From NCBI GenBank assembly GCA_905236815.1, contig CAJOPE010000026.1:1-64000 (forward strand): a stretch of DNA of 64,000 nt, in the 5' to 3' direction. This document shows, piece by piece, positions 1 to 64,000 of the stretch. The notes below the pieces were generated by a model, which ran no database searches, was not told the origin of the DNA, and saw nothing but the letters and a program-made list of their open reading frames with translations. Both the position numbers and the translations under genes were made by a program. Within the stretch, counting starts at the first letter, position 1, and every line of letters starts with the position of its first letter. The DNA is from an uncultured Prevotella sp. (GTDB taxonomy: Bacteria; Bacteroidota; Bacteroidia; Bacteroidales; Bacteroidaceae).

Positions 1-142
1 GGATTTCCACTTCATGTGGCATCTACAAGTACAGATGAAACCAAATAAAAGCATTTTAGAAAGTTCCTCCATAGTTAATCTTATGATATCCAATGGATTA
101 TCTCAAAATATGGAGGAACTTTTTTAAATTGAACGAAAAATA
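1..142. repeat. Dispersed repeat copy 1 (truncated by window edge); contains 14-bp inverted repeat AAAGTTCCTCCATA...TATGGAGGAACTTT followed by T-run
   Basis: Closely similar by eye to 55963-56106; inverted repeat arms at 60-73 and 109-122. Confidence 0.75.
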
Positions 143-591
143 CAGCGTGATGTATGCAACTATAGCTCGTGATGCTGATAAGTTGTTAAATCTCATTGAG
201 ATACATGTATTTTATCTCATATATTATTTGGCTATTTTCAATATATAATTCCGCCAACGAGTTAGGTTTGATAATAGTAAATGTGTCCTATTTATTACTC
301 TTTTTATAGGTTTTCATTCTATAAATGGCTGTTTGGATAACGTTAAACAATTGTTTGATGTAATATAAACTCTTTTTTTTCTGTTCGATGGATACAACAA
401 AAGTGTCCTTTTAAGAGGCTAGTGGATATTAAATTTTATAAAAAGCTGTTATATCTTTTACTGTCTTATTAAAAATATATAATACTCTTTCTTTTTTTAA
501 TACTTTTTAGATTGTCGAATTCTCTTGTTTGCCCCTTTTTCCGTACTTTTGCGGGTAAAATTGAAATTAATAAATAATTAGATAGATAAAT

Positions 592-1587
592 ATGGCAGAA
601 TCTATTGATATCCGTGAGTTAAATATCCGGATAGAACAACAAAGTCAATTTGTAACTAACCTTACCTCTGGTATGAACCGTGTAATCGTTGGTCAGAAGC
701 ATTTGATTGATGCATTACTTATCGGATTGCTTAGCGATGGACACATCCTTCTTGAAGGTGTGCCTGGTTTGGCAAAAACACTTGCAATTAAAACACTATC
801 ACAACTGATTGCATCCGACTATAGTCGAATTCAGTTTACTCCAGACTTGCTACCAGCTGATGTTATCGGTACACAGATATATTCACAGAAAGACGAAGCT
901 TTCACTGTGAAAAAAGGTCCTATATTTGCTAACTTCGTTTTGGCAGATGAAATCAACCGTGCTCCAGCTAAAGTGCAGAGTGCTTTGCTCGAGGCTATGC
1001 AGGAGCACCAGGTAACAATTGGTGAGCAAACTTTCAAGCTCCCTAATCCTTTCCTAGTTATGGCTACTCAGAACCCTGTAGAGCAGGAGGGAACTTATGC
1101 TCTCCCAGAGGCTCAGGTTGACCGTTTCCTTTTGAAGGTGATTATCGACTATCCTACATTGGAGGAAGAGAAACTTATTATCAAGGAAAATATCGAGGGA
1201 ACAATGCCTACAGTAACCCCAGTAGTTACAGCACAGGAGATTGTAGAGGCACGTAAGGTGGTTAATCAGGTTTATATTGACGAGAAGATTGCGCAGTATA
1301 TTGCCGATATCGTTTTCGCTACACGCTATCCTGACCGTTATGGATTGGCAGAGCTCAAAGATATGATTACATTTGGTGGTAGTCCTCGTGCTAGTATCTC
1401 TCTTGCAAAGGCAGCACGTTCTTATGCTTTTATTAAGCACAGAGGATATGTGGTTCCTGAGGATGTGAGAGCTGTTGCTCATGATGTATTGCGTCATCGT
1501 ATCGGATTGAGTTACGAGGCTGAAGCAAGCAACATTTCAAGCGAGGATATTGTTTCAAAGATCATTAATAAGGTAGAGGTGCCATAA
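592..1587 (+). CDS. MoxR-family AAA+ ATPase
   Basis: 331 aa with Walker A GVPGLAKT, Walker B LADEINRAPAK; first gene of a Bat-type operon. Confidence 0.93.
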   Translation: MAESIDIRELNIRIEQQSQFVTNLTSGMNRVIVGQKHLIDALLIGLLSDGHILLEGVPGLAKTLAIKTLSQLIASDYSRIQFTPDLLPADVIGTQIYSQKDEAFTVKKGPIFANFVLADEINRAPAKVQSALLEAMQEHQVTIGEQTFKLPNPFLVMATQNPVEQEGTYALPEAQVDRFLLKVIIDYPTLEEEKLIIKENIEGTMPTVTPVVTAQEIVEARKVVNQVYIDEKIAQYIADIVFATRYPDRYGLAELKDMITFGGSPRASISLAKAARSYAFIKHRGYVVPEDVRAVAHDVLRHRIGLSYEAEASNISSEDIVSKIINKVEVP

Positions 1588-1588
1588 A

Positions 1589-2461
1589 TTGATGGACGAA
1601 AAAGAAATTTTAACTAAGGTTCGCAAGATTGACATAAAGGCTCGGGGATTGAGCCGTAACATATTTGCTGGTCAATGGCGCTCTGCCTTTAAAGGTAGGG
1701 GAATGGCCTTCGCCGAGGTGCGTGAGTACCAATATGGTGACGATGTAAGAGACATCGAGTGGAATGTTACAGCTCGCTATAATCGTCCTTTTGTGAAGGT
1801 CTTTGAAGAAGAGCGCGAGATGACAGTGATGCTACTGGTGGATGTCAGTGGATCATTGGATTTCGGTACCACGCGACAAATGAAGCGTGATACCGTAGCA
1901 GAGATTGCTGCTACTCTTGCATTCTCTGCCATCACCAATAATGACAAGGTGGGTGTGATCTTCTTTAGCGACCGAATTGAAAAATATATCCCAGCTAAGA
2001 AGGGTCGTCGACACATTCTATATATTATAAGGGAAATGCTCGACTTTAAGCCTGTAAGCAAGAAAACGGATATAAAGCAGGCAATTGAATACCTCACTAA
2101 GGTGATGCGACGACATTGCAATGCATTTGTTATCAGTGATTTCTATGCTCAACAAGATTTCCAGCATGCACTCACTATCGCGAATGAGAAGCATGATGTG
2201 GTGGCTTTGCAGGTATATGATCCTAGAGCTAAGATGTTGCCGGATATAGGCTTGATTAAGGTGGTTGATTCTGAGACTGGACATGAGACCTATATCGATA
2301 CAAGTATGAAGAAACTACGATTGGCGCATACAGCATATTGGATTCGCCGTGAGGAGGAGCTTCGAAATGTATTTGCCAAGTGTAATGTCGATTGGATAAG
2401 TGTAGCTACCAACGAGAATTTCGTTCAAGCTCTAAAGCTTCTCTTCGACAAGCGTGGGTAA
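1589..2461 (+). CDS. DUF58 domain-containing protein
   Basis: 290 aa; GxxGxxFAEVREYQYGDDVRDIEWNVTAR motif typical of DUF58; follows moxR. Confidence 0.9.
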   Translation: MMDEKEILTKVRKIDIKARGLSRNIFAGQWRSAFKGRGMAFAEVREYQYGDDVRDIEWNVTARYNRPFVKVFEEEREMTVMLLVDVSGSLDFGTTRQMKRDTVAEIAATLAFSAITNNDKVGVIFFSDRIEKYIPAKKGRRHILYIIREMLDFKPVSKKTDIKQAIEYLTKVMRRHCNAFVISDFYAQQDFQHALTIANEKHDVVALQVYDPRAKMLPDIGLIKVVDSETGHETYIDTSMKKLRLAHTAYWIRREEELRNVFAKCNVDWISVATNENFVQALKLLFDKRG

Positions 2462-2485
2462 TTATAAATGTGTAAGTAATAAAAG

Positions 2486-3583
2486 ATGAGATTTCATTCA
2501 TCCATAAAAAAATATTCAAGACTTTGCATTCTTTTGGTAATGCTTTGTATGGGTGGCCGCATGACTGCTCAGGTGCAAGTTACCCAGAAGATTGATTCTG
2601 TTTCGATTCTTATCGGACAACAGACACGGCTTCTGCTCTCGGTGAGTTTACCAAAAGGATGGGTTGCAGAATTTCCTTCTTTTAAGGATTCTGTTATGAT
2701 TACTCCTGGTGTGGAAGTTATAGACCAGAATGATCTTGCAAAACAGGATATAGGTCATGGTATGCAGCGTCTTCAGCGCGTATATACCCTTACTTCTTTT
2801 GAGCAGGATCTCTATCGAATTCCTGCTCTCGACGTTAAAGTCAAGGATGAAAAATATCATGGTAATGAGTTGGCACTCAAAGTTATAACTGTTCCTGTAG
2901 ATACAATTCATCCCGATCAGTTCTATCCACAGAAACCGGTTCAGGATAATCCTTTCCAATCAAATGAATGGCTACCATTGTATTTTGTGAGCATTTTGAT
3001 GTTGCTTGTTATAGGAGTAGCTATATTCCTGATTGCTAGATTAAGAAGTAACAAGCCTATCCATATGACATTCAAGATGGTAAAGCGTATCCCTGCTCAT
3101 ACAAAGGCTTTGCGAGAGATTGAAGTTATCAAGCAGGAACATCCTGAAAACCAAGAAGGCCAAAAGATCTATTATACACGACTCACGGAAACAATACGTA
3201 AGTATATTGAGAGTCGTTTCGGATTCAGCGCTATGGAAATGACTAGTTCACAGATTATTGAGGAGCTAAGAGCCAAGGGCGATGAGAAGATGATAGATGA
3301 ATTGAAAGGACTCTTCCAAACCGCCGATTTGGTGAAGTTTGCCAAGTATGAAACCCTCATAAATGAGAATGATTATAATCTTGTGAATGCTGTAAAGTTC
3401 ATCGATGAAACTAAGACTGATGAAACAGAGATTGTGGAGCGTGTTGCCCCTAAGCTTTCAGAAGATGACAAGAAGCATAACAGTCAGCGATTGATTATGA
3501 AGGTATTGATTGCAGCTACTTCCTTAACAGCAGTTGGATTATTAGCTTGGATCATCTACCGTGTTTCGATGCTGACTTTCTAA
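2486..3583 (+). CDS. Membrane protein of the Bat locus (BatD/DUF4381-like, unassigned)
   Basis: 365 aa with signal peptide, extracytoplasmic domain and TM segments; sits between DUF58 and BatA. Confidence 0.75.
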   Translation: MRFHSSIKKYSRLCILLVMLCMGGRMTAQVQVTQKIDSVSILIGQQTRLLLSVSLPKGWVAEFPSFKDSVMITPGVEVIDQNDLAKQDIGHGMQRLQRVYTLTSFEQDLYRIPALDVKVKDEKYHGNELALKVITVPVDTIHPDQFYPQKPVQDNPFQSNEWLPLYFVSILMLLVIGVAIFLIARLRSNKPIHMTFKMVKRIPAHTKALREIEVIKQEHPENQEGQKIYYTRLTETIRKYIESRFGFSAMEMTSSQIIEELRAKGDEKMIDELKGLFQTADLVKFAKYETLINENDYNLVNAVKFIDETKTDETEIVERVAPKLSEDDKKHNSQRLIMKVLIAATSLTAVGLLAWIIYRVSMLTF

Positions 3584-3594
3584 AGATTAAAAAA

Positions 3595-4596
3595 ATGGAA
3601 TTTGCAGATAAAGGATATTTTCTATTGCTATTATTGCTGATACCTTATATAGTATGGTATCTGCTTTATAGAAAGAAGAGTGAGCCAACTCTTCGCATGA
3701 GTGACACCCGTGCATATCAGTATGCTCCTAAGAGTATGCGTGTTCGTCTTATTCATCTTCCGATGATATTGCGATGCATTGCTTTCACACTTATTGTCAT
3801 AGTCATGGCTCGTCCTCAAACTAAGAATGACTACGATAATAAGACAGTAGAGGGTATTGACATTATGTTGGCAATGGACGTTTCAACCTCAATGCTTGCA
3901 GAAGACTTGAAACCTAATCGAATTGAGGCTGCAAAAGATGTAGCTACAGAATTTATTAGTGGAAGACCTAATGACAATATTGGCTTGACAATTTTTGCAG
4001 GTGATGCTTTCACTCAATGCCCAATGACTACAGATCATTCTAGTTTGATGAATCTTCTGGAGCATACAAGCACAGCAATGGCTGCAAGTGGCTATCTTGA
4101 GGGAGGTACTGCTATAGGTATGGGCCTTGCAAATGCCGTTTCACGTTTAAAAGACTCTAAGGCAAAGAGTAAGGTGATTATCCTTTTAACTGATGGAGCA
4201 AATAATGTTGGAGATATCTCTCCACTGACTGCTGCTGAAATTGCTAAGAGTTTTGGTATTCGTGTCTATACAATTGCAGTTGGTACGGATAAAAAGTTTG
4301 CACCATATCCAGTTCCTGTGGGTGGAGGTATTCAGTATATGAATCAACCTGTAGAATTGGATACAAGAACTTTGCAGGATATTGCCAGCAATACAGAAGG
4401 AAATTATTATAGAGCTACGAACACTAAGCAGTTGAGGATGATCTATCAAGACATCGATAAACTGGAGAAAACCAAGATGAACGTTCAGCATTTCTCAAAA
4501 AGATATGAGGCCTATCAGCCATTTGCAATTGCTGCGGTTCTCATTCTGTTCTTGGAAATTCTTCTGAGAATTACTTGGTTCAGACGTATTCCTTAA
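3595..4596 (+). CDS. batA: VWA domain-containing protein, BatA
   Basis: MIDAS-type DVSTSM; start at 3595 (MEFADKGYF) preferred over 3547, which overlaps the upstream gene. Confidence 0.87.
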   Translation: MEFADKGYFLLLLLLIPYIVWYLLYRKKSEPTLRMSDTRAYQYAPKSMRVRLIHLPMILRCIAFTLIVIVMARPQTKNDYDNKTVEGIDIMLAMDVSTSMLAEDLKPNRIEAAKDVATEFISGRPNDNIGLTIFAGDAFTQCPMTTDHSSLMNLLEHTSTAMAASGYLEGGTAIGMGLANAVSRLKDSKAKSKVIILLTDGANNVGDISPLTAAEIAKSFGIRVYTIAVGTDKKFAPYPVPVGGGIQYMNQPVELDTRTLQDIASNTEGNYYRATNTKQLRMIYQDIDKLEKTKMNVQHFSKRYEAYQPFAIAAVLILFLEILLRITWFRRIP

Positions 4597-4614
4597 TAAT
4601 TAATTGATGAAGAT

Positions 4615-6267
4615 ATGTTAAGATTTGAAGATCCAATATATTTATGGGCTTTGCTCATTGTCCCAATTCTCTTGCTTATTAGGTTTTTGGGATGGCGAAG
4701 CAGAAAGGCAAAGCTTAAGAAGTTTGGTGATCCTGAACTTTTAAAGGAATTGATGCCTGATGTCTCGAAGTATCGCCCAACCGTAAAGTTCTTTTTGGCA
4801 TTAACAGCTTTAGCCTTGCTCATTGTTGTTCTTGCTCGTCCACAGATGGGAAGCAAAATTTCAAATGAAAAGCGTGAAGGCATAGAAACGATTATTGCCG
4901 TGGATATTTCCAATTCCATGTATGCACAAGATGTGGCACCATCGAGAATCGATAAGGCCAAGATGCTGATAGAGGATTTGGTTGATAATTTTTCGAATGA
5001 CAAAGTTGGACTTGTTGTTTTTGCCGGTGAATCGTATATTCAATTGCCTATCACAAGTGATTATGTTTCAGCAAAGATGTTTCTTCATGATATTGACCCT
5101 TCGTTGATACAGACACAGGGAACCGATATTGCAGGAGCTATTAATCTGAGTATGAAGAGTTTTACTAAACAGCAGAATGTAGGTAAGGCGATTATTGTGA
5201 TAACTGATGGTGAAGACCATGAGGGTGGTGCTGAACAAGCTGCAGCTAATGCTCATAAACAGGGAGTTAACGTTTTCATTATGGGTATAGGTGATACCAA
5301 GGGCTCACCAATACCAATGGATGGTGAATATCTGAAAGATAATTCAGGTAATGTGGTAATGTCCCGCTTGAATGAGGATATGTGTAGAAAGATAGCTTCG
5401 GCTGGTAGCGGTAAGTATATTCACGTGGATAATACCAGTGAGGCTGAAGAAATCCTGAATGCTGATTTGGCTAAACTGCAGAAGGGAGATGCTTCCTCCG
5501 TTGTGTATAGTGAATATGCAGAAAAGTTTCAGACATTTGGTATCCTGGTGGTATTGCTACTCATAATTGAAGTATGCATCATGGAGGCCAAGAACAGCAG
5601 AATGAAGGATTTGCACATATTTAAGCGTGCTAGTTTGTTAATAGCACTATTTATGATGGTTGGTTTGGCGAATGCGCAATCTGATAGAGATTATATTCGT
5701 CAGGGAAATCGAAATTATAATGCCGAAAATTTTGCTCAGGCTGAAACCTCGTATAGAAAGGCTCTCTCTAAGAATCCAGGAAATACTCAGGCTATGTATA
5801 ATCTTGGAATGTCTCTTCTTGGTCAGCAAAAGGTACAAGAAGCTGCAAAATATCTGGAGCAAGCAGGTAAAGAGGAACCAAATAAATTGCGAAAGGCTAA
5901 GAGTTATCATAATCTGGGATGGATGTGCCAGAAGATGAGAGACTATAATAATGCTATCAATTATTATAAGATGGCTCTTCGCAACAATCCTTCGGATGAG
6001 CAAACTCGTTACAACTTAGCCCTCTGTCAGCATCAGAAGAAGAATCAGCGTGATGATAAGAAGGATAAGAAAGACGACAAGAAAAAGAAGAAAAAGAAAG
6101 AAGAAAAGGAACAGGAGCAGAATCAAAATCCTGACAAGAATAAAATGAGCAAGGATAATGCCGAGCAACTTCTTAATGCTGCTGTTCAGAACGAGAAAAA
6201 TGCTAAGCAGAAAATTCGCAAACATATGGCTGCTCCTAGAAGCAGAAACTTGTCGAAAAATTGGTAA
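4615..6267 (+). CDS. BatB-BatC fusion: VWA domain followed by TPR domain and Lys-rich tail
   Basis: 550 aa; DISNSMYAQDVAPSR VWA motif, internal signal-peptide-like segment MKDLHIFKRASLLIALFMMVGLANAQ, then TPRs. Confidence 0.87.
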   Translation: MLRFEDPIYLWALLIVPILLLIRFLGWRSRKAKLKKFGDPELLKELMPDVSKYRPTVKFFLALTALALLIVVLARPQMGSKISNEKREGIETIIAVDISNSMYAQDVAPSRIDKAKMLIEDLVDNFSNDKVGLVVFAGESYIQLPITSDYVSAKMFLHDIDPSLIQTQGTDIAGAINLSMKSFTKQQNVGKAIIVITDGEDHEGGAEQAAANAHKQGVNVFIMGIGDTKGSPIPMDGEYLKDNSGNVVMSRLNEDMCRKIASAGSGKYIHVDNTSEAEEILNADLAKLQKGDASSVVYSEYAEKFQTFGILVVLLLIIEVCIMEAKNSRMKDLHIFKRASLLIALFMMVGLANAQSDRDYIRQGNRNYNAENFAQAETSYRKALSKNPGNTQAMYNLGMSLLGQQKVQEAAKYLEQAGKEEPNKLRKAKSYHNLGWMCQKMRDYNNAINYYKMALRNNPSDEQTRYNLALCQHQKKNQRDDKKDKKDDKKKKKKKEEKEQEQNQNPDKNKMSKDNAEQLLNAAVQNEKNAKQKIRKHMAAPRSRNLSKNW

Positions 6268-6275
6268 TAATTAAT

Positions 6276-8864
6276 ATGACGCAATATATCAAAAAACTCA
6301 TAACGATGATGTTTGGGCTCATGATAGTTTCTACTATCTCTTTTGCTCAGCATATCTCGGTTTCTGCACCTTCACAGGTTTTGGCAGGCGAGAATTTTCG
6401 CCTGGTTTATACTGTGAATACGCAGAATGTTGAGGATTTCCGTGCGGGTAATGTTCCTTCTGGATTGGAAGTAATTGCGGGGCCATATACATCTCAGCAA
6501 TCAAGCTATCAGATGGTAAATGGACACACAAGTAGTTCTTCCTCCATTACCTTCACTTATACTCTCTATGCTGTAAAAAATGGTACATACACAATTTCTG
6601 CTGCTCATGCAAATGTGAATGGCAAGCGCGTGAACTCTGCTTCTGTAAAAGTTAGAGTCATGGGAAGTGCTCCAAAGAATCAAAATGGTCCTAGAATGAA
6701 CCAGCAAGGCTATGGAGATGAAGATACGCAGAGGTCGGGAGCTGTGATTTCTGGAAATGATCTTTTTGTAAAGGTTACAGCGAATAAAAAATGTGTTTAC
6801 GAACAGGAGCCAATTCTACTCACTTATAAGCTGTATAGACAAGTGGTAGATATTACTTCTATCTCGGGTAATATGCCTGATTTAAAAGGCTTTCATACAC
6901 AGCAAATCAAGTTACCTCAGCAGAAACCTCAGATAGAGAAATTAAATGGTAAAAATTATATTTGCCAAACTATTAGTCAGTATTTGATATTCCCTCAAAT
7001 GACTGGAAAACAAAAAATTCCTAGTTTTTCCTTTGAGGGAACTATACTTCAGAAACATAATGTAGATCCTTTGGAGGCTTTCTTTAATGGTGGTTCCAGT
7101 TATTCTGAAATTCATAAGAACATAGTAGCTCCAGGAATAGATATTCAAGTTTTGCCTCTTCCAACTAAGCCTTCGAATTTCTCGGGTGGAGTAGGTCGAT
7201 TCAATATATCTTCTTCTATTGACAAGAAATCGGTTAAGGCAGGTGATCCAATCAGCATTCGATTGGTAATCGGAGGTAATGGCAATATGAAGTTATTGAA
7301 ACAACCTCAAATCAAGGTACCTAAGGGTTGGAGTAAGTATGACCCTAAGATCACTGACAAGACTCGTCTTACAACCAATGGTGTTGAGGGTAATGTGCTT
7401 TATGATTTTGTTGTTGTACCTGACAAGGAAGGCAGTTATACATTGCCTCCTCTGGAATTTGTGTATTTCGACACAAATGCTAAAAGTTATAAAACTCTGA
7501 AAACGCAATCCTTCAAGGTGAATGTAACTAAGGGTGATGGTAAGGGTGTTTCCAGTGAGGACTTTAGCGATCCGCGTGACCAGGATATTCATCCAATAAT
7601 GAAAGGAAAAGCTAGCTTGAGAAAGGCAAGTGATTTCTTCTTTGGAAGTACTGGTTATGTGTTGTTGCTAATGTTGTTGCTAGTAACTTTTATTGCTTTG
7701 CTTATCATTTTCCGCAAGCGTGCTATTGCAAATGCAGATATTGTTGGAAAAAAGGCAAATCGTGCTCACAAGGTGGCTGCAAAGAAACTCCGCACTGCAC
7801 ATGAACTGATGCTGGCCGGAAAACACGGTGAGTTCTATGATGAGGTTCTTAGAGCCTTATGGGGCTATGTGGGAGATAAATTAAATATGCCTGTTGAGAG
7901 TTTGAATCGTGAAAATATTCAGGACAATCTTAAGGCTCATCAGGTAGATGATGCTACTATTCTGAAATTTGTTTCAGCTCTTGATGAATGTGAGTATGAA
8001 CGCTATGCACCTGGTGATATCGCTGGAAACATGAATAAGACTTTTGAAAGTGCGATGACAGGAATTATGGAGATAGAAGATGCAATAACTCAGTCAAAGA
8101 AGGCTAAGAAGAATGCTGCAAAGGTGATGCTTATGTTGCTTTTCCTTATGGTAGGTGCAAGCGCATCGGCAGTAACTGTTTCCAAGCAAAAGGCAGACAG
8201 AGAATACCTTCAAGGTGAATATCAGCAAGCCATCAACGATTATGAATTAGTGCTTAGAAATGGTGAGTCGGCTGAGGTTTATTATAATTTGGGAAATGCC
8301 TATTATAAGAACGATGATCTTACTAAGGCGATTCTCAACTATGAGCGTGCTCATCTCTTGGATCCAGGAAATGAGGATATTAATTTTAACTTGGAATTTG
8401 CACGGGCAAAAACCATAGATAAGATAGTTCCTGTAGAAGATTTCTTCTTGGTGGAATGGTATAATGCCATGGTTAATTTTACAAGTGTTGATGGATGGGC
8501 GGTTATCGCGGTCTTGTCGTTGGTTCTTGCTATTGCCTTTACGTTGGCATATCTCTTTGGCAGTAGGTTAATTTTAAGAAAGGTTGGATTTTATGGTGGC
8601 ATTGCTACTATTCTTCTCTTTTTTGTTGCTAATATATTCGCCTCTCAACAGAAAGAGGATTTAGAACATCGAACAGGTGCAATAGTAATATCCTCATCAG
8701 CTACCATTATGAAGACTCCTTCCATGAATGGAACTCAAGATTTTGTTCTTCATGAGGGTACCCGTGTGGATATTATGGATAAGACTATACACAACTGGCG
8801 TGAAATTAAAGTGGGAGATGGTAGAACAGGATGGATTCTCACAAAACAACTAGAAGAAATATAA
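6276..8864 (+). CDS. BatD-BatE fusion: BatD oxygen-tolerance domain, TPR and SH3-like C-terminus
   Basis: ORF 6261-8864; likely start MTQYIKKLI at 6276; internal hydrophobic MLMLLFLMVGASASA, TPR block, C-terminal SH3-like GWILTKQLEEI. Confidence 0.85.
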   Translation: MTQYIKKLITMMFGLMIVSTISFAQHISVSAPSQVLAGENFRLVYTVNTQNVEDFRAGNVPSGLEVIAGPYTSQQSSYQMVNGHTSSSSSITFTYTLYAVKNGTYTISAAHANVNGKRVNSASVKVRVMGSAPKNQNGPRMNQQGYGDEDTQRSGAVISGNDLFVKVTANKKCVYEQEPILLTYKLYRQVVDITSISGNMPDLKGFHTQQIKLPQQKPQIEKLNGKNYICQTISQYLIFPQMTGKQKIPSFSFEGTILQKHNVDPLEAFFNGGSSYSEIHKNIVAPGIDIQVLPLPTKPSNFSGGVGRFNISSSIDKKSVKAGDPISIRLVIGGNGNMKLLKQPQIKVPKGWSKYDPKITDKTRLTTNGVEGNVLYDFVVVPDKEGSYTLPPLEFVYFDTNAKSYKTLKTQSFKVNVTKGDGKGVSSEDFSDPRDQDIHPIMKGKASLRKASDFFFGSTGYVLLLMLLLVTFIALLIIFRKRAIANADIVGKKANRAHKVAAKKLRTAHELMLAGKHGEFYDEVLRALWGYVGDKLNMPVESLNRENIQDNLKAHQVDDATILKFVSALDECEYERYAPGDIAGNMNKTFESAMTGIMEIEDAITQSKKAKKNAAKVMLMLLFLMVGASASAVTVSKQKADREYLQGEYQQAINDYELVLRNGESAEVYYNLGNAYYKNDDLTKAILNYERAHLLDPGNEDINFNLEFARAKTIDKIVPVEDFFLVEWYNAMVNFTSVDGWAVIAVLSLVLAIAFTLAYLFGSRLILRKVGFYGGIATILLFFVANIFASQQKEDLEHRTGAIVISSSATIMKTPSMNGTQDFVLHEGTRVDIMDKTIHNWREIKVGDGRTGWILTKQLEEI

Positions 8865-9551
8865 ATGGATTGGAGCCAAATAGATTTGGGTATATTGCAT
8901 TTTTTCAATGGAAGTGATAACATTGCGCTTGACGACATTGTGGTGTCGCTCACAAATGGCTTTGTTTGGATTCCACTGTTTCTGTCATTAATATACCTTA
9001 TTATAAAAAATAATGAGACAATGGCACAAATTATGCTTGCAATAGGTGGAGCGATTCTTTGTGTCTTGGTGACTGATGGAATAGATGATGGCATCGTAAA
9101 GCCAATGATTGGAAGATTGCGGCCTTTGAATGATCCGATGGTTAGAATGTCACTCGATTTGGTGAGTGGTGTTTCGGAAAGAAGCTTCAGCTTTTTCTCC
9201 GCTCATGCCGCCAACACAATGGGAATTGCTGTTTTCTTCTGCTGGCTAGTGAGAAGCAGAATGGTTGGATTTCTATTGGTATCATGGTCGTTGATAAATT
9301 GTTGGACAAGATTGTATCTAGGTGTGCATTATCCATCAGATATTCTAGTTGGTATTATCTGTGGAGCACTTGTGGGAAGCTTGGTGTACTTTCTTTATCG
9401 AAAACTCTATTTCAAGATATCTCCAAAGTTGCATTATGTCTCTACACAATACACAAAGACAGGATATGATTATTATGATATAGATGTGGTTATGGTGGTG
9501 ACAACTTTAACATTGCTCGTCATTGTAGTGAAGAGCGTCATCGTATTTTAA
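8865..9551 (+). CDS. PAP2-family phosphatase
   Basis: KPMIGRLRP, SFFSAHAAN and R-LYLGVHYPSD motifs of the PAP2 superfamily. Confidence 0.9.
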   Translation: MDWSQIDLGILHFFNGSDNIALDDIVVSLTNGFVWIPLFLSLIYLIIKNNETMAQIMLAIGGAILCVLVTDGIDDGIVKPMIGRLRPLNDPMVRMSLDLVSGVSERSFSFFSAHAANTMGIAVFFCWLVRSRMVGFLLVSWSLINCWTRLYLGVHYPSDILVGIICGALVGSLVYFLYRKLYFKISPKLHYVSTQYTKTGYDYYDIDVVMVVTTLTLLVIVVKSVIVF

Positions 9552-9585
9552 CAACATATAAGTAACGAGAAATATTAAAAATAAA

Positions 9586-10860
9586 ATGGATACAAAACAT
9601 ATAAAGATCAGCGATTATAACTATAATCTGCCTGATGAACGAATTGCAAAATTCCCTCTTGCTCAGAGAGATCATTCTAAGCTTCTCATCTATAATAAAG
9701 GTGAGATAAGTGATGATATATTTTATAATCTTCCAAATTATCTCCCTAAAGGTGCATTGATGGTATTCAACAATACTAAGGTGATTCAGGCACGTATGCA
9801 CTTCAGAAAGGAAACAGGTGCTCTTATCGAGGTATTCCTAATGGAACCTGCTGCACCTACTGACTATGAATTGATGTTCCAAACTACTGGACATTGTGCA
9901 TGGTTATGTATGATTGGAAACTTGAAGAAGTGGAAGGAGGGATCACTGAAGCGTGAGTTTGAAATCAAGGGACATAAGTTTACCTTGAGTGCTACTATGC
10001 TTCGAGGAGAAGAACTTTCTGAGGAGCAGAAAAAGATGACAGCTCATGGTGGAGGTACTAATTATTGGGTAAACTTTGATTGGGATACCGATCAGGTGAA
10101 CTTTGCGGAAATTCTCGAGACAGTTGGAGAGTTGCCAATTCCACCGTATTTAAATCGTGAAACGCAGGAAAGCGACAAGACTACATATCAGACAGTTTAC
10201 AGCAAAATCAAGGGTAGTGTTGCTGCTCCTACTGCAGGTTTGCATTTTACGGATGCTGTTTTGAATGATTTAGACAAGCATGGAATTATTCGTGATGAGG
10301 TTACTTTACATGTAGGAGCTGGTACATTTAAACCAGTTAAGAGCATGGAAATCGAAGGTCATGAGATGCATACTGAATATATTGTAGTTCATCGCCATAC
10401 TTTCGAACGCTTGTTGGAGCATGAATGTAATGCCATTGCTGTAGGTACTACATCTGTTAGAACATTGGAAAGCCTTTACTATATTGGTGCCTATCTGGAA
10501 ACACATCCAGATGCCAACGAGGAAGATTTGCATGTAAACCAATGGGATCCTTATGATAATGGAAGAAATGGTGGTTTTGCAGAAGGAATTACTCCGATGA
10601 AGGCAATTCAGAATATCGTGGATTATCTTGAGAGAAATGGTTTGGAGGCACTTCATAGTAGTACTCAGATTATCATTGCTCCTGGTTATGAATACAAAAT
10701 AGTAAAGATGCTAGTTACAAACTTCCATCAGCCGCAGAGTACCTTGCTTCTATTAGTAAGCGCATTCTTAAAGGGAAATTGGACAAAAGTATATGATTAT
10801 GCCTTGTCACATGATTTCCGTTTCTTGAGCTATGGAGATTCCAATTTGCTTATTCCTTAG
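9586..10860 (+). CDS. queA: S-adenosylmethionine:tRNA ribosyltransferase-isomerase
   Basis: YNLPDERIAKFPLAQRDHSKLL, AAPTAGLHFT, TLHVGAGTFKPV motifs. Confidence 0.93.
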   Translation: MDTKHIKISDYNYNLPDERIAKFPLAQRDHSKLLIYNKGEISDDIFYNLPNYLPKGALMVFNNTKVIQARMHFRKETGALIEVFLMEPAAPTDYELMFQTTGHCAWLCMIGNLKKWKEGSLKREFEIKGHKFTLSATMLRGEELSEEQKKMTAHGGGTNYWVNFDWDTDQVNFAEILETVGELPIPPYLNRETQESDKTTYQTVYSKIKGSVAAPTAGLHFTDAVLNDLDKHGIIRDEVTLHVGAGTFKPVKSMEIEGHEMHTEYIVVHRHTFERLLEHECNAIAVGTTSVRTLESLYYIGAYLETHPDANEEDLHVNQWDPYDNGRNGGFAEGITPMKAIQNIVDYLERNGLEALHSSTQIIIAPGYEYKIVKMLVTNFHQPQSTLLLLVSAFLKGNWTKVYDYALSHDFRFLSYGDSNLLIP

Positions 10861-11010
10861 AGAGGAATCTGCATCTAGAATGATGACTTAAAATTTAAAG
10901 TGTATAATTGAATTGAACATATCGAGATAATTAATATTGAAAGATAATCTTGAATTATAAAGCTCAATATTCAAAGTTCGCTGTTTCATTCAGTTTTAAT
11001 TGATAATAAG

Positions 11011-12255
11011 ATGAAGATAGGAGATAAAGTAGAATTCCTTAGTGAGACTGGTGGCGGCAGAGTTGCTGGCTTCCAGGGTAAGAATATAGTATTGGTAGAG
11101 GATGAGAACGGATTTCAGATTCCTACACCTATTACAGATGTGGTTGTTGTAGAGCAGGATGACTACAGCATGGGTAAGATGATTGCCGAGAAGATGGATA
11201 AGAAGGAAAAGGCAGATGCTCATGCTCAGACAGAATTGAAGGATGATAGTAAGAGTGTAAAAGCACTTCTAAGTGAAGGTATGGAGGAGGACTCGTATGA
11301 AAAGGAGGATGACATTGACCCTTCTGATCTCAATATCTCATTCAAGGCTCCTGCTGAGGAACGTAAGGGGGGAAATGTGTTGAATGCTTATCTTGCCTTT
11401 GTTCCTGTTGATCCTAAAGAAATTACTACCACACGTTTCGAGACTTACTTCGTAAATGACAGCAATTACTATATGTATTATACATATATGACGGCAGAAG
11501 GTAATAGCTGGAATCTGAAGTCTATGGGCGAGATTGAGCCAAATACAAAGATGTATATCGATGATTTTGGCAAGGAGGATCTCAACGAACTTGGACGTGT
11601 TTCCATTCAAGTACTTGCCTATAAGAAGGATAAGAGTTTTGTACTCAAGCCAACAGTGGATTGTCATTTCCGCATTGATCCAGTGAAATTTTACAAACTT
11701 CATACTTTCGAGGAAAATGATTTCTTCGAGCAGGCAGCCTTGCTCTACACTATCGTAGAAAACGACAAAGAGGTGAATCCTCTTACTATCGATGCACGTA
11801 AGCTCAAGGAGAAGATGTATCAGAAAGATGAAGTTCAGCCTGCCCGCAAAATAGATGCTTCTGCTCGTATTTTAGGAAAAGTTGATTTGAGCAAGGACAA
11901 GGATTATGTTCGTCGCTATTATAAAGAGGAAAAATCCAATAATCCTTTCATTATCAAACGTAGAGGTGATGAGGATGTGATTGTAATCGACCTTCATGCG
12001 GAGTCTTTGTTAGAGACAACACAAGGTATGTCAACTGCAGACATTCTTCACTATCAGGTAGATTATTTCAAGTCTGTGATGGAGGAGAATAAGAAGAATA
12101 AAGGCCAGAAGATTATTTTCATTCATGGTAAGGGTGAGGGAGTACTCCGTCAGTCTGTAATTCATGAATTGAATTATCGCTATAAGAGTTGTCAATATCA
12201 GGATGCAAGTTTCCAGGAGTATGGCTATGGAGCCACTCAGGTAACTATCCGATAA
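11011..12255 (+). CDS. DUF2027/Smr (MutS2 C-terminal-like) domain protein
   Basis: C-terminal IDLHAESLL...IIFIHGKGEGVLR Smr motif. Confidence 0.85.
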   Translation: MKIGDKVEFLSETGGGRVAGFQGKNIVLVEDENGFQIPTPITDVVVVEQDDYSMGKMIAEKMDKKEKADAHAQTELKDDSKSVKALLSEGMEEDSYEKEDDIDPSDLNISFKAPAEERKGGNVLNAYLAFVPVDPKEITTTRFETYFVNDSNYYMYYTYMTAEGNSWNLKSMGEIEPNTKMYIDDFGKEDLNELGRVSIQVLAYKKDKSFVLKPTVDCHFRIDPVKFYKLHTFEENDFFEQAALLYTIVENDKEVNPLTIDARKLKEKMYQKDEVQPARKIDASARILGKVDLSKDKDYVRRYYKEEKSNNPFIIKRRGDEDVIVIDLHAESLLETTQGMSTADILHYQVDYFKSVMEENKKNKGQKIIFIHGKGEGVLRQSVIHELNYRYKSCQYQDASFQEYGYGATQVTIR

Positions 12256-12280
12256 TTAACCATTTAACAAGATAGAGAAC

Positions 12281-14266
12281 ATGTACGGATTTATCAAAGT
12301 TGCTTCGGCGGTTCCTTTAGTAAAGGTTGGTGAGGTAGATTATAATCTTCAGCAAATGGAGTCAATGATAGCCGATGCTGAGGGCAAGGGTGTGGAAATC
12401 ATCGTTTTCCCAGAATTATCTTTAACAGGTTATACTTGCCAGGATTTATTCCGTCAGCAATTATTGCTGGAATCATCAGAGAATGCAGTAATGATGCTGC
12501 TTGATTTTACTCGAAAGATGGATATCATAGCCATCGTAGGAGCTCCAGTTGTTGCTGGTGATCTGCTTCTTAATTGTGGCATTGTTATTCAGCATGGACA
12601 AATTCTTGGCATTGTTCCAAAAACCTATTTGCCAAACTATAGCGAGTTTTATGAAAAACGTTGGTTTGCATCTGCTCAGGACCTGAAAGATATGAACTTG
12701 CGTTTTGCAGGAAGAAAGGTATGCATCACTCCGGATGTTCAGCTTTTCCGCACTCATAAGGGCGTTGAGTTTGGTGTGGAGATATGTGAGGATGTTTGGG
12801 CACCAGCCCCACCTAGCAATAAGTTAGCACTAGCAGGAGCAGACCTCATCTTTAACTTGAGTGCGAGTGATGAGCTAATAGGCAAGCACAACTATCTAAA
12901 AAGTTTGGTCTCTCAGCAGAGTGCCCGTACTATTACTGGATATATTTATAGCAGTTGTGGCTTTGGAGAGAGTACCCAGGATGTAGTCTATGGCGGCAAT
13001 GCTCTTATCTTCGAAAATGGAAAACAACTTGCTGAAGGTGAGCGATTTGCACTTGATGGTCAAATGGTTACTGCACAAGTGGATATTGAGAAATTACGCT
13101 CAGAGCGTCGTACCAATTCCACTTATGTGAATGCCCAGCGAAATATCAAATATTCGATGCTTGATAATCAATTTGCTATTCGTAATATTGATTGTCTTCC
13201 TTTAGAAAAACAGATTGAATTTAAGTTGGAAAGACCTGTCGATCCGCATCCTTTTATTCCAAAATCAAAAGATATGGATGCATCGTGTGAGGAAATCTTT
13301 AATATTCAGGTAATGGGTCTAGCCAAGCGTATCGTACATACTCATTCCAAGACAGTTGTGATTGGAATTAGTGGTGGATTAGATTCTACACTGGCCTTGT
13401 TGGTATGCGTGAAGACATTCGACAAGTTAAAGATGGATCGTAAGGGTATAGTGGGTGTGACAATGCCAGGATTTGGCACCACCGATCGCACCTATAATAA
13501 TGCAATGACCCTGATGGAGACTTTGGGTATAACTATTCGTGAAATAAGTATAGCCAAGAGTGTTACACAGCATTTCGAGGATATTGACCATGATATTAAT
13601 ATACATGATGTTACTTATGAGAATGGACAGGCACGTGAGCGAACCCAAATCCTTATGGATCTGGCCAATCAATTAAGTGGAATGGTAATTGGAACTGGCG
13701 ATCTTAGCGAACTAGCCTTGGGATGGGCTACTTATAATGGTGATCACATGAGTATGTATGGAGTAAATGCCAGTATACCAAAGACCTTGATTCGATTCCT
13801 TGTTCGTCATGTAGCTTCAAAGATTGATGAGACTTCACGGGCAACCTTACTCGATATTATCGATACTCCAATCAGCCCAGAACTTATTCCTGCTGATGAG
13901 AATGGAAATATTAAGCAGAAAACTGAAGATCTTGTAGGACCATATGAATTACATGATTTCTTCCTCTACTATTTTTTACGTTTTGGATTCCGCCCAAAAA
14001 AGATCTATCTGCTTGCATGTAAGGCATTCTCGGCTGATGGAGTAGGGGCAGAAGAAGGTGATGATCTCTCTACAACATTTGATCAGGAAACTATCAAGAA
14101 ATGGCTGAAAACCTTCCTTCGTAGATTTTTTAACCAACAATTTAAGCGCTCTTGTCTTCCTGATGGTCCTAAAGTTGGAAGTGTGAGTTTATCACCAAGA
14201 GGTGATTGGCGCATGCCGAGTGATGCTTGCTCTGATATATGGTTGAAAGAAGTTGAAAAACTTTAA
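12281..14266 (+). CDS. nadE: Glutamine-dependent NAD+ synthetase
   Basis: N-terminal nitrilase-like glutaminase plus SGGLDSTLAL ATP-pyrophosphatase motif. Confidence 0.95.
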   Translation: MYGFIKVASAVPLVKVGEVDYNLQQMESMIADAEGKGVEIIVFPELSLTGYTCQDLFRQQLLLESSENAVMMLLDFTRKMDIIAIVGAPVVAGDLLLNCGIVIQHGQILGIVPKTYLPNYSEFYEKRWFASAQDLKDMNLRFAGRKVCITPDVQLFRTHKGVEFGVEICEDVWAPAPPSNKLALAGADLIFNLSASDELIGKHNYLKSLVSQQSARTITGYIYSSCGFGESTQDVVYGGNALIFENGKQLAEGERFALDGQMVTAQVDIEKLRSERRTNSTYVNAQRNIKYSMLDNQFAIRNIDCLPLEKQIEFKLERPVDPHPFIPKSKDMDASCEEIFNIQVMGLAKRIVHTHSKTVVIGISGGLDSTLALLVCVKTFDKLKMDRKGIVGVTMPGFGTTDRTYNNAMTLMETLGITIREISIAKSVTQHFEDIDHDINIHDVTYENGQARERTQILMDLANQLSGMVIGTGDLSELALGWATYNGDHMSMYGVNASIPKTLIRFLVRHVASKIDETSRATLLDIIDTPISPELIPADENGNIKQKTEDLVGPYELHDFFLYYFLRFGFRPKKIYLLACKAFSADGVGAEEGDDLSTTFDQETIKKWLKTFLRRFFNQQFKRSCLPDGPKVGSVSLSPRGDWRMPSDACSDIWLKEVEKL

Positions 14267-14359
14267 AAATTAAATAAATCCTATTAGATAAAGCTGGTTA
14301 TATTCGCTCTTTTATATCATTTTTAGTACTTTTGTGATACTAAAACAAAAAACAAAAGA

Positions 14360-14632
14360 TTGAAACTAGAAATGAGTAGTAAATGTGAATATAACTGGCT
14401 TTATCATGTGCCAGAAAGCGGGATAGTTAAACTAGACAGACCTTATAAAAGACTTCTGAAAAATTATTCCCCTATTGTATCTTTGATAATAAAAGCAAAC
14501 GATATCAATATAAGAAAATTGATTTTTGAGAAAGACCTGCTAAAATTGGTTAGGGCAGATCAATATGAACCTTGGGTTATGGAAGAACTTATCAGTTTGC
14601 AGAAAGAGGCCCGACTGCTAATTTTCGGATAA
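14360..14632 (+). CDS. Hypothetical protein
   Basis: 90 aa intergenic ORF preceded by TACTTTTG (TAnnTTTG) promoter-like box; possible start at 14372. Confidence 0.5.
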   Translation: MKLEMSSKCEYNWLYHVPESGIVKLDRPYKRLLKNYSPIVSLIIKANDINIRKLIFEKDLLKLVRADQYEPWVMEELISLQKEARLLIFG

Positions 14633-14707
14633 TCTTTTTGTTGTTACAAGAATATTTTGTAACTTTGCGCCTATTAAAAATATTACGTAATAAAACTGAT
14701 TTAAAAG

Positions 14708-17700
14708 ATGGCTAAGAAATTTGCCGAACATACGGGTCTTGATTTGGTTAAAACGAATCAGGACGTTTTAGCAGAATGGAAGAAAGACGACATCTTCCAT
14801 AAATCTATTGACGAGCGCGAGGGTTGTCCTCAGTTTGTGTTCTTCGAAGGTCCTCCTTCGGCTAACGGACATCCTGGTATTCACCATGTTCTTGCTCGTT
14901 CTATCAAGGATACATTCAATCGATATAAGACTATGCAGGGCTTCAAGGTTAATAGAAAGGCCGGATGGGATACCCACGGACTTCCTGTTGAGCTTGGCGT
15001 TGAGAAAGAGCTTGGTATCACTAAGAAAGATATTGATAACAAGAAGTCGGACAAGTATATCTCTGTAGAGGACTACAACAAGAAGTGCCGTGAGAATGTA
15101 ATGATGTTTACACAAGAATGGCGCGAACTTACAGAGGAAATGGGTTATTTTGTCGACCTGGATCATCCTTATATCACTTATGACAATAAGTATATTGAGA
15201 CTTTATGGTGGCTCTTAAAGCAGCTTTATAATAAGGGATTGCTTTATAAGGGTTACACTATTCAGCCATATTCTCCAGCTGCAGGTACTGGTCTTTCCAG
15301 CCATGAGTTGAACCAACCTGGTTGCTATCGCGATGTAAAGGATACTACTGTTACTGCTCAGTTCCTTATCAAGGATCCTAAGTCTGAATGGACAAATCAT
15401 GGTAAGCCTTACTTTATCGCATGGACTACTACTCCTTGGACTTTGGCTTCTAACGTGGCACTTTGTGTTGGTCCTAAGATTGATTATGTAGCTGTTGAGA
15501 CATATAACCTTTATGATGGCCAGCCAATGACTCTCATCATGGCAGAGGCTCGCGTAAATGCTTATCTCGATCCTAAGCAAGAGGTTAAAGAGGGTGAACT
15601 TGGTGCTTTCGACAAAGAGAAAAAACTTTGTCCTTGGCGTATCATCGACCGCGTTAAGGGTACCGATCTCGAAGGCTTGCATTACCAGCAATTGATGCCT
15701 TGGGTTAAACCATGCGAGAAAGCTGGTGATTTTGCTCCTGCATTTGTTAACGACTATGCTGCCAAGAATCCTGAGAAAGTATTCGTTGGTGAGGATGGCA
15801 GAGACAAGTTCGTGGAGATGGATGATCAGGCATTCCGTGTAATTCTGGGTGACTATGTTACTACAGAGGATGGTACTGGTATTGTACATATTGCTCCTAC
15901 TTTCGGTGCTGATGATGCTAAGGTAGCTAAGGATGCTAACATACCAGGTCTTTATCTCATCAACAAGAGGGGTGAGACACGTCCTATGGTTGATCTCCAG
16001 GGTAAGTATTATCTTCTCGAAGAGTTGGATGATAATTTTATCAAGGCTTGTGTAAACAAGGAAAAATATGGTCATCACGCTGGTGACTATGTTAAGAATT
16101 CCTATGCTCCTAAGTACAATGAAGGTGGTGTATGGAATAAGCAGAGCGAGAAGGATGAAGACTTGAATGTGATCATCTGTATGGAGATGAAGCAGGAGGG
16201 TAGTGCTTTCAAGATAGAGAAGCATGTTCACAATTATCCTCACTGTTGGCGTACTGATAAGCCAATTCTCTACTATCCACTTGATAGCTGGTTTATTAAG
16301 GATACCGCTAAGAAAGAGCGAATGGTAGAACTCAATAAGACTATCAACTGGCAGCCTGAATCAACTGGTACAGGTCGTTTCGGCAACTGGTTGGAGAACT
16401 TGAACGATTGGAACCTTTCACGTTCACGTTTCTGGGGAACACCATTGCCAATTTGGCGTGATGAGAATCGTAATGAGAAGTGCATTGGTTCTGTTGAAGA
16501 GCTCTATAACGAAATCGAAAAGTCAGTTGCTGCTGGTGTTATGGAGTCTAATCCACTAAAGGAGAATGGCTTTGTTCCAGGTGATTACAGTCTGGAAAAT
16601 TATGATAAGATCGACTTGCATCGTCCTTATCTTGACTATATCGTTTTGGTAAATGATGAGGGTAAGGCTATGCATCGTGAGGCTGACCTTATCGATGTAT
16701 GGTTCGATTCAGGTTCTATGCCTTATGCTCAGCAGCATTATCCATTCGAGGGAACTATGAACGAAGAGGCATTGAAGGCTACAGGTAAGAGTGAAGCTGA
16801 ATATCGTAACGAATTGATTCATAGTACATATACAGGTACCCCTGTACCTCCTGCATATTATCCTGCAGACTTTATCAACGAGGGTGTTGACCAGACTCGT
16901 GGTTGGTTCTTTACCTTGCATGCCATCTCTACAATGGTCTTCGATCAGGTTGCGTTCAAGAATGTAATTTCTTCTGGTTTGGTATTGGATGCCAAGGGCA
17001 ACAAGATGAGTAAGCACGTGGGTAATGTTATCAGCCCATTCGAGATGATCAACAAGTATGGTGCTGATCCTGTTCGTTTCTATATGATGACAAACAGTGA
17101 GCCTTGGGATAACCTCAAGTTTGATGCTAATGGCGTTGATGAGGTTCGTCGCAAGTTCTTCGGTACACTTTACAATACTTATAGCTTCTTTGCACTGTAT
17201 GCTAATGTCGATAACTTTGATGCAGAGGCACCACAGGTAGCATTGGAGAAGCGTCCAGAAATCGACCGTTGGATTATCTCTTGCCTTAACACAATGGTGA
17301 AGGGTGTTCAAGAACAGTTGGATAGCTATGACCCAACTCGTGCAGGCCGCTTGATTGATGCTTTTGTTAACGATGACCTCAGTAACTGGTATGTTCGCTT
17401 GAATCGTAAGCGCTTCTGGGGCAAGGAAATGAGCGAGGATAAGTTGAGTGCTTATCAGACTCTCTACACTTGCTTGATGACAGTAGCTAAGGTTCTTGCT
17501 CCATTTGCACCATTCTATAGTGATGAACTCTATCATGATCTTGGTGGCAAACTGGAGAGTATCCATTTGGAGGCATTCCCTAAGGTAGATGCTAATGCTA
17601 TTGATAAGGATCTTGAGGCACGTATGAGTATGGCTCAGAAGATTACCTCTATGGTTTTGGCTCTCCGTCGCAAGGTTAATATTAAGGTACGTCAGCCATT

Positions 17701-18340
17701 GGCTCAGATTATGATTCCTGCTGTAGATGATGTACAGAAGAAGCATATTGAGGCTGTTGCCGACCTTATTAAGAATGAGGTAAATATCAAGGATTTAAGC
17801 TTTGTCGAGGATTCTGGTTTCTTGGTAAAGAAGGTTAAGTGTAACTTCCGTGTCATGGGTAAGAAGTTTGGAAAGCTCATGAAGGGGGTAGCTGCTGTAA
17901 TGAATGGCCTTAGCCAGGAGGAAATCATCTCATTGGAAAAGTCTGGAAATATGACATTCGATGTTGATGGTCAGAGCGTAACCGTTGATGCTACCGATGT
18001 AGAAATCATTTCTGAAGATATTCCAGGATGGTTGGTATCTAATGAGGGTAATCTTACTGTTGCACTCGAGGTTGAGTTGACTGACGATTTGAAGAAGGAA
18101 GGTATGGCTCGTGAACTTATCAACCGTATTCAGAACCTTCGTAAGGAAACTGGACTTGAAATTACTGATCGCATCAAAGTTATTGTTGCTCCAAACGAAG
18201 AGACAACAGCATCTATTGAAGCATTTGGTGAACTCATCAAGACACAAGTTCTTGCTGACGAAATTGTTGTTGGTGAGAATGATGGCACAGAAACTGAATT
18301 TGACGAATTCAAATTGAATATTAAAGTAGAGAAAATCTAA
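14708..18340 (+). CDS. ileS: Isoleucyl-tRNA synthetase
   Basis: 1210 aa; SANGHPGIHH (HIGH-like) and KMSKHVGN (KMSKS) motifs. Confidence 0.97.
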   Translation: MAKKFAEHTGLDLVKTNQDVLAEWKKDDIFHKSIDEREGCPQFVFFEGPPSANGHPGIHHVLARSIKDTFNRYKTMQGFKVNRKAGWDTHGLPVELGVEKELGITKKDIDNKKSDKYISVEDYNKKCRENVMMFTQEWRELTEEMGYFVDLDHPYITYDNKYIETLWWLLKQLYNKGLLYKGYTIQPYSPAAGTGLSSHELNQPGCYRDVKDTTVTAQFLIKDPKSEWTNHGKPYFIAWTTTPWTLASNVALCVGPKIDYVAVETYNLYDGQPMTLIMAEARVNAYLDPKQEVKEGELGAFDKEKKLCPWRIIDRVKGTDLEGLHYQQLMPWVKPCEKAGDFAPAFVNDYAAKNPEKVFVGEDGRDKFVEMDDQAFRVILGDYVTTEDGTGIVHIAPTFGADDAKVAKDANIPGLYLINKRGETRPMVDLQGKYYLLEELDDNFIKACVNKEKYGHHAGDYVKNSYAPKYNEGGVWNKQSEKDEDLNVIICMEMKQEGSAFKIEKHVHNYPHCWRTDKPILYYPLDSWFIKDTAKKERMVELNKTINWQPESTGTGRFGNWLENLNDWNLSRSRFWGTPLPIWRDENRNEKCIGSVEELYNEIEKSVAAGVMESNPLKENGFVPGDYSLENYDKIDLHRPYLDYIVLVNDEGKAMHREADLIDVWFDSGSMPYAQQHYPFEGTMNEEALKATGKSEAEYRNELIHSTYTGTPVPPAYYPADFINEGVDQTRGWFFTLHAISTMVFDQVAFKNVISSGLVLDAKGNKMSKHVGNVISPFEMINKYGADPVRFYMMTNSEPWDNLKFDANGVDEVRRKFFGTLYNTYSFFALYANVDNFDAEAPQVALEKRPEIDRWIISCLNTMVKGVQEQLDSYDPTRAGRLIDAFVNDDLSNWYVRLNRKRFWGKEMSEDKLSAYQTLYTCLMTVAKVLAPFAPFYSDELYHDLGGKLESIHLEAFPKVDANAIDKDLEARMSMAQKITSMVLALRRKVNIKVRQPLAQIMIPAVDDVQKKHIEAVADLIKNEVNIKDLSFVEDSGFLVKKVKCNFRVMGKKFGKLMKGVAAVMNGLSQEEIISLEKSGNMTFDVDGQSVTVDATDVEIISEDIPGWLVSNEGNLTVALEVELTDDLKKEGMARELINRIQNLRKETGLEITDRIKVIVAPNEETTASIEAFGELIKTQVLADEIVVGENDGTETEFDEFKLNIKVEKI

Positions 18341-18348
18341 ATAACAAG

Positions 18349-18374
18349 TCCTGTCCTCTAAAATGAGGACAGGA
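18349..18374 (+). terminator. Intrinsic terminator-like hairpin after ileS
   Basis: Perfect 10-bp stem TCCTGTCCTC/GAGGACAGGA with 6-nt loop; short downstream T-tract. Confidence 0.7.
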
Positions 18375-18400
18375 TTTGATTATTTTAATCTAATTACTGT

Positions 18401-18784
18401 ATGGAAATCAAAAAACGCTATTCCGATGAGGAACTCGAGGAGTTCCGCGGAATTATCAACGAAAAACTAGCGGTTGCCCATCGCGATTACAAGGATATGA
18501 TGAACCAGCTCAATAACTCAACTAGTAATGATGTAGCTGACACATCTCCTACTTACAAGGCAATGGAAGAGGGTACAGAATCCCAAAGTAAAGAAGAACT
18601 CCTCACAATGGCACAACGCCAGCAGAAGTTCATTAAAGGTTTGGAAGCTGCCCTTGTTCGCATTCAAAATAAAACTTATGGTATCGACCGTATCACAGGA
18701 GAGTTGATTCCTAAGGAGCGTCTTCGTGCTGTACCTCATGCAACATTGAGTGTGGCATCGAAAGAAGCAAGAAAAAATAGATAA
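18401..18784 (+). CDS. TraR/DksA family protein lacking canonical zinc-ligand cysteines
   Basis: 127 aa; YGIDRITGELIPKERLRAVPHATLSVASKEARK aligns to the DksA C-terminal finger but has no Cys. Confidence 0.87.
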   Translation: MEIKKRYSDEELEEFRGIINEKLAVAHRDYKDMMNQLNNSTSNDVADTSPTYKAMEEGTESQSKEELLTMAQRQQKFIKGLEAALVRIQNKTYGIDRITGELIPKERLRAVPHATLSVASKEARKNR

Positions 18785-19410
18785 TGAAACAACAGAAAAT
18801 TCATATAGGCTGGCTCGTCACGGCTTTGGTGTTATTACTGCTCGTAATTGATCAAGTAATAAAAATCTATATCAAGACCCATTTTTTCCTTGGCGAGTCA
18901 CATGAAATTACTTCATGGTTCCATATCGAGTTCATCGAGAACAATGGTATGGCATGGGGTATGACATTCTTTAATAAACTTGTACTTAGCTTGTTCCGCT
19001 TGGGAGCAATCTCTGTGCTCATTTGGTATATCTACCGTTTGATAAAGAAAGGAACTTGCCGAATGCTCTATCTGACATTGATTACTTTAATTTTGTCTGG
19101 AGCTATCGGCAATATGCTGGATTCTATGTTCTATGGACTTATTTTCAGCGGTTCTTCTCCTGACTACGTTTCTTATGTAGTTCCATTCGGGCAGGGATAC
19201 CAGTCTTTCTTGATGGGAAAAGTAGTAGATATGTTCCGTTTCCCATTCTTCACAATTACTTGGCCTGATTGGCTTCCATTTTTGGGAGGTAATAGATTCA
19301 CTTTCTTTGATCCAGTTTTCAATTTTGCTGATTCTTGCGTAAGTGTAGGAGTCATTGCAATGGCTATTTTCTGTCGTAAGGACATTGAAAACTTGAAAGA
19401 ATGGATTTAA
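18784..19410 (+). CDS. lspA: Lipoprotein signal peptidase (signal peptidase II)
   Basis: Multi-TM; IENNGMAWG, GAIGNMLDSMFYG and FNFADSCVSVG motifs. Confidence 0.93.
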   Translation: MKQQKIHIGWLVTALVLLLLVIDQVIKIYIKTHFFLGESHEITSWFHIEFIENNGMAWGMTFFNKLVLSLFRLGAISVLIWYIYRLIKKGTCRMLYLTLITLILSGAIGNMLDSMFYGLIFSGSSPDYVSYVVPFGQGYQSFLMGKVVDMFRFPFFTITWPDWLPFLGGNRFTFFDPVFNFADSCVSVGVIAMAIFCRKDIENLKEWI

Positions 19411-19451
19411 TGCAAAAGTTAAGAGATTTAAGTGTAAGAGTATAGTTTACA

Positions 19452-20390
19452 ATGAGAAAAGTAATATTTTCATATTTACATCTTCTAATTTTTGCATCTG
19501 TCATTTCCTTTATGATAGGTTGCAAACCTTCCAAGCCAAGTGGGGTCTTATCATCAGGAACCATGGAGGATATCCTTTTTGATTACCATGTAGCTCAGGC
19601 AATGGCTGGTTATGATGGTAAGAAAATGATTCAGTATGAGACAGCTGTTTTGAAAAAGCATGATGTCACGAAATCTGAGTTTGATTCCTCTATGGTGTAT
19701 TATATCCGGCATACTGAAGAATTACACGAAATTTATGAGCATCTTTCCAATCGTTTGAACGATGAAGTGGTAGCGATGGGTGGTAGTTCTTCTATTGGTC
19801 AATATGATGATGTAACTGGTGATACTGCAAATATTTGGAAGGGTATGCGCTCGGCTGTATTCTCACCTGATAAGCCTTTTAATTATGAGGCTTTTGAGGT
19901 TAAGGCAGACACTTCTTTCCATAAAAATGATCGTTTTTTATTAGAGTTTGATGCTCAATTTCTCTATCAGTCTGGTCCAAGAGATGGAATTGCTGTATTG
20001 GCTGTTCAGTTCAGCAACGATAGTGTCGCATCTCAAGTTACCCATATTCAGAGTGATACCCACTTTAGTTTAATGATTCAAGATGGTGATAGTTTAGGCA
20101 TCAAGGCGGTTAGAGGCTATTTTCTACTTAATAGAGGTGACGACTCTAATTCTTCCTCTCTGAAAATAATGATCCTTCAGAATATTCGACTGGTTAGAAT
20201 GCATGTAAAGAACACTCCTGTTGGACCTCAACAGGAAGTTGGCACTTCGCAAGAGACACCAATTACTGCACCATCTTCTACACCATTACCTCCACCAAGC
20301 AATAATGGGCCACAACCAATTCCTGATAATGTGAAGGCTGCGCCTGTTGCTGCAGGTATTGAGAGAACTGTTATCAAACAAATGAAGTGA
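19452..20390 (+). CDS. DUF4296-type lipoprotein
   Basis: N-terminal lipobox-like SFMIGCK; position downstream of lspA; Pro-rich C-terminus. Confidence 0.75.
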   Translation: MRKVIFSYLHLLIFASVISFMIGCKPSKPSGVLSSGTMEDILFDYHVAQAMAGYDGKKMIQYETAVLKKHDVTKSEFDSSMVYYIRHTEELHEIYEHLSNRLNDEVVAMGGSSSIGQYDDVTGDTANIWKGMRSAVFSPDKPFNYEAFEVKADTSFHKNDRFLLEFDAQFLYQSGPRDGIAVLAVQFSNDSVASQVTHIQSDTHFSLMIQDGDSLGIKAVRGYFLLNRGDDSNSSSLKIMILQNIRLVRMHVKNTPVGPQQEVGTSQETPITAPSSTPLPPPSNNGPQPIPDNVKAAPVAAGIERTVIKQMK

Positions 20391-20611
20391 TGGACGAGGA
20401 AGAAAGAATTTGTGGAGCTCACTTCGTAAAACTTGAGGATGGCAGACAACTCGAACAAGCTGTGGTTGTAATTATGAATGGGAGAGTGGTTAATTACTAT
20501 GAGTTCCGAGATGAAATCGCCATGTGTGAATGGATGGGAGGAACCATTGAGGTAAAACGAGATGAAGAAGATTATCTTCGTGCCTATTGGCATGGTAAAA
20601 TACTAGAATAA
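20390..20611 (+). CDS. Small conserved-looking hypothetical protein
   Basis: ATG at 20390 overlaps upstream TGA (TGATG), consistent with translational coupling. Confidence 0.65.
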   Translation: MDEEERICGAHFVKLEDGRQLEQAVVVIMNGRVVNYYEFRDEIAMCEWMGGTIEVKRDEEDYLRAYWHGKILE

Positions 20612-20634
20612 TTAAAAATTTAAAACAAAAAGAT

Positions 20635-21486
20635 ATGTTAAGCGTAGATCAATTAGAAGACGAACTTCTGGAATTAGCTTTTGCAGAAGATATTGGTGAT
20701 GGTGATCATACAACTCTCTGTTGTATTCCTGAGGATGCAATGGGCAAGAGTCATCTGCTTGTAAAGGAAGAAGGTATTCTTGCTGGTGTAGCACTGGCTC
20801 GCAAGGTTTTTGATAAATTTGATCCATCTATGCAGATGGAGGTTTTTATCGAGGATGGTGCACACGTAAAGCCAGGTGATATTGCTTTTGTTGTAACAGG
20901 TAAGACACGTTCATTGCTTCAGACAGAGCGCATTATGCTCAATATTATGCAGCGTATGAGTGGAATTGCCACAATGACAAATAAATATGTGAAATTGCTC
21001 GAAGGAACTGGTTGCCATGTACTTGATACCCGCAAGACTACACCAGGTCTTCGTATGATCGAGAAGCAGGCTGTAAAGATTGGTGGTGGTATGAATCATC
21101 GTATTGGCTTGTTTGATATGATTCTTCTCAAGGATAACCACATCGATTTTGCTGGTGGTATCGAGAACGCTATTGATCGTTGTCATGAGTATCTTCAGAA
21201 AAAAGGTCTTGATATAAAGATAGAAATTGAGGTTCGTGACTTTGATGAGCTGAACCGAGTACTCACTAAGGGTGGTGTTCATCGTGTAATGCTCGATAAC
21301 TTCAGTGTAGCTGATACCAAGAAGGCTGTAGATTTGATTAATCATCGTCTTGAGGTTGAATCATCTGGCGGTATCACCTATGATACAATTCGTGGCTATG
21401 CAGAACAAGGTGTTGATTTCATTTCAGTAGGTGCACTCACACATTCCGTAAAGGGACTTGACATGAGTTTTAAGGCTTGTGACTAA
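20635..21486 (+). CDS. nadC: Nicotinate-nucleotide pyrophosphorylase (carboxylating)
   Basis: EDIGDGDHT, LDTRKTTPGLR, LLKDNHI motifs. Confidence 0.95.
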   Translation: MLSVDQLEDELLELAFAEDIGDGDHTTLCCIPEDAMGKSHLLVKEEGILAGVALARKVFDKFDPSMQMEVFIEDGAHVKPGDIAFVVTGKTRSLLQTERIMLNIMQRMSGIATMTNKYVKLLEGTGCHVLDTRKTTPGLRMIEKQAVKIGGGMNHRIGLFDMILLKDNHIDFAGGIENAIDRCHEYLQKKGLDIKIEIEVRDFDELNRVLTKGGVHRVMLDNFSVADTKKAVDLINHRLEVESSGGITYDTIRGYAEQGVDFISVGALTHSVKGLDMSFKACD

Positions 21487-21526
21487 GATTTAACTTTAAG
21501 CGACATAAAATAGACTAAGCAAATTT

Positions 21527-23182
21527 ATGAGAAAAAGACTGTATGGTATATTTGCACTGCTTTTGCTTCTTTCAGCAAAAGCAGAAGCTTGTACCAATTT
21601 TATTGTAGGTAAGGATGCCAGCGATGATGGTAGTGTGATTTGTTCATACAATGCTGATGATTACGGCTCTTTTATGAGTCTTTGTCACTATCCAGCTGCC
21701 ACTCATAAGAAAGGCGAGATGCGTAAAATTATTGATTGGGATACACAGAAGTATTTAGGTGAGATTCCTGAGATTGACCAGACTTTCAATGTCATTGGTA
21801 ATATGAATGAATTTCAGGTTACCATTGGAGAGACTACTTATGGTGGTCGCGAGGAAATGGTTGATACTACTGGTCTCATCGATTATGGCTCACTTATTTA
21901 TATTGCATTGCAGCGTTCTAAGACAGCACGTCAGGCAATTTCTGTGATGACGGGTCTAACAGAGAAGTATGGTTATTGCTCTGAAGGTGAATCTTTCACA
22001 ATCTGTGATAAGAATGAGGCTTGGATTCTCGAGATGCAGGGCTGTGGTGGTGACAAGGACAATAAGGTGGTTTGGGTAGCTGTTCGCATCCCAGACAATG
22101 CTATTAGTGGTCATGCTAATCAAGCGCGTATTGGTAGAATCTGTGATTATCAGACTATGGTAATGCACAGTACCAACCTTATTCCTTTTGCACGTAAGAA
22201 AGGTTGGTTCACAGGTAACAATAATGATTTCAATTGGAAGGAAACTTTCGCAAAGCCTGATTTCGAGGGACGTCGTTTCTGTGATGCACGTGTTTGGAGT
22301 TTCTTCAATCATTTTGCCAATGTTGATGCTTATCTTCCTTGGGCTTTGGGTAAGGATCCAAATGCCAAAGATATGCCTCTTTACATCATTCCAGACAAAA
22401 AGGTAAGTGTACGTGACATTATGGCATGTATGCGTGACCATTACGAGGGGACTGCTCTTAGTGTTGCAAATGGTGGCGACCTTGGAGGCGGTATCTGGCA
22501 GATGCCTTATCGTCCAACTCCATTGGTATTCAAAATAGATGGTAAGGAATATTTCAACGAGCGTCCTACAAGTACTCAGCAGACTGCCTTCACATTTGTG
22601 GCACAGATGCGTGCATTCTATCCAGATGAGGTTGGAGGTGTGTTATGGTTTGGTAACGACGATCCAAATATGATTGCCTATACACCAATCTATTGTAACA
22701 GTACCAAGCAGCCTAAGTGTTATAATACTCCTGGAGCTGATGCTCTTACTTATAGTGATGACAATGCTTATTGGCTTTGCAACAGTGTAAGTAACATAGT
22801 ATATCCTCGATATAGCTTATTATTCAAGCCATTGGAAATTCTTCGTGATAGCTTGGAAGATATGGAATTCAAGGAGCAGAGAAATATTGAAGAGCGTGCC
22901 TACAGTATGTCTAAGTCAAATAAGAAAGAGGCAATTAGTTACTTGATGAATCAGCAGGAAAAGAACTGTGATAAGATGATGGATAGCTGGAAAAAACTTC
23001 GTGTGTATCTTACAGTGAAGTTTAACGATATGACTATTAAGCCTGAGAAAAACGGCAAGTTCACTCGCACGAAGGAGGGTCTTGGGTCTAAGGTTATTCG
23101 TCCTGGATATCCAGAGAGTTATGCTAAGGAATTGATTAAACAGACAGGAGATAAGTTTGTTTATCCTACAAAGAAAAAATAA
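21527..23182 (+). CDS. C69-family dipeptidase
   Basis: Signal peptide followed by Cys nucleophile ACTNFIVGKDAS DDGS, peptidase family U34/C69. Confidence 0.9.
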   Translation: MRKRLYGIFALLLLLSAKAEACTNFIVGKDASDDGSVICSYNADDYGSFMSLCHYPAATHKKGEMRKIIDWDTQKYLGEIPEIDQTFNVIGNMNEFQVTIGETTYGGREEMVDTTGLIDYGSLIYIALQRSKTARQAISVMTGLTEKYGYCSEGESFTICDKNEAWILEMQGCGGDKDNKVVWVAVRIPDNAISGHANQARIGRICDYQTMVMHSTNLIPFARKKGWFTGNNNDFNWKETFAKPDFEGRRFCDARVWSFFNHFANVDAYLPWALGKDPNAKDMPLYIIPDKKVSVRDIMACMRDHYEGTALSVANGGDLGGGIWQMPYRPTPLVFKIDGKEYFNERPTSTQQTAFTFVAQMRAFYPDEVGGVLWFGNDDPNMIAYTPIYCNSTKQPKCYNTPGADALTYSDDNAYWLCNSVSNIVYPRYSLLFKPLEILRDSLEDMEFKEQRNIEERAYSMSKSNKKEAISYLMNQQEKNCDKMMDSWKKLRVYLTVKFNDMTIKPEKNGKFTRTKEGLGSKVIRPGYPESYAKELIKQTGDKFVYPTKKK

Positions 23183-23204
23183 TTATTATCAATTTATAAC
23201 TACA

Positions 23205-23240
23205 AAAAAGGCTCGGTTCCTAAGTGAATCGAGCCTTTTT
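23205..23240 (+). terminator. Intrinsic terminator
   Basis: AAAAAGGCTCG...CGAGCCTTTTT. Confidence 0.85.
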
Positions 23241-23292
23241 ATATGTTAATTAGTGAATTCAGATCTTGAATGGAATTAATATTTGATTAGAA

Positions 23293-24777
23293 TCAGTGAT
23301 TAATCTTCACGGTTTTGGCATCTCCAATACAAGAATTTGGCATTTGAATATGAAGCATCGCACAGATTGTAGGAGCAATATCCACGATATGAGTTGGTTC
23401 GTTAGAACTTCCGTTTGGCACATTCCAACCCATAAGAATGAAAGGAATATGAGCATCATAAGGATTCCATTCACCATGACTTGTACCTTTATAATCAGGC
23501 GAAGGCTTACTTACACCAAAATATCCTGCTCTAGGAACAACTGTAATTTCTCCAGAGCGCTTATGATTGTAGCCGTTGATGAGCATTTCCTTAATACGAG
23601 CAGGTATTACTGCTTCTGTCGCATGTTTGTTGTCGATTACATAAAGAAAATCATCATCTTGTTCAAGAAAATCGACTGCTTCTTTCACCACTTTTTCCTT
23701 CTCAATACCAGCAGAAGCTATTAAGCTATCGTTGAGATACATCTGATAATTATCTTCAAACATCACGATTTTTTCCTTGCCGAATTTCTCTTGCAGATGG
23801 GCATTTAATTCTTTAACTGTTTTCTTATAATTCCATCCACCAGCAGGTATCTTATGATTTTGCATATAATTATAATTGTGCGCTGCTCCATGATCGGCTG
23901 TTAGGAATAGCAAATAATTTCCCTTGCCAACCTCGTTATCAAGCGCTTTCAGAAATTCGGATAGTCCCTTGTCAAGTGTCATGAACACCTCTTCATTCTC
24001 TTTTCCGCGAGTGGAGTAGGAGTGTCCTATTGCATCAGTAGAGCTAATGCTTACTGTAAGCATATCCGTAACATCATGCTTACCCAACTGTTCATTTCTT
24101 AAAGCTGCAAGAGCCATCTTAAAAGTCATGTCCACACCCAGATTGGATTCTCTGATATTGAATTTTGGCTTTGTGTGATTCTCTTTATTAAATTTCTCCA
24201 CCCATTCTGGAAGTTTATCCATATAATAAGAGGAAGAAACAAAATGTCCGGCACTAGTATCCCACCAATAAGCAGCATCAGCAGAATGACCTGCAGGGAG
24301 AATTGCCGCACGATCTTTTAAGGCCACACCGATAACTTTCGATTTGAAATCATCAGAAATCTTAAGTACGTCACCAATAGTAGTGGCTAGCAAATTTCGA
24401 GGTGACATTTGTCCTTCTTTAGAATTGCTTCCTATACTTTTAACTGATGTGTCATTGCAGCAATAAGTAGCCTTATCATTGATAACAAAATAGTTACCAG
24501 CAATACCATGCAGCGAAGGAACTGTGCCAGTATACACACTTGTATGACCAATAGCTGTAACTGTAGGAATATAGTTAATAAGAGTATTATCAAAGCTATA
24601 ACCCTCATTAAGTAAACGCTTAAAACCATCCTCTCCATATTTATCATAATAATAGGAGAGATAGTCCCAGCGCATTTGGTCAACCACTAAGCCTACAACA
24701 AGCTTTGGTCTTTCAATTTTCGAGAATGAAGACAGAGAAAAAGCCATCATTATCGCAAAACATACTAATTTTTTCAT
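23293..24777 (-). CDS. PafA-like alkaline phosphatase / nucleotide pyrophosphatase family
   Basis: 494 aa; signal peptide, VGLVVDQMRWDYL, PTVTAIGHTSVYTG (Thr nucleophile), FLTADHGAAH. Confidence 0.88.
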   Translation of the reverse strand: MKKLVCFAIMMAFSLSSFSKIERPKLVVGLVVDQMRWDYLSYYYDKYGEDGFKRLLNEGYSFDNTLINYIPTVTAIGHTSVYTGTVPSLHGIAGNYFVINDKATYCCNDTSVKSIGSNSKEGQMSPRNLLATTIGDVLKISDDFKSKVIGVALKDRAAILPAGHSADAAYWWDTSAGHFVSSSYYMDKLPEWVEKFNKENHTKPKFNIRESNLGVDMTFKMALAALRNEQLGKHDVTDMLTVSISSTDAIGHSYSTRGKENEEVFMTLDKGLSEFLKALDNEVGKGNYLLFLTADHGAAHNYNYMQNHKIPAGGWNYKKTVKELNAHLQEKFGKEKIVMFEDNYQMYLNDSLIASAGIEKEKVVKEAVDFLEQDDDFLYVIDNKHATEAVIPARIKEMLINGYNHKRSGEITVVPRAGYFGVSKPSPDYKGTSHGEWNPYDAHIPFILMGWNVPNGSSNEPTHIVDIAPTICAMLHIQMPNSCIGDAKTVKINH

Positions 24778-24833
24778 CTTCTTATCTTAAACTAAACTAT
24801 TTTTGCAAAATTACAAAAAAAACAGCAAAAACG

Positions 24834-24865
24834 TTTGCACTAAACCATTAAAAATAGTATCTTTG
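24834..24865 (+). promoter_or_regulatory. Bacteroidales-type promoter (TTTG-N20-TATCTTTG)
   Basis: TTTG 24834-24837, TATCTTTG 24858-24865. Confidence 0.7.
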
Positions 24866-24889
24866 CCTTAGAAGGTATTATAAGGCAAA
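24862..24889 (+). promoter_or_regulatory. Perfect inverted repeat overlapping -7 box and probable TSS
   Basis: TTTGCCTTA (24862-24870) / TAAGGCAAA (24881-24889). Confidence 0.55.
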
Positions 24890-24915
24890 ATCGAGTTATA
24901 AAATAGGAGGTTCAT

Positions 24916-25326
24916 ATGAAAGCACTAAGCATCAAAGACTTCCAACATATCGATTTGCAGTTGAGTCGTATAGCAGTAATGCTTACGACGATATTAAACG
25001 AATTAGATCGTTGTTTGGGAAAGGTAGAAATGGATTCGTCCATCTACAAAAAAATTACGAAGATTCTCTTAAAGGTTGCGGAATCTCGTACTAATGTTTT
25101 AGCAGCCGGAAGTAACGTATCGAAGGATATTTTTCATCCTCAAATAGGAAATCCAATCAATGGTAAAGCTGAGATACTTAAATTTGCTTCAAAGGAAGAC
25201 ATTGAGAATTACAGAAAACAATTACAAGAAGAACTCTCTAAAGTATCTATAGACGATTTGACGATTATTTATTTGATCAATGAAGGAACTTCTCCAAAGT
25301 CATTTGTTCGACAGATGGTAGATTGA
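24916..25326 (+). CDS. Hypothetical protein, 136 aa
   Basis: Promoter, AGGAGG 5 nt upstream of ATG, and downstream intrinsic terminator. Confidence 0.75.
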   Translation: MKALSIKDFQHIDLQLSRIAVMLTTILNELDRCLGKVEMDSSIYKKITKILLKVAESRTNVLAAGSNVSKDIFHPQIGNPINGKAEILKFASKEDIENYRKQLQEELSKVSIDDLTIIYLINEGTSPKSFVRQMVD

Positions 25327-25335
25327 TTCCAAAAT

Positions 25336-25372
25336 GGTACGATTTTCTGTGAAGAGGATCGTACCTTTTTTT
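25336..25372 (+). terminator. Intrinsic terminator
   Basis: GGTACGAT...ATCGTACC followed by T7. Confidence 0.85.
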
Positions 25373-25657
25373 GTTTCTTCTCCATATTTTCATTATTTCG
25401 AGCCTATTATATTTTTAGCTAGAGAAATCTTATATATCATTTTACTGAGCAATTTTTTCTAGGCCTTATGCTTCTCTAGAATAGGTTCTTTCTTTTGGAT
25501 GTATTTTCTTTATTTATCATAACACCGATTATATAATTAATAGTGTATCTTGAAATTCCTGTCAATCTGGTAAGCGTCCAATTTCGACCCTTGCGGTAAA
25601 AAACGACCCTTTTTATCTTTACAGCATAATTATAATGACCATATCAAGAATCAGGTA

Positions 25658-25862
25658 ATGCCTGTAACTATAATAGATTTACCTGAGTCTCAGAAGAAAC
25701 GTGGACATCCCCGAAAAATGCAGATTTCTGAGTCGACCGACCAGTTGACTGTAAATACGTCAAAAATGAAAGCTAAAGTATCAGCTGTCATTCAGTTCGA
25801 AAATGGTACAGTTAGAGCAACTGCTATGCAGATGTCAAGGATATCATAGACAGATTGGAGGA
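25658..25862 (+). pseudogene. IS66 TnpA-like accessory protein remnant
   Basis: PVTIIDLPESQKKRGHPRKMQ...VIQFENGTV; a 1-nt frameshift near 25828 restores DVKDIIDRLEEPC*, which overlaps the tnpB start. Confidence 0.6.
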
Positions 25863-25865
25863 ACC

Positions 25866-26182
25866 ATGTTAGACTTATCAAATTTCAAGAAATTCTATTA
25901 TGTACCTGGATTTGTGAATATGAACTGAGGATTCTACAGACTTCTTGAGTTTGTATCTGAGGAATATCATGTATTACCCCATGAAGTTGATGTGTTCTTT
26001 TTCATGTCATGAAGCCATAAAGAGTTCGGCTAATCTGTTATGATAAATAGACTTTATTACATGAATGAGAAAAACATTCTATAATAAAGATTACAGGTTA
26101 ATATAAAGTTGAGATCAAGGAACAGCCACTTATTGTATTAATCCATAAAACAGTAGAAATGATGTCGTCATATTTTGTGCTA
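25866..26182 (+). pseudogene. IS66 TnpB-like (Orf2) remnant
   Basis: MLDLSNFKKFYYVPGFVNMN*GFYRLLEFVSEEYHVLPHEVDVFFFMS*SHKE(fs)RLICYDK; premature TGA stops and one frameshift. Confidence 0.6.
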
Positions 26183-26186
26183 AAAT

Positions 26187-26224
26187 AAAATGTTGTGCAT
26201 CCATAGAATGGACTGCACAACATC
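26187..26224 (-). terminator. Intrinsic terminator of the GH2 gene
   Basis: TGTTGTGCA (26191-26199) / TGCACAACA (26214-26222), U-rich on minus strand. Confidence 0.75.
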
Positions 26225-26229
26225 TTGAT

Positions 26230-28716
26230 TTATTCCACTGGAATTGTAAAAGTTCCTTTCAATTTTTTGTTAGTTTTGTCCTTAACAACCATTTGAAGAG
26301 TTCCTGGACTATCTTTTGCTTGAAGCGTTACCACCAACTTTCCAGAAAAGAGTTTCATTGTTGGTTGGGTGAATGATTCCAAAGAAGTGGCATCTCCATT
26401 GCAAACAGCCTTAAACGAACCTGCTCCTTTCACTTCAAAAGAGAGGGCATCATCAGCAGAAGGCACCTCTACTCCATTCTTGTCGATAATCGAGATGGTG
26501 ATGTAAACTAAATCCTCGCCATCAGCTTTCAGACTAGATCGATCGGCTTCCATCTTTATCGCATTTGGCTTTCCTGCAGTCTTTACCACTTGTTCGCCAG
26601 CCTTGTTGCCTTGCGAATCATAAGCTACTACTTTCAGTTCACCTGGCTCGTATTTTACATCCTTCCACATCAGCCTATAGCGGGCAGCACGGCGTTCTGC
26701 ATCAGCAGGTTTAGCTGCCTTTCCACAGAAAATCTCTCCATCATTCTCAACTTTTTGCTTTGAAATTCTGCCTTGTGACTTGCCATTCACAAAAAGCTCT
26801 GCCGATGGATAATCTGTATAACAGAAAACAGGCGTTACTTTTCCTATACGATCTGGCCATGTCCAATGAGGCAACAAATGAAGGGTATGCTCTTGTGTAT
26901 TCCATTTTGAGCGATAGAGGTAGTAGCGATCCTTTGGAAGTCCTGCAAGATCGACAGCACCAAAATAGCTGCTTCGGCTTGGCCAATACTCATCGTATGG
27001 AGTAGGTTCACCAAGATAATCAATACCCGTCCAGATGAATTGGCCGATATAGTATGGAGCATCGTCCTCAGCGATAAAATCTTCCTCAGGAAGGTTACTC
27101 CAACTGCACCATTGAGTATCGTAGCTGCTTAGCTGTCCATCAGGATAAGTCTTGCTGTTATTCCATTCTAATGGGAATTTGTAAATACCTCTACTACTTA
27201 CAGTTGATGCTGTTTCGGAGCCTAAAAGGAAGGCCTTAGGCAGCTGTTTGATGTTGCGAGGATATTTATAAACACGATAGTTGAAGCCCGGAACATCCAT
27301 TGTCTGTGCAAAGCCTGATTTCAAGGCTGATTCCGCCCTATCCATTCCTTGAGTGACAGGTGTGAGTGGGTCGAGTGTGTGACAAAGATTTTGCAATCTC
27401 TCAGCAATCTTTCGACCTTCCTCACTCCACTGTTCTGGAATTTCATTTCCAATACTCCACATCACAAGACTTGGGTGATTGCGGTTGGCAAGTATCAGGT
27501 TGGTGATATCCTTGTCGGCCCACTCCTTGAAGTTTCGGGCATAGCCATTTTTGCATTTTGGATAAATCCACATATCGAAACTCTCTGCCATCACCATCAT
27601 GCCAAGGGAGTCATAAACTTCCATCTGCATCTGACTAGGCATATTGTGAGAAGTTCGAATGGCATCTGCACCCATATCTTTCATCAACTTAACTTGACGA
27701 ATTAGTGCAGCTTTGTTGATAGCAGCACCTAAAGGTCCTAGATCGTGATGTAAGCAGACTCCCTTGATACGGCGACTCTTTCCATTGAGTTGGAAACCAT
27801 TAATGCTATCAACCTTTATAGTGCGCAACCCCACTTTCTTAATGAGTTTATCAACCACCTTGCCGTCTTTTCCTAGAAGCTGGAGTTCCAAGGTATATCG
27901 GTAAGGATCTTCAGGAGACCATAGGTGGGGCTTACTAACAAAAAAGTTATAATGATCGGCTACATTTTTTGCTGGAACATCTGTAGCTGCATTCTGTATT
28001 TTCCCATTATCATCCTTTAGGCAGATATAAGTGCGGTAATCTTCATTTTCAGGATTTTCGATTTTGAAACTGACATTTAAAAATGCAACTTCCTCATCCG
28101 ACCATCCACCTCCATTTGTGCGATAGTGGCCTATGCTATCTGTTCGAACAGAAAGTCCCCATTCGTCAAAATGCAATTTTGGTAAACTTGCAACAGTAAC
28201 AGGACGATAAAGTCCGGCGCCAGGATACCATCTACTGCTCTCTTCACGATTTTTAAGATGTACCACCACTTCATTTTTGCCTTTATGCAGATAAGTAGAA
28301 GCATCTATGCGGAAAGCATTATATCCATAGGCCCAATATCCAGCTTTTTCTTTATTAATATAAACAGTTGGCTCCGACATTGCACCATCAAATTGCAGTT
28401 GATGAAAAGGCAATTGATTATCGATGTTAAGGGTAGTACGATACCATCCCTCGCCTATCCAAGGCAATGCGCCAGATCGACCCGACTTCTCTGTGGCGGT
28501 CTTTTCGCCATTTTGTACAATAGCAACATTCTGCAAGTCCCATTTCTTGTCGAATGGTCCTGAGATAGCCCAGTCATGTGGTATCGATACTTTTTCCCAA
28601 TGGATGCTATCACGAGAGAATTCCCATTGTTTCAGGGAAATAACGTTTCTTGTCTGTGCATTTAGCGCAGAGGAAGCCCCCATTGCAAAATATAAACTTA
28701 TCAGTCGAAGATTCAT
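26230..28716 (-). CDS. Glycoside hydrolase family 2 beta-galactosidase (DUF4982 type)
   Basis: 828 aa; signal peptide; HPSLVMWSIGNEIPEQW acid/base region; LLGSETAS nucleophile region. Confidence 0.92.
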   Translation of the reverse strand: MNLRLISLYFAMGASSALNAQTRNVISLKQWEFSRDSIHWEKVSIPHDWAISGPFDKKWDLQNVAIVQNGEKTATEKSGRSGALPWIGEGWYRTTLNIDNQLPFHQLQFDGAMSEPTVYINKEKAGYWAYGYNAFRIDASTYLHKGKNEVVVHLKNREESSRWYPGAGLYRPVTVASLPKLHFDEWGLSVRTDSIGHYRTNGGGWSDEEVAFLNVSFKIENPENEDYRTYICLKDDNGKIQNAATDVPAKNVADHYNFFVSKPHLWSPEDPYRYTLELQLLGKDGKVVDKLIKKVGLRTIKVDSINGFQLNGKSRRIKGVCLHHDLGPLGAAINKAALIRQVKLMKDMGADAIRTSHNMPSQMQMEVYDSLGMMVMAESFDMWIYPKCKNGYARNFKEWADKDITNLILANRNHPSLVMWSIGNEIPEQWSEEGRKIAERLQNLCHTLDPLTPVTQGMDRAESALKSGFAQTMDVPGFNYRVYKYPRNIKQLPKAFLLGSETASTVSSRGIYKFPLEWNNSKTYPDGQLSSYDTQWCSWSNLPEEDFIAEDDAPYYIGQFIWTGIDYLGEPTPYDEYWPSRSSYFGAVDLAGLPKDRYYLYRSKWNTQEHTLHLLPHWTWPDRIGKVTPVFCYTDYPSAELFVNGKSQGRISKQKVENDGEIFCGKAAKPADAERRAARYRLMWKDVKYEPGELKVVAYDSQGNKAGEQVVKTAGKPNAIKMEADRSSLKADGEDLVYITISIIDKNGVEVPSADDALSFEVKGAGSFKAVCNGDATSLESFTQPTMKLFSGKLVVTLQAKDSPGTLQMVVKDKTNKKLKGTFTIPVE

Positions 28717-28745
28717 ATAATTCTATTCATAAGGTTTTGTTACTA

Positions 28746-28778
28746 CAAAATTACATCAAAACAATCGTTTGCGCAAAC
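28746..28778 (-). promoter_or_regulatory. Promoter of the GH2 gene with palindromic operator-like GTTTGCGCAAAC over the -33 box
   Basis: CAAAATTA 28746-28753 (TAATTTTG on minus), CAAA 28774-28777, N20 spacing; perfect 12-bp palindrome 28767-28778. Confidence 0.6.
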
Positions 28779-28892
28779 AAAACATTAAAAATTTACTAAA
28801 TTTAAAAATTGTGTTCGGACACAGATAGAAAATCAAAAAAAAAGTTTATCAAAAGTTTGGTGATGATAAAAAAAGCCTTTATATTTGCAACT

Positions 28893-28982
28893 GTTATCCT
28901 GAAAACAATCTTTTTACCTTAAAAAAACTAATACCTATTGAAGATTTGGAGCGGTCACCTGTGAAGGTCATCGCTTTTTTTT
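28893..28982 (+). ncRNA. Candidate small RNA with own promoter and intrinsic terminator
   Basis: TTTG 28856-28859 N20 TATATTTG 28880-28887; hairpin AGCGGTCACCT gtga AGGTCATCGCT + T8; no convincing downstream ORF. Confidence 0.6.
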
Positions 28983-29159
28983 ATGCATTTTATGAATAGA
29001 CTATTTATGAAAAATGTATTCTTTTTTTGTGATAATTCTTTCTTTAGTGTGAACTCAATGAGATATTGATAAGAAACTCGTTGTATCATTCACAGAAAGG
29101 AAAGTTCTATTCCTTTGATTATATATGACTTAATCAAGGAAATAAGCCTTATACATAAT

Positions 29160-29221
29160 ATGAAACGATCGTTTGACATTATGTGAAACGGTCGTTTAAC
29201 ATTATATGAAACGGTCGTTTC
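29160..29221. repeat. Three tandem 23-bp repeats, each with palindromic core AAACG(A/G)TCGTTT
   Basis: GAAACG[AG]TCGTTT starts at 29162, 29185 and 29208; exact 23-bp period. Confidence 0.9.
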
Positions 29222-29337
29222 ATATTGTAAAAACAAGCCTTCTTAATGGAATATAAATCAATAATGAGAACGGAATTCTGTAGCTTTGAAAATAATAAAG
29301 TCCCTCCTTATCAATTTCTTTATGGACCATATACAAA

Positions 29338-29371
29338 AAATCCTCCATCAAATCGAATTGATGGAGGATTT
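29338..29371 (-). terminator. Intrinsic terminator of the TPR gene
   Basis: Perfect 14-bp stem AAATCCTCCATCAA / TTGATGGAGGATTT. Confidence 0.85.
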
Positions 29372-29389
29372 ATATTATTATGTTATAAT

Positions 29390-30604
29390 TTACATATCAG
29401 CTTTTGCAGCCTGAGTCTTAGGATCATTCTCACCATATCTTGCATAGTAAGAATTGTAACGGAAACGGCCCCAAGAAACCTTCTGCTGATCAGGATCTAG
29501 CTCCTTAGCCTTTTCGTAGTTCTTAATAGCCTCTTCCAACAATACATTTGCTGTAGTCTTTGCTGGTGCATCAGAAGCACGGTTCTGGAAACAAGCGCCA
29601 ATGTAGAAGTATGGGAATGGGCTCTCTGGATCTGCCTCCTGTGCCTTCTTGAAGGTAGCAATAGCATCCTGCCATGCACGCTCATCGAACTGAGAGTTAC
29701 CCTTCAAAATCAATGCAACAAAATTCTTTGGATCCTTTGCCAAAGTCTGGTCGAGCAAAGTTTTTGCAGCTGCAAGACCATCAAGTTTCTTAGTTACATT
29801 ATAAAGGTTCTCCAAAACAACCTGGTTAGTTGGATTCTCCTCGAAAACCTGAATAAGGTTGTTCTTATACTTTATAGAGTCTTCTTTTGATGTAAGACCC
29901 TCGCTCATTGCAGCGATCTTAAGATCGAAAGCTTTTTTCTTATATTCCTGATCCTGCATAGCGAATTCTGCGTACTTTCCTACCAAATCAAACTTCTTCT
30001 GCTGATAAGCAAAAGCAGCTGTATAGAAAGCAACCTGACCAAGGAACTGCTTCTCATTCTCACTGCTGTAATCCTTGAAGAAAGGCTCGTTCTTTGCATC
30101 AAGATAACTACCCCAATACTTCAAAGCCTTTACTTGGTCGCCTGAGATAGCATAAGGATTACCACATAAAATCAGGTTCTCAAAAGCTGGCTTAACTCGC
30201 TCAAAGTTATTTGCGAATCTTGGCTTGATTTTGCCTTTTGAATTTGGTTCGTTATCATAAAGAAAACACTGCTCGGCTGCCTTAATAGCATTGATAGCTG
30301 CATCACCCATAGCAATTGTATCAATAGCTTCTACTTTGTCTTTCTGACCCTGCTGAATAAGGAATTGATTTGTACCAATCTTTGATGCCTGTGCTTGATA
30401 ATCAGCAAGCGCAATATCTACAAGATGGTTATAGGCTGTGGCCTTCTCCTCTGATCCCTGAAGATCTTCCATTGCAGAATTAAGTACATCGAGGCATTCA
30501 GCATAGTTCTTAGAGCCAAGGATAGCTTTCAGAGCTGGACTTACACCTGCAAACGCGGCAGATGTGCTTAACATCACTAAAGCCGCAACAAATAGCTTTT
30601 TCAT
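29390..30604 (-). CDS. TPR-repeat protein with signal peptide
   Basis: 404 aa; MKKLFVAALVMLSTSAAFA signal peptide; TPR-like repeats. Confidence 0.85.
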   Translation of the reverse strand: MKKLFVAALVMLSTSAAFAGVSPALKAILGSKNYAECLDVLNSAMEDLQGSEEKATAYNHLVDIALADYQAQASKIGTNQFLIQQGQKDKVEAIDTIAMGDAAINAIKAAEQCFLYDNEPNSKGKIKPRFANNFERVKPAFENLILCGNPYAISGDQVKALKYWGSYLDAKNEPFFKDYSSENEKQFLGQVAFYTAAFAYQQKKFDLVGKYAEFAMQDQEYKKKAFDLKIAAMSEGLTSKEDSIKYKNNLIQVFEENPTNQVVLENLYNVTKKLDGLAAAKTLLDQTLAKDPKNFVALILKGNSQFDERAWQDAIATFKKAQEADPESPFPYFYIGACFQNRASDAPAKTTANVLLEEAIKNYEKAKELDPDQQKVSWGRFRYNSYYARYGENDPKTQAAKADM

Positions 30605-30724
30605 ATAGTTCTTTATTTAATTAGGTTATTCTATTATATTATAATCGGGCACAAAGAAATGATAATTATTTGATTTATCATTATCTTTGCCCGATTTTTT
30701 AGGATATTTTACACATTTAACGGC

Positions 30725-33355
30725 TTATTCGAAGTCGGTATTGGTTGTAAATGCATTTTCGTCGGTAGAATCGAAGTCAACATCCTCTTCAGGTGTCTCT
30801 ACCTCTGGCAGTGCCTCTACGGCTGTGTCTTCGGTAATTTCCTCGCTCTTCTTCTCAAACGCTGTTCTACTCTCCTCCTCTGCTGTTGCTTCGAGTTCAC
30901 TGCTCATTACCTTGCAGACACTTGCGATGACATCAGCTTTCTTCTCAAGATTGATGAGACGAACACCTTGTGTAGCACGGCCCATTACACGGCAATCAGC
31001 AACTGCAAGACGGATAGTAATACCACTCTTGTTGATAATCATCAAGTCGTTCTCGTCAGTAACATTCTTAATTGCTACTAAGCGACCGGTCTTCTCTGTA
31101 ATGTTGAGGGTCTTAACACCCTTACCACCACGATTGGTAACACGATATTCTTCTACCTGTGAACGTTTACCATAACCCTTATCGCTGACAACCATGATGG
31201 TTTCCTTATCAGCATCGTTTACAGTAACCATACCAACTACAGCATCGTCATCACCCTGGAGGCGCATACCACGCACACCAGTAGAGGTACGACCCATTGT
31301 GCGGATGGTGCTTTCGTTGAAGCGAACAGCACGACCATTTCTATCAGCGATGATCAACTCGTTAGAGCCATTGGTCAATCGAACATCTACTACCTCATCG
31401 CCTTCAGCAATGTTGATGGCGATTACACCATTTGCGCGTGGACGAGAGTATGCCTCAAGACAAGTCTTCTTCACAGTACCATTGGCTGTAGCGAAAATGA
31501 TATAATGGTTGTTTACAAACTCGCTGTCATTCAAGCCACGAATTCTAAGCATTGCACTGATAGAATCGTCCTTTTCAATATTAAGGAGGTTCTGGATAGC
31601 ACGTCCCTTAGAGTTGCGGTCACCCTCAGGTATCTCATAGCACTTCAACCAATAACAACGTCCCTTCTTGGTGAAGAATAACATTGTCTGGTGCATAGTA
31701 GCTGGGTAGATATTCTCTGTGAAGTCTTTGTCACGAGTACGAGCACCCTTGCTGCCTACACCACCACGAGCCTGCTCACGGAAATCAGCAAGTGGAGTAC
31801 GCTTGATATAACCAAGATGGCTAACAGTGATAACTACAGGATCATTTGGATAGAAGTCTTCAGGGTTAAACTCATGATCGTCTGGCTTGATACGTGTACG
31901 ACGAGCATCGCCATACTTCTCCTTTACCTCGATCAATTCGTCCTTCATTACCTTCTTGCAAAGCTCTGGATCATTTAAAATCTGATTCAAGTACTCAATT
32001 TCCTTCATCAGTTCATCGTATTCTGCATGTAACTGCTCCATACGAAGACCTGTGAGCTGACTGAGTCGCATATCTACGATAGCCTTAGACTGAATTTCAT
32101 CTAATTCAAAGCGTTCCTCCAAGTTGTGCTGAGCATCTGATGGAGTTTTGCTGGCACGAATGATGTGTACAACCTCATCGATATTGTCACAAGCGATGAT
32201 CAAGCCTTCGAGGATATGTGCACGCTCCTGTGCCTTCTTCAAATCGTATTTGGTACGGCGGATGGTTACATCATGGCGATGCTCTACAAAGTACTGAATG
32301 CACTCCTTGAGGCTCAGCAAGCGAGGACGTCCCTTAACCAAAGCAATGCAATTCACAGAGAATGAGCTCTGGAGAGCTGTCATCTTGAACAATTTGTTCA
32401 AAACAACATTTGCATTGGCGTCTTTCTTAACGTCGATAACAATACGCATACCCTGACGGCCAGACTCATCGTTAGCATTGCTGATACCATCGATCTTGCC
32501 TTCCTTAACCAATTCTGCAATATACTCGATGAGCATCTGCTTGTTTACACCGTAAGGAATCTCTGTGACAACGATTTTATCATGGTTTTCGTCGCTTTCA
32601 ATCTCAGCTGTAGCACGAATAATAATTCGGCCACGGCCAGTCTCGTATGCATCGCGTACACCCTTGATGCCATAAATAGTAGCTCCTGTTGGGAAATCTG
32701 GAGCAGGGATATAATGCATCAAACCATCGAGATCGATGTCTGGATTGTCGATGTATGCGCAGCAGCCATCAATTACCTCGCCCAGGTTGTGGGTAGGAAT
32801 ATTAGTTGCCATACCAACAGCAATACCATTACCACCATTTACAAGGAGGTTAGGAATCTTTGTAGGCATTACGCTAGGCTCCTTCAATGTGTCATCGAAG
32901 TTGTTGGCCATATCGACTGTATCCTTCTCAAGGTCATCCATGATGTGCTCACCCATTTTACTGAGTCGGCACTCGGTATAACGCATAGCTGCAGGAGAGT
33001 CGCCGTCGACAGAACCGAAGTTACCCTGGCCATCTACCAGTTTATAGCGCATATTCCATTCCTGACCCATACGAACAAGCGCACCATATACAGAAGAGTC
33101 ACCGTGTGGGTGATATTTACCAAGAACATCACCTACAACACGCGCACATTTCTTGTATGGCTTGTCACTAGTGTTTCCAAGACCTTGCATGCCGAAAAGA
33201 ATACGGCGATGAACTGGCTTGAAACCATCTCGAACATCAGGAAGGGCACGAGCCACAATAACCGACATAGAATAGTCGATATAGGATGACTTCATTTCTT
33301 CCTCAATGTTGATTTTCATAATGCGATCGTTATCGATCGTCTGATTTTCGTCCAT
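30725..33355 (-). CDS. gyrA: DNA gyrase subunit A
   Basis: 876 aa; [41 protein letters not shown] (catalytic Tyr), C-terminal beta-pinwheel. Confidence 0.97.
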
Positions 33356-33712
33356 TGTTTATTTGTTGTTTTAATTAAAATTCGTTCTTTAAGAAGAAGT
33401 CTATTTAATAACTAAATGTCCATAGACCCACGAAATTTTCGATTTAAGCGCTTTAGGTGCTCAAAATCCCGACAAATTTACAAAAATAATTTGAGATAAA
33501 AAAGGCTTAAATCGAATATTTTTGGCCTTAAATCGAATTTTTAAGTTAAAAAGAGTTGATTGGTAAGTATGCGTGAAAATATGGGCTTAGATAGTAAAAA
33601 TGACATTTATATATTTATTGCAATGCCTTGTTTTGTACACTGCAAGGCATTGTAATTTTTTAAAGAATGCTATTTATGGCATTATCTTCAAATTGAATAC
33701 TCATCCATAATC

Positions 33713-34330
33713 CTAGAAGAATTCTATCAGGTCTTTCAGCGCTGACTTTGCCATTCTTTCATAGACAATACCCAATTGAGCAAATCTCTGTGCGCAATTC
33801 GCTGCTGCATGCTTTACGCCCATATTGTCACCCTGAAGCGCTACTGCCGCCTGATCAAGAAACTCGTTGATACCTCGCTCGTTAGGCTCTTGTCCCTTCA
33901 TAAAAAGACGACCAAGGATAGAATAGCCTGTAATCTGATAAAGATTATCATCTGAAGCAATCCACTGATAAGCAAGAACTGGAGCAAATTCCACATTTTG
34001 AAGGAGGTTGAAGGCGATTAGCTCTGCCATTTCCTGTGTGCGCACGCTTTCCATCCAGACATCAACTATTTCAGGAAGCATCTTTTCGGCAGGCATAATC
34101 ATTGTAGCAAGAATCTTGCATTCACGAATGTCCTCTTTCCATAATTCAATGGCCAGTTCATAATCTTTTCCATATTCTTCTGCCTGTTGTTTTAAGGCAA
34201 TAAAAGGTACACCCCAGTTAATTTTGTAGGCAATTCCTTTGTCCTTCATCGACTGTGAAGTCGGACCATTCATCAGCAGACGAAAACTTTGCTTTATTTC
34301 TTTTAGCTTATTATGAGTTTCTTCTTTCAT
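33713..34330 (-). CDS. DNA alkylation repair (AlkD-like, HEAT-repeat) family protein
   Basis: 205 aa helical protein; ELWKEDIRECKILATMI and GVKHAAANCAQRF are AlkD/HEAT-like. Confidence 0.6.
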   Translation of the reverse strand: MKEETHNKLKEIKQSFRLLMNGPTSQSMKDKGIAYKINWGVPFIALKQQAEEYGKDYELAIELWKEDIRECKILATMIMPAEKMLPEIVDVWMESVRTQEMAELIAFNLLQNVEFAPVLAYQWIASDDNLYQITGYSILGRLFMKGQEPNERGINEFLDQAAVALQGDNMGVKHAAANCAQRFAQLGIVYERMAKSALKDLIEFF

Positions 34331-34383
34331 CTTATCAAAAATTATCCTCGTCGAAATATTGTCCGACGAGGAATATTAATTAG

Positions 34384-36336
34384 TTACAAAGTACTATATT
34401 CGTCGGAGTAGCGAAGATTCTGATGTTCAAAGGTTTCAGAATAATCGAGTTCAATATCCTTGATATTCCCCATTTCATCGAATACAGGTTTCATCCAAGG
34501 ATTAATAAAGCCTTTGTAAGGAGCGATGTTCAATTTCTCGTATCTGTCAAGAATTTCCTTATGAAGATCAGGTTGGATCTTAACAGCATATTTTTCAACG
34601 AGGTTGCGTGCTGCCTCAAAATCACCTTCACTCTTTATACGCTGGATTTCAGCTAATTCCTTGCCAAATACCTTGCGAAGTTGATCGTAGTTGTTTATCT
34701 TTACAAAGTGTTTATTATCCCGTTCTATAATCTCTACAGCCTCTCCTGCAAGGTCGAGTGCCCACCATGAAATCAGAGCACGATTACGCATATGTGCCTC
34801 CTCGATATTATCTCCTAGTTTTATGCGCATGGTTTGGGTGAGCAGACCATTCATCAAATAGCTGTAATATTGTGCCTTATATGCATCATCGTTTGGTAAA
34901 AGTCCTAACTCTACCAACTTTGGGTCTGCCATATAGTACAAGCCAAAAAGATCGGCTCTCGCCTCTTCTATCGTATTGCCATAAGCCTTAAGAGCGTCAG
35001 GATCGGTACCAGGAAGTAATTGTCCACTTCCATGTCCAAGACATTCATGCAAATCAGTATGCAGATCATCGGTTTTGTCACCATACGCATTAATAAGGTC
35101 CAATGTTTCTTTATCAATGACGAATTCATCGCGAAAACCATTTCCTTGTGCAGCCTTATCGTATGCTTCGGTCAAGTTGCCAATGGTGACACTCTTGCTG
35201 CCATGTTTCTGGCGAATCCAGTTAGCGTTAGGAAGGTTGATACCAATAGCCGAAGCAGGATATTCGTCACCAGCCAGCATAGCGGCACAAATAACATTGG
35301 CGATAACGCCTTTTACTTTCGGCTTGCGGAATTTTGGGTCAACAGGTGAATGATCTTCAAACCATTGAGCATTTTCGCTAACAGTACGAGTTCGTTTAGT
35401 AGCTTCTTCGTCCTTGAATTCCACAATGCCTTCCCATGTGCCTTTCATGCCTAATGGGTCGCCATAAACTTCAATAAATCCATTGATGAAATCAATCATT
35501 CCATCGTTTTGATTTACCCATTCAATAGAATATTGGTCGAATACCTTTAAGTCGCCTGTACGATAGTACTTTATTAAAAGTTCAATTACCTTTTCCTGCT
35601 GCTCATTCTCCACATACTTAAGGGATTCTTTCAGCCAATGAACAATGAGCTTGATAGCCTCGCTATAGAGACCATCCTCTTTCCATACCAATTCAGTGAG
35701 TTGGTCTCCCCTTTTGATAAGTTTAGAATTCAAGCCATACGAGATAGGTTCCTCGCTATTGCCCTCTTCCTTCATTTTATCATAGAAGGCTTCCACTTCA
35801 TCTTGACTAACCCCTTCATAGAAATTACATGCAGAAGTCTTAACCAGATCCTCGCCATCTGCTTGATTTACACGCTTTGGCAATACCATAGGATCGAAGA
35901 TAACCTCCACGAGCTTATTAATGAAATCTTCCTTGCTTTCTCCTTTTCTTATTGGAAGTTTTGCAATAGGAATTTCATTTATCTGAGTACGGAAAAACTC
36001 TTCGGAAAATTCAGGTTTGAATTTCTCGCAACCATAATGATGGTGAATACCACTAGAGAACCAGGTTCTCTTTAAATAGACTTCAAGGGCCTCGAAATCT
36101 TTATTATTTCGCGACCCTTGATAGTTAGTGAAAATCGCCTCTAAAGTCTTTCTTAAACAAAGATTGTATTTTCCTTGCTGATCGAAGGTAATGTCTCTTC
36201 CAAAGAGAACGGATTTCGAAAGACAATAGATAAACGCTTTCTGACTACATGTCAATTTTTCAAAACCATTCAGACGATAGCGCAACATTTGAATATCTGC
36301 AAATCTTTCGTCTGAATAGTTGAATTCATTTTGCAT
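34384..36336 (-). CDS. Dipeptidyl-peptidase III-like M49 metallopeptidase
   Basis: HECLGHGSGQ (HExxGH zinc motif) and EEARADLFGLY. Confidence 0.9.
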   Translation of the reverse strand: MQNEFNYSDERFADIQMLRYRLNGFEKLTCSQKAFIYCLSKSVLFGRDITFDQQGKYNLCLRKTLEAIFTNYQGSRNNKDFEALEVYLKRTWFSSGIHHHYGCEKFKPEFSEEFFRTQINEIPIAKLPIRKGESKEDFINKLVEVIFDPMVLPKRVNQADGEDLVKTSACNFYEGVSQDEVEAFYDKMKEEGNSEEPISYGLNSKLIKRGDQLTELVWKEDGLYSEAIKLIVHWLKESLKYVENEQQEKVIELLIKYYRTGDLKVFDQYSIEWVNQNDGMIDFINGFIEVYGDPLGMKGTWEGIVEFKDEEATKRTRTVSENAQWFEDHSPVDPKFRKPKVKGVIANVICAAMLAGDEYPASAIGINLPNANWIRQKHGSKSVTIGNLTEAYDKAAQGNGFRDEFVIDKETLDLINAYGDKTDDLHTDLHECLGHGSGQLLPGTDPDALKAYGNTIEEARADLFGLYYMADPKLVELGLLPNDDAYKAQYYSYLMNGLLTQTMRIKLGDNIEEAHMRNRALISWWALDLAGEAVEIIERDNKHFVKINNYDQLRKVFGKELAEIQRIKSEGDFEAARNLVEKYAVKIQPDLHKEILDRYEKLNIAPYKGFINPWMKPVFDEMGNIKDIELDYSETFEHQNLRYSDEYSTL

Positions 36337-36344
36337 AGGTTCTT

Positions 36345-36821
36345 TTACTCTTTTTCTGTTTTTGGTTTACGGCCACGCTTTTTAGGACGTTCACCTATAG
36401 CTGGGTGAAGCTCAATGTTACGAAGCTTGTAATCGCGTGGAGTAATTCCATTAAACTTATAGAATGAAGCATAAAAACTCTGTCTATTTGCGAATCCTAC
36501 CATATCGGAAATATCCTCCATGTTCAGATCTTGATAACGTCTGTCGCAAAGCAGTGTCATTGCTTCTTCGATTCTATACTTGTTAACAAACGAAGTGTAA
36601 TTCATGTGAAATTTCACATTTACAACAGCGGATATGTAACGAGTATTCGTTCCAAGATCCTCAGCAAGTTTTTTTGCTGAATAATCTTTGTCCTTATATC
36701 GCTTTTCAATGAGAATAATCTTCAGGATTTTCTCCTTCAGCTCATCCATAAGCTTAGGACTTACGAGACTCCTGTAAGCAGCCTTTTTTTCCTTTTTCTC
36801 TGTAATATTATACTTTGCCAT
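36345..36821 (-). CDS. AraC-family helix-turn-helix regulator
   Basis: 158 aa; YRIEEAMTLL...DISDMVGFANRQSFYASFYKFNGITPRDYK. Confidence 0.88.
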   Translation of the reverse strand: MAKYNITEKKEKKAAYRSLVSPKLMDELKEKILKIILIEKRYKDKDYSAKKLAEDLGTNTRYISAVVNVKFHMNYTSFVNKYRIEEAMTLLCDRRYQDLNMEDISDMVGFANRQSFYASFYKFNGITPRDYKLRNIELHPAIGERPKKRGRKPKTEKE

Positions 36822-36944
36822 AGTCCTTAATGTTTAAGTTTTTACCTTCTTTCGTTGCAAATATATAAACTTTATTTGAAATAATCAAGTTATTTTGGTA
36901 AAAAATACTAAAAAAGAAGTAACTTTGCGGGAAAATTCAATGTG

Positions 36945-38759
36945 ATGAGTCCTAAAGAATTATTAAAGCAATATTTCGGATATGAAAATTTCCGTCCAAA
37001 TCAGGAGGAAATTATTAACGATGTAATGAATGGTAAGGATTGTTTGGTACTCATGCCAACGGGCGGTGGAAAGAGTATGTGTTATCAAATTCCAGCACTC
37101 GCCATGTCAGGTACGGCAGTCATTGTATCTCCCTTGATTAGCTTGATGCACGACCAGGTAGAGAGCCTAAAGGCTAATGGTATTCCTGCTGAAGCTCTTA
37201 ATAGTGGAAATGATGAAAATGATGAGGTTATCATTCGAAGAAGATGTATGTCGGGTGATCTCAAACTAATTTATGTTTCACCTGAAAAATTGTTGAGTGA
37301 AATCCCTTTTTTGTTTAGTAATATTAAGGTAAGTTTTTTTGCAATTGACGAGGCACATTGCATTAGTCAATGGGGACATGATTTCCGTCCAGAGTATTCA
37401 CAACTTGGATTGTTGCATGAAAAATTTCAAAATGTCCCAGTTATCGCTCTTACGGCTACAGCAGACAAAATCACGCGCGAGGATATAGTTAGTCAGCTTC
37501 ATTTGAATGGAAAAACTTATATCAGTTCTTTCGACAGACCTAATCTTTCGTTGAAGGTAATTCGAAATTATAAGAAGCCTGACAAAATTCGTTACATTTC
37601 CAATTATATTTTTAATCATCCTGGCAATGCAGGAGTTGTTTATTGCCTTTCACGAAAGAACACGGAAACAGTAGCAGAGGATCTTCGTAAGAGGGGCATC
37701 AATGCCGCTGCTTATCACGCTGGTTTAAGTAATACAGAAAGAGCATCCGTTCAGGAACGTTTTAAAATGGACCAAATACAGGTGGTTTGCGCTACAATTG
37801 CTTTTGGTATGGGTATTGACAAGAGCAATGTTAGGTTTGTTTTCCATTATAATATGCCTAAATCTATAGAGAGCTTTTATCAGGAAATTGGCCGAGCTGG
37901 CCGAGATGGTGCTCCTGCAGATACGGTACTCTTCTACTCTATCGCTGATATTATACAGCTACAGAAATTTGCCGAGGACAGTGGACAGAAGGATGTGAAT
38001 ATGGAAAAACTTCGACGGATGCAAGAATATGCTGAAAGTCGTGTGTGTAGGCGACGTATATTGTTGAATTATTTCGGAGAAACTTCGGATATGCATTGCG
38101 ACAATTGCGACGTTTGTAAGAATCCTCCTAAGACTTTTGATGGTACAATAATCGTACAAAAAGCATTGAGCGCTATTGTTCGTGCCAATGAGAAAATCCA
38201 TGTTGGAACTACGATCGAAATACTTAGAGGAATGACCTCATCGACAGTACTCCATAATGGCTACGACCAATTGAAGACTTTTGGTGCGGGCAAGGATGTT
38301 GCCGTGAAGGATTGGCAAGATTATATGCTGCAAATGCTTCAGATGGGTTTCTTTGAGGTTGCTTATAATCAGAATAATGCCATTCATGTAACTCCTTTAG
38401 GTTGGGAAGTTTTGAAGGGACAGAGAACAGTTGATCTTGTTGAAATCGATAGAAGTCAGCAAGAAGAAAAACCAGTACGTCGGTCAAGAAGGTCTGCTAT
38501 CCCTGAGGCTCGTCTTGCCAATGTTGCTGTTATGGCAGGTAATGAAGACGCTAACCTTTTTGAGCGTCTAAGAAAATTGCGTATGCGTCTAGCAAACGAA
38601 CAAGGCTTCCCTGCTTATATAGTATTATCCGACAAAGTTTTGCATTCTCTTGCAACCATCCGTCCCCATACTATCGATGAATTCGGCGAAATTCCTGGTA
38701 TTGGAGAATTTAAGAAGCAAAAATATGGAAAAATATTCGTTGATGAGATAAATAAATAG
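36945..38759 (+). CDS. recQ: ATP-dependent DNA helicase RecQ
   Basis: FRPNQEEII, PTGGGKSMCYQIPA, DEAHCISQWGHDFRPEY, QEIGRAGRDG; C-terminal HRDC-like domain. Confidence 0.95.
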   Translation: MSPKELLKQYFGYENFRPNQEEIINDVMNGKDCLVLMPTGGGKSMCYQIPALAMSGTAVIVSPLISLMHDQVESLKANGIPAEALNSGNDENDEVIIRRRCMSGDLKLIYVSPEKLLSEIPFLFSNIKVSFFAIDEAHCISQWGHDFRPEYSQLGLLHEKFQNVPVIALTATADKITREDIVSQLHLNGKTYISSFDRPNLSLKVIRNYKKPDKIRYISNYIFNHPGNAGVVYCLSRKNTETVAEDLRKRGINAAAYHAGLSNTERASVQERFKMDQIQVVCATIAFGMGIDKSNVRFVFHYNMPKSIESFYQEIGRAGRDGAPADTVLFYSIADIIQLQKFAEDSGQKDVNMEKLRRMQEYAESRVCRRRILLNYFGETSDMHCDNCDVCKNPPKTFDGTIIVQKALSAIVRANEKIHVGTTIEILRGMTSSTVLHNGYDQLKTFGAGKDVAVKDWQDYMLQMLQMGFFEVAYNQNNAIHVTPLGWEVLKGQRTVDLVEIDRSQQEEKPVRRSRRSAIPEARLANVAVMAGNEDANLFERLRKLRMRLANEQGFPAYIVLSDKVLHSLATIRPHTIDEFGEIPGIGEFKKQKYGKIFVDEINK

Positions 38760-38786
38760 TAATTTTGCACAAAACCATTTTTGAAT

Positions 38787-39527
38787 ATGAAATTTATTGG
38801 AATTATACCAGCAAGATATGCTTCTACTCGCTTTCCAGGCAAACCATTGGCTATGCTTGGTGGGAAGCCAGTCATTCAGAGAGTTTATGAACAAGTAGCT
38901 AGTGTTTTGGAAGCAGCCTATGTTGCTACCGACGATGAACGCATATATAATAAGGTAAAGGAATTCGGCGGAAATGTCGTCATGACACGTAATGATCACA
39001 AAAGTGGAACTGATCGCATTGAAGAAGCGATAGAGAAAATTGGTGGTGATTGGGATGTTATTGTAAATATTCAAGGCGATGAGCCTTTTATCCAGAAATC
39101 GCAGATAGAAACGGTATGTCACTGTTTCGATGATCCTTCTACTCAGATAGCAACACTTGGTAAACCATTTACGGAGATGGATGCTGTGAAAAATCAGAAT
39201 TCACCGAAAATTGTACTTGACAACAATAATTTTGCGATGTATTTCAGTCGCAGCGTAATTCCATTTGTGAGGAATGTTGATGAGTCAGAATGGCTTACAA
39301 AATATCCATTCCTAAAACATTTGGGTATTTATGCTTATCGCAAGGAAGTTCTTGCTAAGGTAACTAAACTTCCTCAAAGTAGTTTGGAAATTGCAGAAAG
39401 CCTTGAACAACTTCGTTGGTTACAGAATGGTTATAAGATAAAAGTAGGCTTCACCAATGTCGAAACTGTAGGTATTGATACACCTGAGGATTTGCAAAGA
39501 GCAGAGGAATTTTTACAGAATGAATAA
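38787..39527 (+). CDS. kdsB: 3-deoxy-manno-octulosonate cytidylyltransferase
   Basis: IIPARYASTRFPGKPLAMLGGKPVIQRVYE, NIQGDEPFI; start at 38787. Confidence 0.95.
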   Translation: MKFIGIIPARYASTRFPGKPLAMLGGKPVIQRVYEQVASVLEAAYVATDDERIYNKVKEFGGNVVMTRNDHKSGTDRIEEAIEKIGGDWDVIVNIQGDEPFIQKSQIETVCHCFDDPSTQIATLGKPFTEMDAVKNQNSPKIVLDNNNFAMYFSRSVIPFVRNVDESEWLTKYPFLKHLGIYAYRKEVLAKVTKLPQSSLEIAESLEQLRWLQNGYKIKVGFTNVETVGIDTPEDLQRAEEFLQNE

Positions 39528-40899
39528 AATTGAAGAATTCATCGAGCAACAGCATTTGCTTGATAGAACAAAGAAATATATTGTAGCGCTATCAGGAGGA
39601 GCTGATAGCGTTACTCTTTTATTGTGCCTTCATCGTTTGAACTATCAGATTGAGGCTGCACATTGCAATTTCCACTTACGTGGCGAAGAGTCTAATCGCG
39701 ATGAAATCTTTTGTGAAGATCTCTGTAAACGTGAATCTATCCCGTTTCATCGTGTTCACTTTGACACTAAGACTTATGCAGAGCTTCGTCATATAAGTAT
39801 AGAGATGGCTGCTCGCAACCTACGTTACCAATATTTCGAACAGTTGCGAAAGGATATTGAAGCTGATGGTATTTGCGTTGCTCATCATCAGGACGATAAT
39901 GTTGAGACGATTCTCTTGAATCTTGTTCGTGGAACAGGTATCAAGGGATTAACAGGAATGGCTCAAAGAAATGGTAACATAATCAGACCAATGCTGGGTA
40001 TAACTCGTTTGGAAATAGAAGATTATCTAAAATCGAATAAACAAGATTATATTACAGACAGCAGTAATTTAGTTGATGATGTGAAGCGCAATCAAATTCG
40101 TTTAGACATACTTCCTCTTTTGGAGAAGATGAACCCGGGTGTTAAAGAAAACATTGCAATGACTGCCCGCCATCTTTCTGAAGCTTCAAAAATTATCAAC
40201 AATAGTTTGGATAGTTATTGGAAGAGAAAGACCGAGATTATCACTTTCCTCAGCAATGAGAATGCTCCAGGCAATGTAGATGAACTAGAAACAAGTGCTT
40301 CTATTGGTATCTCGACAATTAAGGACTATGCTAGTCCTGAATACCTTCTTTTCACAATTTTGGAAAAATATGATTTCAACGGAAAGCAGGTTCAACAAAT
40401 TTACGATTCTATCGACAATGCTCAAGGAAAGTTATGGACATCACCTACCCATGAGCTGATTATTGATCGTGGATATTTGCAAATCCAACGAGTGAAATCA
40501 AAGAAAATCTTAGAAAAACGAATTCCGGAAGAAGGCAACTATGTACTGAATGACCAACTGAAGTTAAAAGTATATATCGATGAAATCGATGATACTTTTA
40601 AAATTAGTAAAGAAGTTCATCGCGTTACCCTTGATGCAGCTAAAGTAAAATTCCCGATAATAGTCAGAACCATTAAAAATGGCGATAAATTCACTCCTTT
40701 TGGAATGAAAGGCAGTAAACTAGTAAGCGATTATCTTACTGACATCAAGAAGAATGTCTTTGAGAAAAGAAAGCAGTTGGTTGTGGAAGATGCTGAAGGA
40801 AAAATTATCTGGCTCGTAAATGAAAGAACCGATGAAAGGGTGAAAATCACCAATTCATCGGCTCAGGCGCTTATTCTACATATAATACCAAACCTTTAA
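39520..40899 (+). CDS. tilS: tRNA(Ile)-lysidine synthetase
   Basis: ALSGGADSVTLL PP-loop, HHQDDNVETILLNL; start MNKIEEF at 39520, overlapping the kdsB end. Confidence 0.94.
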   Translation: MNKIEEFIEQQHLLDRTKKYIVALSGGADSVTLLLCLHRLNYQIEAAHCNFHLRGEESNRDEIFCEDLCKRESIPFHRVHFDTKTYAELRHISIEMAARNLRYQYFEQLRKDIEADGICVAHHQDDNVETILLNLVRGTGIKGLTGMAQRNGNIIRPMLGITRLEIEDYLKSNKQDYITDSSNLVDDVKRNQIRLDILPLLEKMNPGVKENIAMTARHLSEASKIINNSLDSYWKRKTEIITFLSNENAPGNVDELETSASIGISTIKDYASPEYLLFTILEKYDFNGKQVQQIYDSIDNAQGKLWTSPTHELIIDRGYLQIQRVKSKKILEKRIPEEGNYVLNDQLKLKVYIDEIDDTFKISKEVHRVTLDAAKVKFPIIVRTIKNGDKFTPFGMKGSKLVSDYLTDIKKNVFEKRKQLVVEDAEGKIIWLVNERTDERVKITNSSAQALILHIIPNL

Positions 40900-42052
40900 G
40901 ATACTCTCCTTCTGGATGGTAGATGTTTATCGGATGATCGGCAGGCTGATGTAGCTGATGCAGAATTCTTACACGGCGTTTTGCCTGTGCTGCAGCTGTG
41001 AAGACAGCCTGTCGGAATTGATCTTTGTTTACAGCTTGTGAACAACTGAATGTAAACAAAATACCTCCGTGTTTAATACGGCTTAATCCCTTTAAGTTCA
41101 AACGGGTATATCCTTTCAAGGCATTGCGTAGGGCACTGCGGTGTTTTGCGAATGCAGGAGGGTCAAGAATGATAAGATCATATTTATCATCGTGCTCATC
41201 CAAATACTTAAATGCATCCTCGCAGAATTCTCCATGACGAGAATCACCTGGGAAATTCATTTCAATATTTTGGTTTGTAAGTTCAATAGCCTTTGCAGAA
41301 CTATCAACACTATGTACCTCCTTGGCACCACCTCTCATTGCGTAAACCGAGAAACCACCTGTATAGCAGAACATATTAAGAACACTCTTTCCCTTAGAAT
41401 ACTGTTCCAGTAATTTTCTGTTTTCACGCTGATCAACAAAGAAACCTGTTTTCTGGCCCTTTAGCCAATCTATGTGGAACTTTAAGCCATTCTCGACAGC
41501 AACATCATCGGCATTCCCACCATACATAAATCCATTCTCCTGACCAAGATCAGCCTTGAATGGTAAAGTCGTCTCACTCTTATAGTATACATTCTTAATG
41601 CGATCGCCCATTACCTCAACAAGTGCTTTAGAAACGGCCTCGCGATTTACATGCATTCCTACAGAATGTGCCTGCATAACAGCTGTGTCGCCATAGCAAT
41701 CAATGACCAAACCAGGAAGATTATCACCCTCACCATGTACAAGTCGGAAAGTGTTATTCTCGGGATTGTCAGCAATACCAATAGCCAAACGCATCTGAAG
41801 AGCTACTTCCAAACGAGACTTCCAAAAATCATTGTTGATTTCGATGTCCTCAAAGGAGAGAACTCTTACGGCAATACTTCCTATCTGGAAATGGCCAACA
41901 GCAATAAAGTCATTGCTGTTAGTGAATACCTTAACAATATCACCCTCCTCAATGCCCTCATCCATACGGTTGATAGCACCACTGAATATCCAAGGATGAA
42001 AACGCTTAAGGGATTCTTCCTTTCCTCTTTTTAAATATATAGACTTATACAT
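40871..42052 (-). CDS. RlmI-like class I SAM-dependent rRNA methyltransferase
   Basis: N-terminal PUA-like domain, VLNMFCYTGGFSVYA, LIILDPPAFAK. Confidence 0.9.
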   Translation of the reverse strand: MYKSIYLKRGKEESLKRFHPWIFSGAINRMDEGIEEGDIVKVFTNSNDFIAVGHFQIGSIAVRVLSFEDIEINNDFWKSRLEVALQMRLAIGIADNPENNTFRLVHGEGDNLPGLVIDCYGDTAVMQAHSVGMHVNREAVSKALVEVMGDRIKNVYYKSETTLPFKADLGQENGFMYGGNADDVAVENGLKFHIDWLKGQKTGFFVDQRENRKLLEQYSKGKSVLNMFCYTGGFSVYAMRGGAKEVHSVDSSAKAIELTNQNIEMNFPGDSRHGEFCEDAFKYLDEHDDKYDLIILDPPAFAKHRSALRNALKGYTRLNLKGLSRIKHGGILFTFSCSQAVNKDQFRQAVFTAAAQAKRRVRILHQLHQPADHPINIYHPEGEYLKGLVLYVE

Positions 42053-42058
42053 AATATT

Positions 42059-42751
42059 CTAATCTTCAATTTCTGGTGTTTGTGCAACTTCCTCAGCCAC
42101 TTCTACTACCTTAGGCTCTGGTTCAGGAACTTTGATTAAGTCAAAATCCTTGGTTGAAACTAAACGAATCATCTCCTCATATAAATTAATACAAGTCCAA
42201 GCGTCTGTAGCAGCATATAGTTTCTGACTATCCTTGAGGATATCCGTTTCCCAATTGCTTAGTCGCTGAGTCTTGCTGATTTTCTGTCCAAAGAGATTTG
42301 CATAAAGTTTCTGTAGGCTCATATCCTCGATACCCACTTTTGGTGCCACATCCTGAAGTTCTATGAAATTACCAGGAATAAAACTTGCACGCTCGTGGAG
42401 CATATGAATATCATCATGCCAGGAAAGTCCTACTTTTGGAACATTCCTGTCTTCGAGTAAACGTATGATAGCTGGGGTCATACCTGTAAGGTGCAACCTA
42501 AATAAGAAACAAGTGTCGTGTGTACTAACCTGAAGAAGGCAAACCTTATAGTGCTTGCCTTTATGGAAAGATGGTCTTGTTTCTGTATCTACCCCTAAAA
42601 TGCTTTGACTAAGCAGATAATCAACGGCTTTCTCTGTCTCACCTGGAGAGATGATCGTGATGATTCTTCCAGGGAAAGTAACCCGAGGCAAAGCAGCGAT
42701 AGCATGCTTATCAAACTTGTTGTATATCGTTTTCTTCATTACCGTTTGCAA
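42059..42751 (-). CDS. 3'-5' exonuclease (RNase D-like)
   Basis: LGVDTETRPSF, VGLSWHDDIHML, YAATDAW DEDDy-type motifs; start may be MKKTIYNK at 42739. Confidence 0.87.
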   Translation of the reverse strand: MQTVMKKTIYNKFDKHAIAALPRVTFPGRIITIISPGETEKAVDYLLSQSILGVDTETRPSFHKGKHYKVCLLQVSTHDTCFLFRLHLTGMTPAIIRLLEDRNVPKVGLSWHDDIHMLHERASFIPGNFIELQDVAPKVGIEDMSLQKLYANLFGQKISKTQRLSNWETDILKDSQKLYAATDAWTCINLYEEMIRLVSTKDFDLIKVPEPEPKVVEVAEEVAQTPEIED

Positions 42752-42869
42752 AATTAGAAAAAAAATACCGAATAATTGGTTACTTTTGAAAGATTTTCGC
42801 TAATTTTGCACAAAATAGAAAAAAAAGAGGGTTATGAACACGGCCCGAACAAATTAAACGCATCTAAAA

Positions 42870-45416
42870 ATGGCAAAGAAAAAGTCTTCACGTCAACCTA
42901 AGAACTTAGGTGAAGCGGTAGGTTTCCAAAATATTTTTAATAATGAAAAAACAGATTTCTTCCTAGGAATAATTCTGTTTTTATTCTCTGTATATGTTAT
43001 TATAGCCATGGTTAGTTTCTTTATGACGGGAACTGCCGACCAGAGTATTCTTGAGGATCTTCGTCCTGGTGAATGGATGAATGCTAATCAGGAATTCCAA
43101 AACTATTGTGGTTCGTTTGGAGCTATTACTTCTTATTGGCTTATGGCTATAAATTTTGGTATTCCAGCTTTCCTCATTCCTCTATTTGGTGTGATTTGTG
43201 CATTGCAGCTGATGCGCGCCTATCACATTAATTTATGGAAGTGGTTCTTTGGAATGGCTTTCGTGATGGTATGGTGTTCTGTTACTTTCGCGAAGTTCCT
43301 TACACCTCTTTATGATTGGACTGTATTTAATCCAGGAGGTCAGCATGGCGTATTCTGTGTTCAGCAGTGCGAAAATGTTATAGGTCCTCCAGGCCTTACC
43401 TCTATATTGTTCCTTACAGCAGTAATTTTCCTCACCTTATTAACTAGCGAAACAATCGTTGTAATTCGTAAGGCGCTTAATCCTATTGGCTACATTTCCA
43501 AGAAGGTTACCTTTGAGATCACTAATCATAAAGGAAAGCAGAGCCAGGAGGATATTAAGGAAGAATTTGTTGATGATACAAAGGAACCTGAAGATATTAA
43601 TGAGGAACCTGAAGATAGTTCCGAAGTTGATGAGCCTGATGATGGGAACTTGAAATCAGGAGTGGTAGATCTTGACCAGAAGGACACTATTGAAAATGGT
43701 GAGCCTGAAGAGTCAAATATTCATGAGACTCAGCCTGAAAGTCTGATAGCTCAACAGCGCTTAGCTCGTTTAGCGTCAGAGGAAGCTGCAGCAGCCGCAG
43801 CAGAAGTTTCTGCCAAGGTTGGAATGGATATCAGTGTTGCAACAGATGGCGAGAAAGCATCAAGTAACACGGTAGCAGATCTTGGAGATATCAATACTCC
43901 TTACGATCCAAAAGCTTCACTTTCAAGATACAAGTACCCTACTCTAGACCTCTTGAAAAAATACGATAATGACGGTTGTCCTAATATTGATGAGGAAGAG
44001 CAAATTGCTAATAAAAACCGAATTATTGAGGTTCTAGGTAACTTCGGTGTACAGATCAAGACTATTCGTGCAACTGTTGGTCCAACCATCACTCTGTATG
44101 AGATTCAGCCTGCTGAGGGTGTTCGTATTTCAAGAATCAAGAACTTGGAAGATGATATTGCTCTAAGTTTAGCTGCTTTGGGTATTCGTATTATCGCGCC
44201 AATTCCTGGTAAGGGAACAATTGGTATTGAAGTGCCAAATGCAAAGCCAAATATTGTCTCTATGGAGAGCATCCTCAACTCAAAGAAGTTTAAGGAAACA
44301 AAGATGGATCTCCCTATTGCTTTGGGTAAGACTATTACTAATGAGGTGTTTATGTTCGACCTTGCCAAACAACCACACTTGTTGGTTGCAGGTGCCACAG
44401 GTCAGGGTAAGTCTGTTGGTTTGAATGCCATCATTACCTCTTTACTATATAAGAAGCATCCTGCAGAGCTGAAGTTTGTGCTTATCGACCCTAAAAAGGT
44501 TGAGTTCTCAATCTACTCAAAAATTTCAGACGACTTCATGGCTGTTGTCGATCCTGATGATGAAGCAATCATCACAGATGTGAAGAAAGTAGTTCGCACC
44601 TTGAACAGTCTGTGTGCTTTGATGGATCATCGTTATGATTTGTTGAAATTGGCAGGTGCTCGTAACATTAAGGAATATAATGCCAAGTTCCGTGAACGCA
44701 AGTTGAATCCTGAGAAGGGGCATGAGTTTATGCCATACATCGTAGTTATCATTGATGAGTTTGGTGACTTGATTATGACTGCCGGCAAGGAGGTAGAACT
44801 TCCAATCGCTCGTATAGCTCAGTTGGCACGTGCAATTGGTATTCATATGGTTATTGCTACCCAGCGCCCTACTACCAGCATTATCACTGGTAATATTAAA
44901 GCAAACTTCCCTGGCCGTATTGCTTTCAAGGTGAGTGCCGGAATTGATAGTAAGACTATTCTCGACCGCACTGGTGCTCAGCAGTTGATTGGACGTGGTG
45001 ATATGCTTTATTTGAATGGAAATGAACCTGTCCGTGTACAGTGTGCATTCGTTGATACTCCAGAAGTTGAGCGCATCAACGACTTTATCGCTGACCAGCA
45101 GGGATATGATATGCCATTGCTTCTTCCAGAACCTCCTGCAGAAGGTGTGGATGGTGCAGCCAATGCTGGCGGTATGGATGCGCGTAGCTTGGATCCTTAT
45201 TTTGAGGAAGCAGCTCACGCAATCGTATTAAGTCAGCAAGGAAGTACAAGTATGATTCAGCGTCGTTTCAGCATTGGTTATAACCGAGCTGGTCGCTTAA
45301 TGGATCAATTGGAAGCTGCAGGTATTGTTGGACCTGCAATGGGTTCAAAGCCTCGCGATGTTCTTATTCAAGATGAGAATTCATTAAACCAGCTGATAGC
45401 TCAGCTGCATAGTTAA
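42870..45416 (+). CDS. ftsK: DNA translocase FtsK
   Basis: TM N-terminus, acidic linker, GATGQGKSVGLN Walker A, winged-helix gamma-like C-terminus. Confidence 0.95.
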   Translation: MAKKKSSRQPKNLGEAVGFQNIFNNEKTDFFLGIILFLFSVYVIIAMVSFFMTGTADQSILEDLRPGEWMNANQEFQNYCGSFGAITSYWLMAINFGIPAFLIPLFGVICALQLMRAYHINLWKWFFGMAFVMVWCSVTFAKFLTPLYDWTVFNPGGQHGVFCVQQCENVIGPPGLTSILFLTAVIFLTLLTSETIVVIRKALNPIGYISKKVTFEITNHKGKQSQEDIKEEFVDDTKEPEDINEEPEDSSEVDEPDDGNLKSGVVDLDQKDTIENGEPEESNIHETQPESLIAQQRLARLASEEAAAAAAEVSAKVGMDISVATDGEKASSNTVADLGDINTPYDPKASLSRYKYPTLDLLKKYDNDGCPNIDEEEQIANKNRIIEVLGNFGVQIKTIRATVGPTITLYEIQPAEGVRISRIKNLEDDIALSLAALGIRIIAPIPGKGTIGIEVPNAKPNIVSMESILNSKKFKETKMDLPIALGKTITNEVFMFDLAKQPHLLVAGATGQGKSVGLNAIITSLLYKKHPAELKFVLIDPKKVEFSIYSKISDDFMAVVDPDDEAIITDVKKVVRTLNSLCALMDHRYDLLKLAGARNIKEYNAKFRERKLNPEKGHEFMPYIVVIIDEFGDLIMTAGKEVELPIARIAQLARAIGIHMVIATQRPTTSIITGNIKANFPGRIAFKVSAGIDSKTILDRTGAQQLIGRGDMLYLNGNEPVRVQCAFVDTPEVERINDFIADQQGYDMPLLLPEPPAEGVDGAANAGGMDARSLDPYFEEAAHAIVLSQQGSTSMIQRRFSIGYNRAGRLMDQLEAAGIVGPAMGSKPRDVLIQDENSLNQLIAQLHS

Positions 45417-45433
45417 ACATAAACTTGACTAGT

Positions 45434-46051
45434 ATGAAAAGATTAAGAATTCAATATTTGCTGGTAATGCTTGTTATGCTAGGCATTACTGGCAGCAGTT
45501 TTGCACAGACAGCCACACAGATTCTAGACAAGACCGCAAGTGTGATAGGAAGAAAAGGTGGTGCTGCTGCTAATTTCAAGATCAACTCAACAAAGTATGG
45601 ATCTACCTCTGGCACAATAGCCATTAAGGGAAACAAATTTCAAGCCACCACTCCACAGGCAATTATCTGGTATGATGGTAAGACACAGTGGAGTTATTTG
45701 AAGCATACCAACGAGGTAAATGTAAGTAACCCTAATCAGGCACAACAGATGTCGATGAACCCTTATACTTTTATCAACATCTATAAATCTGGCTATAAGG
45801 CTACTGTTACTTCCAAGGCTGGAGCCAACTATACTATTCGACTCTATGCAAACAACCAAAAACGCACAGTTCAGGAGATGTACATTACCATCAACAAGAA
45901 GAGCTATATACCTTCTGTTGTAAAGATGCGTCAGGGCAAAACATGGAGCACAATTACAGTCAGCAATTTCAAAGCAAAGAATCAACCAAATAGTGTTTTT
46001 GTTTTCAATAACAAAGATTATAAAAGTGCTGAAGTTATAGATCTAAGATAA
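45434..46051 (+). CDS. LolA-like outer-membrane lipoprotein carrier
   Basis: Signal peptide; AIIWYDGKTQWSY, NPYTFINIYKSGY; gene follows ftsK. Confidence 0.83.
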   Translation: MKRLRIQYLLVMLVMLGITGSSFAQTATQILDKTASVIGRKGGAAANFKINSTKYGSTSGTIAIKGNKFQATTPQAIIWYDGKTQWSYLKHTNEVNVSNPNQAQQMSMNPYTFINIYKSGYKATVTSKAGANYTIRLYANNQKRTVQEMYITINKKSYIPSVVKMRQGKTWSTITVSNFKAKNQPNSVFVFNNKDYKSAEVIDLR

Positions 46052-46054
46052 ACT

Positions 46055-47575
46055 ATGAACAATAGAGAGATTTTTAAGGAGTTACTGAAACATCGTAAAT
46101 TAGCAAATAAAAGAAGTTTGGCTTATGGCTCAGAACAGAAAGCCAAACTTTTTATGTATATTATTGGAGGCATTATAGCATTTTACTTGCTATTTGCCTC
46201 CATTATGTTTGCAATGTTAGTCAATGATGATAGGCATCTTCATCCTGCAGCATTCTTACTTGCAGGTGCACCACTAATTTTCGCCATTGATTTTATGATG
46301 CGATTTATAAGTCAACAGACACCATCTCAGCTTATCAAACCTTATTTGATACTTCCTATTCCAAGGTATCTTTGCATTGACACCTTCATCTATCGATCTA
46401 TTTTCAACCTTGAGAATTTCTCATGGATGATAATGTTGGTGCCGTATGCGATTATGTCGATCGTCTTCAGAAATGGCATATTCACAGCGTTAGCCTTTCT
46501 CCTCGCCTATCAGTTAATAATCTATACCTGCAGTCAGTTCTATCTCATCTGTCGTAGTTTCCTCAAGGATAGTATAGCATATATTGTTCTTCCAATAGTA
46601 TTTGTAGCATTGATGGCTCTTCCCGGAATTGTACCAGAGTTGAGCATCGAGCATTTCTTCAAGTTCTACTATGCCTTTGGCGATGGCTTGATGAATGGTA
46701 ATTTGCTCTACTGGGCAATTTTGGTTGCACTTCTTTGCTTAAGCATCTTTGTGAACAGAAAAGTGCAATATAACCATGTGATGGCTGAAGCAAGTAGATT
46801 AACTACCACCAAGATCAATCATCTCAGCAGTTTTTCTTTTTTTGATAAATTGGGTGAGATTGGTGAGTATATGAAGTTAGAGATGAAACTCATTTTGAGA
46901 AATAAGCAGCCACGAAGCTCACTCATCCTTATATGGAGTTGTGTTATTATTATGTGGCTATCTTATAGTATTTTTATGCCAAATGCAGCAGATATCTATG
47001 GTAATACTGGCAATTTCTTTTGGTGCTTTTATTGCTTTGCTTTCCCTGGAATCATTACTCTTCAGCGTTTGATGGCATATGAGGGCAATTATATAGACTG
47101 TTTAATGGTTCATCATGAGAATCTGTTAAAGCTATTTACCGCAAAATATTATTTCTATACGATTGTTTTGATATTGCCATTTATTATGGGCATTATTAGC
47201 GTAATCGCTGGTGAGAGTTGGACTCTACTTATGGTAATTGCCTGCTTACTTTATACTGCTGGTCCTATTATGTGTATGACATTCTTCCTATGTCTGTTTA
47301 ATAAGAACACAATGCCATTAGATGCAAGTTTCGCTCACCATACTGGAGCAGATATGAAATGGCTTCCTAATGTGCTGATGATGGGAGCTATCGGTTTGCC
47401 TGTCCTGATCTGTTGGATTCTCACATCCTTATTGAGTGGAAACATTTCTTATATTGTGATAAGCGTGTTGAGTGTTCCTTTCATCCTTTGTCATAGAATC
47501 TGGCTACGTTATATTTATAGACGCTTTATGGCAATTAGATACGAAAATATGGAAGGACTAAGATCTTCCCGATAA
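46055..47575 (+). CDS. Multi-TM DUF5687-type membrane protein
   Basis: 506 aa with numerous TM helices. Confidence 0.7.
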   Translation: MNNREIFKELLKHRKLANKRSLAYGSEQKAKLFMYIIGGIIAFYLLFASIMFAMLVNDDRHLHPAAFLLAGAPLIFAIDFMMRFISQQTPSQLIKPYLILPIPRYLCIDTFIYRSIFNLENFSWMIMLVPYAIMSIVFRNGIFTALAFLLAYQLIIYTCSQFYLICRSFLKDSIAYIVLPIVFVALMALPGIVPELSIEHFFKFYYAFGDGLMNGNLLYWAILVALLCLSIFVNRKVQYNHVMAEASRLTTTKINHLSSFSFFDKLGEIGEYMKLEMKLILRNKQPRSSLILIWSCVIIMWLSYSIFMPNAADIYGNTGNFFWCFYCFAFPGIITLQRLMAYEGNYIDCLMVHHENLLKLFTAKYYFYTIVLILPFIMGIISVIAGESWTLLMVIACLLYTAGPIMCMTFFLCLFNKNTMPLDASFAHHTGADMKWLPNVLMMGAIGLPVLICWILTSLLSGNISYIVISVLSVPFILCHRIWLRYIYRRFMAIRYENMEGLRSSR

Positions 47576-47610
47576 TTTTAAGGATTATTTTTTTCATATA
47601 TATAAACAGA

Positions 47611-47643
47611 AAAGGGCCGAAACTTAATAGTTTCGACCCTTTC
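47611..47643 (+). terminator. Intrinsic terminator
   Basis: AAAGGGCCGAAACT taat AGTTTCGACCCTTT. Confidence 0.85.
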
Positions 47644-47870
47644 TTGCTAATTAACTCTAGTTTTTGTTTTCTTTCTGAAGTGATTATTTTGGACTGATAT
47701 TGATTAATATCTGTAGAAAGAAAAATCAATTTTACTTGATAATCGACTTCCCTGCTGGCCTCCTTTCTTTTATTATTAACCGTTTAAATTGGTTGATACC
47801 TAAATTGTTAAACTTAATATTCATAAGTTCTTAATGAACTTTGTTTTTTAAATTATAGTAGTAACAGTTA

Positions 47871-47910
47871 GAGAATTATACGTCTCTTTTTGTATAGACG
47901 TATAATTCTC
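47871..47910 (-). terminator. Perfect 15-bp inverted repeat, probable terminator of the phosphohexomutase gene
   Basis: GAGAATTATACGTCT / AGACGTATAATTCTC with 10-nt loop. Confidence 0.65.
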
Positions 47911-47918
47911 AATATAGT

Positions 47919-49667
47919 TTAATCTAAGCCAAGACTTTTCTTGATAGCAGCAACCTTCTTGCTTGCTTTTTCCTCAAGAGCAGGATAATCAGAAGCCTCC
48001 TTCAAAGAATCCTTAATCTCAATATAGAACTTAATCTTTGGCTCAGTACCTGAAGGACGAACACTTACCTTTGTACCATCCTCACAGAACCACTGAAGTA
48101 CATTACTTGTAGTAGGCATTTCGAGCTTAGTTACATTGCCCTCAGCATCTTTAGCTGTAAGGTCCTTGTAATCCTTTGTAAGAACAACCTTGCTACCTGC
48201 GATCTCAGGAACACCATTTTCGCGGAAGTTGATCATCATCTGCTGAATCTCATCGGCACCAGCCTTACCAGGACGCTCAACATTGATAAGAGTCTCGTGG
48301 CTGTAGCCATACTCCTTATAGATATCCATCAAGACATCATAAAGAGTCTTTCCATTATCCTTTGCATAAGCACAGATCTCAGCGAGCAATGAGCAAGCAG
48401 AAACTGAGTCCTTATCACGAACGAAATCTTCTGCGAGGAAGCCGTAGCTCTCTTCACCACCACCGATATACTGCTGCTTTCCTTCAGATAGAGCAATCTC
48501 GCGAGCAATCCACTTGAAACCAGTGAAGCAGTCGCGCATCTCAATATTATTCTTATCAGCAATCTTCTTGATTACCTCAGTTGTAACAATAGTCTTAACG
48601 ATGAAATCTGTTGGTTTCATCTTTCCTACAGCCTTGCGGTTAGCAATGATATACCACAAGAAGATCATACAGGTCTGGTTACCGTTGATAAGTACCCACT
48701 CACCCTTGTCGTTCTTGCAAGCCATACCAATACGGTCTGCGTCTGGATCTGATGCCATAAGGATATCTGCATCAAGTGCCTTAGAGTCACGAAGACCCAA
48801 TGTAAGAGCTTCAGCGAACTCTGGGTTTGGACGATCTACTGTAGAGAAGTTGCCATCCTTTACCATTTGCTCCTTAACACAATGTACATTGTCGAAGCCC
48901 CACTGCTTCAAAGAACGAGGAATCATAGTCATACCTGTACCGTGAAGAGGAGTATAAACAATGCAAAGATCGTGCTGGCGCTTGATCACTTCAGGATCGA
49001 TGCTCAAAGTCTGAACCTGGTCAAGATAGATCTGGTCGATTTCCTCACCGATAATCTCGATAAGCTCCTTGTTGCCCTCGAACTTCACATCCTCAACAGT
49101 TACCTTGTTAACCTCGTCGATGATACCCTTGTCGTGAGGAGGGAGTACCTGAGCACCATCCTCCCAGTAAGCCTTGTAACCGTTATATTCACGTGGGTTG
49201 TGGGAAGCAGTGATATTAACACCACCCTGACAGCCGAAGTGACGGATTGCGAAAGAACACTCTGGAGTTGGACGCATATCCTCGAAAAGATAAACCTTGA
49301 TACCATTAGCAGAGAAAATGTCTGCAACGCTCTCAGCATACTTGCGAGAGTTGTTACGGCAGTCGTGGCATACAACCACAGAAATCTGCTCTTTGTCCTT
49401 AAAGTTTATCTTCAGATAGTTGGCGAAGCCCTGAGTAGCCATGCCAACTGTGTAAATGTTCATACGATTTGAACCAGCGCCCATAATTCCGCGCAAACCA
49501 CCAGTACCAAACTCCAGGTCTCTATAGAAACACTCTATGAGTTCTGTTTTGTCGGCTGCATCAAGCTTAGCCTGAACATCCTTACGTGTTTCCTCATCAA
49601 AAGAAGGAGATAACCACTGTTTAGCTTTTGCTTCGCACTGAGCGATAAGTTCTGCGTTATTTGCCAT
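47919..49667 (-). CDS. Phosphoglucomutase/phosphomannomutase family
   Basis: 582 aa; GGLRGIMGAG, NITASHNPREYNGYK, DPDADRIG, RPSGTEPKIKFY. Confidence 0.95.
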   Translation of the reverse strand: MANNAELIAQCEAKAKQWLSPSFDEETRKDVQAKLDAADKTELIECFYRDLEFGTGGLRGIMGAGSNRMNIYTVGMATQGFANYLKINFKDKEQISVVVCHDCRNNSRKYAESVADIFSANGIKVYLFEDMRPTPECSFAIRHFGCQGGVNITASHNPREYNGYKAYWEDGAQVLPPHDKGIIDEVNKVTVEDVKFEGNKELIEIIGEEIDQIYLDQVQTLSIDPEVIKRQHDLCIVYTPLHGTGMTMIPRSLKQWGFDNVHCVKEQMVKDGNFSTVDRPNPEFAEALTLGLRDSKALDADILMASDPDADRIGMACKNDKGEWVLINGNQTCMIFLWYIIANRKAVGKMKPTDFIVKTIVTTEVIKKIADKNNIEMRDCFTGFKWIAREIALSEGKQQYIGGGEESYGFLAEDFVRDKDSVSACSLLAEICAYAKDNGKTLYDVLMDIYKEYGYSHETLINVERPGKAGADEIQQMMINFRENGVPEIAGSKVVLTKDYKDLTAKDAEGNVTKLEMPTTSNVLQWFCEDGTKVSVRPSGTEPKIKFYIEIKDSLKEASDYPALEEKASKKVAAIKKSLGLD

Positions 49668-49787
49668 AGTTATTATATATTTTAAATGTAATATTCTCTC
49701 GCAAAGATAATAATTATTTTTGTTTTAGGACACATTAATGGACATTTTTTTGTATTTTTGCAAATCAAATAATTAATAGGAGAAGAT

Positions 49788-50108
49788 ATGGAACTACACT
49801 ATACTGGCGTAATCATTGCAATCAGCACCTTTTTGGTTATTGGTGCGTTTCACCCTGTTGTCATAAAAACAGAGTATTATTTTGGTACTAAACCATGGTG
49901 GTTGTTTCTTCTTGGTGGCTTAGTCTGCCTTTGTTTCGCCTTTTTAGTGTCCGATATTTTATGGTCTTCTATTCTTGGAGTTCTTGGTGCTTCCTTCCTT
50001 TGGTCGATAGGTGAACTTTTCGAACAGAAGAAACGTGTTGAGAAGGGCTGGTTCCCGATGAACCCCAAGCGTAAAGATGATTACACTAAATCAGAAAATA
50101 AGGGATAA
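49788..50108 (+). CDS. DUF4491-type small membrane protein
   Basis: 106 aa, TM segments, FHPVVIKTEYYFGTKPWW. Confidence 0.8.
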   Translation: MELHYTGVIIAISTFLVIGAFHPVVIKTEYYFGTKPWWLFLLGGLVCLCFAFLVSDILWSSILGVLGASFLWSIGELFEQKKRVEKGWFPMNPKRKDDYTKSENKG

Positions 50109-50112
50109 CAAT

Positions 50113-50583
50113 ATGAAAACAGAACTGATATTGGTTGGAAAGACTGTTAACAAACATTTTGTGGCAGGCATCAAGGATTATGCTGAGCGCATCACGCACT
50201 ATATGCCATTTGAGATTAAGGTGATTCCCGAAATTAAGTTTACAAAGTCGCTTACAGAAGAACTTCAGAAAACAAAGGAAGGTGAATTGATTCTCAAACA
50301 GATACAACCATCCGATACTGTTGTTCTTTTGGATGAACATGGTAAGGAATATCGCTCAATCGAGTTTGCCGATTGGTTGCAGAAGAAGCAGAACACTGCC
50401 CGTCGACTCATCTTTGTAATTGGAGGTCCCTACGGTTTCTCCGAAGAAGTTTATAAGCGCGCCAACGAGAAAATTAGTCTTAGCAAGATGACTTTCAGCC
50501 ACCAGATGGTGAGAATGATATTTACAGAACAAATCTACAGGGCCTGCACTATTATCAAGGGCGAGCCTTATCATCACGAATAA
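50113..50583 (+). CDS. rlmH: 23S rRNA pseudouridine-1915 N3-methyltransferase
   Basis: [37 protein letters not shown]; start at 50113. Confidence 0.95.
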
Positions 50584-50590
50584 ATATATT

Positions 50591-53503
50591 ATGACAAAAA
50601 ATATAGAGAATAATACGATTGAGATACACGGTGCCCGTGTGAACAATCTTAAAAATATATCCGTAAACATTCCTCGTGACAAATTTATAGTTGTATGTGG
50701 TGTTTCCGGTTCTGGTAAGTCATCATTGGCTTTCGATACACTCTATGCTGAGGGACAGCGTCGATATGTAGAATCTCTCTCCTCTTATGCCCGTCAGTTC
50801 CTGGGTAGAATGAGCAAGCCTGAGTGTGATTTCATTAAGGGTCTTCCTCCAGCAATTGCTATTGAGCAGAAGGTTATTTCTCGAAACCCTCGCTCTACAG
50901 TAGGTACTTCTACTGAGATCTATGAGTATCTTCGCCTGCTTTTCGCCCGTATAGGAAAGACCTTCTCGCCTATTAGTGGCGATGAGGTGAAGCGTCATAC
51001 TACTGATGATGTGCTAAAATGTACACAACAGTTCTCCGAAGGCACTAAGTTTGTACTTCTCGCTCCTTTTCATGTAGCTGAGGACCGCACTTTGCGCCAA
51101 CAAATGGAGATGTATAATAAGGAGGGGTACAGCCGAATATATGTAGATGGCGATTTTCAGCGTATTGAAGATTTGATGGATTCTCAGGATCCAGATACTC
51201 TTGAACTGCTGGAGAAAAATGGAAAGGAGTATAATGAGATGCTTTCCGATGGTGGTGCAGAGAACCTTAAGGGTTATTATCTTGTTATTACTCGTTCGGC
51301 TGTATCTTCAGCTAAAGACCAGATTTCACAGCTCATAGATTCTGCCGAAACTGCATTTTACGAAGGTGATGGCGAGTGCAAGCTTTTATTCTTGCCTTCT
51401 AAGCAGACTTTTGATTTTTCTACTCGATTTGAGGCCGACGGTATCAAATTCGAGGAGCCTAATGATAATATGTTCTCGTTCAACTCTCCATTAGGCGCTT
51501 GTCCAACGTGTGAGGGCTTTGGAAGTGTTATCGGCATTGATGAGCATCTTGTCATTCCAAACTCTAGTCTAAGTGTCTATGATGGTTGCGTACAATGTTG
51601 GCATGGCGAGAAAATGGGTGTATGGCAAAAGGAATTCTGTCGCCGTGCAGCTAAGGACAACTTCCCTATTTTCAAACCATATTATGAGCTTACTCGAAAG
51701 GAGAAAGATATGCTCTGGCATGGTTTGCCTTCCGATAAAAATAGTGCAGAGCCTGTGAGTCTTGACGCTTTCTTCCAAATGGTGAAGGAAAATCAATACA
51801 AGATTCAGTATCGTGTGATGCTGAGTCGTTTTCGCGGTAAGACTGTCTGTCCAGATTGTCATGGTACTCGATTGAAGAAGGAAGCCAACTATGTGAAAGT
51901 TGGTGGTATGAGCATCACAGAACTAGTGGAGATGCCGATACGCAACCTTGAAAAATGGTTCCTTGACTTGCAACTTGATGAGCATGATGCTGAGGTGAGC
52001 AAGCGACTTCTTACAGAAATCCGCAATCGTCTGCACTATCTTGTAGAGGTAGGTGTAGGCTATCTCACACTCAACCGCCGTTCTAATAGTCTTTCTGGTG
52101 GAGAAAGTCAACGCATTAACCTTACCACTTCGCTCGGAAGTAGTTTGGTGGGTAGTCTTTATATTCTTGACGAACCAAGTATCGGTCTTCATAGTCGCGA
52201 TACCGATCGCCTTATCCGTGTTCTCCGTGAGCTTCAGGAGTTGGGCAACACTGTGGTTGTAGTCGAGCATGATGAGGAGATTATGCGTGAGGCCGACTAC
52301 ATTATTGACATAGGTCCTGATGCAGGAAGACTAGGTGGTGAAGTTGTTGCTGAGGTTTCAGGATTTGAAATCCGAGAATTCAAGGATTCTAAAGATAAAG
52401 GTATCGAGAATAATCTTCTCGAGAGATTCCCGAAATCCCATACCATAAAATATCTCACAGGCACCGAGACTATTGATGTGCCAAAGTCACGTCGTGCATG
52501 GAACCTTTCCATTGAGTTGAAGGGTGCTCGTATGAACAATCTTCGCGGAGTGGATGTAAAGATTCCATTGAATTGTTTCGACGTGGTTACTGGTGTTTCA
52601 GGTTCGGGTAAGTCGTCACTTATCAAGGGCATCCTCTACCCTGCTATGAAGCGTCACCTAGATGAAGTTAGTGATGCTCCAGGCGAATACACCTCATTAG
52701 AGGGTGATTGGAAGGCCATTAAACATGTGGAGTTTGTTGACCAGAACCCAATCGGAAAATCATCACGAAGTAATCCTGCCACTTATGTAAAGGCGTATGA
52801 TGCAATCCGTCAGGTATTTGCAGAACAGCCACTGGCCAAACAGCTTAGTTTTACTCCTCAATTCTTCAGTTTCAATGCTGAAGGTGGAAGATGCGAAGAG
52901 TGCAAGGGTGCTGGTGTCATAACCGTGGAGATGCAGTTCATGGCCGACCTGGTGCTGGAGTGTGAGGCATGTCACGGACAGCGTTTCAAGCGTGATGTAC
53001 TTGAAGTACGTTATCACGAGAAGAATATCAATGATGTACTCAATATGACGGTGAGCGAGGCGATTGAATTCTTCGGACAATATGGCGAGAAGGCTATCAT
53101 CAGTCGACTCAAGCCTTTAGAGGATGTCGGACTGGGCTATATCAAGTTGGGCCAGAGTTCTTCTACCCTTTCAGGTGGTGAGAATCAACGTGTTAAGTTG
53201 GCTTATTTTATTGGTCAAGAGAAAGCAGATCCAACACTCTTCATCTTCGATGAGCCTACAACAGGCTTGCATTTCCACGATATCAAGCGATTGCTGAAGG
53301 CATTCGACTCATTGATTGCCAAAGGACATACCATTCTTGTAATTGAACACAATCTTGATGTTATCAAATGTGCCGATTATGTGCTTGATCTTGGTCCAGA
53401 TGGTGGAGACAAGGGGGGTAATCTTGTGGTTGCAGGAACTCCTGAAGAAGTTGTTGCCTGCAAGGAGAGTTTGACGGGTAAATACTTGAAAAGCTACCTT
53501 TAA
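50591..53503 (+). CDS. uvrA: Excinuclease ABC subunit A
   Basis: 970 aa; two ABC ATPase modules [17 protein letters not shown], zinc CxxC motifs. Confidence 0.97.
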
Positions 53504-53561
53504 CCCACCTCCAGTTTCTCCAATAGGGAGGAAAGATTGATTAGTTTAACTCAAAAATATG

Positions 53562-53595
53562 TAGGGGCGGAATTTATTCCGCTCCTATTTTTTTA
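53562..53595 (+). terminator. Intrinsic terminator after uvrA
   Basis: TAGGGGCGGAAT tt ATTCCGCTCCTA + T-run. Confidence 0.85.
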
Positions 53596-53760
53596 TATAT
53601 AAATCAAAAACGCAATGATTTTCACCCATACAAATATATAAACCAACCAAAATATGCCTTGAATTTCTAACTTTTTATAAAGAACTACCATAAATATGCT
53701 ATGAAATTGCCAACTTTGTGGTATTTCGTAGATGGAAATTTCGCCGTATCTTTGCATCAG

Positions 53761-53889
53761 AAATCAAACAAAGATTTACAGCGGTACATCCGGAATGATT
53801 CCATAGCACATAGATTGAATTTATAATGTTTTTGTATTTGAGTTAGAATGATGCTCAGATTGCTTGCAGAAAGCAGTCTGAGCATTTTT
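53761..53889 (+). ncRNA. Candidate small RNA
   Basis: TATCTTTG -7 box 53747-53754 (weak -33); terminator TGCTCAGATTGCTT/AAGCAGTCTGAGCA + T5; no ORF. Confidence 0.45.
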
Positions 53890-53921
53890 GTTTGATACTT
53901 ATGCAGTACTGATATAAATAA

Positions 53922-54299
53922 TTACTTTGTATTAATTTCAAGTAAAGAATCCGGACTAGCAATTTCTAGAATCTCAGAATTATCAACTTTCCACATATCT
54001 AACTCGCAAAGATTCTGGTTAGAATCTATTAGCAAATAGACACAAACTTCTGTACCATCAGCATCATAATAATAACTATCTGTAATAAGACGACCTCCCC
54101 GCTTTAACAGAATTGGCAAACTTATATTTATAAGTCTGATAGATCCAATCCGCACATCATCAATAGGTTGAGCCAAGATTTTTTCCATCCAATTTGGTTC
54201 AAGATTATAATTTGCTTTTTTAGCAAGTGCCTCTATTAATTCAAGTTCTTCTTTTGTACAGCGCCTAACAGGTCTTTGCCCGATAATATTATTATTCAT
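53922..54299 (-). CDS. Hypothetical protein (DUF6984-like)
   Basis: ORF 53922-54350; start MNNNIIGQRPVRRC at 54299 is more likely. Confidence 0.65.
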   Translation of the reverse strand: MNNNIIGQRPVRRCTKEELELIEALAKKANYNLEPNWMEKILAQPIDDVRIGSIRLINISLPILLKRGGRLITDSYYYDADGTEVCVYLLIDSNQNLCELDMWKVDNSEILEIASPDSLLEINTK

Positions 54300-54371
54300 G
54301 TGTCTTATCGTATTGTTATCAATCCATCTTTGACGCAATATCAAGTACAATAAATATTTTTCCCTGTACTT

Positions 54372-54884
54372 CTACTCCATTCTTCCGTATTTCATTTCTT
54401 CTCCCTCCTTATCGTACTGTTTGCGTTTGCCGGTAATCTCAGTAAGCGTAATTCGAACAACAGCAGTGCGAGATAAGGAACGAGCAATAGCCTCGTCGAA
54501 TGCATCCATGTGTTTAGGAAGAAAACGTTCACTTATTAACCGAAGTCCCTTTATCTTTTCTGTATCCTCAGTAATAAGTTCAGCTTTTCCATAGGCGATT
54601 GCAGATTTGAACTGAAGGGTGAAGCTTCCATCCTTTGGACCTACTGTTGGAGTACATCTACTTACAGCAGAAAGGCAAACCTCCGGATGAGCTTTAATGG
54701 CATCAAGTTTCTTACCCTCAAGAGCACCGTGGAAATACCAATGAACATCGTCATCGGAAGCAAGTGAAAGTGGCAAGCCATATGCCTTTCCTTCTGTGTC
54801 TATGAAACTCACGGTAACATAGGGTGCCTTATGCAACACTTCCAATGCCCACTCTCTATCCATTTCTCTTGATATCTTTCTCAT
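54372..54884 (-). CDS. Pyridoxamine 5'-phosphate oxidase-family flavoprotein (NimA-like fold)
   Basis: APYVTVSFIDTEGKAYGLPLS, YFHGALEGKKLDAIKAHPEVCLSAV. Confidence 0.82.
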   Translation of the reverse strand: MRKISREMDREWALEVLHKAPYVTVSFIDTEGKAYGLPLSLASDDDVHWYFHGALEGKKLDAIKAHPEVCLSAVSRCTPTVGPKDGSFTLQFKSAIAYGKAELITEDTEKIKGLRLISERFLPKHMDAFDEAIARSLSRTAVVRITLTEITGKRKQYDKEGEEMKYGRME

Positions 54885-54891
54885 AATACTT

Positions 54892-55578
54892 TTATTTAAT
54901 TTTCTTTATACGATCAAAAAAAGGTTTCAATGCACCTGGATGAATGCCCATCTTCACAAGTTCTTGATAATCAGCCATAGCATCTTTCTTGCGATACAGA
55001 AGAATGCGAAGTTCCATTCTATTCACCCAGTAATCAGTTATCGTTGGATCTTTCTCAATAGCCTTGGAATAGTCGAATTCTGCCAAATCAAGCATATTCC
55101 TACCCTTTTCAATACCGCCACGGGCAGCATAAGCCTCGGCACTATCCGGATATTGCTCTATCAAACTATTAATCTGATCCATGGCCTCAGTCTTATGCTT
55201 ATCTTTTTCGTTGAGAAGAGCCAAACCGAGTTGGGCTTCAAAATTTCCGGGAACTAAAATCAACAGATTCTGATAGTCTAATCGTGCAAAATTAAATCGG
55301 TTCAGTTTCTCGTTTACATAAGCACGATAAAATAAACCAGCAATATTCTTATTGTCAATATATAGAACTTTGTCAAGGTCATCCTTGGCATATTCCCATT
55401 GTTTAAGTTCTATGTTCCATGCCACTTTTTTCAGTCGTAAGTCGATGCTGTCAGGGTGAAAGGCAAGCTGATGAGTAGCTTGCGCCAAAGAATCACGCAA
55501 AGCTTCTGGTTTGGTCTGAGCTGAAAGGTTCCCTGAAAAAACAGAGAACACTAGAAGGGCTGTATATATCTTGTTCAT
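54892..55578 (-). CDS. TPR-repeat protein with signal peptide
   Basis: 228 aa; TPR motifs, N-terminal signal peptide. Confidence 0.82.
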   Translation of the reverse strand: MNKIYTALLVFSVFSGNLSAQTKPEALRDSLAQATHQLAFHPDSIDLRLKKVAWNIELKQWEYAKDDLDKVLYIDNKNIAGLFYRAYVNEKLNRFNFARLDYQNLLILVPGNFEAQLGLALLNEKDKHKTEAMDQINSLIEQYPDSAEAYAARGGIEKGRNMLDLAEFDYSKAIEKDPTITDYWVNRMELRILLYRKKDAMADYQELVKMGIHPGALKPFFDRIKKIK

Positions 55579-55837
55579 ACAGCAAAGGTACGATAAAATT
55601 CAAAAAATCAAAAATTAATAAATTCAAAAAATTATATTGAATGCTAATTTCAAATAAATTTAAGCTATTATCGCAGAATATAGAGATAATGATATAAATA
55701 AAACATTTCTAACTGATGAAAATTACCATCCTTTCACTTTGATGCATAATAGTCAACATATTTTACCAATTCAGAAATAGCCTTAATTGAGTGCTAAGAA
55801 CATATATATGAGGTGCCAATATCCTATGTTCTGGAAA

Positions 55838-55877
55838 GTCTGCCTCTAGGCAGACTATAATCTGCCTAGAGGAAGAC
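55838..55877. repeat. Nested inverted repeat
   Basis: GTCTGCCTCTAGGCAGA / TCTGCCTAGAGGaAGAC (16/17 complementary, 6-nt spacer); the first arm is itself near-palindromic. Confidence 0.75.
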
Positions 55878-55962
55878 GAAGGATTCTTTTGCCCTTCATC
55901 CAGCTTAAAAGCAGAAATGAGGATTTAACTCTATACCATCATCCATCGATTTTAGAGGCTGT

Positions 55963-56106
55963 AGATTTTCACCTTCATGTGATTTACACAAGTACAGATG
56001 AAATCAAATAAAAGCATTTTAAAAAGTTCCTCCATAGTTAATTCTATAATATACAATGACTTATCTAAAAATATGGAGGAACTTTTTTGAATTAAACAAA
56101 AAATAT
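55963..56106. repeat. Dispersed repeat copy 2 with hairpin
   Basis: Direct repeat of 1-142; arms AAAGTTCCTCCATA 56023-56036 and TATGGAGGAACTTT 56072-56085. Confidence 0.8.
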
Positions 56107-56308
56107 AATATGCTTTTTCCATCAACATAACTTTAAAAAAGCTAGAAATCGATATGCTTACGCCTAATTTCTATATCTTTTTTCTCGCTTTGGTATATGG
56201 ATTCCTATTATGATGTGAATTGCGTTATATTTGTAGAAAAAAAAATAATGCAAAAACTCCACAAGGGAATTTCTGCATTATTAAATTATTGAGTGTTTAA
56301 GTTTACTC

Positions 56309-57370
56309 TTAAGCGTTCTTGATGTAGTTAACGATCCACTCGCCTACTTCAGTTGTGCCATACTGAGCACCACCCTCAACCTGGATCTCAGGTGTACGAA
56401 CATTAGCATCGAGAGAAGCATCAACAGCCTTGCGAATCATTGCACCTTCCTCGTTCAAGCCAAAGTGCTCGAGCAACATTGCTGCAGAGAGAATCTGAGC
56501 TACAGGGTTAGCAAGATTCTTACCTGCTGCCTGTGGCCATGAACCATGAACAGGCTCGAACAATGGTGTATGCTCGCCGAGAGAAGAAGAAGGCTGAAGA
56601 CCCATTGAACCTGTGATACAAGATGTTTCATCGGTAAGGATATCACCGAAAGTATTCTCTGTTACAATTACATCGAAGAATGTTGGTTCTGTCAACACAC
56701 GCATAGAAGCATTGTCGATGAACATATAATCAACTGTAACCTCTGGGAACTGAGGTTCCATCTCCTTTGCAATCTGGCGCCACAAACGTGAACTTGCCAA
56801 AACGTTAGCCTTATCAACTACAGTGAGGTGCTTATTGCGCTTCATTGCGAAATCAAAAGCAACCTTGAGGATACGCTCAATCTCTGGACGATAGTAGATA
56901 TCTGTATCGTATGCCTTGTCATTGTCCTGATACTTCTCACCGAAGTACATACCGCCTGTAAGCTCGCGAATTACTACGAAATCAGCACCCTTCAGCAACT
57001 CATCCTTCAAAGGACTCTTGTGAAGAAGGCAATCGAATGTTGCAACTGGACGAACATTAGCGAACAAACCGAGTTTCTTACGCATTGCAAGCAAGCCCTG
57101 CTCAGGACGAACCTTGGCTGTAGGATCGTTATCGAAACGAGGATCACCTACTGCTGCGAACAATACAGCATCAGCATCCATACAAGTCTGGAATGTATCC
57201 TCAGGGAAAGGATCGCCTACAGCGTCAATACCATGAGCACCGCAGATAGCCTCCTTATATGTAAAGTTGTGACCAAACTTGGCTGCAATAGCGTCCATTA
57301 CTGCAATACCTTGTTTCATAATCTCAGGTCCAATTCCATCACCAGGAAGGACTGCAATCTTTAAATCCAT
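56309..57370 (-). CDS. leuB: 3-isopropylmalate dehydrogenase
   Basis: [36 protein letters not shown]. Confidence 0.96.
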
Positions 57371-57386
57371 ATCTTTTTAATTTAAT

Positions 57387-58994
57387 TTAAAATCCATTCT
57401 TTAAACTATCAAACTTCTCTTTGTGAAGTTCTGGTGTGAGCACCTCTCTATCGTCTTCGGATACTTGTGAAGCATATTCCAACATATTCAACATTTTTAC
57501 TGTTGCCTTGATAGCTGCCTCAGTCTGGTCTGCATCGAGTCCCTTGGTGCGCAAAACACTGCCATCATCCTTTCGCCAGGTAATGATAGTCTGCACCAAA
57601 GCATCTGTACGACCACCTGGTGGAATACTTACTGCATAGTTGTCCAAACGAGGGAACGTGCGATTGAGGTTCTCCTTGTAGATCTTGCGAAGTGCCTTTA
57701 CAAAGGCATCATACTGACCATCTCCTGTAGAATCAGCTTCATACTGATTTCCATCGATCTCTACTTTAAGACTTGCTATAGGCTTCAGACCATAAGAGGT
57801 TGATACCATATAACTTATGAGCTTAACCTTATCCTCAGGAGTATTGTGCTTGAGCACATCACTTACAATGTATGGAAGATCCTCCTGAGAGATGAGTTCC
57901 TTGCGATCGCCAAGTTCTGTGATACGTTTGGTAACAGCCTTTGTCTGTTCCAGTGTAAGCTGTAAGCCGAGGTCATTAAGATTCTGAATGATGTTGGCCT
58001 TACCCGAGTTCTTACCCAGTGCATACTCACGCTTACGGCCGAAACGCTCAGGCTTCAGGTCGTTGCTATAAAGCTGACCTTTCTTGTCGCCATCCGCATG
58101 AACACCTGCAACCTGAGTAAAGACATTCTCGCCTACCACCGGCGCATTAGCAGCTACGGCAATGCCACTATATCCCTCAACGAGATGAGAAGCATCTACC
58201 ATATAATTCTCATTGATATTGGTCTTTACACCTAGCATATCGTGCAGCATTACCTGCACAGAAGCCATTGGTGCATTACCACAGCGCTCACCTAATCCGT
58301 TCACTGTAACATGCAGGCCATGAACACCTGCTTTCACAGCTGCCAGAGAGTCGGCCACCGCCATATCATAATCGTTGTGTGCATGGAAGTCGAACAAGCA
58401 GTTTGGCCACATCTGCACCATCTTTGTGATGTATTCATCCACCTCGAGAGGATTCAGAATACCTAAAGTATCTGGCAGCAGAAAGCGATGGATGTTCGCA
58501 CCACTCAAGGCATTCATTACCTGCTCCACGTATTCAGGAGAATTCTTCATACCTCCCGACCAGTCCTCAAGATAGAGATTCACCTTCATACCTACCTTGT
58601 CAGCATAATCAAGTACTCGGAAAATGTCCTCGATATGCTCACGTGGAGTTTTCTTCAACTGCTGAGAGCAGTGACGAAGGCTACCTTTGGCAAGCAGATT
58701 GATTACCTGACCGCCACATTCACGAATCCAGTCGATAGACAAGTTTCCATCTACAAATCCAAGAACCTCGACCTTGTCAAGTTTTCCTTCTGCATCTGCC
58801 GCCTGGCAGATCATCTTTACAGCATCCTTCTCTCCCTGAGAGACACGTGCTGAAGCTACCTCTATTCGATCCACCCCAACATCGTGGAGCAGATAGCGGG
58901 CAATCATCAGTTTCTCGTGTGGGAGAAAGGATACGCCATTGGTCTGTTCTCCATCCCGAAGGGTGGAATCCATTATTTCTACTGAACTATTCAA
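57387..58994 (-). CDS. LeuA paralogue, probable (R)-citramalate synthase-type enzyme
   Basis: 535 aa; MDSTLRDGEQTNGVSF, DFHAHNDYDMAVA, C-terminal regulatory domain; distinct from the leuA at 61064. Confidence 0.8.
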   Translation of the reverse strand: MNSSVEIMDSTLRDGEQTNGVSFLPHEKLMIARYLLHDVGVDRIEVASARVSQGEKDAVKMICQAADAEGKLDKVEVLGFVDGNLSIDWIRECGGQVINLLAKGSLRHCSQQLKKTPREHIEDIFRVLDYADKVGMKVNLYLEDWSGGMKNSPEYVEQVMNALSGANIHRFLLPDTLGILNPLEVDEYITKMVQMWPNCLFDFHAHNDYDMAVADSLAAVKAGVHGLHVTVNGLGERCGNAPMASVQVMLHDMLGVKTNINENYMVDASHLVEGYSGIAVAANAPVVGENVFTQVAGVHADGDKKGQLYSNDLKPERFGRKREYALGKNSGKANIIQNLNDLGLQLTLEQTKAVTKRITELGDRKELISQEDLPYIVSDVLKHNTPEDKVKLISYMVSTSYGLKPIASLKVEIDGNQYEADSTGDGQYDAFVKALRKIYKENLNRTFPRLDNYAVSIPPGGRTDALVQTIITWRKDDGSVLRTKGLDADQTEAAIKATVKMLNMLEYASQVSEDDREVLTPELHKEKFDSLKNGF

Positions 58995-59006
58995 AACGTA
59001 AAATCT

Positions 59007-59600
59007 TTATTTGTTAGCTGCTTCCCAAGCCTCTACCTTATCGCAGTTCTGCACGAGGAAGTCTACATCATCAAGACCATTCATCAAGCAATGCTTTTTA
59101 TAGCCGTTGATTTCGAACTTCTCGCTCTTGCCTGTTGCAAGATTTGTAACAGTCTGGTTAGGAAGATCCACCTTTACCTGCATAGCATGATTGCCGTCGA
59201 TGCTTTCAAAGAGTTCCTTGAGGAAATCTTCACTTACAACTACAGGCAACACAAAGTTGTTCAACTCATTATTCTTGTGGATATCTGCAAAGAATGAACT
59301 GATAACCACACGGATGCCATAGCCTGCAATTGCCCAGGCAGCATGCTCACGAGAGGAACCTGAACCGAAGTTCTTTCCTGCTACAAGGATAACAGACTCC
59401 TTGAAGTCTGGATTGTTAAGCACGAACTCCTTCTTTTCGCTGCCGTCGTTGTTGAAACGCCAATCGTGGAAAAGATAAGGTCCAAAGCCATCCTTCTGGG
59501 TGAGCTTCAGATAACGTGCAGGGATAATCTGGTCGGTATCTACATTCTCTAATGGAAGAGGAATGCAGGTGGATGTTATAACGTCAAATTTCTGTTTCAT
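59007..59600 (-). CDS. leuD: 3-isopropylmalate dehydratase small subunit
   Basis: ENVDTDQIIPARYL, GKNFGSGSSREHAAWAI. Confidence 0.96.
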   Translation of the reverse strand: MKQKFDVITSTCIPLPLENVDTDQIIPARYLKLTQKDGFGPYLFHDWRFNNDGSEKKEFVLNNPDFKESVILVAGKNFGSGSSREHAAWAIAGYGIRVVISSFFADIHKNNELNNFVLPVVVSEDFLKELFESIDGNHAMQVKVDLPNQTVTNLATGKSEKFEINGYKKHCLMNGLDDVDFLVQNCDKVEAWEAANK

Positions 59601-59610
59601 TGCTTTAAAA

Positions 59611-61002
59611 TTAAAGGGTTCTTGGATCGGTAATCTTACCTGTCAATGCGGCAGCTGCTACTACAAGTGGAGAAGCAAGGATGGTACGTGAACCTGGTCC
59701 CTGACGACCCTCGAAGTTACGGTTGCTGGTAGATACAGAATACTTGCCTGCAGGAATCTTATCGTCGTTCATTGCCAAGCAAGCAGAGCATCCTGGCTGA
59801 CGAATCTCGAAGCCTGCTGCCTCTACGATCTTGTCGATACCCTCGTCCTTGATCTGCTTTGCTACGAGGTGTGAACCTGGTACTAACCAAGCTGTTACGT
59901 TGTCTGCCTTCTTCTTTCCCTTTACTACTTCAGCGAAAGCGCGGAAGTCCTCAATACGACCATTGGTACAAGCACCGAGGAATACATAATCGATTGGATG
60001 ACCCAGAAGTTTCTCGCCTGGTTCAAAGCCCATATAGTTAAGAGATTTCTTGAATCCAGGAATCTCGTTCTCAGGAATCTGATCCAATGTAGGAATAGTC
60101 TCTGTGATACCGATACCCATACCAGGGTTAGTTCCATAAGTGATGCGTGGCTCGATGTCGGCAGCATCGAAAGTGATTTCCTTGTCGAAAACAGCATCGT
60201 CGCCACTCTTCAGAGTCTTCCAATAAGCTACTGCCTTATCCCATTCCTCACCCTTAGGTGCATACTCGCGACCCTTGATATATTCGAATGTTGTCTCGTC
60301 TGGTGCGATGAATCCACCACGAGCTCCCATCTCGATAGAGAGGTTGCAGAGAGTGAGACGTCCATCCATACTCATATTCTTAATAACATCACCTGCATAC
60401 TCTACGAAATAGCCAGTTGCACCAGATGTAGAAAGCTTGCTCATCATGTAAAGAGCAACATCCTTAGCGGTAACACCAGCCTGAAGAGTACCTGTGAAGT
60501 TGATGCGCATAGACTTTGGCTTAGACTGGAGGATACACTGAGAAGCGAGTACCATCTCTACCTCTGATGTACCAATTCCGAAAGCCACAGCACCCATCGC
60601 ACCGTGAGTAGATGTATGTGAGTCACCACAAACAATAGTCATACCAGGAAGAGAAAGACCCTTCTCTGGACCAACTACATGGATGATACCATTATCCTTC
60701 GTATTGTATTTGAATTCGGTTACACCAAATTCAGCACAGTTCTTGTCGAGGGTCTCAACCTGATGACGACCAACTGGGTCTGCAATAGGCTGATCCTGAT
60801 CGTGAGTCTGTGTATTGTGGTCAGGCATTGCGAAAACATGGTCAGGACGGAAAACCTTCAGTCCTCTTGTGCGCAAACCTTCGAAAGCCTGGGCTGTTGT
60901 AACTTCGTGGCAATACAAGCGGTCGATATAAAGCTGTGTAGGACCATCTTCGACGATCTGCACAACGTGCTTGTCCCAAATCTTATCAAATAATGTATTC
61001 AT
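59611..61002 (-). CDS. leuC: 3-isopropylmalate dehydratase large subunit
   Basis: [38 protein letters not shown]. Confidence 0.96.
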
Positions 61003-61063
61003 ATAATATGTATCTTTTTATCCCTTCATTCCCCCTCTTTTGGTGAGGGGAATTGGGGGAGGC

Positions 61064-62563
61064 TTAATTTCTAAATTTGTTTATACAATCAATATATGCT
61101 TCTACAGAAGCGGTTACAATGTCGGTGTCGGCACCAAATCCATAGTAGAGATGACCATCGTATTCCACCTGCATGTGTACTTTACCTACATCATCAGATC
61201 CCTTGTCGATAGCCTGAATTGTGAATTCCTTCAAGGTCATGTTCTTTGTGATGATCTTCTTCAAGGCACTGATAGCTGCATCTACAGGACCATTGCCGGT
61301 TGATGAATCCTCAAATTTCTGTCCTGCGATATCCAAACCGATAGAAGCTACACTCTTGAAGCCCTTTCCTGTTGTAACCTGAAGATAGTCGAGTGTAACA
61401 GCATGAGTATCAGCGTTATTGGCACCAGCCAACATCAATACGTCATCGTCAGTTACTTCCTTCTTCTTGTCGGCCAATACAAGGAACTGCTTATAGAGCT
61501 TGTCAAGCTTCTCATCATCCTCGATCTTCACACCATTTACTTCCAAACGGTATTTCAAGGCTGCACGACCAGAACGAGCGGTCAATACAATTGCGTTGTC
61601 ATCCAAACCAACATCCTTTGGATCCATGATCTCATAGGTCTGAACATTCTTCAGCACACCATCCTGGTGAATACCACTTGAGTGAGCAAAAGCATTTCTA
61701 CCTACGATTGCCTTGTTTGGCTGAACAGGCATGTTCATCAAACTAGACACCATACGAGAAGTTGGAACAATCTTAGAGGTATTAATATTTGTATCAATGC
61801 CGATGTGCTTGTGGCACTTCAGAATCATAGCAATCTCTTCAAGAGAAGTGTTACCCGCACGTTCACCAATACCATTGATAGTAACCTCAACCTGTCGTGC
61901 GCCATTCAGCACACCCTGAAGGGTATTGGCAGTAGCCATACCAAGGTCGTTATGGCAGTGGGTAGAAAGAATAGCCTTGTCCACACCATCCACATGCTCC
62001 ATCAGATACTTAATCTTATCGCCATACTCATCAGGCATACAATAGCCTGTAGTATCTGGAATATTCACAACAGTAGCACCCGCCTTGATAACGGCCTCAA
62101 CCACTCTTGCCAGATACTCATTGTCGGTACGACCAGCATCCTCAGCATAGAACTCTACATCCTCAACATACTTCTTTGCATATTTTACCGCAGCAACAGC
62201 ACGCTCGATAATCTCCTCACGATTGCTATTAAACTTATATTTAATATGACTGTCGGAAGTACCGATACCTGTATGAATTCTCTTACGCTTGGCATACTTT
62301 AGCGCCTCTGCAGCACAATCAATATCCTTCTCTACTGCACGGGTTAGAGCACAGATAGTAGGCCATGTAACAGCCTTGGAAATCTCTACTACAGAATTGA
62401 AGTCACCAGGACTTGAGATAGGAAAACCAGCCTCGATAACGTCGACACCTAGTTGCTCAAGTTGCTTAGCCACCTGAATTTTCTCCACTGTGTTCAACTG
62501 ACAACCTGGTACCTGCTCGCCATCGCGAAGCGTGGTATCAAAAATGTAAAGTCTATCGCTCAT
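61064..62563 (-). CDS. leuA: 2-isopropylmalate synthase
   Basis: [29 protein letters not shown]-terminal regulatory domain. Confidence 0.95.
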
Positions 62564-62593
62564 TTGTCTCTCAATAAATTAAGTCCAACTAAA

Positions 62594-62626
62594 AAGGCTT
62601 TCACACTTCGGAAGTGAGAAAGCCTT
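62594..62626 (-). terminator. Attenuator (intrinsic terminator in the leuA leader)
   Basis: Minus strand AAGGCTTTCTCACTTC cg GAAGTGTGAAAGCCTTTTT. Confidence 0.85.
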
Positions 62627-62646
62627 AATATCATAGTTCATCAGAG

Positions 62647-62733
62647 CTACACGCATACTTTCTTACTTCCGGCCACTCGTTGCAGTCGAATTCGAATAAT
62701 AATACCTAGTAGGCTCTGTGAATTAATAGTCAT
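62647..62733 (-). CDS. leu operon leader peptide, 28 aa: MTINSQSLLGIIIRIRLQRVAGSKKVCV
   Basis: ATG 62733-62731, TAG 62649-62647; 10 of 28 residues are I/L/V; just upstream of attenuator hairpin and leuA; below ORF-track length cutoff. Confidence 0.8.
   Translation of the reverse strand: MTINSQSLLGIIIRIRLQRVAGSKKVCV
62658..62671 (-). promoter_or_regulatory. Antiterminator segment of leu leader
   Basis: CGGAAGTAAGAAAG on minus strand pairs 13/14 with terminator 5' arm CTTTCTCACTTCCG (62609-62622). Confidence 0.7.
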
Positions 62734-62761
62734 TTTTATTCTTTTTATTTATTTTCGACTG

Positions 62762-62793
62762 CAAAGATATACATTTTTCACGAATTGAACAAA
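62762..62793 (-). promoter_or_regulatory. Promoter of the leu operon
   Basis: Plus-strand CAAAGATA 62762-62769 (TATCTTTG on minus) and CAAA 62790-62793, 20-bp spacer. Confidence 0.75.
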
Positions 62794-62982
62794 CAATTCA
62801 TAACTTTTTTGTAGAATTTTGTTTCGAATTCGTTATTTTGTTTGCGAAAACAATTGTAATTCATAATCTGATAGAGAGTTTATTGTTGTAATCTGAAATG
62901 TTTAAAACGAAAATTTATTTAAATAGAAAGATGAGAGAAGTTCTGGCTGACAGATCTTCTTTCATCTTCTAAATAAAATATC

Positions 62983-64000
62983 CTAGAAAGGAAGTGGACC
63001 ATCAGGACCTCCCATTGGCGGAATTGCTGTAAGGTCTGGACCGGGATCCCCTCCTCCATTCATCTTCGAACCAAGAATCTCTCCACCCATATCGCCTGGC
63101 ATTGGAGAGAGGGCTGCATCCTCTGGATTCTGGAAACGAGTAAACTCACCACGGAAGTTAAGCAGCACATCACCAGTTGCACCCTTACGATGCTTAGCGA
63201 TGATAATCTGCGCCATACCGTGAAGGTCGTTACCCTTCTCGTCCTGGAAGATATGATAATATTCTGGTCGATGCACGAAAAGTACCATATCGGCATCCTG
63301 CTCGATGGCTCCAGACTCACGCAAGTCGCTCAACTGTGGACGCTTGCCGTCTATACCCTCACGATTCTCAACCGTACGGTTCAACTGAGAAAGAGCAAGG
63401 ATTGGAATACCCAACTCCTTAGCAAGTCCCTTCAACGAACGCGAAATAGTAGAAACCTCCTCCTGACGGCTACCAAATTTCATACCATTGGCATTCATCA
63501 ACTGAAGGTAGTCGATCATGATAATCTTCACACCTTTCTCTCTCACCAATCGACGAGCCTTAGTACGCAATTCGAATACACTCAAACCTGGAGTGTCATC
63601 TACATAAATAGGTGCATCCTCCAGCTTTCGTATGTTGGTATCAAATCGGTTCCAAGCTGCCTGATCCAATTGTCCGCTCAGAATGTCGTGACCCGAAATC
63701 TCACATACATTGGAGATCAAACGGTTGACAAGCTGAACGTTACTCATTTCTAGAGAGAAGAATCCGATAGGCTCTCGATAATCAACAGCAATGTTCTTGG
63801 CAAGACTCAACGCAAATGAAGTTTTACCCATGGCAGGACGTCCGGCGATAATAACAAGGTCGGCAGGCTGCCAACCGGATGTCATATTATCCAAACCTGT
63901 GTAACCTGTTGGAATACCCGTAAGACCACCCTGGTTCTCGGCAGCAGCCTGCATTGCACGCTGAGCCTCTTTGATTACTGGTAATACCTGGGTATAGTCC
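62983..64000 (-). CDS. dnaB: Replicative DNA helicase DnaB (3' part; 5' end beyond the window)
   Basis: ITAGRPAMGKTSFALSLA Walker A, FSLEMS, DYLQLM; reading frame stays open to window end. Confidence 0.95.
   Translation of the reverse strand, partial: DYTQVLPVIKEAQRAMQAAAENQGGLTGIPTGYTGLDNMTSGWQPADLVIIAGRPAMGKTSFALSLAKNIAVDYREPIGFFSLEMSNVQLVNRLISNVCEISGHDILSGQLDQAAWNRFDTNIRKLEDAPIYVDDTPGLSVFELRTKARRLVREKGVKIIMIDYLQLMNANGMKFGSRQEEVSTISRSLKGLAKELGIPILALSQLNRTVENREGIDGKRPQLSDLRESGAIEQDADMVLFVHRPEYYHIFQDEKGNDLHGMAQIIIAKHRKGATGDVLLNFRGEFTRFQNPEDAALSPMPGDMGGEILGSKMNGGGDPGPDLTAIPPMGGPDGPLPF

Follow-up and report, generated by a model that had tools for sequence, protein, structure and literature searches.

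The leu Locus and Its Leader Region

The window analyzed here is a 64,000-nucleotide stretch of DNA from an uncultured Prevotella sp., and its minus strand carries leucine biosynthesis genes in the order leuA-leuC-leuD-cimA-leuB. The first gene, leuA (61064-62563, with its ATG at 62563), encodes 2-isopropylmalate synthase and matched TIGR00973 above the cut-off, with 670 bits; leuC (59611-61002, TIGR00170), leuD (59007-59600, TIGR00171), and leuB (56309-57370, TIGR00169) also scored above the cut-offs of their models. Between leuD and leuB lies a gene for a second LeuA-like protein (57387-58994), probably the (R)-citramalate synthase CimA; its best NCBIfam match was the CimA model NF042433, at 643 bits, which is below the cut-off of 950 set for this Leptospira-specific model. 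Upstream of the leader region, dnaB lies on the same strand and ends at 62983.

The region preceding leuA contains, on the minus strand, the parts of a candidate transcription attenuator. A Bacteroidota-type promoter, TTTG-N20-TATCTTTG, was read from the sequence at 62793-62762 (TTTG at 62793-62790, 20 nt, and TATCTTTG at 62769-62762), and it is followed by a leader peptide ORF of 28 codons, MTINSQSLLGIIIRIRLQRVAGSKKVCV (62733-62647), closed by a UAG stop at 62649-62647. Within this ORF, the codons CTA CTA (62712-62707), ATT ATT ATT (62703-62695), ATT (62691-62689), and CTG (62685-62683) were assigned as control codons (62712-62683) on the basis of spacing and folding. The predicted 5' arm of the antiterminator, segment 2 (CGGAAGTAAGAAAG, 62671-62658), also lies within the leader ORF, and segment 3 (AAGGCTTTCTCACTTCCG, 62626-62609), defined with alignments A1 and A2, is common to the antiterminator and the terminator. 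Segments 3 and 4 make up an intrinsic terminator hairpin with its U-tract (62626-62591). The hairpin itself, AAGGCTTTCTCACTT/CCG/AAGTGTGAAAGCCTT at 62626-62594, had 14 of 15 pairs formed and a folding energy of -17.0 kcal/mol, and CGGAAGTAAGAAAG was complementary to CTTTCTCACTTCCG at 13 of 14 positions. A simple consensus scan missed this hairpin, the probable reason being an internal U-U mismatch; both folding and covariation do show it. The promoter, the 28-residue leader ORF, and the terminator before leuA that had been proposed in the initial annotation were base-for-base correct, and the complementarity of 13 out of 14 bases between the leader segment and the terminator 5' arm was as it had stated.

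A further complementarity was observed in this region: GCAGTCGAA at the promoter (62761-62753, minus strand) and TTCGACTGC in the leader (62690-62682, minus strand) are perfectly complementary over 9 nt, and their pairing dominates the full-length fold of the window RNA. Stretches of GCAGCCGAA, similar to this pair, are present in many relatives. The first bases of GCAGTCGAA are probably upstream of the transcription start, i.e., untranscribed promoter, and the complementarity may be a start-site effect or chance.

Occurrence of the Element

The leuA loci came from two sets, 100 same-genus genomes and a scan of named genomes that took in Segatella copri, S. baroniae, S. albensis, Hoylesella oralis, and many rumen Prevotella, with some genomes common to both sets. 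A profile built on 42 seeds detected the element before leuA in 114 of 150 Prevotella/Segatella-type loci, which do not stand for 150 independent species, and this occurrence is far above chance. Alignment of these upstream regions showed that the leader ORF and the competing pairings are kept, in line with the initial annotation. The promoter motif TAnnTTTG was at the same position in nearly all aligned relatives, and CGACTG, GGAAGTG, CACTTCC, and GTG were invariant or almost invariant in the alignment of 49 same-genus sequences.

The element was missing from the stretch examined, of up to 700 bp, at 36 of the 150 leuA loci, and several of these have a promoter directly upstream of leuA, indicating that the element is dispensable in some lineages. 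Upstream of leuA, two of the loci scored as element-less, L013 and L191, retain the end of a hairpin resembling GTGGGAAATTTTTTTT or GTGTGAGAGGCTTTT; these hairpins are perhaps decayed or diverged attenuators, with the terminator as the remnant.

The covariance model R1 scored the window copy, which is one of its training members, at 112.9 bits. At an E-value of 0.01, R1 matched 211 of 299 family genomes and 90 of 295 order genomes, tallies that overstate the element, as some of the matches scoring under about 37 bits are plain terminators. When the weak matches (about 22-37 bits) were inspected, several looked like ordinary terminators (window 29333-29445, L138, L144, L146, L298-L301, L303, and L304), and the matches found on the opposite strand at true sites are due to the palindromic terminator. 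Within the order Bacteroidales the element occurs repeatedly: of 28 order-level loci (L101-L128), 23 were upstream of leuA and 5 upstream of ilvD-like genes.

Covariation of the Competing Hairpins

Competing terminator and antiterminator hairpins had been predicted in the initial annotation, and both were borne out by covariation, the terminator within the genus and the antiterminator at the level of the order. In the same-genus alignment, 7 of the 12 terminator pairs changed on both sides (35 cells vs. 12.9 in shuffles; 0/500), and the window copy carries one such pair swap, from C-G to G-C, relative to the consensus. The antiterminator formed by segments 2 and 3 was paired in 92.7% of cells across the 49 same-genus sequences, and it gave no covariation signal among them because it is too invariant. 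Across the Bacteroidales (alignment A2), 5 of its 8 pairs showed double-sided changes (13 cells vs. 2.7; 0/500 shuffles); here, as for the terminator, related sequences were counted as separate, and the figures are support, not probabilities. Loci L114 (GCG/CGC/GCG) and L128 (GTAAG/CTTAC/GTAG) showed a coordinated change in all three arms, as expected if segment 3 must pair with both partners.

For a 1:2 protector or pause hairpin, the pairings examined gave no conserved candidate. The AGAGC...GCTCT pairing that had been suggested to close the structure was intact in only 4 of 49 relatives, much like slid controls, and had to be given up; a 5' pairing seen in the full fold draws on bases that are probably untranscribed promoter.

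These data also bear on a simpler reading of the locus, in which the hairpin is the 3' terminator of dnaB and the short ORF is a chance occurrence. The shared strand of dnaB agrees with it, as does the fact that weak R1 matches, such as the one at 29333-29445, can be ordinary gene-end terminators. However, the promoter sits between dnaB and the hairpin, leuA loci of different genera keep the ORF, arm, and spacing, and covariation links the terminator arm to the arm within the ORF. A dnaB terminator is therefore highly improbable.

Leader Frame, Codon Choice, and Spacing

The leader statistics of the candidate attenuator were taken from 81 non-redundant leaders, after leaving out ten odd or unassigned ones of the 114. 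Ile, Leu, and Val made up 46% of the codons from the start to the antiterminator arm vs. 24% in shuffles, a percentage somewhat inflated by picking leaders as ATG-started ORFs that cover the arm, with preference for those rich in these residues; in the other two frames before the arm, the values were 29% and 4.5%. Measured from its first base, the last Leu codon was 15 nt before the arm in 67 leaders and 16 nt before it in 9 (76 of 81), and the stop codon was 5-30 nt past the arm start in all 81, mostly at 21. The arm was in frame 0 in 70 leaders and in frame 1 in 11, with the Ile/Leu frame kept. Because the arm is read in another frame in those 11, it is the bases of the arm that are conserved rather than the peptide tail.

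This observation weighs on the reading that the leader encodes a small protein with its own function, next to an independent terminator. Part of the leader peptide is strongly conserved in the genus (IIIRLQ...GSDKV), as such a protein would be; yet 11 of 81 leaders read the tail in a different frame (...SRK stop) with its bases unchanged, and beyond the genus little of the peptide other than its Leu/Ile richness is retained, so a functional small protein is extremely unlikely.

The ribosome edge was assumed to lie 13 nt from the A-site codon, after established E. coli toeprint distances. Assuming an E. coli-like footprint, the spacing of 15-16 nt would just clear a stalled ribosome, and a terminating ribosome would cover the arm. 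In a folding series with segment 3 just made, the antiterminator had an energy of -18 kcal/mol or stronger with the ribosome edge set at any codon up to the last CTG, and it fell to -15, -10, -8, and -5.6 kcal/mol at the codons that follow. For some codons, the whole free RNA switched between terminator and antiterminator as its minimum-energy structure, suggesting that the outcome depends on co-transcriptional order.

The initial annotation had described a candidate branched-chain amino acid attenuator with stalling at the Leu/Ile codons; this is supported for Leu and Ile, and not for Val. Val codons were located at the antiterminator arm or past it, or none preceded the arm (33 of 81 leaders), and since they sit where stalling no longer helps, the control amino acids would be Leu and Ile. 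The presence of Ile codons in a leu leader would be explained by the probable citramalate synthase of the operon, which would supply the isoleucine pathway via LeuCD and LeuB. With the invariant position excluded, CUA accounted for 38% of leader Leu codons vs. 6% in the long ORFs of the window, and UUA and UUG for 3% and 12%. In enteric bacteria, theory and experiment judged CUA the best codon for a leu attenuator (PMC1183508). The leader Leu codons follow this enteric order, by an analogy that presumes its transfer to Bacteroidota tRNAs.

Related Leaders before Other Amino Acid Genes

Leaders were also detected before an unexpectedly wide range of other amino acid genes. In Bacteroides-like genomes, leuA is preceded by leaders such as MNQMFIHILLCGIIILLSKVSGSECCA, and ilvD by separate leaders that end in HIIRVVVVPSRA; in most of the latter, the last Val codon is 14-15 nt from the antiterminator arm. 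Val/Ile- or Ile/Leu-rich ilvD leaders with the same arm-terminator layout were found at L137, L139, L141, L149, and L152, and further ones at L136, L142, L143, L111, L115, L117, L119, and L123, from Bacteroides-like and other Bacteroidales genomes. No leader was seen at the ilvD of the window's own genome, which has a promoter directly upstream. Of 30 same-genus prephenate dehydratase (pheA) loci, 29 have a Phe/Tyr leader, for example MNKLYASFYYYFYFASNCEAGSCV; a simple scan placed a terminator behind 20 of the pheA leaders, and the arm was complementary to the terminator in nearly all. One of these loci is in the window's own genome (L258, G000 contig 148), where the Phe/Tyr leader MNKLYASFYYYFYFASNCEAGSCV, with arm and terminator, precedes a pheA match at 21469. 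Nothing relevant to the leuA, ilvD, or pheA leaders was found in Rfam at E-values up to 1.

In Bacteroidota outside the Bacteroidales, leaders were found before hisG (HHHH) and trpE (WWWW or WAWFW), and also before ilvA, ilvE, thrA, and an acetolactate-synthase-small-subunit-like gene, each at one or a few loci and with the genes named from recognisable protein starts. These peptide-matched leaders were at L289-L297, L302, and L305; the trpE leaders L292, L296, and L302 had Trp-rich ORFs and terminators, and L290, L293, and L294 appeared to carry tandem attenuators. We give roughly even chances to the broader idea that a simplified leader-peptide attenuation is a main control of Leu/Ile, Val, Phe/Tyr, His, Thr, and Trp synthesis throughout the Bacteroidota. 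In this scheme the leader ORF would contain the arm or end with it, some 15 nt would separate the last control codon from the arm, and there would be no protector hairpin, making read-through the untranslated default; tandem copies before one gene are included.

Proposed Mechanism

The element is very probably a ribosome-mediated transcription attenuator of leuA-leuC-leuD-cimA-leuB that responds to charged tRNA-Leu and tRNA-Ile. This fits the mechanism first proposed for the locus, with conservation of its promoter, leader ORF, antiterminator arm, and terminator, and it is supported by the parallel leaders that match their pathways (Val/Ile for ilvD, Phe/Tyr for pheA, His for hisG, Thr/Ile for thrA, and Trp for trpE). 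Our sequence analysis covers anatomy, conservation, covariation, codon choice, and spacing, and from these we infer translation, stalling, termination, and the response to starvation. Transcription would begin just downstream of 62762, and a ribosome would load on the 28-codon leader. When Leu or Ile is short, the ribosome would stall at the CUA, AUU, or CUG codons with its front edge just short of segment 2 (62671-62658); the free segment 2 would then pair with segment 3, the terminator would be blocked, and the polymerase would reach leuA. When both amino acids are plentiful, the ribosome would run to the UAG at 62649-62647 and mask segment 2, so that segments 3 and 4 would form the terminator and transcription would end near 62591.

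The same alternative hairpins could in principle serve a ribosome-independent leader, i.e., a metabolite riboswitch, a T-box, or a protein-binding attenuator. Such switches also have alternative hairpins and strong base conservation, and in Streptomyces, mutations of the leuA and ilvB leaders had effects at odds with the predictions of classical attenuation (PMC1262725). Against this, searches of Rfam, T-box (RF00230) included, gave no match at E-values up to 1, no conserved aptamer was found, codons and the pairing with segment 3 account for the conserved bases, and codon identity tracks the downstream pathway in the sister leaders. We therefore consider a ribosome-independent switch very unlikely.

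Comparison with Known Leaders

The attenuator proposed here resembles the enteric Leu leader (RF00512) of the leuABCD operons of E. coli and Salmonella in its short Leu-rich ORF, CUA control codons, competing antiterminator and terminator, and downstream leuA. It differs in its mixed Leu and Ile codons, its Bacteroidota promoter, and an antiterminator 5' arm located inside the leader ORF near the stop, and also in that a conserved protector hairpin was not found; the Leu_leader covariance model gave no match at E-values up to 1. Bacteroid-trp RNA (RF01692, PMC2864571) is likewise a predicted cis-regulator in an amino acid operon leader of the same phylum, but it has Trp codons and trp genes, and the leuA leaders searched showed no match to RF01692. 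The Corynebacterium ilvBNC attenuators (PMC11857589, PMC10272879) and, in Staphylococcus aureus, the Leu-rich ilv attenuator (PMC5794164) are reported also to use branched-chain codons in an upstream ORF to regulate biosynthesis genes; they differ in genes, phyla, and sequences, and they were experimentally tested. The actinobacterial LEU element is a leuA leader with a Leu codon run too, but it is a candidate pseudoknot in which this run pairs with the leuA Shine-Dalgarno box, with no terminator or antiterminator (PMC1262725).

The initial annotation had left open whether a Bacteroidales version was already described. No description of the leuA element was found in our literature search, to which most subscription papers were out of reach, and an earlier prediction is possible. 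Vitreschak et al. reportedly also predicted some attenuators in Bacteroidetes/Chlorobi in 2004. For the phylum, precedents do exist: Weinberg et al. listed Bacteroid-trp as a Bacteroidetes cis-regulatory candidate (PMC2864571), the Flavobacterium psychrophilum transcriptome gave strong clues of leader-peptide attenuation upstream of amino acid operons (PMC9723704), and 5' UTR sORFs that recall this mechanism are mentioned in a B. thetaiotaomicron map (PMC7366714). In 2010, a survey was aware of no demonstrated leader-peptide system beyond the Proteobacteria and Actinobacteria (PMC2965389). The principle is classical and was already suspected in Bacteroidota, and the leuA version is absent from Rfam.

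Amino acid synthesis in Prevotella, Segatella, and Bacteroides is important to the ecology of the gut and the rumen, and little is known about the regulation of these genes. The element offers an exact, testable switch and an RNA model missing from Rfam, and its geometry, with 15-16 nt from the last control codon to the antiterminator arm, is usable to find and annotate similar leaders phylum-wide. Elsewhere in the window, at 29155-29230, three near-identical tandem units with the palindrome AAACGACCGTTT or AAACGATCGTTT were observed, possibly operator repeats; the gene downstream of them (26230-28716, minus strand) looks like one for a glycoside hydrolase family 2 protein.
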